Source of the DNA: Fidelibacterota bacterium
GTDB lineage: Bacteria; Fidelibacterota; Marinisomatia; Marinisomatales; SCKK01
Length of the DNA stretch: 37,983 bases
Direction: 5' to 3'
Assembly (NCBI GenBank): GCA_004124475.1
Contig: SCKK01000033.1
Coordinates: 1-37,983 of the forward strand
Program-made: the position numbers and the translations under genes
The notes under the pieces: generated by a model
What the model was told of the DNA's origin: nothing
Databases searched by the model: none
Seen by the model: the letters and a program-made list of their open reading frames with translations, nothing else
In this document: positions 1-37,983 of the stretch, in pieces
Numbering within the stretch: position 1 is the stretch's first letter
How the letters are laid out: each line of letters begins with the position of its first letter

Positions 1-1
1 T

Positions 2-157
2 GTTCGACATGATGGCGTTTTTAAAGAATATTTCATCAAAAAACGGGATGAAGGTATGGCTTACAGAAAAGCGATCATTGCAACCTGGAATAAATTGCTC
101 AGAGTGATATTTGTCCTGTTGACTAGGGAAATTGAATTTTCTCATAATCATGGTTAA
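2..157 (+). CDS. IS110-family transposase, C-terminal fragment
   Basis: This reading frame is open from the window edge and stops at a TAA at 155-157. Its end, with the segments AYRKAIIATWNKLLRVIF and VLLTREIEF, resembles the C-terminus of IS110/IS116/IS902-type transposases, which carry the catalytic serine domain of these site-specific DNA recombinases. Only about 51 residues are inside the window, so the catalytic motif cannot be checked and it is unknown whether the element is intact to the left. IS110 elements normally lack long terminal inverted repeats, and none is obvious here. The gene points toward the degraded TonB receptor, whose stop codon lies only about 25 bp away. Confidence 0.6.
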   Translation, partial: VRHDGVFKEYFIKKRDEGMAYRKAIIATWNKLLRVIFVLLTREIEFSHNHG

Positions 158-181
158 TTATTTATAGTTGACTCCTCCTTT

Positions 182-1483
182 TTATATTTCCGTGATGAGT
201 TCTATGTAAATAGACCTACCAATAAATGGTCCATATCTCTCATCCGTGTAATCAGTTAAGTTTTGGACTCCAAATGAAAATCCAAAAAGTTGTGTAAGCT
301 TAATTTTCCCTGTTGCATTGATCGTTCCAAACAAGGGTCTTTTACTTTTGCTTCGGATATATTCTCCCAATTCCGGGATGTATTCTTCCGGGTAGTACGG
401 ACCCACCAATTTAATTTTAACAGCACTTGAAAACCTGCCAAAGACACTTTTGAAACTTACCCGAATACTGGCTGAATGGGGTTGAGTGTTTGCAATCATC
501 CGATCCGTAGATTCATCCCTATTGTCTAAATAATTATATCCCCAATTTGCCAGCCATCGACTTGAAATAATCCATCTGCCTTGGATTTCTAATCCTCGAT
601 ACGAGACCCTATCCACATTTTCATAAGTAAAAAGTCCCGGCTCAATCGAGTAGTCACTAATCATATCCTTAAATCGATTCTGGTATATAAACAAGCTAAT
701 CTGGTATCTTGCCGGATGGTAATACTCCATTCCCAAAGTAATCCCTTCCGAAGATTCCGGCTTTAAATCCGGATTACCCAATATCCTGTACCCAAATTGA
801 ATATGATCCAAGTCGATATATTGGTTCATGAATGAAGGAAGACGAAACCCTGTACCCCAGGACGCTCTAAATTTCCATCTCTGTTTATATGAATACATCA
901 TAGTCAAACGTGGACTCAAAACGACCTTCATACTATTATAGTAATCAAATCGCGACCCTATGATTGCATCAATTTTTACCGAGACCTCTCGATGCCATTG
1001 AAAAAACACGCCCCTGCTGTACAATTGTTGTTGACCATTCAATACCCTATTGCTGGAGAAAACCGAATTGGAAAATTCCATTCCTAAGTTCACGGAATTA
1101 TTTCCGTTCTCGAAAAGTATGTTTTCTTCAAATTCTACCTGCTTTTCCGCACTTCTGTTGAAATTTACCAATTCGCCCCACGGACGCTTTTGTGTATGAA
1201 TTCGTTCGTAATCAGCACCACGAATTACAGTTTCAAGACTCCATTGATCACCAATCAACCAGTTGTGTTTAAAAATGAGAGAGTTTCTCTGAATGTCCGT
1301 GTCAGCATTTAAAGTACGCGTATGGCTGCCCTCCCCATTGGCATAGCCATTAAATTGAAGATCAAAGGAGTGATTCTCCAAAGGCGCATATTTAAAACCG
1401 CCTTGAATCGAAATCTTATCATACTCATCCACATTGATATATTGGTTCGATTGGTCTACATTGGCTTTTAACAGATCTGCTGA
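182..1483 (-). pseudogene. TonB-dependent outer-membrane receptor, C-terminal barrel remnant
   Basis: About 433 codons are open from 1483 down to the stop at 182-184. The protein is rich in alternating aromatic/polar strands and contains typical receptor barrel segments: FRASWGTGFRLPSF, the NPDLKPESS region, the YNYLDNRDES region, and a C-terminal LTDYTDERYGPFIGRSIYIEL. Such receptors bind siderophores, cobalamin or other nutrients and import them with TonB energy. The N-terminal signal peptide, TonB box and plug domain are absent. The frame is closed by a stop at 1484-1486, and the only possible start nearby is a GTG at 1432 inside the barrel. It is therefore a truncated remnant and not a working gene. 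It lies directly downstream of a damaged TetR gene on the same strand, suggesting one deleted locus. Confidence 0.8.
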
Positions 1484-1496
1484 TTAAATTGAGCTT

Positions 1497-1870
1497 CTAT
1501 TTTGAGTCACCTGTATCTGGTAGGACAAGGAATGATGCAATAAGTTCTTCAACTTCCTTTTCCGACGTCTTTTCTTTACCCTGTCCTAATAACAGTAATC
1601 CATGAAACAGTCCACCGATAGCTTTTAATAAGAGATCTGGACTAATCTGTGGGAATTCACTTTGTGCCACCCCTTCTCCATGATTGCACTGAAAACCGTC
1701 TCTTTGGATGGAGAGTAGTAATACAGAGTAGCTTTCCCAAGCCCAGTTCGCCGGGCAATTTCATCCATGGTTGCACCCTCTAGTCCTTTCTGTTGGAAAA
1801 CCTTTAATGCTCCAGTCAGGATACGATCTTTTCTTATTTCCCGCTCTTCTAATTGTCGTGGTGATATCAT
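1497..1870 (-). pseudogene. TetR-family regulator with internal deletion and frameshift
   Basis: The N-terminal part is a good TetR helix-turn-helix: IRKDRILTGALKVFQQKGLEGATMDEIARRTGLGKATLYYYSPSKETVF. After EKGWHK the reading frame runs out within 12 codons. A different frame over 1497-1672 encodes a typical TetR C-terminus (segments LLLKAIGGLFHGLLLLGQG and EKEVEELIASFLVLPD). Joined, the two parts give only about 125 residues against the usual 190-200, so much of the ligand-binding domain is missing. The start at 1870 has a weak AGGG upstream. A palindromic operator survives at 1890-1907. This would have been the repressor of the TonB receptor locus that follows it. Confidence 0.75.
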
Positions 1871-1889
1871 ATGACCCTATATTTTATTA

Positions 1890-1907
1890 TTCGACTCATA
1901 GGTCGAA
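1890..1907. promoter_or_regulatory. TetR-type palindromic operator
   Basis: TTCGACTCATAGGTCGAA has perfect 6-bp arms (TTCGAC and GTCGAA) around a 6-bp centre. It lies 19 bp upstream of the damaged tetR start at 1870, where autoregulating TetR proteins bind. Its function is inferred from position and symmetry. Confidence 0.5.
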
Positions 1908-2134
1908 ATTTAAACCATCCTTTTAATCCTTTCAAGAAATATTCCTGAATTTTTTTATTTAATTAAATTGGGTGGGGTTAATTAAGAAGAAAAGCCGTCA
2001 GTAATTATAAGGACCCGTTACTCAGTATACGTTAATGAAATTATTTTGTCGGTCCTGATTTTCCTTTTACTGACTTACATTCTCTATAAATGTGAATTAC
2101 TATAGATTAATATTTAAGTAGTACGTTATCGAAC

Positions 2135-2629
2135 TTAATTGTCCATTTCAGATATTTCTTTATCCAGGATATATATACCTCTACCATCTAATCCTATCAG
2201 CTTAATTTTTGTAAGAATTGATTCAAACATTTGCTCTTCTTCTAACTGTTCATCAACAAGCCATTGAAGGAAATTAAACGTAAAATGATCCTTTTCATCC
2301 TTTGACAGATTTACCGTTTTATTGACAGAGGCCGTTACATCTTTTTCATTTTCATATGCTAGTTGAAAGACCGCTTCAAATGAATCATAATTTACAGGAG
2401 GCTGCTTTACATCTGGTATGGTTGCATGAGCTCCTATTTTGTTGATATATCGGATTACTTTTATCATGTGCTCTCTCTCTTCCTCAGAACGGCTGTAGAA
2501 AAACTTAGCAGCACCCGAATATCCTGAACTTTCACACCACGATGCCATAGCCAAATATAACTGAGAAGCATCAGCTTCATGTGATACTTGTTTAACCAGG
2601 GCTTCAAACATTTTATTTGATATTTTCAT
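2135..2629 (-). CDS. ftnA: Non-haem ferritin (FtnA-like)
   Basis: A 164-residue bacterial ferritin. This cytosolic 24-mer oxidises Fe(II) and stores it as ferric mineral. Alignment by eye to E. coli FtnA places all usual metal ligands: Glu18, Glu51 and His54 (in SEEEREHM), Glu95, Gln128 and Glu131 (in FLQWLVDEQLEEE). The C-terminal GRGIYILDKEIS matches the FtnA tail. The start at 2629 (MKISNKMF) is chosen because the domain begins there and GGGG lies just upstream. A longer in-frame start at 2704 would add 25 residues with no family match. It stands alone, between the decayed receptor locus and the divergent fad operon. No iron-response box was recognised. Confidence 0.95.
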   Translation of the reverse strand: MKISNKMFEALVKQVSHEADASQLYLAMASWCESSGYSGAAKFFYSRSEEEREHMIKVIRYINKIGAHATIPDVKQPPVNYDSFEAVFQLAYENEKDVTASVNKTVNLSKDEKDHFTFNFLQWLVDEQLEEEQMFESILTKIKLIGLDGRGIYILDKEISEMDN

Positions 2630-2716
2630 ATAATCCCCTACTCCCTTCATGATAATATTAATTGAACTAATCTTATTTAAAAAATCATAAGTTAATTTAC
2701 ACAATATAGGACATTT

Positions 2717-2744
2717 ATTCTACGTTTAGTCACCTATATGACAA
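2717..2744 (-). promoter_or_regulatory. Candidate promoter for ferritin
   Basis: On the minus strand TTGTCA (2744-2739) and TAGAAT (2722-2717) are separated by 16 bp, a fair sigma-70 arrangement. They lie about 90 bp upstream of the ferritin start. The stretch is AT-rich, so a chance match is possible. Confidence 0.35.
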
Positions 2745-2785
2745 AAATATACCACATTTTTATTACTTAATAGGGAACTTATCTC

Positions 2786-2814
2786 TTGCAAAGGCATTTT
2801 TCGATTTGTAATAT
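2786..2814 (+). promoter_or_regulatory. Promoter of the tetR-fadE-fadA operon
   Basis: TTGCAA (2786-2791) and TAATAT (2809-2814) are separated by exactly 17 bp, close to the sigma-70 consensus. Predicted transcription start is near 2821, inside the adjacent palindrome. The leader would be only about 20 nt and carries no clear Shine-Dalgarno sequence. Confidence 0.65.
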
Positions 2815-2832
2815 AAACTGACTGGTCGGTTT
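2815..2832. promoter_or_regulatory. Operator of the fad TetR regulator
   Basis: AAACTGACTGGTCGGTTT is an 18-bp palindrome whose arms AAACtGAC and GTCgGTTT match at 7 of 8 positions. It starts immediately after the predicted -10 box and covers the start site, so a bound repressor would block transcription. It ends 9 bp before the regulator's ATG, which implies autoregulation of the whole fad operon. Confidence 0.65.
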
Positions 2833-2841
2833 AGTATTAAT

Positions 2842-3456
2842 ATGACTCGAGAATCAAAACAAGACATAAGAAAAAAGCAAATCCTTGATGCTGCCCTAAA
2901 GCTTGTAGTAGAAAAAGGATATTCCAACTGCCGAATGGACGATATTGTACAAACGTCAAATCTCAGCAAAGGATCAATCTACTGGTACTATAAATCCAAA
3001 AAGGAAGTATTCCTATCCCTCATCAATTATTGGGTAAATAATTTTGGTGTCACATTAAATCATATTGTAGAAGAAGATCTTTCTCCTTCTGACCAACTGA
3101 AACGACTCTTTGAATTTTTTCTGAATATCTATGAAAATAACCCAAATGTTTTTATAGCGGAACTCGAATTTTGGAGCTTATCAATTCGGGATGAAGACTT
3201 TAATAAAAAAATACAAAAAGTCTATAACGAATTTCTTGAATTGATTGAAAATATCATTCAAAAAGGGGTTGAAATTGGGGAATTCAAAAACGTTGAAGTA
3301 AAGGTAGCAGCACTCTCCATTTTGGTCAACATCGAAGGGATTATTTGGTTTTCTTTATTTAATATACACGGAATAACCGCCAGACATTACATCGAAACGA
3401 TCACAGACTTTATTCTCGCAGGGCTGTCAAAAGGATCTGAAAGGAATTATTCATGA
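2842..3456 (+). CDS. TetR/AcrR-family regulator of the fatty-acid degradation operon
   Basis: 204 residues. The N-terminal TetR DNA-binding domain is clear (about residues 10-56: KKQILDAALKLVVEKGYS, then CRMDDIVQTSNLSKGSIYWYY and KSKKEVF). The rest is an all-helical ligand-binding domain. The gene is first in an operon and overlaps fadE by 4 bp (ATGA at 3453), so the two are translationally coupled. By context this is a repressor that senses fatty acids or acyl-CoA, like FadR of Bacillus or PsrA-type TetR proteins. The ligand is inferred from context, not seen. The palindrome at 2815-2832 is its likely binding site. The ATG at 2842 follows a very short leader without a Shine-Dalgarno sequence. 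Confidence 0.9.
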   Translation: MTRESKQDIRKKQILDAALKLVVEKGYSNCRMDDIVQTSNLSKGSIYWYYKSKKEVFLSLINYWVNNFGVTLNHIVEEDLSPSDQLKRLFEFFLNIYENNPNVFIAELEFWSLSIRDEDFNKKIQKVYNEFLELIENIIQKGVEIGEFKNVEVKVAALSILVNIEGIIWFSLFNIHGITARHYIETITDFILAGLSKGSERNYS

Positions 3457-5240
3457 ATGAATCAGTAACTTCCAATAAAACCGGAGGACTTTATCTTCTA
3501 AATGTCGTTGGAGAAGAACCGATTTTTACCCGGGAACAATTCTCTGAAGAACATCAGGAAATCGGAAAGATGGTAGCTGAATTCAGCACCGAAAAAATCG
3601 CAACTATTATCGATGATATTGAGAAACAAGATAAAGAGCTTTCTTGCCGTTTACTGCGGGAACTGGGTGAATTGGGGCTTCTATCTATTGATATTCCTGA
3701 GAAATATGACGGATTGAATATGGATAAAACAACTTCCATCATCGTTGCCGAATCAATGGCGCATGGCCATTCCGGGTCATTCGCTACAACCTGGTCTGTT
3801 CAAACAGGGATCGGAATGTTACCCATCGTCTGGTTTGGAAATGATAAACAAAAGGAGAAATATCTTCCCAAACTTGCCAGTGCGGAATGGATAGGCGCCT
3901 ATGCCCTAACTGAACCGGATTCCGGATCAGATGCAACCTCTGCAAAAACTACCGCAATTTTAAGTAAGGACGGAAAATATTATATCCTTAATGGAGAAAA
4001 ACAGTTCATCACCAATGGTGGCTGGGCGGATGTTTATACCCTGTTTGCTCAAGTAGATGGCTCAAAATTTACAGCTTTCATCATCGATAGAGATACGCCA
4101 GGATTTGAGATTGGACCTGAAGAACACAAACTTGGTGTTAAAGGATCTTCCACTGTTTCTCTAAAACTAAACGATGCAAAAGTACCTTTGGATAATGTTC
4201 TGGGAGAAATCGGTGGAGGAGCAACCATCGCCTTTAATGCACTCAATATCGGTAGATTAAAACTTGGCGCTTCCACACTTGGAGGTAGTAAGGAGGTCAT
4301 TAATATCACAATACAATACGCTCTAGAACGGAGGCAATTTGGTCAGTCTATTGCTCACTTTGATGTCATTAAGAAAAAAATAGCAGACATGACAGTCCGT
4401 ACTTATGCTTTAGACAGTATCATCTATCGAACGATGGGAATGATCGACCAAGTTATTGCCAGATTGGATCATAACGCTCCTGACTTTTATCTGAAAATGG
4501 GGGAAGCCATGGAACATTTCGCTATCGAATCTTCTATGGTAAAAGTCTTTGGTAGCGAGACACTTGGTTTTTGTAGTGATACAGGCATTCAGGTTCATGG
4601 AGGTTATGGTTACATAGAAGAGTATCCTATTGCTCGAATTTATAGGGACACAAGAATTGACAGGATCTGGGAAGGAACAAATGAAATAAACCGCCAGATT
4701 ATAACAGGATTTTTTATGAAGAAAACACTACTCGACGAAATTCCTCTCCGAGAAAGGATAAAAAATATTGATTCGTTTCTTTCCTCAGTGAATTCGATTT
4801 CTTCTGGTCAACTATTTTTAAACCAACATAATATGATTGAGGCAGGAAAATACTTAACTCTATTTGTATTTGATGAAGCACTGAAAGAGTTCGGTCAAGA
4901 CTTAAAACACAATCAACAGCTTGGCGAACTTTTGGCTGATATGTTCCTCGATCTTTACTTATCAGATAGTACAGTTACAAGGGTAAAACAGGTAATTCAA
5001 AGTACCGGTCAACATTCTGTACTCTCTGCTATTGCACAAGTATTTACTGCGGAGATGGCACTTCGTCTATTAAATCAATCCCTAACAGGATTAAATGATA
5101 TCTATCATGGTAATTTACCGGAAAGTATAATTAATATTCTCCGTAATTTTCAGGTTAGGCTTCTTCCAAGAAGTGATGTAGCAGCCCTTAAACGACAGAT
5201 TGCCGAATATGTATATCTTCAACATAAATACCCATTTTAA
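3453..5240 (+). CDS. fadE: Acyl-CoA dehydrogenase (FadE, Bacillus type)
   Basis: 595 residues, close in length to the roughly 594-residue FadE of Bacillus fadNAE operons and longer than ordinary 380-residue acyl-CoA dehydrogenases because of a C-terminal helical extension. It catalyses the first, FAD-dependent step of beta-oxidation. Visible motifs are IGAYALTEPDSGSDATS (FAD/substrate loop), ERRQFGQSI, QVHGGYGYIEEYPIARIYRD, and IWEGTNEINR, in which Glu407 is the expected catalytic base. The start codon overlaps the regulator's stop. fadA follows after about 30 bp. Electrons would go to an electron-transfer flavoprotein, which is not encoded in this window. Confidence 0.95.
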   Translation: MNESVTSNKTGGLYLLNVVGEEPIFTREQFSEEHQEIGKMVAEFSTEKIATIIDDIEKQDKELSCRLLRELGELGLLSIDIPEKYDGLNMDKTTSIIVAESMAHGHSGSFATTWSVQTGIGMLPIVWFGNDKQKEKYLPKLASAEWIGAYALTEPDSGSDATSAKTTAILSKDGKYYILNGEKQFITNGGWADVYTLFAQVDGSKFTAFIIDRDTPGFEIGPEEHKLGVKGSSTVSLKLNDAKVPLDNVLGEIGGGATIAFNALNIGRLKLGASTLGGSKEVINITIQYALERRQFGQSIAHFDVIKKKIADMTVRTYALDSIIYRTMGMIDQVIARLDHNAPDFYLKMGEAMEHFAIESSMVKVFGSETLGFCSDTGIQVHGGYGYIEEYPIARIYRDTRIDRIWEGTNEINRQIITGFFMKKTLLDEIPLRERIKNIDSFLSSVNSISSGQLFLNQHNMIEAGKYLTLFVFDEALKEFGQDLKHNQQLGELLADMFLDLYLSDSTVTRVKQVIQSTGQHSVLSAIAQVFTAEMALRLLNQSLTGLNDIYHGNLPESIINILRNFQVRLLPRSDVAALKRQIAEYVYLQHKYPF

Positions 5241-5272
5241 TTGATGATTAATTCAAGGAAGGAATGAATAAT

Positions 5273-6412
5273 ATGACAAAAATAAAAACCGTTATCGTCG
5301 ATGCAATTCGCTCCCCCATCGGGGTGAAGCGAGGAATAATGGCTGGCAATATCAGAAGTGATGATCTTACAGCTCAAGTGATTAAAAAATTACTGGAGAG
5401 GAATCCAAACCTTCCTCTTGAAAAAATTGAGGATGTAGTACTTGGATGCGCCTTTCCCGAAGGACCCCAAGGTATGTTATTAGCAAGAACAGTTTCTGTC
5501 CTATCCGGAATACCCATCGAAGCAGGCGCAAAAGTGGTCAATCGGTTCTGTGGCTCATCCATGGATGCAGTTCATCAACTAAGCCAGGCGATTGGTACAG
5601 GAGATATTGAAGTGGGTATTGCCGCTGGAGTCGAAGACATGTTTTCAGTCCCCATGGGCGGGTTCGCTCCCGATTTCCATCCTGGACTGGCAGAACAGGA
5701 CTTCTATATTGGTATGGGTGAAACCGCTGAAAATCTGGCAAAAGATGGACAAATATCCAGAGAAGATCAGGATGATTTTTCCATAGCGTCCCACAAAAAA
5801 ACTTTAAAAGCTTATGAGGAAGGTCGATTCGAGAATGAAGTTGTTCCTATAGAATTAGAAGATGGTGCTGTAGTAGATAGAGATGAAGGTCCCATGGAAC
5901 CTAATGTTGAAAAAATCCGATCGTTGAATCCAGCCTTTATAGAAAATGGAACGGTAACTGCCGCCTCCAGCTCCCCTATCTCTCTCGGCGCTTCTGCAGC
6001 AATCATCACCAGTGAATCGTTCGCAATAAAATATAATCTCTCCATAAGAGCAGAAATCATTTCACGGGCGATCGCTGGAGTAGAATGGGACAGAATGGGT
6101 AAGGGTCCTCTCCCAGCTACCAAAAAAGCTCTGTCAAAAATTGGAATGGAAATCGAGGATATGGATGCCATCGAATTAAACGAGGCATTTGCTGCTCAGT
6201 CCCTTTATGTAATCAGGGAAGGTGGGTGGCCAATGGACAAAATTAACTTAAATGGCGGAGCGATTGCATTAGGTCATCCCCTTGGCTGCTCCGGAGTTAG
6301 AATTATTACAACTTTGGTCAATGTGTTGGAACAGATCGACGGAAAAGTTGGTCTTGCTACCATGTGTATTGGTAGCGGACAGGGGATTGCAACCGTAATA
6401 AAACGACCATAA
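5273..6412 (+). CDS. fadA: Acetyl-CoA acyltransferase (thiolase, FadA)
   Basis: 379 residues. This is a thiolase that cleaves 3-ketoacyl-CoA to acetyl-CoA and a shortened acyl-CoA, the last step of beta-oxidation. Cys93 in NRFCGSSMDAV is the acyl-accepting cysteine. GGAIALGHPLGCSG supplies the catalytic histidine, and ATMCIGSGQG contains the second cysteine. The ATG at 5273 is chosen over the ATG at 5264 because AGGAAGGA (5256-5263) directly abuts the earlier one but is 9 bp from the later one. It is in the same direction as fadE. The next operon member, fadN, is separated by an inserted S23 cassette of about 640 bp. Confidence 0.95.
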   Translation: MTKIKTVIVDAIRSPIGVKRGIMAGNIRSDDLTAQVIKKLLERNPNLPLEKIEDVVLGCAFPEGPQGMLLARTVSVLSGIPIEAGAKVVNRFCGSSMDAVHQLSQAIGTGDIEVGIAAGVEDMFSVPMGGFAPDFHPGLAEQDFYIGMGETAENLAKDGQISREDQDDFSIASHKKTLKAYEEGRFENEVVPIELEDGAVVDRDEGPMEPNVEKIRSLNPAFIENGTVTAASSSPISLGASAAIITSESFAIKYNLSIRAEIISRAIAGVEWDRMGKGPLPATKKALSKIGMEIEDMDAIELNEAFAAQSLYVIREGGWPMDKINLNGGAIALGHPLGCSGVRIITTLVNVLEQIDGKVGLATMCIGSGQGIATVIKRP

Positions 6413-6434
6413 AAAGTAATATGGCGTAAAAATA

Positions 6435-6490
6435 AAGTAACAAGTTTCAAGTTTCAAGTAACAAGTGTCAAGTAACAAGTGTCAAGTAAT
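6435..6490 (+). repeat. Left heptanucleotide array (AAGTNNN x8)
   Basis: Eight consecutive 7-nt units in register: AAGTAAC, AAGTTTC, AAGTTTC, AAGTAAC, AAGTGTC, AAGTAAC, AAGTGTC, AAGTAAT. A related array lies in inverse orientation at 7033-7075, on the far side of the S23 gene, so a transcript could pair the two ends. Confidence 0.9.
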
Positions 6491-6526
6491 AAAATGTTAA
6501 ATCAATGTTGTCGGAGGGAATAGCCT

Positions 6527-6941
6527 TTGGAATACTTAAAAGTTGAAGAGACTAAAAGTGGTTGGATAATAAAAGAACCTATAAAGGGTTATGAGATAGA
6601 TTTGTTAGATAGGACTTTTGAGTTTGCAATTTTGGTATTGGAGACTCTTCAAACAATAGGATATGAAAAAGAAAAGGACGTTGTTCGCTATCAATTAGCG
6701 AAAAGTGGTACATCTGTAGGTGTCCCGACTTGTCGGGAAAGAGGCACAAGGAGCAAGCTCGAGAAAAGACTTTTCAAATAAAATTAAAATTGTATATCGA
6801 GAAGTAAGAGAATCGCATTACTGGTCTCGTATCCTTAGTAGAATGGGTTGGGGGAATAAAGAAAAAGTGAAATACTTGGTTAACGAATGCAGTGAATTAA
6901 AGAAAATATTTGGTCGAATTAGACAAATATTAAAAAACTAG
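6527..6941 (+). pseudogene. S23 / four-helix-bundle protein (23S rRNA intervening-sequence type), frameshifted
   Basis: The gene starts at a TTG (6527) with a strong GGAGGG eight bases upstream. The first frame ends in VVRYQLAKSGTSVG, and a second frame resumes with EAQGASSRKDFSNKIKI and REVRESHYWSRILSRMGW. Together these are the conserved core of S23 proteins, the small helical proteins first seen in 23S rRNA intervening sequences and related to the Avd factors of diversity-generating retroelements. Where the family has roughly GANYREAQ, the sequence carries the palindrome TCCCGACTTGTCGGGA (6723-6738), which shifts the frame. The intact protein would be about 130 residues. It sits between inverted heptanucleotide arrays within the fad gene cluster. 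Confidence 0.8.
6723..6738. repeat. CCCGA/TCGGG palindrome inside the S23 gene
   Basis: TCCCGACTTGTCGGGA has 7-bp arms and a 2-nt loop. It replaces conserved codons of the S23 gene and causes its frameshift. The same core palindrome recurs in other gaps of the window (12017, 16506, 30427, 33416). Confidence 0.8.
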
Positions 6942-7032
6942 GATTAGATCAATATTGATATTCCAAAGACATCATGCTAAGTAAAAAAGCGATGAATTTT
7001 TGTATAAAAGTGCTAATACACTATTTTTCTTA

Positions 7033-7075
7033 ATTACTTGAAACTTGTTACTTCCTACTTGTTACTTTTTTACTT
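7033..7075 (-). repeat. Right heptanucleotide array, inverted
   Basis: Read on the plus strand: ATTACTT, GAAACTT, GTTACTT, CCTACTT, GTTACTT and one 8-nt TTTTACTT unit. Its complement is AAGTNNN, the same unit as at 6435-6490, so the two arrays flank the S23 gene head to head. Confidence 0.88.
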
Positions 7076-7102
7076 AAACATTAAAGTTATGGAGAAATAA
7101 TT

Positions 7103-9445
7103 ATGTCACGGAAAATTAAAAAAGTCGCTGTCTTAGGGGCAGGAACCATGGGCGCCCAAATCGCTGGTCATCTTGCAAATGCAGGTATTCCATCTCTGCT
7201 CTATGATCTGAATCAAGAGTTAGCCAATAACGGATTGAAAACTTTGACAACCCTGAAACCAGCCCCTCTTTACGATAAAAAGAATGTGGAACTTATCCAG
7301 CCATGTAATTATGAAGAACATATAAATCTTCTTAATGATGTCGATTGGGTGATTGAAGCTGTAGCAGAAAAACTCAGTATCAAACATAAGGTTTTTGAAA
7401 ACGTGGTTTCTCACGTAAAGGATGACGTGATCTTATCCACAAACACTTCAGGCCTTTCCGTAGAAGAAATAAGAAAATCCTTACCAGATAACTTTCAAGA
7501 TAGATTCCTTTTGACGCATTTTTTTAACCCTCCCCGTTATCTGAGACTCGTAGAAGTTGTGACGGATGGTGTTGACAAGGATATCATCAATACCATGGTT
7601 GATTTTCTTGAAAACGCGCTTGGCAAAGGAGTTGTCTACGCTAAGGACACACCCAATTTTATCGCCAACCGGATTGGTGTCTACGGGATGATGCTTACGT
7701 TAAAAATGACTGAAGAGATGGGCTTAACAGTGGAAGAAGTCGACAAATTAACCGGAACGATTGTGGGACGTCCCAAAAGCGCTACATTCCGAACATCAGA
7801 TGTTGTGGGTCTCGATATCATGACCCATGTAGCTACATCTTCTTACGAACGGTGTTTAGACGATGAAGAACGTGATACTTTCAAAATACCTGATTATCTC
7901 CAAAAACTTGTGAAGGAAGGACGACTTGGACAAAAAACAAAAGCCGGTTTTTATAAAAAGACAGACGAAGGCATTTTATCACTCGATTTTAAAACACTTG
8001 AGTATACACCGCAGAAACGTGTGCGATTTGATGGGTATCGCCTGGCAAAAGATCGCTCTACCACCAGTGAAAAGATTAAAGCGCTTACCTACAGTGATGA
8101 CAAAGCAGGGAAATTTTTCTGGGAGATACTCTCAAGAACCCTAATTTACAGTGCCAACCGAATTCCGGAAATCTCAGATGATATTGTCAATGTTGATAAT
8201 GCAATGAAGTGGGGGTTTGGCTGGGAGTTGGGTCCCTTTGAGACTTGGGATGCAATTGGCGTTGAAACTTCCATAAACCGGATGAAAGACGAAGGTAAAA
8301 ATGTACCTTCTTGGGTCGAAGAAATGGTAAGCAGAGAAAGGTGTACATTTTACGATACTAGTGAAGGTCAAAAGACCTTCTACCATATCCCTGATAAAGT
8401 GGGTAAAACAATAAAAAGTCATGAGAAATCCATCAACCTTTCAATTGAGAAATCTAAGGGAAATGAAATTAAACGGGATTGGAGCGCCAGTCTTATAGAC
8501 TTGGGTGATGGCGTTCTGAACGTAGAATTTCACAGTATTCTCCAACCAACATTAAATCCTATTGATACATCGCTTGCAGACACAATTAATGATGCCTTAG
8601 ACCTGGTGGAAGACGGGAAATATGTTGGTTTTGTTATGGGTCATGACGGTCAAAACTTTTGTGCAGGTGCCAATTTGAAACTCATTCTCCAAGCATGTGA
8701 AGAGGAAAATTGGAAAACCCTTGAAAATATAATCAAAAACCTCCAAGATTTAACCCAACGGATTCGATTTCTCAAAGCCCCCGTAGTGGCAGCCCCTTTC
8801 AACCTGGTCCTGGGTGGGGGATATGAATTGATAGGTCCCTGCGCCAAACGGGTCGCCTTCGCAGAACTTTACTGTGGGTTAGTAGAAGTAGGCGTGGGAC
8901 TTATTCCTGGTGCGGGTGGAAATCTTCGTATACTTTTGAACCTTATTGACAGTACCGGTAACAAAAAGATTCCTCCGTTCCAGATCTCTCAAAAAGCCTT
9001 GGAAGTTATTGGATTTGCAAAGGTGTCCTTCTCTGCTCAACACGCAAAGAAATTAAACTACCTGAAACCCGATGATGAAATCATTTTGAATAGAGATCAT
9101 TTAATTCAACGGGCTAAAGAAGTCGTATTAGAATTGACAGATGGATATGAACCTCCTGAGTACCGCAACAACATTCTATTGGCTGGAAAAGGCGGAAGAG
9201 TCGCCATGATGGTAGCACTAAAGGGGTATCGTGTCCGGGGTAAGATTTCATCCCATGATGAATTTATCGCTAAAAAATTGGCTTTTGTTTTAACCGGCGG
9301 CGATAAAGGTGGACCCACTAAACCTGTGGATGAACAGTACCTTCTCGATATTGAACGGGAAGCTTTCTTAAGCCTCTGCGGAGAAGAAAAAACCCACGAT
9401 CGAATCAGATATATGCTTAAAAAAGGGAAGCCCCTACGAAACTGA
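7103..9445 (+). CDS. fadN: 3-hydroxyacyl-CoA dehydrogenase / enoyl-CoA hydratase (FadN type)
   Basis: 780 residues. A bifunctional beta-oxidation enzyme in the order of Bacillus FadN: dehydrogenase first, hydratase last, the reverse of E. coli FadB. The NAD-binding GAGTMG lies at residues 12-17. LTHFFNPPRYLRLVEVV and DTPNFIANRIG belong to the 3-hydroxyacyl-CoA dehydrogenase. The crotonase domain (about residues 470-690) has GQNFCAGANL, Glu575 in GGGYEL and Glu595 in VEVGVGLIPGAGG. These two glutamates are 20 residues apart, as the catalytic pair is in classical hydratases. GGAG precedes the ATG by about 8 bp. It completes the FadE-FadA-FadN set. Confidence 0.94.
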   Translation: MSRKIKKVAVLGAGTMGAQIAGHLANAGIPSLLYDLNQELANNGLKTLTTLKPAPLYDKKNVELIQPCNYEEHINLLNDVDWVIEAVAEKLSIKHKVFENVVSHVKDDVILSTNTSGLSVEEIRKSLPDNFQDRFLLTHFFNPPRYLRLVEVVTDGVDKDIINTMVDFLENALGKGVVYAKDTPNFIANRIGVYGMMLTLKMTEEMGLTVEEVDKLTGTIVGRPKSATFRTSDVVGLDIMTHVATSSYERCLDDEERDTFKIPDYLQKLVKEGRLGQKTKAGFYKKTDEGILSLDFKTLEYTPQKRVRFDGYRLAKDRSTTSEKIKALTYSDDKAGKFFWEILSRTLIYSANRIPEISDDIVNVDNAMKWGFGWELGPFETWDAIGVETSINRMKDEGKNVPSWVEEMVSRERCTFYDTSEGQKTFYHIPDKVGKTIKSHEKSINLSIEKSKGNEIKRDWSASLIDLGDGVLNVEFHSILQPTLNPIDTSLADTINDALDLVEDGKYVGFVMGHDGQNFCAGANLKLILQACEEENWKTLENIIKNLQDLTQRIRFLKAPVVAAPFNLVLGGGYELIGPCAKRVAFAELYCGLVEVGVGLIPGAGGNLRILLNLIDSTGNKKIPPFQISQKALEVIGFAKVSFSAQHAKKLNYLKPDDEIILNRDHLIQRAKEVVLELTDGYEPPEYRNNILLAGKGGRVAMMVALKGYRVRGKISSHDEFIAKKLAFVLTGGDKGGPTKPVDEQYLLDIEREAFLSLCGEEKTHDRIRYMLKKGKPLRN

Positions 9446-9462
9446 AAAACGGAAAATTGGAG

Positions 9463-9840
9463 ATGATCATTCTGAATAAAGCCAATGCACCACGCTATGT
9501 GCGTCCAGAAGATATCACGTCATATTTGCTTACCTCAAAGCTTACTGGTTCTGAACATCTCACTACCACATTAGTCGAAATCAGTTCCGGAGGAATGCAA
9601 CGAATTCACAATCACGTCCCTGAACAGATTTACTACATACTTGAAGGCAGCGGTCTCATGACGGTAGGAAACGAAACAGCACGAGTTGAACCCGGAGACT
9701 GCATTTTTATACCATCACAGGCTCTCCATGGCCTCAAAAACAAAGGAGAAATCACGCTAAGATATTTTAGCGCTGCTGCGCCATCATTTGATAGTGAAGA
9801 GCTTAAGACCTTTTGGCCATTAGGAAGTGAATCCGAGTAA
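9463..9840 (+). CDS. Small cupin-domain protein
   Basis: 125 residues forming a single cupin beta-barrel. The first cupin motif is RIHNHVPEQIYYILEGSG, with His49 and His51 as likely metal ligands and Gln55 where many cupins have glutamate. The second motif is EPGDCIFIPSQALHGL, with His89. It begins about 17 bp after fadN on the same strand and is probably the last gene of the operon. The ATG at 9463 is preferred to an in-frame TTG at 9457 because of its spacing to GGA at 9451. Many such single-domain cupins are sugar-binding, dioxygenase-like or simply uncharacterised. No specific reaction can be assigned. Confidence 0.85.
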   Translation: MIILNKANAPRYVRPEDITSYLLTSKLTGSEHLTTTLVEISSGGMQRIHNHVPEQIYYILEGSGLMTVGNETARVEPGDCIFIPSQALHGLKNKGEITLRYFSAAAPSFDSEELKTFWPLGSESE

Positions 9841-9890
9841 AAAGTCTCATAACTATAATATCATATTTTTATAAATAAATACGGCACCTA

Positions 9891-10349
9891 TCAAGAAATA
9901 ATAAAAACACCAACTACGCTAATTGGAAAAATCAGGGAAAGTCCTAGTTGGATGATAATATATACGGAATATTTTTCATAGTATATGCAAATAAGCGCCA
10001 TTTCAACCGTCTTACTTTTATTGGGTTTTACCGCATCACTTGATCTGAGATACTCATCATCGGTCCCTACTAGGGAGATGTCATCCAGTGTCATCTGGAT
10101 GAACTTGGAGCTTTTAGAGCAATACTCGCTTTTTGGATCGTGTGCCAAATTCTCAAGTTCCCGCTTTCGCTGTTCATATTTCACGGAGAGGAACCGGAGG
10201 AAGATAATGGGTAGCACATAGTGTTTGTACTCTGCCGGCCCCACTACACCCCGGAGGTTGGTGGCCGCCTCCCACAGGCCTTTCAGGAGTTTCTCAGTTG
10301 ATTCCGAAGCTTCAGTCATTGCTCGTGCGGGACCTACCATACTTACCAA
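9891..10349 (-). pseudogene. Type I restriction-modification methyltransferase HsdM, N-terminal remnant
   Basis: The first about 85 residues match the N-terminal helical domain of HsdM: EKLLKGLWEAATNLRG, AEYKHYVLPIIFLRFLS and the DPKSEY region. HsdM is the adenine methyltransferase subunit of type I systems and normally exceeds 450 residues. Here homology fades near residue 95. The frame continues into AT-rich sequence with no catalytic NPPF motif and stops at 9891. No hsdS or hsdR is visible nearby, so this is a relic. The start is uncertain (TTG 10349, ATG 10340 or ATG 10319); the domain itself begins near 10319. Type I loci often carry toxin-antitoxin genes, and one lies just upstream here. 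Confidence 0.75.
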
Positions 10350-10416
10350 GGGAAAGCTGGAAAACGAAAATACGCTCGCCAGATCGTTGTCTCAATGATT
10401 CTCACCACACCGTCCT

Positions 10417-10698
10417 CTACTGACCATATACCTCCCCATGGCTCCCCACGCTGATAGGCACGATGGTATCTTCCTTGAAGATGAAATGTAAGACAATTCG
10501 ATAACTAATATTGATAGAAACGGCGTACAGGTCCTTGAACTTTCCGGTAAGTTTGTGCAGGCGAATAGAAGGGTGCTGAGGGTTCACTTCTAATAGCTTA
10601 AGAGTCTTGCGATATTGCTCCTTTAATTCCGAGGGTTGATTTACGAATTTCCTTGCTCTCCGATGATAAGACTTGGTGTAGCGGATCTTATAGCTCAT
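10417..10698 (-). CDS. RelE/ParE-family toxin
   Basis: 93 residues with the small basic RelE/ParE fold. It opens with YKIRYTKSYHRRARKF, has LHKLTGKFKDLYAVSINISYRIVLHF in the middle, and ends in VGSHGEVYG, the signature tail of many RelE-like plasmid-stabilisation toxins. Members usually cleave mRNA on the ribosome; some poison gyrase. Sequence alone does not settle which. The ATG at 10698 overlaps the antitoxin gene's end by 11 bp, so the pair is translationally coupled. It is downstream of the antitoxin, the usual order for Phd/YefM-type pairs. Confidence 0.88.
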   Translation of the reverse strand: MSYKIRYTKSYHRRARKFVNQPSELKEQYRKTLKLLEVNPQHPSIRLHKLTGKFKDLYAVSINISYRIVLHFIFKEDTIVPISVGSHGEVYGQ

Positions 10699-10945
10699 TC
10701 TCCATTCGCTCGATGTGCTCGTCTACCGATTCCTCCACGAAGTCTCCTTTCTCCAGGTCACTGAGGGATTCTGCCAGAGCTGCTTCCAGTTCACACTCCC
10801 GGAGGTAGTTATACCGCTCAATATCCATAACCACAAAGCGATCTTTTCCACGAACTGTAATGGAGACTTCCTCCGAATCTTTGAGAGCTTCCTCCAGGCT
10901 TTTGGCACCCTTTGTTTTCAATTCATTAGCTGTTAATGTAGTCAT
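10688..10945 (-). CDS. Phd/YefM-type antitoxin
   Basis: 85 residues from the ATG at 10945, preceded by AGGAAG. The N-terminal domain (LTANELKTKGAKSLEEAL, then VSITVRGKDRFVVMDIERYNYL) is the DNA-binding fold of Phd/YefM antitoxins. The C-terminal half is acidic and helical, as expected for toxin wrapping. A longer in-frame start at 11083 would add 46 residues that do not match the family and would overrun the promoter. It is expected to repress its own promoter through the palindrome at 10982-11001, together with the toxin. Confidence 0.88.
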   Translation of the reverse strand: MTTLTANELKTKGAKSLEEALKDSEEVSITVRGKDRFVVMDIERYNYLRECELEAALAESLSDLEKGDFVEESVDEHIERMENEL

Positions 10946-10980
10946 TTGATCTTCCTGAAGTCTTATTATTGGTTTGATTA

Positions 10981-11009
10981 ATAGTACGAATATTTGTACT
11001 AAATGTAAA
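10981..11009 (-). promoter_or_regulatory. Toxin-antitoxin promoter with embedded operator
   Basis: On the minus strand TTTACA (11009-11004) and TACTAT (10986-10981) are exactly 17 bp apart, a near-consensus sigma-70 promoter. The spacer and -10 contain TAGTACGAATATTTGTACTA (10982-11001), a 20-bp palindrome broken by one base pair. Antitoxin bound there would occlude RNA polymerase. The antitoxin ATG is about 35 bp downstream. Confidence 0.72.
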
Positions 11010-11176
11010 CCTTTTACTCTCCCTCCACTACACTTTTTTTCAATCGCCTTGCCTCCTCCCACTTGAGGCTCACTTTTACCCATGACTGAAAAAGCTGCAG
11101 TGTCAACTGTGTCCCAAAATCAGCATCAAACGGGGTGGATCCCGTCCCAAAACCTCAGGACTGGAAACATGGGTTG

Positions 11177-11899
11177 TTATAACCTGACAGAATCCTGGAA
11201 CAACTCCCCCAACACCTCCCCCGCCATTCCCCGATAAATAATATCATACATATCGGATTGTTCCGAGGGTTCCGGATTAATTTCGACACAGAGAGCGCCC
11301 GCTGATCGTGCCAGTTGTGGATAACCGGCAGCAGGCCAAACCACGCCCGAGGTACCAATACTGATAAACAAGTTAGTTTTTGAAATGACTTTGTCCGCCT
11401 TTGCAGTTACAGCAGGATCGAGGTAATCACTGAACCAGACAATATCAGGTCTTAGCCAGCTTCCACACTCACATTTTCGATTGGCATAAGTACCATTTTT
11501 TAAATCCTCCCGGACAGTCCCTTCCGACGAACAACGCATTCTCCATGCACTACCATGAAGTTCGATTACATTCTTTGATCCAGCCCGTTGATGCATGCCA
11601 TCAATATTCTGTGTTACCACCTGAACATCGGGATGATTCTTTTCTATCTCCGTTATGATTTTGTGCCCAATGTGTGGCTTGCATTTCAAAGCTTCGATAC
11701 GGCGAAGTTCATGAAAGTCCAACACTTTTTCAGGATCACTTTCAAATGCCTCCTGGCAAGCATATTCCTCCCACTTGTATTTGTGCCAGATCCCACCCCG
11801 CCCCCGGTAAGTAGGTACTCCCGACTCTGCCGACATTCCCGCACCCGTAAAAAAGACAATATGTGAATAATCATAAGGATTGATGGTTTCTACTTCCAT
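11177..11899 (-). CDS. cobB: Sir2-family NAD-dependent protein deacylase (CobB-like)
   Basis: 240 residues, a typical bacterial sirtuin. NAD-binding motifs: GAGMSAESGVPTYRG (residues 19-33), TQNID (96-100), and the catalytic His115 in ELHG. Zinc region: Cys123, Cys143 and Cys145, with the second cysteine of the first CxxC missing (CSSE), comparable to the degenerate zinc site of E. coli CobB. C-terminal NAD motif IGTSGVVWPA. In class III sirtuins a Tyr-x-x-Arg pair selects succinyl or malonyl lysine. Here the equivalent segment reads FHELRR, with His63 in place of Tyr and Arg66 kept, so acyl preference is open. It removes acyl groups from lysines using NAD+. It stands alone in the accessory block. 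Confidence 0.92.
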   Translation of the reverse strand: MEVETINPYDYSHIVFFTGAGMSAESGVPTYRGRGGIWHKYKWEEYACQEAFESDPEKVLDFHELRRIEALKCKPHIGHKIITEIEKNHPDVQVVTQNIDGMHQRAGSKNVIELHGSAWRMRCSSEGTVREDLKNGTYANRKCECGSWLRPDIVWFSDYLDPAVTAKADKVISKTNLFISIGTSGVVWPAAGYPQLARSAGALCVEINPEPSEQSDMYDIIYRGMAGEVLGELFQDSVRL

Positions 11900-12080
11900 A
11901 TAAACTCCTTATACCCTATACCTTTTTCCCCCGAACAGTCGCAAGCTCCTTACGGGGCAGGCATCTTCCATATCCCATATACCGTATACTCTATACCTTT
12001 TCCCATGTCCTCCCCCCCCCGATGCATCGGGGTTCCACTTCGCTCCGACATCAACCATCAACCATCAACTATCTAACCGT
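11900..12080. repeat. Intergenic cluster of heptamer tracts and a palindrome
   Basis: Holds CATATCC, CATATAC, CGTATAC, TCTATAC in 7-nt register (11969-11996), the perfect palindrome CCCCGATGCATCGGGG (12017-12032) and CATCAAC three times (12049-12069). GGGGCAGGCA occurs at about 11954. No gene is seen. Confidence 0.7.
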
Positions 12081-12758
12081 CTACCATGGAAGAACATCCC
12101 CATCATACCGAAGAAACTGACCACTCTGATGATACTTAGCATCATCGATTACATCTATCATCGAATTAACCGATTTTTTTACGGATAATGGAGCAACAAT
12201 CCCCCCCATATCAGTTCTCACCCATCCCGGATGTAGAGCTAAGACAATGATTTCTTTTTTCCGCAATTCAAGATATAGATTTTTACTCGCCATATTCAAT
12301 GCCGCTTTACTCATACGATAGGCATAATACCCACCTGATGAATTATCTTCAATTGATCCCATCTGTGAACTGATATTCACAACCTTGGCACCAGACACCA
12401 AAAGAGATTTCAACTGTTTAGTCAAGATCACAGGACCCACCGCATTTACGTTATAAGTGTCCAACATATCTTCTTGATTAATCGATTCTGGATTTCCCTT
12501 TTTACCGATAATACCCGCATTGTTAATAAAGAGGTTGAGATGTGTAAAATGTTGTTTTACGATGGTAACCGATTCGGAAATTGAATTGGAATCCGCTATG
12601 TCTAAAGAAATAATGTGATTGGTCGGTAATAACCTTCTTAGTTTCTTAGCTTTTTCGGGATTTCTACATCCGGCCAATACACGCTCCCCTCGAGAAGTGT
12701 ACTGTTTTACGAATTCAAGTCCGATCCCACGGTTGGCTCCTGTGATGAAAATATTCAT
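12081..12758 (-). CDS. Short-chain dehydrogenase/reductase (C-factor-like)
   Basis: 225 residues with a classical SDR Rossmann fold. TGANRGIG is at residues 6-13, the structural NNAG at 79-82, a serine in the NISSQMGS segment (about 130), and the catalytic Tyr147-x-x-x-Lys151 in YRMSK. The short length and the HPGWVRTDMGG segment resemble the C-factor/sniffer-like group of SDRs, which use NAD(P)H on carbonyl substrates. The substrate cannot be read from sequence. It follows AGGG upstream of the ATG at 12758 and is separated from hipT by about 125 bp with no shared reading frame. Confidence 0.88.
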   Translation of the reverse strand: MNIFITGANRGIGLEFVKQYTSRGERVLAGCRNPEKAKKLRRLLPTNHIISLDIADSNSISESVTIVKQHFTHLNLFINNAGIIGKKGNPESINQEDMLDTYNVNAVGPVILTKQLKSLLVSGAKVVNISSQMGSIEDNSSGGYYAYRMSKAALNMASKNLYLELRKKEIIVLALHPGWVRTDMGGIVAPLSVKKSVNSMIDVIDDAKYHQSGQFLRYDGDVLPW

Positions 12759-12884
12759 TGTTTTCCCTCTAAATTATAAGAGTGTCACCCTTTATGAATC
12801 AACAATGTATGCGGTGTTGCAATACTGCTCGTTTTTATGTAATACTCACCGGAAATTGAGTGTCTGCTGATATCTTTTATTATA

Positions 12885-13811
12885 TCATATCCCAAGAACA
12901 TTTCTCCTTGTTTCGATTAACTCCAAATACTTTAACTTCATGGCATCAGATAAAAAACTGATTTCAATCAGGTTTTGCCAATGTGAGATAGCATCATGGA
13001 GGAAGTCTAAAACGTCTCTAATTGTAGGTTGATTAAGGCGAAGACGTTCTTCACCGAAGTACTTTATCAGGTCATTTCTTGTCAAATTTCTTTTTTTTCC
13101 GTGAATAGGAAGAGCTATCTCTTCTTCCGGATTAGTCTGCGCAATTGTCGTATTAATCAAATCGTAAGCCGGAGATATCTCAACCTTTGATGACCTTGTT
13201 ATCAATGAGAAATTTTTCAAATGCATATCTTCATTTCCTATTAGATAATTGAATACGGTCAGCCGGAAAAGTTTTAATTTTTCAAGTGCAGGGAATGTAC
13301 AGTAATCGAGTAGATGGACTATCTTCTCCATCGAATATTTGTATTTTGTATCCCTACTCAATCCTGCTAACTGGGCAAAGTCCTCAACTGGTAATTTCCG
13401 GTTTCGACCCATTCTATCAAATCTTTTGATGAAGTATGTCAGTGAACCATCTTTGGAACAAATGAGTCCATGAAGCGGTACTTCGATACCAGCCGTCTTT
13501 GCTAACTTCATAGTGAGATCCTCGTTTTCCGGAAGTTCCAAATAAATAATATTTTGAGGTTTTAAGATATATTTTCCTCCGGTATCTACGACTTGAAACA
13601 TTTCTTCCTTCACTTTTAAAACAGCGCTTAACTTTGGTTGGACACCTTGAATGGACATTTTCACCGCTCGAGTAACAGCTTCATTTCGCTGTTCCTGAGC
13701 AGTATAAGGAAAACCACGAAGCTGGTTTAAGTTTCTTGATAGGAGATGAAGACCCTTTTGTGAGTACCTTTCTGTACCACAAACTTCATAGGTGATTGGG
13801 CAACGATTCAT
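12885..13811 (-). CDS. hipT: HipT-like serine/threonine kinase toxin
   Basis: 308 residues, the kinase part of a HipA protein without its N-terminal subdomain. The Gly-rich loop region is MSIQGVQPK (residues 52-60), with Ser53 and Gln55 where HipT toxins have a phosphorylatable Ser-x-Ser-type motif. Lys84 in YILKPQ is the probable ATP lysine. Catalytic Asp195 and Asn200 lie in GNEDMHLKNF, and metal-binding Asp217 is in ISPAYDL. HipA/HipT kinases phosphorylate aminoacyl-tRNA synthetases (GltX for HipA, TrpS for E. coli HipT); the target here is unknown. The ATG overlaps the hipS stop by 4 bp. Together with hipS and hipB this is the split HipBST arrangement. Confidence 0.88.
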   Translation of the reverse strand: MNRCPITYEVCGTERYSQKGLHLLSRNLNQLRGFPYTAQEQRNEAVTRAVKMSIQGVQPKLSAVLKVKEEMFQVVDTGGKYILKPQNIIYLELPENEDLTMKLAKTAGIEVPLHGLICSKDGSLTYFIKRFDRMGRNRKLPVEDFAQLAGLSRDTKYKYSMEKIVHLLDYCTFPALEKLKLFRLTVFNYLIGNEDMHLKNFSLITRSSKVEISPAYDLINTTIAQTNPEEEIALPIHGKKRNLTRNDLIKYFGEERLRLNQPTIRDVLDFLHDAISHWQNLIEISFLSDAMKLKYLELIETRRNVLGI

Positions 13812-14119
13812 TCTACTTCTTCCACCGTAGCGGCACCCACCAAATCTTGACCCACAGCCAAAAGCTGACTGAAATAGTCATACTGGTCAATCTTCCTTAG
13901 ACGAAGTAATCCTTCTAACATGACGCCTTCCGGTAACAGTCCATCAAAAAAAGGAGGAAACCGGTCAAAGCTGTATGATCGTTGCGCCAACGGCATTGTC
14001 AACGATACGGGTGGTCCCTCGTAATCTTCGTCATATTCAAATTTATAAGACCGACTCCTCTCCAGCTCCTGTAGATAACCTGCTGAAATGCCATCAATGT
14101 ATACTTTAGCTTTTCTCAT
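13808..14119 (-). CDS. hipS: HipS-like antitoxin (HipA N-terminal subdomain as a separate protein)
   Basis: 103 residues: AKVYIDGISAGYLQEL, then FEYDEDYEGPPVSLTMPL and FPPFFDGLLPEGVMLEGLLR. This is the N-terminal subdomain found at the start of full-length HipA, here encoded separately. In E. coli HipBST this small protein, not HipB, neutralises HipT. Start chosen at 14119 (MRKAKV) because GAGGA lies 8 bp before it; an ATG at 14140 has no good ribosome site. The gene overlaps hipB by 14 bp and hipT by 4 bp, so the three are tightly coupled. Confidence 0.85.
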   Translation of the reverse strand: MRKAKVYIDGISAGYLQELERSRSYKFEYDEDYEGPPVSLTMPLAQRSYSFDRFPPFFDGLLPEGVMLEGLLRLRKIDQYDYFSQLLAVGQDLVGAATVEEVE

Positions 14120-14348
14120 TTTCAAATTCCTCGAATTCATTCATGAGAGGACTTTCATAAGTGATATGGATATTTAGAATCTCCAATATCTTCCATAAAG
14201 TATTCAATCTTATAGTTGTTTTGCCCTTTTCAATATCGTAAATAACCGTTTTCCCCACACCGGCTAAAGCTGCAAGCTCGTTCCGTGACAATCCACTCCT
14301 TTTCCGGTGGAATAAAACTATCCTCCCTATCTTATTTATATCACTCAT
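14106..14348 (-). CDS. hipB: HipB-like XRE-family DNA-binding antitoxin
   Basis: 80 residues. The Cro/C1-type helix-turn-helix is clear: [32 protein letters not shown], followed by TIRLNTLWKILEILNI. Its C-terminus is short and acidic (EFEEFENEKS). It is the first gene of the hipB-hipS-hipT operon, with AAAGGA seven bases before the ATG. As in other hip loci it should bind upstream operators and repress the operon. Three well-matched sites lie upstream at 14375, 14447 and 14519. Confidence 0.9.
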   Translation of the reverse strand: MSDINKIGRIVLFHRKRSGLSRNELAALAGVGKTVIYDIEKGKTTIRLNTLWKILEILNIHITYESPLMNEFEEFENEKS

Positions 14349-14374
14349 ATTAGATTCCTTTTAACACCTATTTC

Positions 14375-14392
14375 TTACCGTTATAGCAGCAA
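14375..14392 (+). promoter_or_regulatory. HipB operator, site 1
   Basis: TTACCGTTATAGCAGCAA, closest to hipB (27 bp upstream of its ATG). It matches the other two sites at TTACCGT and at most positions of AGCGGCAA. Confidence 0.65.
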
Positions 14393-14412
14393 TACTAATC
14401 CTATCCGCATCA

Positions 14413-14442
14413 ATATTACACTATTTAAACTAATAAAAGCAA
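14413..14442 (-). promoter_or_regulatory. Candidate hipBST promoter
   Basis: On the minus strand TTGCTT (14442-14437) and TAATAT (14418-14413) are 18 bp apart. Operator site 2 lies immediately upstream of the -35 and site 1 lies downstream of the -10. An alternative -10, TATAAC, overlaps site 1. Confidence 0.45.
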
Positions 14443-14446
14443 TGTT

Positions 14447-14464
14447 TTCCCGTTGTAACGGTAA
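14447..14464 (-). promoter_or_regulatory. HipB operator, site 2
   Basis: On the minus strand TTACCGTTACAACGGGAA. Its core CCGTTGTAACGG (14450-14461) has perfect 5-bp arms. Its centre is exactly 72 bp from the centres of sites 1 and 3, and its orientation is opposite to theirs. Confidence 0.7.
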
Positions 14465-14518
14465 AAAATAGATATTATCAGTTTTAATTCCAGAAAAATA
14501 CAAAATAGACCACAAGAA

Positions 14519-14536
14519 TTACCGTCTTAGCGGCAA
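14519..14536 (+). promoter_or_regulatory. HipB operator, site 3
   Basis: TTACCGTCTTAGCGGCAA, the most upstream copy, 72 bp from site 2. It lies between hipBST and the end of aspS. Confidence 0.65.
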
Positions 14537-14637
14537 AATAATAAGGTTAATTCAATACTGGTATCTGCCATCCGATCACCGCCCCATTCCAGAGGTTCGT
14601 TATTGGAATCCGCCACAGAAAATAACTTGAAAGGATT

Positions 14638-16407
14638 TTATTCCTTTAGGACAATCCCCAGCTCATCCAACTGATCTTTGGATACTTTACTTGGAGAACC
14701 ATCCATCAGTGAAAGAGCACTGGTTGTTTTGGGGAAGGCAATGACATCCCGAATCTGGTGGGTACCGGCGAGAATCATCACCAAACGGTCGTAGCCAAAA
14801 GCAATTCCGCCGTGGGGTGGAGCACCGTATGTGAGAGCCTCCAGGAGAAATCCAAACTTCTCTTTTGCCTCAGCTTCAGCAATTCCAATCAGGTTGAAAA
14901 TCTTCATCTGTACATCCGGATCGTGAATTCGGATAGAGCCTCCTGCTACTTCGTAGCCATTAATCACAAGATCATACGCTCTCGATTTCACTTCGCCAGG
15001 ATTAGTTTCCAGCAGCTTAATGTCCTCTTGCCTCGGTGCGGTGAAAGGATGATGGAGAAATGTCCAGACCTCATTCTTTTCTTCCCACTCAAGAAGAGGA
15101 AAATCGACAATCCACAAAGGTTTATAACTCTTGCTATCCAGCCATCCTTCCCCCTTCGCAATTTCAACTCGAAGGGCACCCATCGTAGGAAGGACGGTAT
15201 TTCTCATCCCACCCGTTGTAAGGATGAGGCTACCATCAACCAATCCAAACTCCTCTATAATTTGTTGCCTAACGTTCTGAGAAAAGAACTTTGAAATTCC
15301 ACCAGTTAGGTCACCATCCTTGAAACGCATCCATCCCAAACTTTCGATAGCCTCTTTACCCTCCTGAGCTGAGTACTCCTTGACAAACTCAGAAAGCTGG
15401 TCGATGACTTTTCGAGAATAGCCTTCCCCATTTTCGATAACCAGAGCTTTTATACATTCTGCCGATTTGAATGCCCTGAAATCAGATTCCCTGGCATAAA
15501 CGAAAAAATCAATCAAGGGCAGGTCAAATCTCAAATCCGGTTTATCTGTTCCGTAGGTTTCTAACGCATCCTCATAAGATAGGGTTGGAAAGGGAGCTCC
15601 CAGATTGACGTCTATGACTTCTTTAAACACTTGTGTTACAAGACCTTCCGAAGCTGCCAATACATCTGTCTCATCCACAAAAGACATCTCGATGTCGATC
15701 TGGGTAAACTCAGGTTGCCTGTTAGCCCGGAGGTCCTCATCCCGAAAACACTTGACGATCTGGAAATAGCGGTCGAAGCCGGCAATCATCAAAAGTTGCT
15801 TGTATTGTTGTGGACTTTGAGGAAGGGCATAAAACCTACCCTTATGAATACGACTTGGAACCAGGTAATCCCGGGCACCTTCCGGGGTTGACTTCATGAG
15901 AAATGGTGTCTCAATTTCCATGAAATTCTGACTGCTCAGATAATTCCGTACCGATTGAGATGCTTTGTGTCGAATTGACATAAACTGTTGCAGGTCTTCC
16001 GTTCTAAGTTCCAGATACCGGTATTTTAGTCTTAATTCTTCGGCTGCACTGTTCCTGTCGCTCACCAAAAATGGAAGTGGTTTCGCTTCATTCAAAATTT
16101 CCATCTCCACCACTTCTACCTCAATTTCCCCCGTACTGATTGCAACATTGATCGCCCCTTTCTTTCGTGCTCTCACCTCACCTTGAATAGAAACCACATC
16201 TTCCATTGACAACTTACGTGCAATTTTGAAAACATCGGGATGTGCCTCTTCATTAAACGTCAATTGTGTGATACCATAGCGGTCCCGGATATCGACAAAA
16301 ATGAGCCCCCCGTGGTCTCTTGTTGTGGATACCCACCCATTTAGAGCGACGTTAGCACTTAAATCTGACGATCTGAGTTCCCCACAGGTGTGCGTTCGCT
16401 TATACAT
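14638..16407 (-). CDS. aspS: Aspartyl-tRNA synthetase (bacterial type)
   Basis: 589 residues, standard length for bacterial AspRS. N-terminal OB-fold anticodon domain (THTCGELR, GWVSTTRDHGGLIFVDIRDRYG), then class II catalytic core with motif 2 (FRDEDLRANRQPEFTQIDIEMSF), the bacterial GAD insertion in the middle, and motif 3 (GIAFGYDRLVMILAG) near the end. It charges tRNA-Asp with aspartate in the cytosol. Whether it is discriminating, or also charges tRNA-Asn, cannot be told from this window. AGGA lies 8 bp before the ATG. It is on the same strand as the atp operon but separated from atpC by a 470-bp repeat-bearing gap, so it probably has its own promoter. Confidence 0.97.
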   Translation of the reverse strand: MYKRTHTCGELRSSDLSANVALNGWVSTTRDHGGLIFVDIRDRYGITQLTFNEEAHPDVFKIARKLSMEDVVSIQGEVRARKKGAINVAISTGEIEVEVVEMEILNEAKPLPFLVSDRNSAAEELRLKYRYLELRTEDLQQFMSIRHKASQSVRNYLSSQNFMEIETPFLMKSTPEGARDYLVPSRIHKGRFYALPQSPQQYKQLLMIAGFDRYFQIVKCFRDEDLRANRQPEFTQIDIEMSFVDETDVLAASEGLVTQVFKEVIDVNLGAPFPTLSYEDALETYGTDKPDLRFDLPLIDFFVYARESDFRAFKSAECIKALVIENGEGYSRKVIDQLSEFVKEYSAQEGKEAIESLGWMRFKDGDLTGGISKFFSQNVRQQIIEEFGLVDGSLILTTGGMRNTVLPTMGALRVEIAKGEGWLDSKSYKPLWIVDFPLLEWEEKNEVWTFLHHPFTAPRQEDIKLLETNPGEVKSRAYDLVINGYEVAGGSIRIHDPDVQMKIFNLIGIAEAEAKEKFGFLLEALTYGAPPHGGIAFGYDRLVMILAGTHQIRDVIAFPKTTSALSLMDGSPSKVSKDQLDELGIVLKE

Positions 16408-16877
16408 GAAGGGAATCCTGATGGATATTCTTTATTTAGTCCTTTAGTTGTGAATTTCTTGCTTTTTTTGCCTGCCCCGTAGGAAAGAATGACCGTATCG
16501 GGGGCATCCCGACGCATCGGGATTATTTCTCATCGAGGAATTAGTGGTTTCAGTTTTCAGCTTTTTTGGTTTCGGCTTTGTCAGAGTTAGGTTGTCCATT
16601 ACTTTTAAACTCTTCCCCACAATAAATTTTATTCCCCTGAAAGATACTAATTTTTCTTCTGAGACAGGCTGACCATACATTAGTTTGGGCATCGTTGAAC
16701 AGAGATATATCACCGTTAACCGCCAACCCATGTACGATCGTTCCTCCCTACAGGGCAGGCACTCACCAATAACCACTCACCAATATCAAATCTCAGCTTA
16801 AACATAGTAGCAAGAAACAGGCGATTATTCATATCTCAAGATCCTGCGGACAGTTCATAGAACATGGCCATTCCCAA
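16408..16877. other. Gap between atpC and aspS with repeat modules and a possible small frame
   Basis: No confident gene. Visible modules: the palindrome ATCCCGACGCATCGGGAT (16506-16523), a 7-nt tract ACTCACC, AATAACC, ACTCACC, AATATCA (16761-16788), GGGCAGGCA at about 16753, TGCCTGCCCC at about 16471, and a GATCCTGCGGAC segment at about 16844. On the minus strand a 58-codon frame from a TTG at 16726 to 16550 (AVNGDISLFNDAQTNVWSA, then a Lys-rich tail) looks more protein-like than the overlapping 110-codon frame at 16444-16776. Neither has a recognised family. Confidence 0.5.
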
Positions 16878-18685
<1,808 letters not shown>

Positions 18686-19543
18686 TTATGCGTTTGCTAA
18701 TGCTTCAGCGCCACTCACGATTTCCAATACCTCTTTGGTAATGGATGCCTGGCGAGCTTTGTTAAATTTTAATTTCAAATCTCTTATCAATTCCCCTGCA
18801 TTCTCAGTGGCGTTGTCCATTGCCACCATTCTTGCAGCCTGTTCACTGGCAAATGATTCCAAAAGATATTTCCACATCTCCACATTTAAATGCCTTGGAA
18901 TCAATGACCTGACGAGTTGTTCTTTTGAAGGTTCATACAGTCGATCTACTAATGCAACTTTCTCCTCATCATAAACAAGAGGAAGCAACCTTTCAACTCT
19001 CAATTCTTGATTTGCTACATTTTTAAACCAATTGTAGACCACTCTTACCTCATCTACAACACCATTGGTAAAATGACTAATTATACTGTTACCGAATTTG
19101 ATGGCATGTTCAAATGAGAGATTATTCCAGAATTCTATCTGCTCTTCAATGATGGTGTAACTCCGTTTTTTAAAATAGTTTCTCCCTTTTCGACCGATAC
19201 AGAAAATATCAACCTTCTCTTTCCCTAAAACTCGTATTTCTTCTTCGGTTCGGCGTATAACATTGGCATTAAACGCACCCGCAAATCCCCGGTCAGAGGT
19301 TACTACAACATAAGCAACCCGGTTGACTTCTCGAACATCAAGAAGAGGAAGAAGGTTCCGCTCCACATCAGGCAACAACGAAAGAATTACTCCCGACAGC
19401 CGTTCTTCATAAGGACGCGCTTGTTCCATCCTCTCCTGCGAGCGGCGAAGTTTGGCAGCAGCTACCATTTTCATGGCTTTCGTTACCTTCTGAATATTCT
19501 GAACAGACTTGATCCGTTCCCTGATAATCTTTAGGTTAGCCAC
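18686..19543 (-). CDS. atpG: ATP synthase gamma subunit
   Basis: 285 residues. Both conserved ends are present: N-terminal IRERIKSVQNIQKVTKAMKM and C-terminal MDNATENAGELIRDLKLKFN followed by ARQASITKEVLEIVSGAEAL. These form the coiled-coil rotor shaft that turns inside the alpha3-beta3 ring. It starts 2 bp after the atpA stop and lies 15 bp before atpD. Confidence 0.97.
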   Translation of the reverse strand: MANLKIIRERIKSVQNIQKVTKAMKMVAAAKLRRSQERMEQARPYEERLSGVILSLLPDVERNLLPLLDVREVNRVAYVVVTSDRGFAGAFNANVIRRTEEEIRVLGKEKVDIFCIGRKGRNYFKKRSYTIIEEQIEFWNNLSFEHAIKFGNSIISHFTNGVVDEVRVVYNWFKNVANQELRVERLLPLVYDEEKVALVDRLYEPSKEQLVRSLIPRHLNVEMWKYLLESFASEQAARMVAMDNATENAGELIRDLKLKFNKARQASITKEVLEIVSGAEALANA

Positions 19544-19545
19544 AA

Positions 19546-21072
19546 CTATTGTACGGTAAAACTTCCCTTAAATTCCTCAACCGCTTTCGTTAAAATTTCA
19601 ATATCGTTTTCATTCATCTGACCTGTCGTCCTGATATTATCAAGTACAGACATGTAGTTGGACTCCAAGTATGAGAGAAATCCTTCCTCAAACTTTTTTA
19701 CTTGAGAAATGTCGATATCATCAAGGTAACCACTATTCCCAGCCCAAATGATGCAGACTTGTTTTTCCACTTCCATGGGAGCATACTGATTTTGCTTCAG
19801 GATTTCCACCATGCGCGAACCTCTTGTCAGTTGCTGTTGGGTCGTCTTATCCAAGTCAGATCCAAACTTTGTGAATGCCTCTAACTCACGGAATTGAGCA
19901 AGATCCAACCGGAGCATACCCGTTACCTTTTTCATGGCTTTGATCTGGGCATTCCCACCCACTCGTGAAACCGACAGTCCCACATCGATCGCTGGACGGA
20001 CGCCAGAATTAAACAGGTTCGTCTCTAAGTAGATTTGCCCATCTGTAATGGAGATTACATTCGTGGGAATATAGGCGGCCACATCTCCCTCTTGCGTTTC
20101 GATGATGGGCAAAGCTGTAAGTGATCCACCACCTAATTTATTATTCAACTTGCTTGCCCGCTCAAGAAGTCTGCTGTGAAGGTAAAATACGTCTCCTGGA
20201 AACGCTTCCCTCCCTGGCGGTCTGCGAAGAAGGAGAGACATCTGACGGTAAGACACTGCATGCTTGGAGAGGTCGTCATAAATGATGAGAGCATGTTTAC
20301 CATTATCGCGATAATATTCCCCCATTGAGCAGCCCGAATATGGGGCAATATACTGGAGGGGAGCAGGGTCTGATGCATTGGCTGCCACAACAGTAGTATA
20401 TTCCATGGCGCCATTTTCTTCAAGATTTGCCACCACTTGCGCCACTGTGGAAGCCTTTTGTCCAATTGCCACGTAAATGCAATAGACAGGCGAGTCGGTT
20501 TGGTGAGAAAACTTTTGATTGATAATCGTATCGATAGCGATGGCTGTTTTTCCGGTCTGTCGATCCCCAATGATGAGTTCACGCTGACCCCGACCGATGG
20601 GTATCATACTGTCTATCGCCTTCAATCCCGACTGCAAAGGTTCTTTTACCGGTTGACGGGCAAGAACGCCTAAAGCCTTCCGCTCAATGGGCAGTGTTTC
20701 TTGGGCATTGATGGAACCTTTTCCATCAATGGGTTTTCCTAATGGATCTACTACACGACCCAAAATGCTCTCACCCACAGGTACCTCTACAACACGACTT
20801 GTTCTTTTGGCAATATCCCCTTCTTTAATCAGATGACTTTCACCAAAAAGTACCATACCAATATTGTCTACCTCGAGGTTCAGCGCCATACCAAACACCC
20901 CATTAGGGAGCTCCACCAATTCAGAACTCATGACATTTTCCAAGCCGCTGACTCGAGCAACACCGTCACCTACTGCAATAACTTCACCCACCTCTGCCAC
21001 ATCAACCGACACATCAAATTTCTCGATTTCTGCTAATAACAAATCTCTTATGTCGTCTGTTTTGATTTCCAT
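19546..21072 (-). CDS. atpA: ATP synthase alpha subunit
   Basis: 508 residues. The non-catalytic nucleotide-binding F1 subunit, with P-loop GDRQTGKT at residues 169-176 and the typical [31 protein letters not shown] and [11 protein letters not shown]-like segments. The usual N-terminal motif region ([14 protein letters not shown]) is present. It follows atpH by about 20 bp in the operon. Confidence 0.98.
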
Positions 21073-21092
21073 ATTACTATATGTTTCTTATC

Positions 21093-21632
21093 TTATTCCT
21101 GAATTAATTGTTGCCTGATTTTCTCCATGCCACCTCTGATGGAATTATCCAAGTAAATATTTCCAAGTTGTAACTTTATACCTCCAATGATTTCCGAATT
21201 CACCTGATAATCGACTTCCAAAGTTTGACCTGTAATACTCTCAAGAGAATCCCGCATTTTTTGATATTCTGACTCATGGAGTTTTTCCGCAGTAACCAAC
21301 CTTATTGGGAGAATATTCATTTCTTTGATGCGAAGATTTGCAAAAATACACGCTATCGGTGAAAGTAGGTGATATTCCTTTTTTCCTGCCAGAATCGCAA
21401 ACAATTCTGAAACGATTGGATGACATTTTTCTCCTAACACTTTTCTGAGGATAGTTTTTTTCCCTTCAGAAGTAATTTTCCGTGATTGAAAGAACACCTT
21501 GAACACGGCTTCATTCTTCACCAGATCAGCCAAAATCCGTAAGGATTCAGACACATCATTCACAGCATCAACCTTTGAGGCTGTCACTATCAGAGCCTGG
21601 GCATATTTCTTAGCTTTTTTATCACGCCTCAT
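21093..21632 (-). CDS. atpH: ATP synthase delta subunit
   Basis: 179 residues. An OSCP/delta protein: N-terminal KYAQALIVTASKVDAV, C-terminal LEVDYQVNSEIIGGIKLQLGNIYLDNSIRG, matching the conserved delta tail. It joins the peripheral stalk (subunit b) to the top of F1. It overlaps atpF by 11 bp, so translation is coupled. Confidence 0.95.
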   Translation of the reverse strand: MRRDKKAKKYAQALIVTASKVDAVNDVSESLRILADLVKNEAVFKVFFQSRKITSEGKKTILRKVLGEKCHPIVSELFAILAGKKEYHLLSPIACIFANLRIKEMNILPIRLVTAEKLHESEYQKMRDSLESITGQTLEVDYQVNSEIIGGIKLQLGNIYLDNSIRGGMEKIRQQLIQE

Positions 21633-22128
21633 ATCTTGTTTTCATTCTTTTGAGTGATTCATCAATCAATGCGATATTATCCTCCTTTGTAAGATTTCTC
21701 CGTAACAGTTTTTCCGCTATTTTCAGGGAAATATCTACTACCCCAGCTTTTATTTCCGCAATCGCTTTTTCTTTTTTGATTTCAATCTCTGCCTCTGCGC
21801 TAATCACAATAGCATTTGCTTTTTCCTTCGCTGTTTTGAGGATTTCATCTTTCACCTTTTCACCCATTTTCTTCCCTTCAACTAATATCGCCTGAGATTC
21901 CGCTCTGGCTCTGGCTAAAATTTCCTCTGTTTTACTCTGAAGCTGTTCCAGCTCCTCTTTGGCTTTTTCGGCATCTTCAAGGGATTGGCGAATTCGTGTT
22001 TCCCTTCTTTCCAGAGCCTCTATTAACGGTTTCCACGCAAACTTTTTCAATGCAAAAAGCAAGATCAGAAACGTAATAATGGTCCAGATGAAAAGCCCAG
22101 GGTCTATCTGAACTAACGGATTATCCAC
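21622..22128 (-). CDS. atpF: ATP synthase b subunit
   Basis: 168 residues. One N-terminal membrane helix (FIWTIITFLILLFALKKFAW) followed by a long charged coiled coil (residues about 35-150) that forms the peripheral stalk. It starts with GTG at 22128, with GGAGG five bases upstream. A 131-bp inverted-repeat insert separates it from atpE, whereas most other members of this operon are nearly contiguous. Confidence 0.95.
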   Translation of the reverse strand: MDNPLVQIDPGLFIWTIITFLILLFALKKFAWKPLIEALERRETRIRQSLEDAEKAKEELEQLQSKTEEILARARAESQAILVEGKKMGEKVKDEILKTAKEKANAIVISAEAEIEIKKEKAIAEIKAGVVDISLKIAEKLLRRNLTKEDNIALIDESLKRMKTRYEA

Positions 22129-22171
22129 AGTTACCTCCGATTAAATTTGTTGGGATAAGTTATCTGTTACT

Positions 22172-22302
22172 TAGTGTCTGAACGAAAAGTATTACTAAAA
22201 TCTTGAATTTTTCCACAGGATCCTTCGGACGGGATTCGAGTTAATAGTAGTCCCGTACACGAAGTGTCGGGATGATCAATAACCGTTTTCGATCAGACAC
22301 TA
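22172..22302. mobile_element. MITE-like insert between atpE and atpF
   Basis: 131 bp bounded by inverted repeats TAGTGTCTGAACGAAAA (22172-22188) and its complement TTTTCGATCAGACACTA (22286-22302), 16 of 17 bases matching. Inside are TTTTTCCACAGGATCC (also near 30347), an ACGGGA/TCCCGT stem and a TCCCG...CGGGA hairpin (22251-22272). No coding capacity. Its right end abuts the atpE stop codon. A TAGTGTCTG end also occurs at about 35531. Confidence 0.65.
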
Positions 22303-22303
22303 C

Positions 22304-22609
22304 TTATTTCATCAAAACAATCAACAGGCAGAACACTTCCCCTAAAATTGCCACTCCTTCAAGCAAAAAGAGTGGGAGGTTAATAGCGGCAGTAATCTGA
22401 GCTGCTGCTTCAGGTTGACGAGCGATACTTTCGGCTGCAGCTGCGGTGAATCTACTAATCCCATAGCCAGCACCTATGACAACCATACCAAGTCCTATCG
22501 CTGCCCCAAAATAGTGAAGGGTAGAAGTGCCCGCTTCAGCAGCAAACACAGGCGTAGCCATACCAAAAGACAGGAACAATAATATTCCGATAATCAATGA
22601 TCGTTTCAT
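22304..22609 (-). CDS. atpE: ATP synthase c subunit
   Basis: 101 residues. An N-terminal hydrophobic signal-like segment ending in PVFAAEA (about residues 1-26) precedes the two-helix c-ring hairpin. The polar loop is ARQPEAA, and Glu84 in FLLEGVAILGE is the expected ion-carrying carboxylate. A second glutamate, Glu91, follows one turn later. The first helix (GLGMVVIGAGYGI) lacks the Gln, and Glu84 lacks the following Ser/Thr, of known sodium-binding c subunits, so proton coupling is likelier. A very strong AGGAGG lies seven bases before the ATG, fitting the high copy number of c. Inverted-repeat inserts flank the gene on both sides. Confidence 0.95.
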   Translation of the reverse strand: MKRSLIIGILLFLSFGMATPVFAAEAGTSTLHYFGAAIGLGMVVIGAGYGISRFTAAAAESIARQPEAAAQITAAINLPLFLLEGVAILGEVFCLLIVLMK

Positions 22610-22646
22610 TGACTTTCCTCCTTTTTTTCCATTGTTTTCATTTTTT

Positions 22647-22751
22647 GTAAACGTTCAGTGAACCGGTTATCATTATAAAATTATTATTAACCTTTACTAA
22701 AATTTTGAGATTTAGTAAAGGTTCGTAAAAACGGGTTCATTGAATATTTAC
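22647..22751. repeat. Nested inverted repeat between atpB and atpE
   Basis: Outer arms GTAAACGTTCAGTGAACC (22647-22664) and the complement at 22734-22751 match at 15 of 18 positions. Inner arms AACCTTTACTAAA (22689-22701) and TTTAGTAAAGGTT (22711-22723) are perfect 13-mers around a 9-nt loop. It could be a MITE or an RNA structure in the leader of atpE. It is not followed by a U-run, so it is not a standard terminator. Confidence 0.75.
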
Positions 22752-22771
22752 CATTTTTTTATGTTGTTTCT

Positions 22772-23611
22772 CTAATGATGGGGATGAATTGCCATCCCGA
22801 CAAATATGGATGTTAAAAGTGCGAATACAAATGCCTGAATAAATGCCACAATGATTTCAAGGGCATAAATTCCAACACCTAGGGGGACTGAAACAAATGA
22901 TCCTACAATCACTCCAATGGTAGGACTGAACATTTCACCGAAGACAAAAATAAATGACATGATGGATAAAATTGCAATATGTCCACCGGTCATATTTGCT
23001 GCAAGTCGCATGGTTAACGCAAAAGGTTTGACGAACATCCCCACAATCTCGATAGGAATCAGGATGAAATAGACGGGGATTGGTAGCCCAGGATGTATCA
23101 TTCCTTTCCAATGACCAAAAAAACCGTGCTTGATGCTCCCAGCAATAATAATACTGAAAAAAGTAATCGTAGCCAACGCTGCTGTCACATTAAAATTGCC
23201 CGTAGGCGTTGATCCACCTGGAATCAAATCAAATAGAGGGACAAGACCCAAAAGATTGGCTGTTAAAATGAAGAAGAATAACGTGAAAACAACTGGTCCC
23301 CAGAGCTTTGAATCCTCCTTCCCGATGTTGGGTAATACCACATGACTTCGAAGATACTCAACCACTGATTCAAATGCATTGGCAAACCCCTTTGGTACAG
23401 GATATTGCTCTTTTCGATAACGGGCTGTGGCAAAATATATCACAACAAATACTACTACCGCCGACACCCACAACATGATGACATGCTTAGAAATCGAAAA
23501 ATCTATGCCAAAAAGGGTGGGCAATTCCACTAATTTGCCACTATTAGAAACATGGTGGACGATAATTTGTCCTATTTCATCTATAATGTTACCGTGCTTA
23601 CCAGTGTTCAA
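22772..23611 (-). CDS. atpB: ATP synthase a subunit
   Basis: 279 residues with several membrane helices. The essential arginine is Arg202 in PFALTMRLAANMTGGH, facing the c-ring carboxylate. Other family segments: TANLLGLVPLF, PIPVYFILIPIEIVG and the C-terminal LEIIVAFIQAFVFALLTSIFVG. It is the proton half-channel of Fo. It starts with TTG at 23611, with GGAG about eight bases upstream. It is followed by the 22647-22751 inverted repeat before atpE. Confidence 0.97.
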   Translation of the reverse strand: MNTGKHGNIIDEIGQIIVHHVSNSGKLVELPTLFGIDFSISKHVIMLWVSAVVVFVVIYFATARYRKEQYPVPKGFANAFESVVEYLRSHVVLPNIGKEDSKLWGPVVFTLFFFILTANLLGLVPLFDLIPGGSTPTGNFNVTAALATITFFSIIIAGSIKHGFFGHWKGMIHPGLPIPVYFILIPIEIVGMFVKPFALTMRLAANMTGGHIAILSIMSFIFVFGEMFSPTIGVIVGSFVSVPLGVGIYALEIIVAFIQAFVFALLTSIFVGMAIHPHH

Positions 23612-23634
23612 CTCAGCTCCACTTACGACTTATC

Positions 23635-23922
23635 CTACTCATTTGTCTTATAAAACAGACGCCGAAGATACAATGCTTCCATAAGAATCAGAAAGATAAA
23701 AATCAAAATAAAGGACAAAATAAACGGTGTTAAATCTAATTCAATTGTGGAGGCTACTATAACAATAACTATCGCATATAAAAATATTCTGGATAAAAAC
23801 CCTATTGTATTTGCTTTTAAAGCATCCTCGGGTTTCCTCCCCACAAATTTACGAATGATTAAAAAAGTTGCTACATTCACAACCAATGGAATAGATACAC
23901 CCCAAATTATTGAATTAACCAT
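23635..23922 (-). CDS. atpI: AtpI-like ATP synthase accessory membrane protein
   Basis: 95 residues, three to four predicted membrane helices (IIWGVSIPLVVNVATFLII; IGFLSRIFLYAIVIVIVA; LTPFILSFILIFIFLILM). Position directly before atpB and the size match AtpI/ATP-synt_I proteins, which assist c-ring assembly or magnesium supply. Sequence conservation in this family is poor, so the call rests mostly on context. Confidence 0.7.
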   Translation of the reverse strand: MVNSIIWGVSIPLVVNVATFLIIRKFVGRKPEDALKANTIGFLSRIFLYAIVIVIVASTIELDLTPFILSFILIFIFLILMEALYLRRLFYKTNE

Positions 23923-23965
23923 AATTAATTCTTTCGCTCTTACTCAACTCCTCAATTCTTTCATG

Positions 23966-24214
23966 TTATTTTTTCAGACTCACTTTTGCCACCGCATACA
24001 GTCCGATTACCAGTCCCAGAATTACCCCCAAGAGTAATAACCAAGGCTCTGTGCTAAGCCATTTATCAGCATAATATCCTAATAGAGACAGCCCGATTAA
24101 AGAACCTATTAGTGTATAGGATGCCACCATGTATGGAACTGATTGGCGAACAATAGCCATGAATATCTTCGAGACTTTTATTAAGAAAAACTGATCTTTA
24201 GAATCAGAACTCAT
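23966..24214 (-). CDS. atpZ: AtpZ/ATPase gene 1-type protein
   Basis: 82 residues with two membrane helices. The segment LIGSLIGLSLLGYYADKWLSTEPWLLLLGVILGLVIGLYAV matches the small AtpZ (ATPase gene 1) proteins encoded at the head of many atp operons, which are thought to work with AtpI in cation supply or ring assembly. First gene of the atp operon. The initiator may be Met1 or the internal Met at residue 19. Confidence 0.75.
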   Translation of the reverse strand: MSSDSKDQFFLIKVSKIFMAIVRQSVPYMVASYTLIGSLIGLSLLGYYADKWLSTEPWLLLLGVILGLVIGLYAVAKVSLKK

Positions 24215-24307
24215 TAGAGCTAATATTACTCAATTGATAATGATAAAGGACCTGGCTGTTTGGTTTCCTAACATGGACAAGCCAGAACCAAAAAGGTGCA
24301 TAGGTTC

Positions 24308-24345
24308 TACGTGAATTGTGATACGTGATACGTGAATTTTCACGT
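24308..24345 (+). repeat. TACGTGA heptamers ending in a hairpin
   Basis: TACGTGA occurs at 24308, 24322 and 24329 (spacings 14 and 7). The last copy runs into ACGTGAATTTTCACGT (24330-24345), a hairpin with 7-bp arms. It lies in the 234-bp gap between bactofilin and atpZ, which otherwise shows nothing convincing. Confidence 0.7.
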
Positions 24346-24448
24346 TTCAAATATTCACATTTCATGTTTTTGAATAACATTTGATTGTCGGTGGTAAACA
24401 ATTTTCTGCCAAAAAAATCAAGAAATTCACAACTAAGCGCCCTAATCA

Positions 24449-24865
24449 TTAATCGGATATAAACTTCTGCTCGGAAATTGTATCATCATTTTGTACATCA
24501 GTAACTGTATTACTATTCTCAGTTTCGTTGAACAACAGATCACATTTCCCCGAAAATTGAGCCCCATCTTCAATCACAAGCCTGTGATAAACCAGATCGC
24601 CCTCCACTTTTGACTGACTTTGTAGAACTATTTTTCCGGTTGTAGTAACATTCCCCTGTACCATTCCTCCGATAAACGCATCAGATGCTTTAATATCTCC
24701 CTTGACATAACCTGTTTTCGTAATTCTAACCACACTCTTGGTTACAATGTTGCCGAATACTTTCCCCCCAATGATACCATCTCCGTTTAATAGGATATCA
24801 CCCTGGATAACGGCGCTTTCTCCAATCATGGTGTCCACATGCTTTATTCTATCCCTGGCTGCCAT
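24449..24865 (-). CDS. Bactofilin
   Basis: 138 residues. The central region (about 10-115) is a repeat-rich right-handed beta-helix with regularly spaced glycine/isoleucine turns: GESAVIQGDILLNGDGIIGGKVFGNI, then VKGDIKASDAFIGGMVQGNV and SKVEGDLVYHRLVIEDGAQFSG. Bactofilins polymerise into membrane-associated filaments that shape cells and position proteins. It overlaps the upstream M23 peptidase gene by 17 bp, and parA-parB precede both. Bactofilin-M23 pairs are known in other bacteria (for example Csd1-CcmA in Helicobacter), where the filament localises the wall hydrolase. Confidence 0.93.
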   Translation of the reverse strand: MAARDRIKHVDTMIGESAVIQGDILLNGDGIIGGKVFGNIVTKSVVRITKTGYVKGDIKASDAFIGGMVQGNVTTTGKIVLQSQSKVEGDLVYHRLVIEDGAQFSGKCDLLFNETENSNTVTDVQNDDTISEQKFISD

Positions 24866-25676
24866 ATTTACCCCCCTTTAATTCTTTGTTATTGTATTCC
24901 ATAACATAGTCGGATGGATCCACAGGTTTGCCATTCTTCCAAATTTCAAAATGCAGATGAGGTCCTGTGGCATCCCCGGTCTGCCCAACCAATGCAATAA
25001 GCTGACCGCGGTCAACCCACTGGAGGCTTTCTACAAAATTAGCTTGGTTGTGGCCATATAAGGAAAAATAATCGTCACCATGAAAAAGGATAATGAGGTA
25101 GCCGTATTTGACTGTCCAACCTGAAAAAACTACCATTCCCGAGGCAGATGCATTAATCCCCGTACCCTCTTTTGCAGCAATATCAATGCCATGATGCTCG
25201 TCTCTTAAACTCGCTTTCTTTTTGTCAAATTCTTGTGTGATAAATCCATCTACCGGTCGGTGAGAAGGAATATTGTCGAGGTACGATATAGGGATTTCAT
25301 CTTCAATGTCCGCAAGACCCTTCGGGGGAGCATTTGGATTCATCCTGATAGAACCCCCGAATTCAGATATCGGAGGTAATTCAAGATCGACACCCAGTAA
25401 ATTCCGTATATAATTATCTATGTGTTTCATACGGTTCAGATCCCTTATCAATTCAACTACTTTTGACTGTTTCTCTTTGAGAGACTCATGTTCCGTACTG
25501 ACACGATTGTAATCAATCGCTTTGGGTACCGACCAAACCAGAAGACCCGTAACCCCTATTACCACGATAATAGAAAAATAGATTACCCCCTTTATCCATC
25601 TCCTACTAAGTAAAAATTCTTTTGTTTCTTCACCCTCATCAGGAATTAGAACGACAGTATACTTTCCTTTTGGCAT
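24849..25676 (-). CDS. M23-family peptidoglycan endopeptidase
   Basis: 275 residues. Cytoplasmic N-terminus, one membrane anchor (residues about 30-50), a coiled-coil stretch (58-85), then a periplasmic LytM/M23 domain. Zinc ligands are visible: His161 and Asp165 (HHGID) and His242 in GPHLHFE, with His240 catalytic. All are intact, so it should be an active metallo-endopeptidase cutting peptide cross-links. It is immediately downstream of parB and overlaps the bactofilin gene, which suggests that its activity is positioned by the filament. Confidence 0.93.
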   Translation of the reverse strand: MPKGKYTVVLIPDEGEETKEFLLSRRWIKGVIYFSIIVVIGVTGLLVWSVPKAIDYNRVSTEHESLKEKQSKVVELIRDLNRMKHIDNYIRNLLGVDLELPPISEFGGSIRMNPNAPPKGLADIEDEIPISYLDNIPSHRPVDGFITQEFDKKKASLRDEHHGIDIAAKEGTGINASASGMVVFSGWTVKYGYLIILFHGDDYFSLYGHNQANFVESLQWVDRGQLIALVGQTGDATGPHLHFEIWKNGKPVDPSDYVMEYNNKELKGGKYGSQG

Positions 25677-25688
25677 AACGGAATTTGT

Positions 25689-26576
25689 TTAAGTTTCGAT
25701 CTGAAACATCAAGTCAATTAATCTGTTAAGGTCGTCGTCATTAAAATAGTGTATTTTGATGACCCCACCCGTTTGTCCTTTATGGTTAACCTCAACTTTT
25801 GCTTCTAAAAGATGAAAAAGATCGTCTTCAATCTTTTGAATTTCCGGTGAGACTACTCTGCGGGAAGATTTCTGCTTCGATTTCTTCTTTTGACCGTCTT
25901 CGTTCAATTTCGCCACGATAACCTCTACTGCCCGAACACTCTCATTATATTTCACTATTCGGTTATAAATAGAATCGAGATATTTGGGGATTTTCAGTCC
26001 GAGTAAAGCCCTTGCGTGCCCTGCTGTGATTTTATTTTCTCTCAATCCATTTTTTATATTGGACGGAAGTTTTAACAACCGGATTGTATTGGAAATTGCA
26101 ACTCTACTTTTTCCAACCGCTGTGGCTATTTCCATATGTGAGAGACTAAACCTGGAATTTAATAAGGAATAAGCTTCCGCCTCTTCAATGATGTTCAAAT
26201 TCTCCCGCTGGATATTTTCTATGAGAGCATATTCCACCATTTCCACATCTTCTGTGATATCGAGGACATGGACTGGGATTTCCGTAAGTCCAGCCATTCG
26301 AGCCGCTCTCCAGCGTCGTTCTCCCACGATAAGTTCATAACCCTCACCCGCCGGTCTCACCGTGATCGACTGAATAATTCCCTTCTCTTTAATGGAATTG
26401 GTTAATTCCTCCAAGCTCAATTTTGCATTCTCAGATTCAAAATCCTGGCGTGGTTGAAGGGGGTTGGGTGTTATCAAATCAATGGGAACGTGTAAAATTG
26501 AGCCAGACCGGATGGTTTCGTCTGTCGTCTCCCGTATAAGGGCGCTGAGGCCTCTGCCGAGTCTTCTATGTTTCAT
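25689..26576 (-). CDS. parB: Chromosome-partitioning protein ParB
   Basis: 295 residues. N-terminal KHRRLGRGLSALI, then the CTP-binding segment (NPLQPRQ, ELIVGERRWRAARMAGL), a central helix-turn-helix (SLSHMEIATAVGKSRVAISN) and a C-terminal dimerisation domain. ParB loads onto parS sites as a CTP-dependent clamp and is moved by ParA. It overlaps parA by 11 bp. No consensus parS (TGTTTCACGTGAAACA) was seen in this window. Confidence 0.95.
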   Translation of the reverse strand: MKHRRLGRGLSALIRETTDETIRSGSILHVPIDLITPNPLQPRQDFESENAKLSLEELTNSIKEKGIIQSITVRPAGEGYELIVGERRWRAARMAGLTEIPVHVLDITEDVEMVEYALIENIQRENLNIIEEAEAYSLLNSRFSLSHMEIATAVGKSRVAISNTIRLLKLPSNIKNGLRENKITAGHARALLGLKIPKYLDSIYNRIVKYNESVRAVEVIVAKLNEDGQKKKSKQKSSRRVVSPEIQKIEDDLFHLLEAKVEVNHKGQTGGVIKIHYFNDDDLNRLIDLMFQIET

Positions 26577-27336
26577 TTTCCAATATTTCCCGGGTTAAAC
26601 TGAGATAATCCTGAGCGCCGGTGGAATTGGCATCATAGAGCAAAATGGGCTTCCCGAAACCGGGTGCCTCCCCTAACCTGACATTTCGGTGGATTATGGT
26701 TTTAAACGTCTTTTCGTTAAAATAGCTCCTTACCTCCTGTTCCACCTGTTTGGATAAATTCAATCGGCTATCATACATGGTTATAAGCACCCCTTCTATT
26801 TCCAAATTTTTATTTAGATGTTTTTGTACCAACCGGATTGTCTGCAACAGTTGACTCAAACCTTCCAACGCATAATACTCGCATTGAATAGGAATAAGGA
26901 CCGAATCGGCACATGAAAACGCATTCAGGGTAAGCAGTCCCAACGATGGGGGGCAATCAAGAAGAATGTAATCGTATTTTCCCAGGACCGGATGGAGAAT
27001 ATCCCGTAACCTGAATTCTCTTGCCATCATTCCCACCAATTCAATTTCTGCTCCCACCAAGTCGCGAGTACTCTGTATAACATCCAGATATTTTAAATCT
27101 GTCTGGCTGATGCCTTCCTCTACTGAAACATTGTTGATGAGAAGATCATAGATATTTACATCAGAAGCGCCATTATTGATCAAAGCTGCTATTCCGGTGG
27201 TCGCATTACATTGAGGATCAATATCCACAAGAAGGGTTTTATGCTCTGATACGGCAAACCCAGCCGCCATATTCACGGCGGAAGTGGTTTTTCCCACACC
27301 TCCCTTTTGATTGGCAAATGCAATTATTTTTGTCAT
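26566..27336 (-). CDS. parA: Chromosome-partitioning ATPase ParA (Soj)
   Basis: 256 residues. Deviant Walker A KGGVGKTT at residues 11-18, with the signature Lys11. Other motifs: VDIDPQCNAT and YDYILLDCPPSLG. Short N-terminus, so it is the chromosomal type Ib/Soj class without a DNA-binding extension. First gene of the parA-parB-M23-bactofilin group. It is divergent from tdh. Confidence 0.96.
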   Translation of the reverse strand: MTKIIAFANQKGGVGKTTSAVNMAAGFAVSEHKTLLVDIDPQCNATTGIAALINNGASDVNIYDLLINNVSVEEGISQTDLKYLDVIQSTRDLVGAEIELVGMMAREFRLRDILHPVLGKYDYILLDCPPSLGLLTLNAFSCADSVLIPIQCEYYALEGLSQLLQTIRLVQKHLNKNLEIEGVLITMYDSRLNLSKQVEQEVRSYFNEKTFKTIIHRNVRLGEAPGFGKPILLYDANSTGAQDYLSLTREILENET

Positions 27337-27711
27337 GAATTTCTCGTCGGAAAAATGTTGGTCGAATTTAACCTATCCAAACCGATTGGGCAAAACATCA
27401 TACAGGGGCTTCCTAAACCAGACAAGCCGTCCGTCACCTGACGAATACTCTATTGTTTTACGAATTCATAGCTACACTTAGAATCATCAATAAAAGCATA
27501 AAAATTATAATACTCATTTAGAATATCAGTTAACTGTTAGAGTGTAATTCAGTAAATTGAACACAACTGCTTGTTTTGGTTAAACTTAATTTTTTATGAC
27601 ATTTCTTAGTGTTAAATCTCTTTTTTTTCTGGTGATAACAATCGAAATTCTACTTGTAGGATCGACCGCACTCAATAAAAATGAATCTCACTTTAATCAG
27701 CAAATTCTGAT
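27337..27711. other. Divergent intergenic region parA / tdh
   Basis: 375 bp of AT-rich sequence that must hold the parA and tdh promoters; no promoter stands out. A 46-codon frame at 27596-27736 (MTFLSVKSLFFLVITIEILL, hydrophobic) overlaps the tdh start but has no ribosome site or family match. No tRNA, no repeat module and no DnaA-box cluster were seen. Confidence 0.5.
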
Positions 27712-28731
27712 ATGCGCAAACCAATCATTCTTATAACCGGTATCAATGGTGAGATCGGACATGGTCTCGTTGAATATCTGTCGCATAAAAGTAATTACAG
27801 TATTATCGGGCTTGATCTCAAACCTCCCGATTCATTTATCCAAAAGAGAGTATACGATTATATCATCGGTAACATTCTGGATAAGGATCTTCTGGAAAGG
27901 CTAAACGCTGAATTTGAGATTTCCACTATTTTTCACCTTGCTGCAATCCTTAGCACACGGGCAGAGTTTTCTCCCAGAATCGCTCATGATGTGAATGTAA
28001 CCGGGACTATTAATCTTTTGGACTTAGCCATTGAACAGGGTCAAAGCCTGGGGAGAGCCGTGAAGTTCTTCTTCCCCAGTTCAATTGCAGTCTATGGCAT
28101 CTCAAATTCAAATCTCAGAGATAATACAGGTCCCGTTCCGGAAGATCAATTTCGTTATCCTCAAACCATGTACGGGTGCAATAAACTCTATTGCGAAAAT
28201 ATCGGAACATATTTTGCCCGGTACTACAAACGACTATCAGTGGAATCCAGCACGAATTTAATTGACTTCCGTTCCATCAGGCTCCCTGGACTTATCAGCG
28301 CTCATACAATGCCTTCAGGAGGAAGCAGTGATTATGCACCGGAAATGATCCATGCTGCTGCTAGAAAAAAACCGTACACTTGTTTTTTACGGGAAGATAC
28401 CGTCATGCCATTTATGACCATGCCCGATGCTATTCGAGCCATACTCTTACTTGTCAAAGCTCCTGAAAAATCCCTACGTCGAATGGTTTATAACATTACC
28501 TCCTTCAGTCCTACAGCGGGAGATTTTCGGAACAAAATTCTATCCTATTTCTCAGATGCTAAAATAACATTTGAAGTAAACGACAAACGTCAGTCTATTG
28601 TTGACAGTTGGCCCCGAGAAATTGACGACACTTCTGCCAGGGAGGACTGGAATTGGGAGCCTGTTCATAATTTCGATTCTGCCTTTGAAGATTATTTGAT
28701 TCCTGAGATTTGTAAAAAGTATGGTCTATAA
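27712..28731 (+). CDS. tdh: L-threonine 3-dehydrogenase, SDR type
   Basis: 339 residues, an NAD-dependent epimerase/dehydratase fold. NAD motif ITGINGEIG, catalytic Tyr154-x-x-x-Lys158 in TMYGCNKLY, and three signatures of short-chain threonine dehydrogenases: the PSGGSSDYA segment, PFMTMPDAIRA and DSWPREIDDTSAREDWNW. It oxidises threonine to 2-amino-3-ketobutyrate. The next gene, kbl, converts that unstable product to glycine and acetyl-CoA, which strongly supports the call. It is unrelated to the zinc-dependent Tdh of E. coli. The ATG has no obvious Shine-Dalgarno sequence. Confidence 0.92.
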   Translation: MRKPIILITGINGEIGHGLVEYLSHKSNYSIIGLDLKPPDSFIQKRVYDYIIGNILDKDLLERLNAEFEISTIFHLAAILSTRAEFSPRIAHDVNVTGTINLLDLAIEQGQSLGRAVKFFFPSSIAVYGISNSNLRDNTGPVPEDQFRYPQTMYGCNKLYCENIGTYFARYYKRLSVESSTNLIDFRSIRLPGLISAHTMPSGGSSDYAPEMIHAAARKKPYTCFLREDTVMPFMTMPDAIRAILLLVKAPEKSLRRMVYNITSFSPTAGDFRNKILSYFSDAKITFEVNDKRQSIVDSWPREIDDTSAREDWNWEPVHNFDSAFEDYLIPEICKKYGL

Positions 28732-28814
28732 AAAGTGTCATTAATTTGCACGATTATTTAGAGTTTATACTGTATGATAATAAATATTGAGAAACAAATC
28801 AAAATGGAGATTTC

Positions 28815-29996
28815 ATGGACACTATAAAAGAGAAACTGACAGTTGAACTAAACAGCATACAGGAAGCTGGGCTTTTTAAATCTGAACGTATCATTGAATC
28901 CCAACAAAGTGCGGAGATCCTCGTAAAGAGCAAAAAGGTTCTTAATTTCTGTGCAAACAACTATCTGGGGCTTGCAAATCATCCTGATTTAATCAAAGCA
29001 GCTCAAAAGGGACTTGAACAGTGGGGATTTGGTCTCAGTTCTGTTCGGTTTATCTGTGGCACACAAACGATTCATAAGGAATTGGAAAAAAAGATTTCGG
29101 AATTCCTTGAAATGGATGATACCATACTTTATACATCCTGTTTTGATGCCAATGGGGGGCTTTTTGAAACACTCCTCGGACCGGATGACGCCATCATATC
29201 CGACCAGTTGAATCATGCTTCCATTATCGATGGAGTTCGTCTTTGCAAGGCGGATCGATTCCGTTTTCCCCATGGGAATATGAAGAACCTTGAAGACATC
29301 CTCAGAAAAACCCAATCTCACAAAACGCGGTTGATTACTACAGATGGTGTCTTCTCTATGGACGGAGACGTGGCAAAGTTAAACGAAATTTGTGAACTTG
29401 CTGAAAAATACCGTGCCCTGGTCCATGTGGATGATTCCCACGCCACAGGATTTTTTGGCGCCACGGGGCGAGGGTCTATTGACCATTGCGGGGTCATGGG
29501 ACGTGTTGATATTGTTACTTCCACATTGGGTAAAGCTTTGGGCGGAGCCAGTGGTGGATTTACCTCTGGAAGGCAGAAGATTATCGATATCCTTCGGCAA
29601 CGATCGAGACCGTACCTTTTTAGTAATACCCTCGCTCCCTCTATTGTTTCAGCAGGGATTGTCTGTCTGGAGATGCTATCCAGAACAACGGAGCTTCGTG
29701 ACAGACTGGAAAGAAATACACGCTATTTCAGGGAATGCATGACTGACCAGGGATTCGATATAAAGCCGGGTATTCATCCCATCGTTCCCATCATGTTAGG
29801 AGACGCACAACTGGCACAGGATATAGCAACCGACCTGTTATTGGAAGGCATTTATGTCATAGGCTTCTTTTATCCCGTGGTGCCAAAGGGAGAAGCCCGG
29901 ATCCGAGTTCAAATCAGTGCGGCGCATGCCCAAGAACATCTTGATAAAGCAATTGACGCCTTTGTAAAGATTGGGAAAAAATGTGGGGTCATTTAA
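28815..29996 (+). CDS. kbl: Glycine C-acetyltransferase (2-amino-3-ketobutyrate CoA ligase)
   Basis: 393 residues, alpha-oxoamine synthase family, PLP-dependent. [13 protein letters not shown] near the N-terminus, [21 protein letters not shown], and Schiff-base Lys240 in [14 protein letters not shown]. Length is close to E. coli Kbl (398). It cleaves 2-amino-3-ketobutyrate with CoA to glycine and acetyl-CoA. It lies 83 bp after tdh in the same direction, with GGAG six bases before its ATG. Homologues such as 8-amino-7-oxononanoate synthase share the fold, but the tdh neighbour settles it. Confidence 0.95.
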
Positions 29997-30014
29997 GCCA
30001 AAGATGCACCTTAA

Positions 30015-30035
30015 CTGAGTTTAGCGAAAACTCAG
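30015..30035 (+). terminator. Hairpin downstream of kbl
   Basis: CTGAGTTT (30015-30022) pairs perfectly with AAACTCAG (30028-30035) around a 5-nt loop, 19 bp after the kbl stop. No U-run follows, so termination or mRNA protection is possible but unproven. Confidence 0.4.
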
Positions 30036-30148
30036 ACAAAAGCCAACGATCGGTTAATGTTATAAATACCATGCTCATAAAAGAAGGCTAGAACGTCACA
30101 CTTTCACAGACTTAATGTGGGAAAACAAAGTAGGATTGTAACTATTCA

Positions 30149-30174
30149 GGCTTAGGCTGAGGCAAAGGCTAAGG
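30149..30174 (+). repeat. Hexamer tract, left copy
   Basis: GGCTTAGGCTGAGGCAAAGG and the following CTAAGG: 6-nt units of the form NRRGGC. The inverse of the same units is found at 30393-30420. Confidence 0.75.
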
Positions 30175-30392
30175 AACTGTAGGAATTCAACGAAATATGA
30201 TGATTTTGTAGGGGTGACATATTCTCAACGCTTCCGTTTGACTCTGCCACTTTCAGTTGAGTATTTAAGCATTGATTTGTTCCTCAGTTTCAAACTGACG
30301 CTTGTTAACATAAAAGACGAATTCCCCTAGGTATTCTCCAAAGTAGACCTTTCCACAGGATCCTGCGTACGTGAGCTTCAGAGGAATCTTAT

Positions 30393-30420
30393 CCTAAGCC
30401 TTAGCCTCAGCCTTTGCCTT
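30393..30420 (-). repeat. Hexamer tract, right inverted copy
   Basis: CCTAAGCCTTAGCCTCAGCC followed by TTTGCCTT. On the opposite strand this is AAGGCA, AAGGCT, GAGGCT, AAGGCT, TAGG, the vocabulary of the left copy. A partial third copy (CCTCAGCCTTAGC) is at about 33654. Confidence 0.75.
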
Positions 30421-30568
30421 TTCAATTCCCGATGCATTGGGACGTAGCTATATTCTACTTTCTAACTTATTTTAGAATCCCAAAAATACTTTGCCTACAA
30501 TCCAAGTCAATCCTAAATTCGCACCCGCTTGTCGAGGGATAAACTTTATCGACACCTAAAATTTGATT

Positions 30569-32497
30569 ATGTTTGCAAAAAATACACCCAGGTTACTCAT
30601 CATTGGCGTCATTCTTTTGTGGGCGATTTATGCTCTTTTTCCAACAATAGAATACAGCCTTCTTTCTGATGAAGAGAAGGCAATGATGAAGGAGGATGGG
30701 TCACTTGCAGATCTTGAGTCAAAGATAATTCGTCAGGGACTTGATCTCAAAGGAGGAATGCACATTGTCCTCGAAGTGGATATCCCTACCCTTATAGAAA
30801 ATATTGCCAACAATAAAAATGATCTCTTTAATGAAGTTTTTAACAGTGCTAAAGAGAAATCAATTGAAATGGGCCAGGATTTTATTCCGATTTTTATCCG
30901 GGAGGCTGCTGATCGGAACTTGCGGCTCAGCCGGCATTACATCGATCTAGTAAATGATTCCAAAGACATAGAGTCAGTACTCCAGGACCAAGCTACCGAT
31001 GCCATCGATAGGGCGTTAGAAATACTCCAGAACAGGATCGACCAGTTTGGTGTATCCGAACCCATCATTCAAAAACAGGGCGATCGGCGAATTATCGTTG
31101 AACTTGCAGGTATCGATGATCCGGAGAGAGCACGGGGACTCCTCCAAAGCACAGCTCTATTGGAGTTTGTTCTGATTAAAGACCCAGAAATCACGCAAAA
31201 TCTTTTAACAAGAATCGATAATGTGCTAAAAGGAAGTGAAGAGCTCGAAGATGTTCTGGGACAGGCTGACCAGGTCGAAGAAACTGAGTATACTACTGAG
31301 GTAACTGAAAGCAGAATAGCCGACGAACAGGAAATTTCTTTATCCGAATTATTTGGGGAAGTTGAGGTGAGTCTTGGTGATGAAAGTGACGCATCAGGTG
31401 TACTTGTAGACAGGCAGCTTTTCGAGAAAAGACCGTTTTCAGCGTTGTTAAGGAATATTCGTGGGGATATTGGTGTCCCTGAGCGCAATATCTATGCTGT
31501 AAATAAAATTCTCAAGATGGTAAAAGTACAATCTCTCCTTGCCACTGGAGATAGCAGGTTTGCCTGGGGTAACAGTAAAGAAACTTTCCCTACCGTTGAG
31601 GGGAGAGAAGAATCATTTTACCGCTTATATCATCTTGAAGCGGAAGCCGGACTAACGGGTGGTGTTATCACAGAAGCCAAAGCCACCATTGGCGGCACCG
31701 AAAGTCAGGCAGCAGGTCAATTCGTTGTCAGCCTCGGCATGAACTCCGAGGGAGCAAAAACCTGGTCCCGACTTACAGGAGCAAACATAGGACGTAAGGT
31801 TGCAATCGTGTTGGATAAAAAAGTTCACATGGCGCCAGTCATTCGATCAAAGATCACACAAGGTCAGACAACGGTGGAAGGATTCGCCAATATGGATGAA
31901 GCTAAGGATATAGCCATCGTCCTCAGGGCTGGAGCTTTACCGGCGCCTGTCAACATTATTGAAGAAAGAACCATTGGACCTTCACTGGGTCACGATTCCA
32001 TCGAAAAAGGTACCCGTTCTATTCTCATCGGCTTCGCATTGGTCCTGATATTTATGGTTGTCTACTATCGTAAGGCAGGACTAATTGCAGATTTCGCTCT
32101 TATCTGGAACATCCTTCTCGTTCTTGCCATTTTAGCCACGTTGAAAGCTACTTTGACCCTACCCGGCATTGCAGGTCTGATTCTTACGGTAGGCATGGCA
32201 GTAGATGCTAATGTGATTATTTTTGAGCGGATTCGTGAAGAATTGTTGAAAGGGAAAACGGTAAGAGCCGCCGTTGACAGTGGCTATGCCCGTGCCCTCA
32301 CCACCATCATTGATGCTAATGTGACAACCATTATAGCGGCATTGGTACTTATGCAGTTTGGTACCGGTCCCGTAAAAGGATTTGCCATTGTTCTATTCTG
32401 GGGAGTTACAATAAGCATGTTTACAGCCATCTTCCTGACTCGGACATTTTTTAATATGATGACCGCCAGACGAACGCTAACTACTTTAAGCATATGA
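30569..32497 (+). CDS. secD: Protein translocase subunit SecD
   Basis: 642 residues from the ATG at 30569; a TTG at 30563 is less likely. An N-terminal membrane helix, a large periplasmic region, and five C-terminal helices. Conserved segments: LDLKGGMHIVLEV, FGVSEPIIQKQGDRRIIVELAG, APVIRSKITQGQTTVEGF, LRAGALPAPVNIIEERTIGPSLG and TVGMAVDANVIIFERIREEL. With SecF it uses the proton gradient to pull exported proteins across the inner membrane. An unusually acidic insertion occupies about residues 218-275 of the periplasmic part. It overlaps secF by 4 bp. Confidence 0.96.
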   Translation: MFAKNTPRLLIIGVILLWAIYALFPTIEYSLLSDEEKAMMKEDGSLADLESKIIRQGLDLKGGMHIVLEVDIPTLIENIANNKNDLFNEVFNSAKEKSIEMGQDFIPIFIREAADRNLRLSRHYIDLVNDSKDIESVLQDQATDAIDRALEILQNRIDQFGVSEPIIQKQGDRRIIVELAGIDDPERARGLLQSTALLEFVLIKDPEITQNLLTRIDNVLKGSEELEDVLGQADQVEETEYTTEVTESRIADEQEISLSELFGEVEVSLGDESDASGVLVDRQLFEKRPFSALLRNIRGDIGVPERNIYAVNKILKMVKVQSLLATGDSRFAWGNSKETFPTVEGREESFYRLYHLEAEAGLTGGVITEAKATIGGTESQAAGQFVVSLGMNSEGAKTWSRLTGANIGRKVAIVLDKKVHMAPVIRSKITQGQTTVEGFANMDEAKDIAIVLRAGALPAPVNIIEERTIGPSLGHDSIEKGTRSILIGFALVLIFMVVYYRKAGLIADFALIWNILLVLAILATLKATLTLPGIAGLILTVGMAVDANVIIFERIREELLKGKTVRAAVDSGYARALTTIIDANVTTIIAALVLMQFGTGPVKGFAIVLFWGVTISMFTAIFLTRTFFNMMTARRTLTTLSI

Positions 32498-33393
32498 AAT
32501 TTTTAGGCCAGACAAACATTGACTTTTTGGGAATGCGCAGATATGGCTTTGTCATTTCCGGCGCCATTATTCTGGCTGGACTAATCTCTCTCCTTCTGCA
32601 GGGAGGACCCAAGTTGGGCATTGATTTTGAGGGAGGCACACTGGTACAGATCAGGTTTAACGAGGATGCAAAATTACCTGAGTTAAGGCGTATCTTACGG
32701 AACATGGGATTTGAAAAAAGTGACGTACAAACTTTCGGTGCACCTAATGAAGTATTGATCCGAATTAAAATAAGTCAGGATACTGAAACCCTCGTGGAAA
32801 ATTTGGAGAACGCCATCCTTGAGGAACTCCCCCGAGAATCACCCGAGTTCCGAAGAGTCGAAACAGTAGGACCTAAAATCGGTATGGAGTTGAGGGGAAA
32901 AGCATTCTTTGCAATACTAACTGCTATGATAGGTATTCTAATCTACATTTCGATCCGATTCGAATTTAAGTTCGCCATCGGCGCTATCGCTGCACTGGTT
33001 CATGATGTTATCATTACATTGGGTATTTTTTCAATCATGGATTATGAAATTTCACTTGCTATTGTAGCTGCATTTCTTACTATCGTAGGGTATTCTCTCA
33101 ATGATACTATCGTCGTCTTCGATCGAATTCGGGAAAACATCAAACGGCTTAAACAGGAATCATACAACACCATTATTAATCGGAGTATCAACCAATCCCT
33201 TTCACGGACAATTATTACATCTACGACCACATTTGTTGTGGTATTCACGCTGTATGTTGCAGGAGGAGAAGTTATTAAATACTTTGCCTTCGCTATGATC
33301 ATTGGCGTCATCGTCGGAACCTATTCTTCTATCTTTATCGCCAGCCCTGTACTTGTCCTATGGCATGAACGATTTGGCGAAAAGCAACGATAA
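32494..33393 (+). CDS. secF: Protein translocase subunit SecF
   Basis: 299 residues, six membrane helices. LGIDFEGGTLVQIRF after the first helix, VGPKIGMELRGKAF before the second, and the C-terminal GYSLNDTIVVFDRIREN motif shared with SecD, followed by SINQSLSRTIITSTTTFVVV. It pairs with SecD, from whose gene it is translated by ATGA overlap. Confidence 0.97.
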   Translation: MKFLGQTNIDFLGMRRYGFVISGAIILAGLISLLLQGGPKLGIDFEGGTLVQIRFNEDAKLPELRRILRNMGFEKSDVQTFGAPNEVLIRIKISQDTETLVENLENAILEELPRESPEFRRVETVGPKIGMELRGKAFFAILTAMIGILIYISIRFEFKFAIGAIAALVHDVIITLGIFSIMDYEISLAIVAAFLTIVGYSLNDTIVVFDRIRENIKRLKQESYNTIINRSINQSLSRTIITSTTTFVVVFTLYVAGGEVIKYFAFAMIIGVIVGTYSSIFIASPVLVLWHERFGEKQR

Positions 33394-33757
33394 GACTAAT
33401 CCGCTATATCGCCTGCCCCGATTAAATCGGGGTCAGGCAGGGAATTTCTCTATAGGAGTTCCTACGGAACAATGTTTATCGACGAGATAACTTCTCATTC
33501 GTTAATCGTTGAACGGTTACGAAGCCAGTTTCGTTATTCGGCTTTCGACTATCGGTTACGTCACCCAACAACGACATACGTTAGGGGCATCATTACCCAA
33601 ACCGTGCACAGCATCCTGTGGAAAAGATGAAAACATCTCACCACTCACCACTTCCTCAGCCTTAGCTTTTTCAATTAATTCACGTGGCTATGTTTTTTAT
33701 TCCAAATATTCCCATATCACTTCCGACTACCCCTGGTCTGGATACACATAAACCATA
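33394..33757. other. Gap secF-eamA with several repeat modules
   Basis: 364 bp without a credible gene. It contains CCCCGATTAAATCGGGG (33416-33432), the hairpin GTTCCTACGGAAC at about 33454, a reverse TTTTCCACAGGAT module at about 33613, TCTCACC-ACTCACC heptamers (33636-33649), a CCTCAGCCTTAGC piece and CACGTGGCTAT at about 33682. These modules also occur in other gaps of the window, in the same relative style. Confidence 0.6.
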
Positions 33758-34651
33758 ATGCGGTCTAAAGTATTAATCGCTTATCTGACTCTCTGTGTTA
33801 TTTGGGGAACCACCTGGATTGTATTAAAGATTAGTCTGACGGGTACACCCCCTATTTTGGGTGTTGGACTCCGATTTGGCATCTCCAGTATTATTTTGTG
33901 GTCCATTTTCTTATGGCGAAAAGAATCACTTATCCTGACACCGAATGCCATTAAAGCGTACCTTGCATTTGGGATATTAAATTTTGGATGTTCTTATTCC
34001 CTGACTTATTGGGGAACACAATTTATCTATTCAGGGATGTCTTCAGTACTTTGGGCAACCCTTCCAATTTTCATTGCAATCCTGGCTCATTTTATGATCC
34101 CAAGTGACCGTTTAAATATGAAGAAAATATTAGGAGGCACAATTGGGTTAATCGGGACATTTTTAATTTTTCGACCACAGGATGGAACATCAAGTAACTT
34201 TCAAATGATTGGTGTTTGGGCTGTCCTTTTTGCTGTTGTAATTGCAGTTTGGCCAAACATCTTCTATAAAATTCACCAATCTGAGATTCCTCATTTACAT
34301 TTAAACACTGTCTCTCAAAGCATTTCTGCCCTGATTTTGATACCCACATCTTTTTTAGTAGAGAATCCCCAAAATATGGTTTGGGATTTTCCAAACGTCT
34401 CTGCCCTTTTATATCTTGCTGTTTTTGGATCGGTGATTACCTGGTCTATTTTCTTTTGGCTCTTCGGTCATCTTACCATCACACAAATTTCCACTGTTGC
34501 ATTGATACCCCCTGTTATCGCTCTCATTCTTGGATGGGTTTTTCTCAATGAAACACTCACACCATTAATGATAGCTGGTTCCGCTTTGGTTCTGGGAGGT
34601 GTATTCCTTATTAATTCAACTCAGAAAACCCCCTCTGGAACTACTATTTGA
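33758..34651 (+). CDS. EamA/DMT-family transporter
   Basis: 297 residues with about ten membrane helices arranged as two EamA repeats. The first begins IAYLTLCVIWGTTWIVLKISL and the second near ISALILIPTSFLV, with VALIPPVIALILGWVFLNETLT near the end, the usual EamA glutamate loop. Drug/metabolite transporters of this family export amino acids or other small metabolites; the substrate cannot be assigned. Its stop overlaps the start of the downstream glycosylase gene by 4 bp. Confidence 0.92.
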   Translation: MRSKVLIAYLTLCVIWGTTWIVLKISLTGTPPILGVGLRFGISSIILWSIFLWRKESLILTPNAIKAYLAFGILNFGCSYSLTYWGTQFIYSGMSSVLWATLPIFIAILAHFMIPSDRLNMKKILGGTIGLIGTFLIFRPQDGTSSNFQMIGVWAVLFAVVIAVWPNIFYKIHQSEIPHLHLNTVSQSISALILIPTSFLVENPQNMVWDFPNVSALLYLAVFGSVITWSIFFWLFGHLTITQISTVALIPPVIALILGWVFLNETLTPLMIAGSALVLGGVFLINSTQKTPSGTTI

Positions 34652-35514
34652 TGGTTTTCACTCTTGATCCCAAGGGTCCTTTTAATTTATATATTGGGCT
34701 TGGAGATCTAACACGAGAACCATTTGGTCTTACTGAACAATTAAAAAACAAAAAATATTACACCGTTCTCTCTGGTCAGTTGGTCACTGTTACTCAGGAA
34801 AAACATGATGGTGTACTGACCATAGAAATTGATAATCGGGATTCAGAATTACAGCAGATTGTTATTTCAGAATTGAAAAATCGTTTCGGACTAAATCAGG
34901 ACATTATCCAGTTTTATCGATTCGCAAAAAAGGATCCCCATCTGGCGCCATTAATTGAAACATTAATCGGATTGAGAATGTACCAAAAATCTCCTTTTGA
35001 AGCCCTAATTACAGCAATTACAGATCAGCAACTCAATGTCGCTTTTGCTACTACTCTTAAACACAGATTGATTACGCATTACGGGTTACACTTTACTGAC
35101 AACAGTGAATTGTGGACATTCCCAACCCCTGAAAAAATAGCTAATCTCCCAGAGGATGCGCTACGACCACTCCAATATTCAGGATCGAAAAGCCGATTCA
35201 TTATTCGGTTGGCGAAAGGAATTATGTCAGGTGAATATTCATTGGATCACTGGACATCTCTTAAAGACGATGAATTACTTGAAGTATTGATGTCAATTTA
35301 TGGGGTTGGCAAGTGGACTGCTGAATACGCAGCGATGATAGGATTTAACAGAACTGATCTTGTGCCTGCAGCAGATATTGGACTCCAAAAAGCTGTCCAG
35401 CGATGTTATCACCTGGAAGAACGACCCACAGAAACCCAGGTAAGAGAGATCGCAGAAAACTGGAAACCGTGGCGGGGACTGGTGACATATTATTTGTGGC
35501 ACGGATTTGAGTAA
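34648..35514 (+). CDS. AlkA-like DNA-3-methyladenine glycosylase
   Basis: 288 residues. The first about 100 form a divergent AlkA N-terminal domain. The rest is the HhH-GPD superfamily: SPFEALITAITDQQLNVAFA, helix-hairpin-helix MSIYGVGKWTAEYAAMIGF and the catalytic Asp243 in VPAADIGLQKAV, followed by WRGLVTYYLWHG. There is no Cys-rich iron-sulphur loop. It should excise alkylated bases from DNA in base excision repair. It is translationally coupled to the EamA gene (ATGA), a pairing with no obvious functional reason. Confidence 0.9.
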   Translation: MMVFTLDPKGPFNLYIGLGDLTREPFGLTEQLKNKKYYTVLSGQLVTVTQEKHDGVLTIEIDNRDSELQQIVISELKNRFGLNQDIIQFYRFAKKDPHLAPLIETLIGLRMYQKSPFEALITAITDQQLNVAFATTLKHRLITHYGLHFTDNSELWTFPTPEKIANLPEDALRPLQYSGSKSRFIIRLAKGIMSGEYSLDHWTSLKDDELLEVLMSIYGVGKWTAEYAAMIGFNRTDLVPAADIGLQKAVQRCYHLEERPTETQVREIAENWKPWRGLVTYYLWHGFE

Positions 35515-36004
35515 CCGACGTTTCTTTAATTAGTGTCTGTCTATAATGTCGGGATATTTTTCTCCGTAGCCCCGTTCCGCCCTCTAACGTAGCGGGGTTT
35601 GGGATACTAATAACATGCTGATGCCGTTCACGGCGTTATAAACGTATAATACTCCAAATGATAAGGGCATGTCCAATGGATCCTGTGAAAATACCCTGCC
35701 GGAATTTTGGCACATTCAAATCCCAACCCCAAGTTTCGGGGCTGGGATCGAAAAGTTGAAAATCGTTTAGAGCGTTCCAGCATAACCGGTCGAGTCGGGC
35801 AGGCACGCCCTTCTCATTCAAAACAAAAGAATTCTTTGAAAGGTAACGTCGTGAACGACGTAGCTATCTTTTTTTGGACTTCATTATCCCCGCCATAAAT
35901 GACGGGGTTATTCATATGCGAAACTTAAGTAAAAATGTTGCAGATATAGTTGTAATCCCTAACACTTTCTGTTACTTTTTAACAGCCTAAAATACAAATT
36001 CCTG
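35515..36004. repeat. Gap packed with palindromes
   Basis: 490 bp without a credible gene. TAGTGTCTGTC (about 35531) resembles the ends of the atp-operon MITE. Palindromes: CCCCG...CGGGG (35570-35597), TCCCAACCCC...GGGGCTGGGA (35721-35747), ACGTCGTGAACGACGT (35846-35861) and CCCCGCCATAAATGACGGGG (35888-35907). A reverse CACAGGATCC lies at about 35679, GGGCAGGCA at about 35798 and ACGTAGCTAT at about 35858. Short frames across it are by-products of the repeats. Confidence 0.65.
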
Positions 36005-36463
36005 ATGTTTCAGATAACATTAACAGTCAACGGAAAAACCCATAGTGTCAACGTCGATCCTGAAACCCCTTTACTGTGGGTCTTAAGGGATACGCTGGGA
36101 CTAACCGGAACAAAGTTCGGTTGTGGTCGAGGATTGTGTGGGGCATGTACGGTTCATTTGGATGGTGAACCCACACGATCATGCATGACTTCTGTCGAAT
36201 ATGCTGTGGAAATGGAGATTACTACGATTGAGGGTCTATCCGTTGACAGCAAACATCCCCTTCAGCTCGCCTGGATTGAAGTAGAAGTTCCTCAATGTGG
36301 CTATTGTCAATCTGGCCAAATAATGACAGCTTCAGCGTTACTTAGAGAAAAACCCAACCCCACTGATGAAGACATAGACGTGACAATGAGAATGAACCTG
36401 TGCCGATGTGGTACTTATCAAAGAATTCGTCGTGCTATTCACATAGCATCACAGATAATGTAA
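36005..36463 (+). CDS. Isoquinoline 1-oxidoreductase alpha-type [2Fe-2S] subunit
   Basis: 152 residues. Plant-type [2Fe-2S] domain [22 protein letters not shown], then the helical second cluster domain with CGYCQSGQ and [10 protein letters not shown]. This is the small electron-transfer subunit (IorA/CoxS-like) of xanthine dehydrogenase-family molybdo-enzymes. It is followed 1 bp later by the molybdopterin subunit. The substrate is uncertain: isoquinoline-type, aldehyde and other N-heterocycle hydroxylases share this layout. Confidence 0.92.
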
Positions 36464-36464
36464 C

Positions 36465-37874
36465 ATGACCATCACTTCTAAAATCAGCCGTCGGGATTTT
36501 CTGAAAGTATCCTCAGCAGCAGGAGCAGGACTTGTACTCGGATTTTACCTGCCGTATCGAGATCGACTACTTGCTGCTGAAACCGATTCACCACTGGACT
36601 TTAAGCCAAACGCCTGGCTGAAAATCGATACAGACGGTACCACTACGATCATGGTGGCAAAATCAGAAATGGGGCAGGGTGTAATGACATCATTGCCCAT
36701 GATTGTGGCAGAGGAACTGGATATTGATTGGGCAACCGTCCAAATAGTTCAGGCACCTGCCCATCCTAAGAAGTATGGTTCGCAAAATACTTCCGGAAGC
36801 CGTTCTGTTCGAACATCCTGGGAAATATTACGAAAAGCAGGTGCCACTGGTCGGATGATGTTAATAATGGCTGCAGCTAAGAAGTGGAATGTAGGTGTTA
36901 AATCATGTTACACCGATAAGGGAACCGTGGTCCATCGTCCCTCAGGCAGACGGTTTACATATGGGGAATTGGTAAATACAGCTTCCAAGATCACAATTCC
37001 TTCTAATGTGTCCCTAAAAAATCCGGATGACTTTCGAATAATTGGAAAATCCATACCACGGATAGACACTCCCAGTAAGGTAAACGGAAGTGCTATCTAC
37101 AGTAATGATGTAAAACTGCCTGATATGCACTATGCAACAGTTTCTCGTTGTCCAGTGTTTGGAGGAACGGTCAAACACTTCAACGCTGATGCAACGATTC
37201 AGTCGAATGATGTAGTCGATGTCTTTGAAATTGACAGGGGTGTTGTTGTCTTGGCTAAGTCAACCTGGGCTGCAATAAAAGGTAAACGATTGCTGAATGT
37301 TACATGGGATGAAGGTAAAAACAGAGATTTAAGCAGTAAAAAAATTACCCAACTATTTAACAAAAGAAGTGAAAAAAAAGGAGCAGTGGGTCGAAAAGAT
37401 GGAAATGTGGAAAAAGCGTTAAAGCTATCTCATTCTACTCTCCAGGCATCGTATGAAGTCCCATTTCAAGCCCATGCGACCATGGAGCCTATGAGCTGTG
37501 TCGCTGATGTACGTCGGGATGGTTGCGAGATATGGGTCCCTACACAAGGACCGCAAAGCGCTCAAAAATTAGTGTCAAAATTGACAGGTTTTCCCCTTGA
37601 TAAAATTAAAGTTAATGTCACTCTCCTTGGCGGTGGTTTTGGGCGGCGAGCATTTAACGATTTTGTGATAGAAGCTGTTCAGATTTCAAAAAAAGCAGGC
37701 AAACCTATTAAACTAATATGGACACGGGAAGATGATATTCATCATGATTATTATCGACCTGCAAGCAAACATATTCTACAAGGTGGATTTGATAACAATA
37801 AAAGGTTAATTGCATGGTCACACCGGATTATTGCTCCATCTATCATTTTCTCTGAACTTGAATTCAACTATTAA
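36465..37874 (+). pseudogene. Isoquinoline 1-oxidoreductase beta-like molybdopterin subunit, truncated
   Basis: 469 residues of a protein normally around 720 or more. N-terminal twin-arginine signal SRRDFLKVSSAAGAGLVLGF (Arg9-Arg10) implies periplasmic export of the folded enzyme. Molybdopterin-domain segments: VAKSEMGQGVMTSLPMIVAEEL, SYEVPFQAHATMEPMSC, GGGFGRRAFNDFVIEAVQIS and LIWTREDDIHHDYYRP. The frame ends in SELEFNY at the left edge of an apparent IS30-family element, and the C-terminal molybdenum-binding part with the catalytic glutamate is missing from here on. The rest of the gene may continue beyond the insertion, outside the window. Confidence 0.82.
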
Positions 37875-37983
37875 GTGCAACTCAAACACTGTTTGTAAAG
37901 AAAGCGGAGCTGCTGTAGGCTCTCCTCTTTTCTTTAAGACAAAAATGAGGAGCACAAATGAGACACTACAACCAGCTCACGCT
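37866..37983 (+). mobile_element. Left end of an IS30-family insertion sequence (partial)
   Basis: The iorB-like frame breaks here. A stem-loop follows: TAAAGAAA (37896-37903) pairs with TTTCTTTA (37929-37936), with further GGAG/CTCC pairing inside. It would shield the transposase ribosome site from read-through transcripts. The exact left boundary is uncertain within about 10 bp, because the right end is outside the window. Confidence 0.6.
37958..37983 (+). CDS. IS30-family transposase, N-terminal start (partial)
   Basis: Only eight full codons are visible: MRHYNQLT, after GAGGAG. IS30-type transposases commonly begin with a similar Tyr-x-Gln-Leu-Thr segment before their helix-turn-helix. 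The call is tentative because the rest lies outside the window. Confidence 0.5.

Follow-up and report, generated by a model that had tools for sequence, protein, structure and literature searches.

We propose that the window, the whole stretch of 37,983 nucleotides analyzed here, carries a decayed copy of a short mobile element that has a single S23 gene and ends made of heptamer arrays, and that inserts in sense orientation into operons by a route that we propose to involve RNA; we place the probability of this reading at about 0.7. We conclude that the element is widespread and that the intervening sequences (IVSs) of rRNA genes are its rRNA-resident members, because the Coxiella 23S IVS has the same parts, heptamers included. 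Such elements had previously been described only inside rRNA genes, and relatives are now found in operons of bacteria and some archaea. Genes annotated as "four helix bundle protein" or "S23 ribosomal protein" occur widely and have so far had no assigned role, IVSs have so far had no origin and bacterial heptameric repeats no explanation; one element class would tie all three together.

The Window Locus

The cassette lies in a fatty-acid-degradation operon, between co-directional genes for a thiolase and a 3-hydroxyacyl-CoA dehydrogenase (3HCDH), with TetR and acyl-CoA dehydrogenase genes upstream of the thiolase gene. The 690 nt that separate the two host genes hold both arrays and the S23 gene:

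5264-6412, plus strand: thiolase (acetyl-CoA acyltransferase), upstream host gene
6412-7102, plus strand: whole insert, from the end of the thiolase gene (6412) to the 3HCDH ATG at 7103
6435-6488, plus strand: left array, eight AAGTNNN heptamers, all in register
6513-6518, plus strand: probable Shine-Dalgarno sequence GGAGGG, 8 nt 5' of TTG 6527
6527-6781, plus strand: N-terminal half of the S23 gene (PF05635/TIGR02436-type), from TTG 6527 to TAA 6781; the frame ends past the palindrome
6723-6738, no strand: palindrome TCCCGACTTGTCGGGA, which shifts the S23 frame
6741-6941, plus strand: S23 gene, C-terminal half, in a different frame; Pfam hit at 6741-6908, TAG stop at 6939-6941
7034-7075, minus strand: right array of inverted AAGTNNN units, five in register plus one
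7103-9445, plus strand: 3-hydroxyacyl-CoA dehydrogenase/enoyl-CoA hydratase fusion, downstream host gene

An earlier note on this DNA had described arrays on both sides of the S23 gene, within a split beta-oxidation operon. Both arrays are present, eight units on the left and six inverted units on the right, where five in-register units (7036-7067) are followed by one extra base and a sixth unit ending at 7075, and the thiolase and 3HCDH genes do flank the cassette in the same direction. Four-unit AAGTNNN runs number seven in the window, whereas 100 dinucleotide shuffles give an expectation of 0.00, so that the arrays are not due to chance. Junctions without the cassette, which the note had suggested looking for, were found in five relatives (L063, L076, L078, L080, L084), with the thiolase and 3HCDH genes 4-17 nt apart. 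Genome G003 likewise has an S23 gene immediately upstream of its own 3HCDH gene. The nearest empty site, at 73% identity, is too diverged to place the ends of the insert exactly, and we infer from the other occupied and empty sites described below that the ends of the window copy are its arrays. RNA folding of 6412-7102 predicts pairing between the left and right arrays in both the minimum free energy (MFE) and the centroid structure (z = -3.3); the suggested stem with the gene in its loop is therefore backed by prediction, while excision is still only predicted.

Elsewhere in the window, three further features were seen by eye only: a fragment resembling the N-terminus of HsdM (type I restriction-modification) at 9891-11083, an adjoining YefM/YoeB-like small toxin-antitoxin pair on the minus strand, and two adjoining ORFs at 12885-14140 that resemble the N-terminal and C-terminal parts of a split HipA-like kinase.

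A Decayed S23 Gene

The gene between the arrays matches PF05635 (S23/IVP family). This match comes from the C-terminal half, which scores 34.8 bits against a cut-off of 33.8 (32.1 bits in the genome scan), and the N-terminal half by itself (6527-6781) gave no Pfam match. The S23 proteins of sister copies score 70-119 bits against the TIGR02436 cut-off of 24. The window copy is a pseudogene, its halves lying in different frames with the break at the palindrome of 6723-6738; the S23 identity assigned earlier is thus upheld, and the gene is not intact. The palindrome is a dispersed repeat, present at about 21 places in the source genome when one mismatch is allowed. Short dispersed palindromes, TCCCGACNNGTCGGGA (these about 21 copies) and others of the CCGAAGGAACTCC type, lie within several S23 genes of this genome and break them: that of the window, L017/L018 (C16:212842-213166) and one in the L024 region. 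Solved S23 relatives are 2GSC (XCC0516) and 2RLD, and S23 is described as a homopentameric ring in a passage of PMC4990558 that cites Lin 2006.

Copies and Arrays in the Source Genome

The source genome (3.15 Mb) contains 26 PF05635 matches, corresponding to about 23 S23 genes. Each copy has its own array unit (ACGTTAG, GTGAGTA, GGGTATA, GAAACTT, GGGGAGC, GCGGATT, and others), and AAGTNNN is private to the window copy, with no value as a family signature. The two arms of one copy nevertheless match. When every left flank was aligned with every reverse-complemented right flank, none of 20,000 shuffled pairings reached the observed sum, and arm matching at S23 copies exceeded that at 315 control ORFs (Mann-Whitney p = 5e-10). 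Inverted arrays are present in most of the flanks, and a few copies lack clear paired arrays.

Heptamer repeats could also have expanded by slippage in intergenic DNA and come to lie near S23 genes by chance. Such repeats are over-represented in many bacteria (PMC4692102), and solitary arrays do occur in the source genome. In 800 kb we counted 20 arrays of period 7, against 0-5 for other periods up to 13; period 14, a multiple of 7, gave seven. Ten of the period-7 arrays lie within 700 bp of an S23 gene and ten elsewhere. An inverted partner (alignment score of 17 or more) accompanies all ten of the former and none of the latter. The link between arrays and S23 genes drawn in the earlier note thus fails for arrays as such, which are equally common without S23, and holds for inverted-paired arrays, which in these 800 kb occur only near S23. 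Since the left and right arrays of a copy also have the same unit, and since inserts begin and finish at arrays, we consider unrelated satellites a very improbable explanation.

Solitary heptamer arrays with neither S23 nor an inverted partner lie at C6:17246-17316, C16:211044-211095, C76:8667-8813 and C63:79456-79503 of G000, and are possibly single ends that remain after loss of a cassette.

The 584-bp cassette at C29:20369-20952 has a 96%-identical counterpart in a sister species, on the syntenic contig but displaced by about 11 kb; the orthologous site of that species is occupied by another S23 cassette with another unit. Positions in these sister genomes indicate that the element moves within the source genome's own genus, in agreement with the mobility proposed from the window alone.

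Distribution Among Bacteria and Archaea

Order-level relatives also have paired inverted arrays at their S23 genes. The arm permutation test was weaker for these loci (L092-L119), with 85 of 20,000 permutations as good as the observed pairing, probably because related loci cross-match (one off-diagonal score reached 146). A scan of named genomes, made with a narrower S23 alignment because the 12-row one was too diverse, yielded 80 S23 loci in Proteobacteria, Bacteroidota, Clostridia, Chloroflexi, Planctomycetes, Acidobacteria, Gemmatimonadetes, Cyanobacteria, Patescibacteria, Cloacimonadota, and Methanophagales archaea. At 44 of the 73 loci with enough flank, an arm's own partner ranked first (chance expectation about 1). 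Period 7 accounts for 38 strong flanks and any other period among 3-13 for at most five, with period 8 in a minority of cassettes; about a quarter of the named loci lack clear paired arrays. Read from the outside inward, the arm is G-rich (G>C) in 42 of 44 cases. Of the 150+ S23 copies inspected overall, most are flanked by inverted arrays that form a pair, with a period of 7 and in rare cases of 8. The expectation that S23 genes with flanking arrays would be found in other genomes is hence borne out in many phyla for the arrangement, the AAGTNNN unit being confined to the window copy. A search for S23 in phages gave no match, and neither did one for large-subunit (LSU) rRNA near 18 S23 loci.

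In the type I-D CRISPR operons of Anabaena sp. 90 and Pseudanabaena galeata, one and the same junction, cas6|cas4, is occupied by S23 cassettes (L201 and L394) whose units are unrelated.

Occupied and Empty Sites

Orthologous sites with and without a cassette were compared in cyanobacterial plasmids, Mesorhizobium and Brevundimonas, and in all three the inserts are seen to start and end at the arrays. At a first cyanobacterial site (site A), the empty sequence of Tolypothrix and Nostoc linckia is GTTAAAAAGTAATTAACAAATAAATATG. The occupied site of Trichormus variabilis plasmid C and Scytonema reads GTTAAAAAGTAAT, followed by AAATCAGAATTCAGAAGTCAG, the S23 gene, CTCCTGAGTTCTTCTTT and then GTAATTAACAAATAAATATG, with an exact 5-bp target duplication (GTAAT) and flanks that are about 98% identical. 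Nostoc sp. ATCC 53789 has one three-gene operon on three plasmids: pNsp_a carries a cassette in junction 1 (g1|g2), pNsp_c a different cassette in junction 2 (g2|g3), and pNsp_b none. These sequences suggest short imperfect duplications of about 5 bp (TTCTA; TAATG/TTATG), of which TTCTA may be partly element-derived.

In Mesorhizobium, a cassette occupies one junction in 32 of 146 genomes. Among 16 further sites read there, a cassette is absent from seven, two contain paired hairpins that lack S23, and the rest have deleted or altered cassettes. In Brevundimonas (131 genomes searched), occupied sites show an imperfect duplication of about 13 bp, GGAGCC(C)GCATGA, that covers both the stop codon and the start codon. 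This same stop/start junction (L275-L298) is occupied in different species by two S23 lineages that differ in array unit, one sharing about 95-68% identity with the query and the other about 52-57%, which suggests repeated insertion at one site.

These comparisons show the element, its array ends and its presence/absence polymorphism, and they support the earlier suggestion that the arrays are the ends, since empty sites of relatives end at the arrays. We found both things that are expected of mobile elements in general: occupied and empty orthologous sites, and near-identical copies at different loci. The empty sites contradict satellite expansion as the entire explanation, which we reject.

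The same data can be read as those of a non-autonomous transposon acting at the DNA level, with the arrays as terminal inverted repeats moved by an unlinked transposase or by template switching at replication forks, S23 being carried along or acting as a regulator, and the RNA stem being incidental. A 5-bp target duplication is usual for DNA transposases, S23-less paired hairpins (L306, L312; L207, L210; L382, L384) resemble miniature inverted-repeat transposable elements (MITEs), and the arms homogenise as DNA palindromes would. Against this, S23 is the only gene common to inspected cassettes of many phyla and is under purifying selection, the terminal sequence varies between copies, unlike the ends that a transposase recognises, and placement is sense-only. 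We regard such a transposon as unlikely, while granting it a real chance. Our own reading has against it that the duplications, 5 bp and exact at site A and about 5 or about 13 bp and imperfect elsewhere, differ in length and match no single integrase.

Orientation, Selection, and Evolution of the Arms

All 20 scorable S23 copies of the source genome are in sense orientation, co-directional with both neighbors, compared with 64% of other ORFs (P = 1.3e-4). Among the named loci, 40 are co-directional with both neighbors and five opposed to both. This sense bias, which is evident from gene order, could result from selection instead of mechanism: loss of antisense copies of a promoterless cassette would give the same picture as an RNA-dependent route.

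Comparison of the Mesorhizobium genes indicates that S23 is under purifying selection at one old site (dN/dS = 0.077). Retention of the cassette at this site across 32 species is also what would be expected if it were not mobile but regulatory, with S23 autoregulating or tuning the operon through arrays in the mRNA, and kept because it is useful to the operon. TRAP, which binds phased NAG triplets, follows a comparable logic. The operon-internal, sense-only location and the phased arrays on the 5' side, with their excess of G over C, agree with such a role. It is harder to reconcile with host operons as unrelated as those for beta-oxidation, CRISPR cas6|cas4, plasmid functions and others, with the lack of the cassette in most relatives, and with the decay of many copies, that of the window included. 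A purely regulatory cassette thus seems to us improbable.

Array length ranges from 1 to 15 units, and the two arms are nearly independent in this respect (rho 0.24, p 0.2); this weak correlation, a point against our reading, implies that exact matching of the stem is not maintained. The unit itself changes in both arms together. Among 23 same-site Brevundimonas cassettes, own arms match best (0 of 20,000 permutations), and in L318 an 8-mer, GTAGGGCA, is found in both arms.

A Possible Route of Movement

In the mobile-element reading that we prefer, the element would measure about 0.4-0.7 kb, with S23/IVP as its sole gene and inverted tandem heptamer arrays as its termini. It would insert in sense between co-transcribed genes, typically at a stop/start junction, and would make a short target duplication on insertion, which leaves the stop codon of the upstream gene and the start codon of the downstream gene in place. 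Having no promoter of its own, it would be expressed as part of the host transcript, in which pairing of the two arms may give a long double-stranded stem that loops out the S23 frame; if RNase III can cleave this stem, insertion into an operon would be tolerated, as that of rRNA IVSs is in 23S rRNA.

The S23 ring, a pentamer in a solved relative, might bind the phased heptamers of either arm and escort the cassette to a new site, either as this RNA or as DNA copied from it, with the chemistry left to a host polymerase or reverse transcriptase. To our knowledge S23 has no catalytic fold, and we count this against our reading. Hairpin template switching, in which one arm is copied from the other, could preserve arm identity and would allow the unit to drift while the stem persists. 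An RNA-dependent route, with S23 binding the arrays, is an inference that we favor because of the strict sense placement and the parallel with IVSs.

Comparison With Known Systems

The closest known systems are the 23S rRNA IVSs of Coxiella and Leptospira, which also have a single S23 gene and terminal inverted repeats whose pairing places the gene in the loop of a stem; the inverted repeats that end the cassettes can likewise pair into a stem enclosing the S23 frame. The Coxiella IVS encodes S23p and has a 28-bp stem at its termini; its 5' end has GACAGAT heptamers in a variable tandem array, and RNase III cuts at the first of them (PMC4990558). The same paper recalls older suggestions that IVSs are remnants of transposition or that the IVS ORF served mobility. 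Given one such element class, the proposal of the IVS gene as a mobility protein would become directly testable with the natural filled and empty sites of culturable cyanobacteria and alphaproteobacteria. Unlike IVSs, the window copy lies in a protein-coding operon (thiolase|3HCDH) and not in a helix of an rRNA gene, each copy has a unit of its own, and both presence/absence and target duplication are seen at many unrelated sites. Insertion outside rRNA, as conjectured earlier from the window, accordingly holds up in relatives. The Avd protein of diversity-generating retroelements (DGRs; NF033474) belongs to the same four-helix-bundle superfamily, and cassette S23 proteins match its model weakly, at 23-30 bits against a cut-off of 80, which places them outside the Avd family. 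No reverse transcriptase or second gene was found in the S23 cassettes inspected.

The heptamers of Xanthomonas and Nostoc, the TAACTGA arrays and the short tandemly repeated repetitive sequences (STRRs) of cyanobacteria share with the cassettes a period of 7, an intergenic location and frequent inverted pairs, and they have been described as repeats only. In Xanthomonas, GGGAATC forms 70-75 inverted pairs with no general association with mobile elements, and heptameric simple repeats are over-represented in many bacteria, the Nostoc unit being GGGGA(T/C)T (PMC4692102); TAACTGA arrays are further heptameric repeats (PMC4679880). Neither paper mentions S23, and the only link between S23 and heptamers that we found, in a literature search covering few subscription papers and no bioRxiv-only preprints, is the Coxiella observation. 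A gammaproteobacterial genome found through GGGAATC (G683) contains gene-less GGGAATC hairpins together with one S23 cassette that has the same GGGAATC ends, and cassette and hairpins have GTTCAAGC in common beside the array.

With MITEs and other elements derived from insertion sequences, the cassettes share small size, multiple copies, terminal inverted repeats and target duplication. They differ in having tandem arrays as ends, a conserved protein that is not a transposase, and sense-only placement in operons. The conserved terminal sequence of a conventional DNA transposon or MITE was not found either, as the unit varies within a genome and between species at one site. These comparisons lead us to put forward, tentatively and with somewhat more doubt than belief, a separate class of mobile element in prokaryotes, whose whole mobility kit would be a non-enzymatic S23 ring together with self-made, drifting inverted heptamer arrays, and whose insertion into operon junctions would be transcription-dependent and sense-only; 23S rRNA IVSs, the Xanthomonas GGGAATC pairs and many heptameric repeats would then be its members or gene-less offspring.

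Follow-up and report, generated by a model that had tools for sequence, protein, structure and literature searches.

What are three evenly spaced palindromes doing in front of a toxin–antitoxin operon in a bacterium of the Fidelibacterota, and does their spacing mean anything? The window, by which we mean the whole 37,983-nucleotide stretch of DNA that was analysed, carries on its minus strand a complete hipBST operon with the gene order hipB-hipS-hipT, as judged from the list of open reading frames and Pfam. Its parts are as follows.

14106 to 14348, minus strand: hipB, an 80-aa HTH repressor (Pfam HTH_3, 1.7e-13; PDB 8ezt, HipB(Lp), 1.4e-22)
13808 to 14140, minus strand: hipS, a HipA N-terminal domain (Pfam Couple_hipA, 8.4e-24)
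12885 to 13811, minus strand: hipT, a HipA-like kinase without the N-terminal domain, with the loop SIQGVQPKL (Pfam HipA_C, 3.4e-46; PDB 8ezr, HipT(Lp), 1.9e-119)
14356 to 14362, minus strand: a Shine-Dalgarno-like AAAAGGA ahead of hipB, picked out by eye

A HipBST system is one in which a toxic HipT, whose target is TrpS, is neutralised by HipS. Its gene content and order are those of HipBST (an HTH protein, a HipA N-terminal domain, and a kinase core without that domain), and the start of hipS in the relatives corresponds to Met8, i.e., 14119 here. In the alignment, the HipT of the window has the kinase motifs and the serine beside the Gly-rich loop (SIQGVQPKL, NEDMHLKN), which HipTs are described as retaining (PMC8262856, cited from excerpts). 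A second toxin–antitoxin pair is found at 10417-11083 on the minus strand, consisting of a YafQ/HigB-like toxin (under the Pfam cut-off) and a Phd/YefM antitoxin; a Sir2-family protein (11177-11899, minus strand) sits between the two modules, and a short open reading frame with an HsdM N-terminal domain (9891-10349, minus strand) is perhaps a truncated type I restriction–modification gene. Carriage on plasmids or phages as the setting for hipBST was rejected: at E 1e-40, 6 of the 72,556 records of plasmids matched, and no phage record did.

Upstream of the operon adjoins aspS (14638-16407), and the 289-bp gap between aspS and hipB holds all three sites, listed here with their scores under a matrix built from outside the phylum.

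14375 to 14392, minus strand: O1, the site nearest hipB, reading TTGCTGCTATAACGGTAA on the hipB strand, 25.2 bits
14447 to 14464, minus strand: O2, reading TTACCGTTACAACGGGAA on the hipB strand, 18.3 bits
14519 to 14536, minus strand: O3, reading TTGCCGCTAAGACGGTAA on the hipB strand, 23.1 bits

These are imperfect palindromes of 18 bp with the consensus TTACYGYTATARCRGTAA, starting at 14375, 14447 and 14519, so that the start-to-start distances are 72 and 72 bp and the gaps 54 bp. The end of O1 is 26 bp from the hipB ATG, and O3 lies about 100 bp beyond the aspS stop. The preliminary description had given the sites as TTACCGTTATAGCAGCAA (14375-14392), TTACCGTTACAACGGGAA (14464-14447, minus strand) and TTACCGTCTTAGCGGCAA (14519-14536) at 72-bp intervals, and all of this was exact when the window was re-checked. 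Its remark that the middle site is inverted carries little meaning, since the sites are near-palindromic and the middle one matches the other strand too with 2 mismatches. It had also equated 72 bp with about seven helical turns, which is right at 10.2 bp per turn (7.06 turns) but not at 10.5 bp per turn, where the distance is 6.86 turns and each step falls about 51 degrees short.

The pattern drawn from the three sites matches, in its exact form, only these sites in the 3.15-Mb genome, a test that is circular because the pattern was drawn from those very sites. With up to 2 mismatches it matches 44 times in the genome, fewer than the 60 of the reversed control, which leaves no excess across the genome as a whole. 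A wider HipB regulon in this genome was likewise rejected, two patterns at 2-3 mismatches being no more frequent than the reversed control, and no second operator cluster was seen among the matches listed. For a non-circular test, 260 sites from hipBST loci of other phyla were made into a matrix, which was scanned over the 38-kb window: O1, O3 and O2 rank first to third, and the fourth match reaches 10.1 bits. At 9 bits or more, this matrix gives 17 matches in 651 kb outside the upstream regions of the 105 loci described below; those upstream regions hold 306 matches in 36 kb under a different matrix. Control loci with a full-length HipA gave 5 matrix matches in 29 loci (37 kb), a number that is low, though above zero. 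That a reader had merely picked out chance repeats, as the commonness of mismatch-tolerant matches might suggest, is a negligible prospect, already refuted by the out-of-phylum matrix, which puts the three sites on top and 8 bits above the next match; in addition, the other class-1 hipBST loci that represent Fidelibacterota in the set, 12 in number, all carry the motif at turn-sized spacing. The three palindromes upstream of hipBST are confirmed as a real feature.

Arrays of this general kind are familiar. Upstream of hipB in the hipBA operon of E. coli K-12 lies an array of 18-bp palindromes that is read by the HipB dimer. The window shares the array and its place, but the K-12 sites that we located on the sequence (TATCC-N8-GGATA) are four in number, stand 28, 39 and 28 bp apart, which are not multiples of 10.2, and differ in sequence from the sites of the window, which read TTRCYGY... 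instead. The hipBST of E. coli O127 has the same three genes, yet its HipT is only distantly related (7ab4, 1.1e-22); in a reporter, its HipB is sufficient to repress the promoter (PMC10627512), and the Legionella operator motif is stated to be absent from it (PMC10653801; both cited from excerpts). This E. coli-type, or third, class of HipBST was found in 0 of 312 gammaproteobacterial genomes, and a search by DNA gave no E. coli match. The one match was on an Aliivibrio plasmid, and its upstream region is without a clear repeated palindrome. On this plasmid (Aliivibrio fischeri pCG103-32, 3002-4039 of the locus L202), two adjoining genes annotated with HipA domains lie downstream of a hipBS-like pair.

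The closest parallel is the hipBST of Legionella, where three 18-nt inverted-repeat operators, O1–O3, with gaps of 53 bp are bound by HipB (PMC10653801, mBio 2023, here and below cited from excerpts). In gel shifts, HipB binds each of the three, HipT joins it and HipS probably does too; an operator with broken symmetry was still bound, and the authors read the shifts as allowing intermediate occupancy, with cooperativity not evident (PMC10653801). As in the window, the three sites are evenly spaced upstream of hipB, with gaps one bp shorter than the 54 bp here, and the nearest site is 24 nt before hipB as against 26. When we scanned the Legionella loci, they showed the same consensus at a spacing of 71-72 bp. 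The window has three 18-nt palindromes of this consensus at an even spacing of about 71 bp (72 and 72), and since Legionella has the same array, that of the window belongs to a known kind and is a further case of it. The excerpts of the report differ from the present account in that they describe the array within Legionella only and without a helix-turn reading; the promoter, moreover, is predicted over O1 there and seemingly lies about two turns further upstream here. The preliminary description had taken the sites for HipB operators, and this is supported both by the conservation of the motif in the relatives and by the binding of HipB to the matching Legionella array in gel shifts (PMC10653801).

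For a wider comparison, relatives of HipT were searched at E 1e-60 in the phylum of the window (14 of 245 genomes) and in the phyla to which a Flavobacterium genome (35 of 395), a desulfobacterial genome (4 of 297) and a spirochaete genome (9 of 296) belong. In gammaproteobacteria, 42 of 369 genomes matched at E 1e-20, most with full-length HipA; the one other genome of the same genus that was searched had no HipT match. From the genome collection, 80 loci were kept out of 468. Loci were required to have a HipT score above 230 bits and a hipB, which left out L013-L015 and L188 (hipB not found), and the merging of 18 loci with near-identical upstream regions reduced 123 loci to 105; L012 was left out of the motif-free repeat scan and of the motif comparison of upstream regions. 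By record titles and tree labels, the 105 non-redundant loci span about ten phyla. Under the iterated matrix, 81 loci have three sites, 8 have four or five, and 14 have two; the two with fewer than two sites have one and none, respectively.

The spacing of these sites follows a simple rule. A seed matrix made from the 9 sites of 3 Fidelibacterota loci, which contains no spacing information, placed 190 of the 196 adjacent spacings in the 102 other loci in four classes, 31, 40-41, 60-62 and 70-73 bp; for the 29 of them that later searches had added, the count was 46 of 48. With the iterated matrix and all 105 loci, 192 of 199 adjacent spacings of up to 110 bp deviate by no more than 1.6 bp from a multiple of 10.2 bp, where chance would give about 31%. 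The best period is 10.20 bp, with a resultant of 0.906, a value that in 2000 random sets, which ignore kinship, did not exceed 0.25; 10.5 bp per turn with a fixed offset fits nearly as well (R 0.900 versus 0.906). The class means of 31.0, 40.7, 61.1 and 71.3, taken together with the 40.5 of the other operator family, give a slope of 10.13 bp per turn and an intercept of 0.28. A repeat scan of 83 upstream regions that used no motif found distances peaking at 71 and 61. The exceptions, once each, are 21, 35, 107, 138, 144 and 201 bp. In L037, L039 and L057, added operators divide an interval of about 72 bp into 31 and 40-41 bp; L039 and L057 have five class-1 operators each, with turn-sized steps of 41, 40-41, 31 and 41 bp. 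A comparison of site sequence and spacing in relatives had been proposed with the preliminary description, and both turn out to be conserved in the hipBST relatives. In hipBST loci of about ten phyla, the distance between adjacent predicted operators is thus, with few exceptions, a whole number of helix turns.

The rule recurs in a second family of operators, which strengthens the original idea of phased sites into one of spacings quantised in helix turns. The HipT relatives of this class 2 are about 34-45% identical, and their HipB has the recognition helix GLRF in place of GKTv. No class-1 sites were found in the scanned upstream regions of class-2 loci; their operator is TATACCC-N4-GGGTATA, so a different recognition helix goes with a different palindrome, and the operator sequence follows HipB.

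L137-L149, L190, L192, L196, L199 and L200: class-2 loci with TATACCC-N4-GGGTATA in steps of 40-41 bp

In a set of 18 loci, two of them without a site, 29 of 29 spacings are 40-42 bp, and in 5 further loci, again two without a site, 7 of 7 are 39-41 bp. The loci in which no class-2 site was found are L154, L191, L197 and L198; L153 bears class-1 sites and was left out of the class-2 counts, though its truncated score had placed it with class 2 in the out-of-phylum matrix scan. The predicted class-2 spacing is four helix turns.

That the palindromes are mainly RNA or DNA hairpins, serving as a terminator or attenuator for aspS, is very improbable. A scan calls O3 a terminator-like stem, as it does because O3 is a palindrome; against this reading, the sites come in three copies at fixed intervals across phyla, their sequence is conserved beyond the needs of pairing, the start codon of hipB falls within O1 in some of the relatives, and the Legionella counterparts are bound by HipB (PMC10653801).

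Where would such operators act? The preliminary description had placed a candidate promoter between the first two sites. As a sigma-70 promoter this was dropped, the scan of the hipB strand having found none, but a Bacteroidota-type pair of elements does fall there.

14440 to 14442, minus strand: the -33-like TTG of the candidate hipBST promoter, from an element search
14411 to 14418, minus strand: the -7-like TAATATTG, 21 nt past the TTG and starting 26 nt before O1, with the same offset in L016

The search, in 103 loci and with the offset taken relative to O1, used a Bacteroidota-type consensus, TTG-N19..22-TAnnWTW; published work reportedly uses the form TAnnTTTG. The eight commonest offsets account for 61 matches, 38 of them at 4-5 bp before O1, 5 at -14, 16 at -24 to -26, and 2 elsewhere. 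The element of the window, at -26, shares this offset with that of L016, whose HipT is 65% identical, which makes a hipBST promoter between sites 1 and 2 plausible. In the Fidelibacterota loci L010, L011, L099-L101, L103 and L107, the hipB start codon lies within O1, 8 bp from its start, and in several of these a -7-like element stands just ahead of the start codon, an arrangement that suggests a leaderless hipBST mRNA.

Taken together, we consider it probable that the three sites are the autorepression operators of hipBST, bound by HipB and spaced by whole turns for joint action on one face of the DNA. The comparison shows the predicted operators, the spacing rule and the tie to the HipB subfamily; by analogy with the matching parts of E. 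coli and Legionella hipBST, HipB would bind and repress at the present locus also. Each 18-bp palindrome would be read by one HipB dimer, with HipT and HipS riding on HipB. Because O1 and O2 would bracket the promoter, bound HipB may block RNA polymerase. Kept whole turns apart, seven here, neighbouring complexes would lie on one and the same side of the helix, provided that the complexed DNA is near 10.2 bp per turn, and they may touch, bridging the operators, or their bends may add up, so that repression would hinge on the sites being occupied jointly. At 10.5 bp per turn, each six- or seven-turn step would rotate the next site, always in the same direction, by about 50-75 degrees, giving a regular superhelix in place of a single face; in either geometry, neighbouring complexes would presumably sense each other. 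Such same-face cooperation, with the promoter so placed, is what we infer for this species.

The one serious competitor holds that the HipB operators are bound independently, with the spacing a frozen ancestral layout whose turn-sized steps reflect the geometry of the promoter or a small number of ancient events. We think this unlikely, though far from negligible. On a quick tree of HipT, where the placement of the window itself is weakly supported, the seven-turn state is the widespread one and the six-turn loci fall for the most part into a single clade of 29, as independent binding would have it, so kinship inflates the spacing counts; independent spacing changes are few, and a five-turn spacing (51 bp) occurs in 0 of 199 cases. 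The -7 element, too, steps by turns relative to O1, and the intermediate occupancy read from the Legionella gel shifts fits independent binding and lends no weight to HipB being strongly cooperative by itself (PMC10653801). Yet switches between the six-turn and the seven-turn state number at least 3 in the hipB-proximal interval and 5 in the distal one, some possibly the same event; at least 5 lineages shortened from seven to six turns, and one lengthened again. The distal intervals, which are promoter-free in the model, switch by whole turns in the separate lineages L185, L076 and L053, and the second operator family has four turns. In the 45 seven-turn loci, moreover, the operators are 73.7% identical and the spacers 34.4%, which means that the length of the spacer has been kept and its sequence has not. 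A bolder form of the joint-action reading, of which we are slightly more doubtful than convinced, is that HipBST complexes on three operators form a single nucleoprotein arc or loop at about 10.2 bp per turn, with only whole-turn spacings (3, 4, 6 and 7) selected, in different phyla and even where the operator sequence has changed completely, and with the promoter shifting from O1 in whole turns as well.

In the open-licence literature, we found no account of the extension to about ten phyla, the whole-turn rule or the second operator code. What was a pattern in one genome has become a rule that extends from Fidelibacterota and Bacteroidota as far as Legionella and recurs with a second operator code, and the matrix and the spacing rule can be used to find or check hipBST operators in uncultured bacteria. 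The comparative evidence argues strongly that a toxin–antitoxin repressor may work through helix-phased contacts or bends. Should the arc or loop exist, the neutralisation of the kinase and the repression of the operon would be coupled through the contacts between neighbouring complexes.
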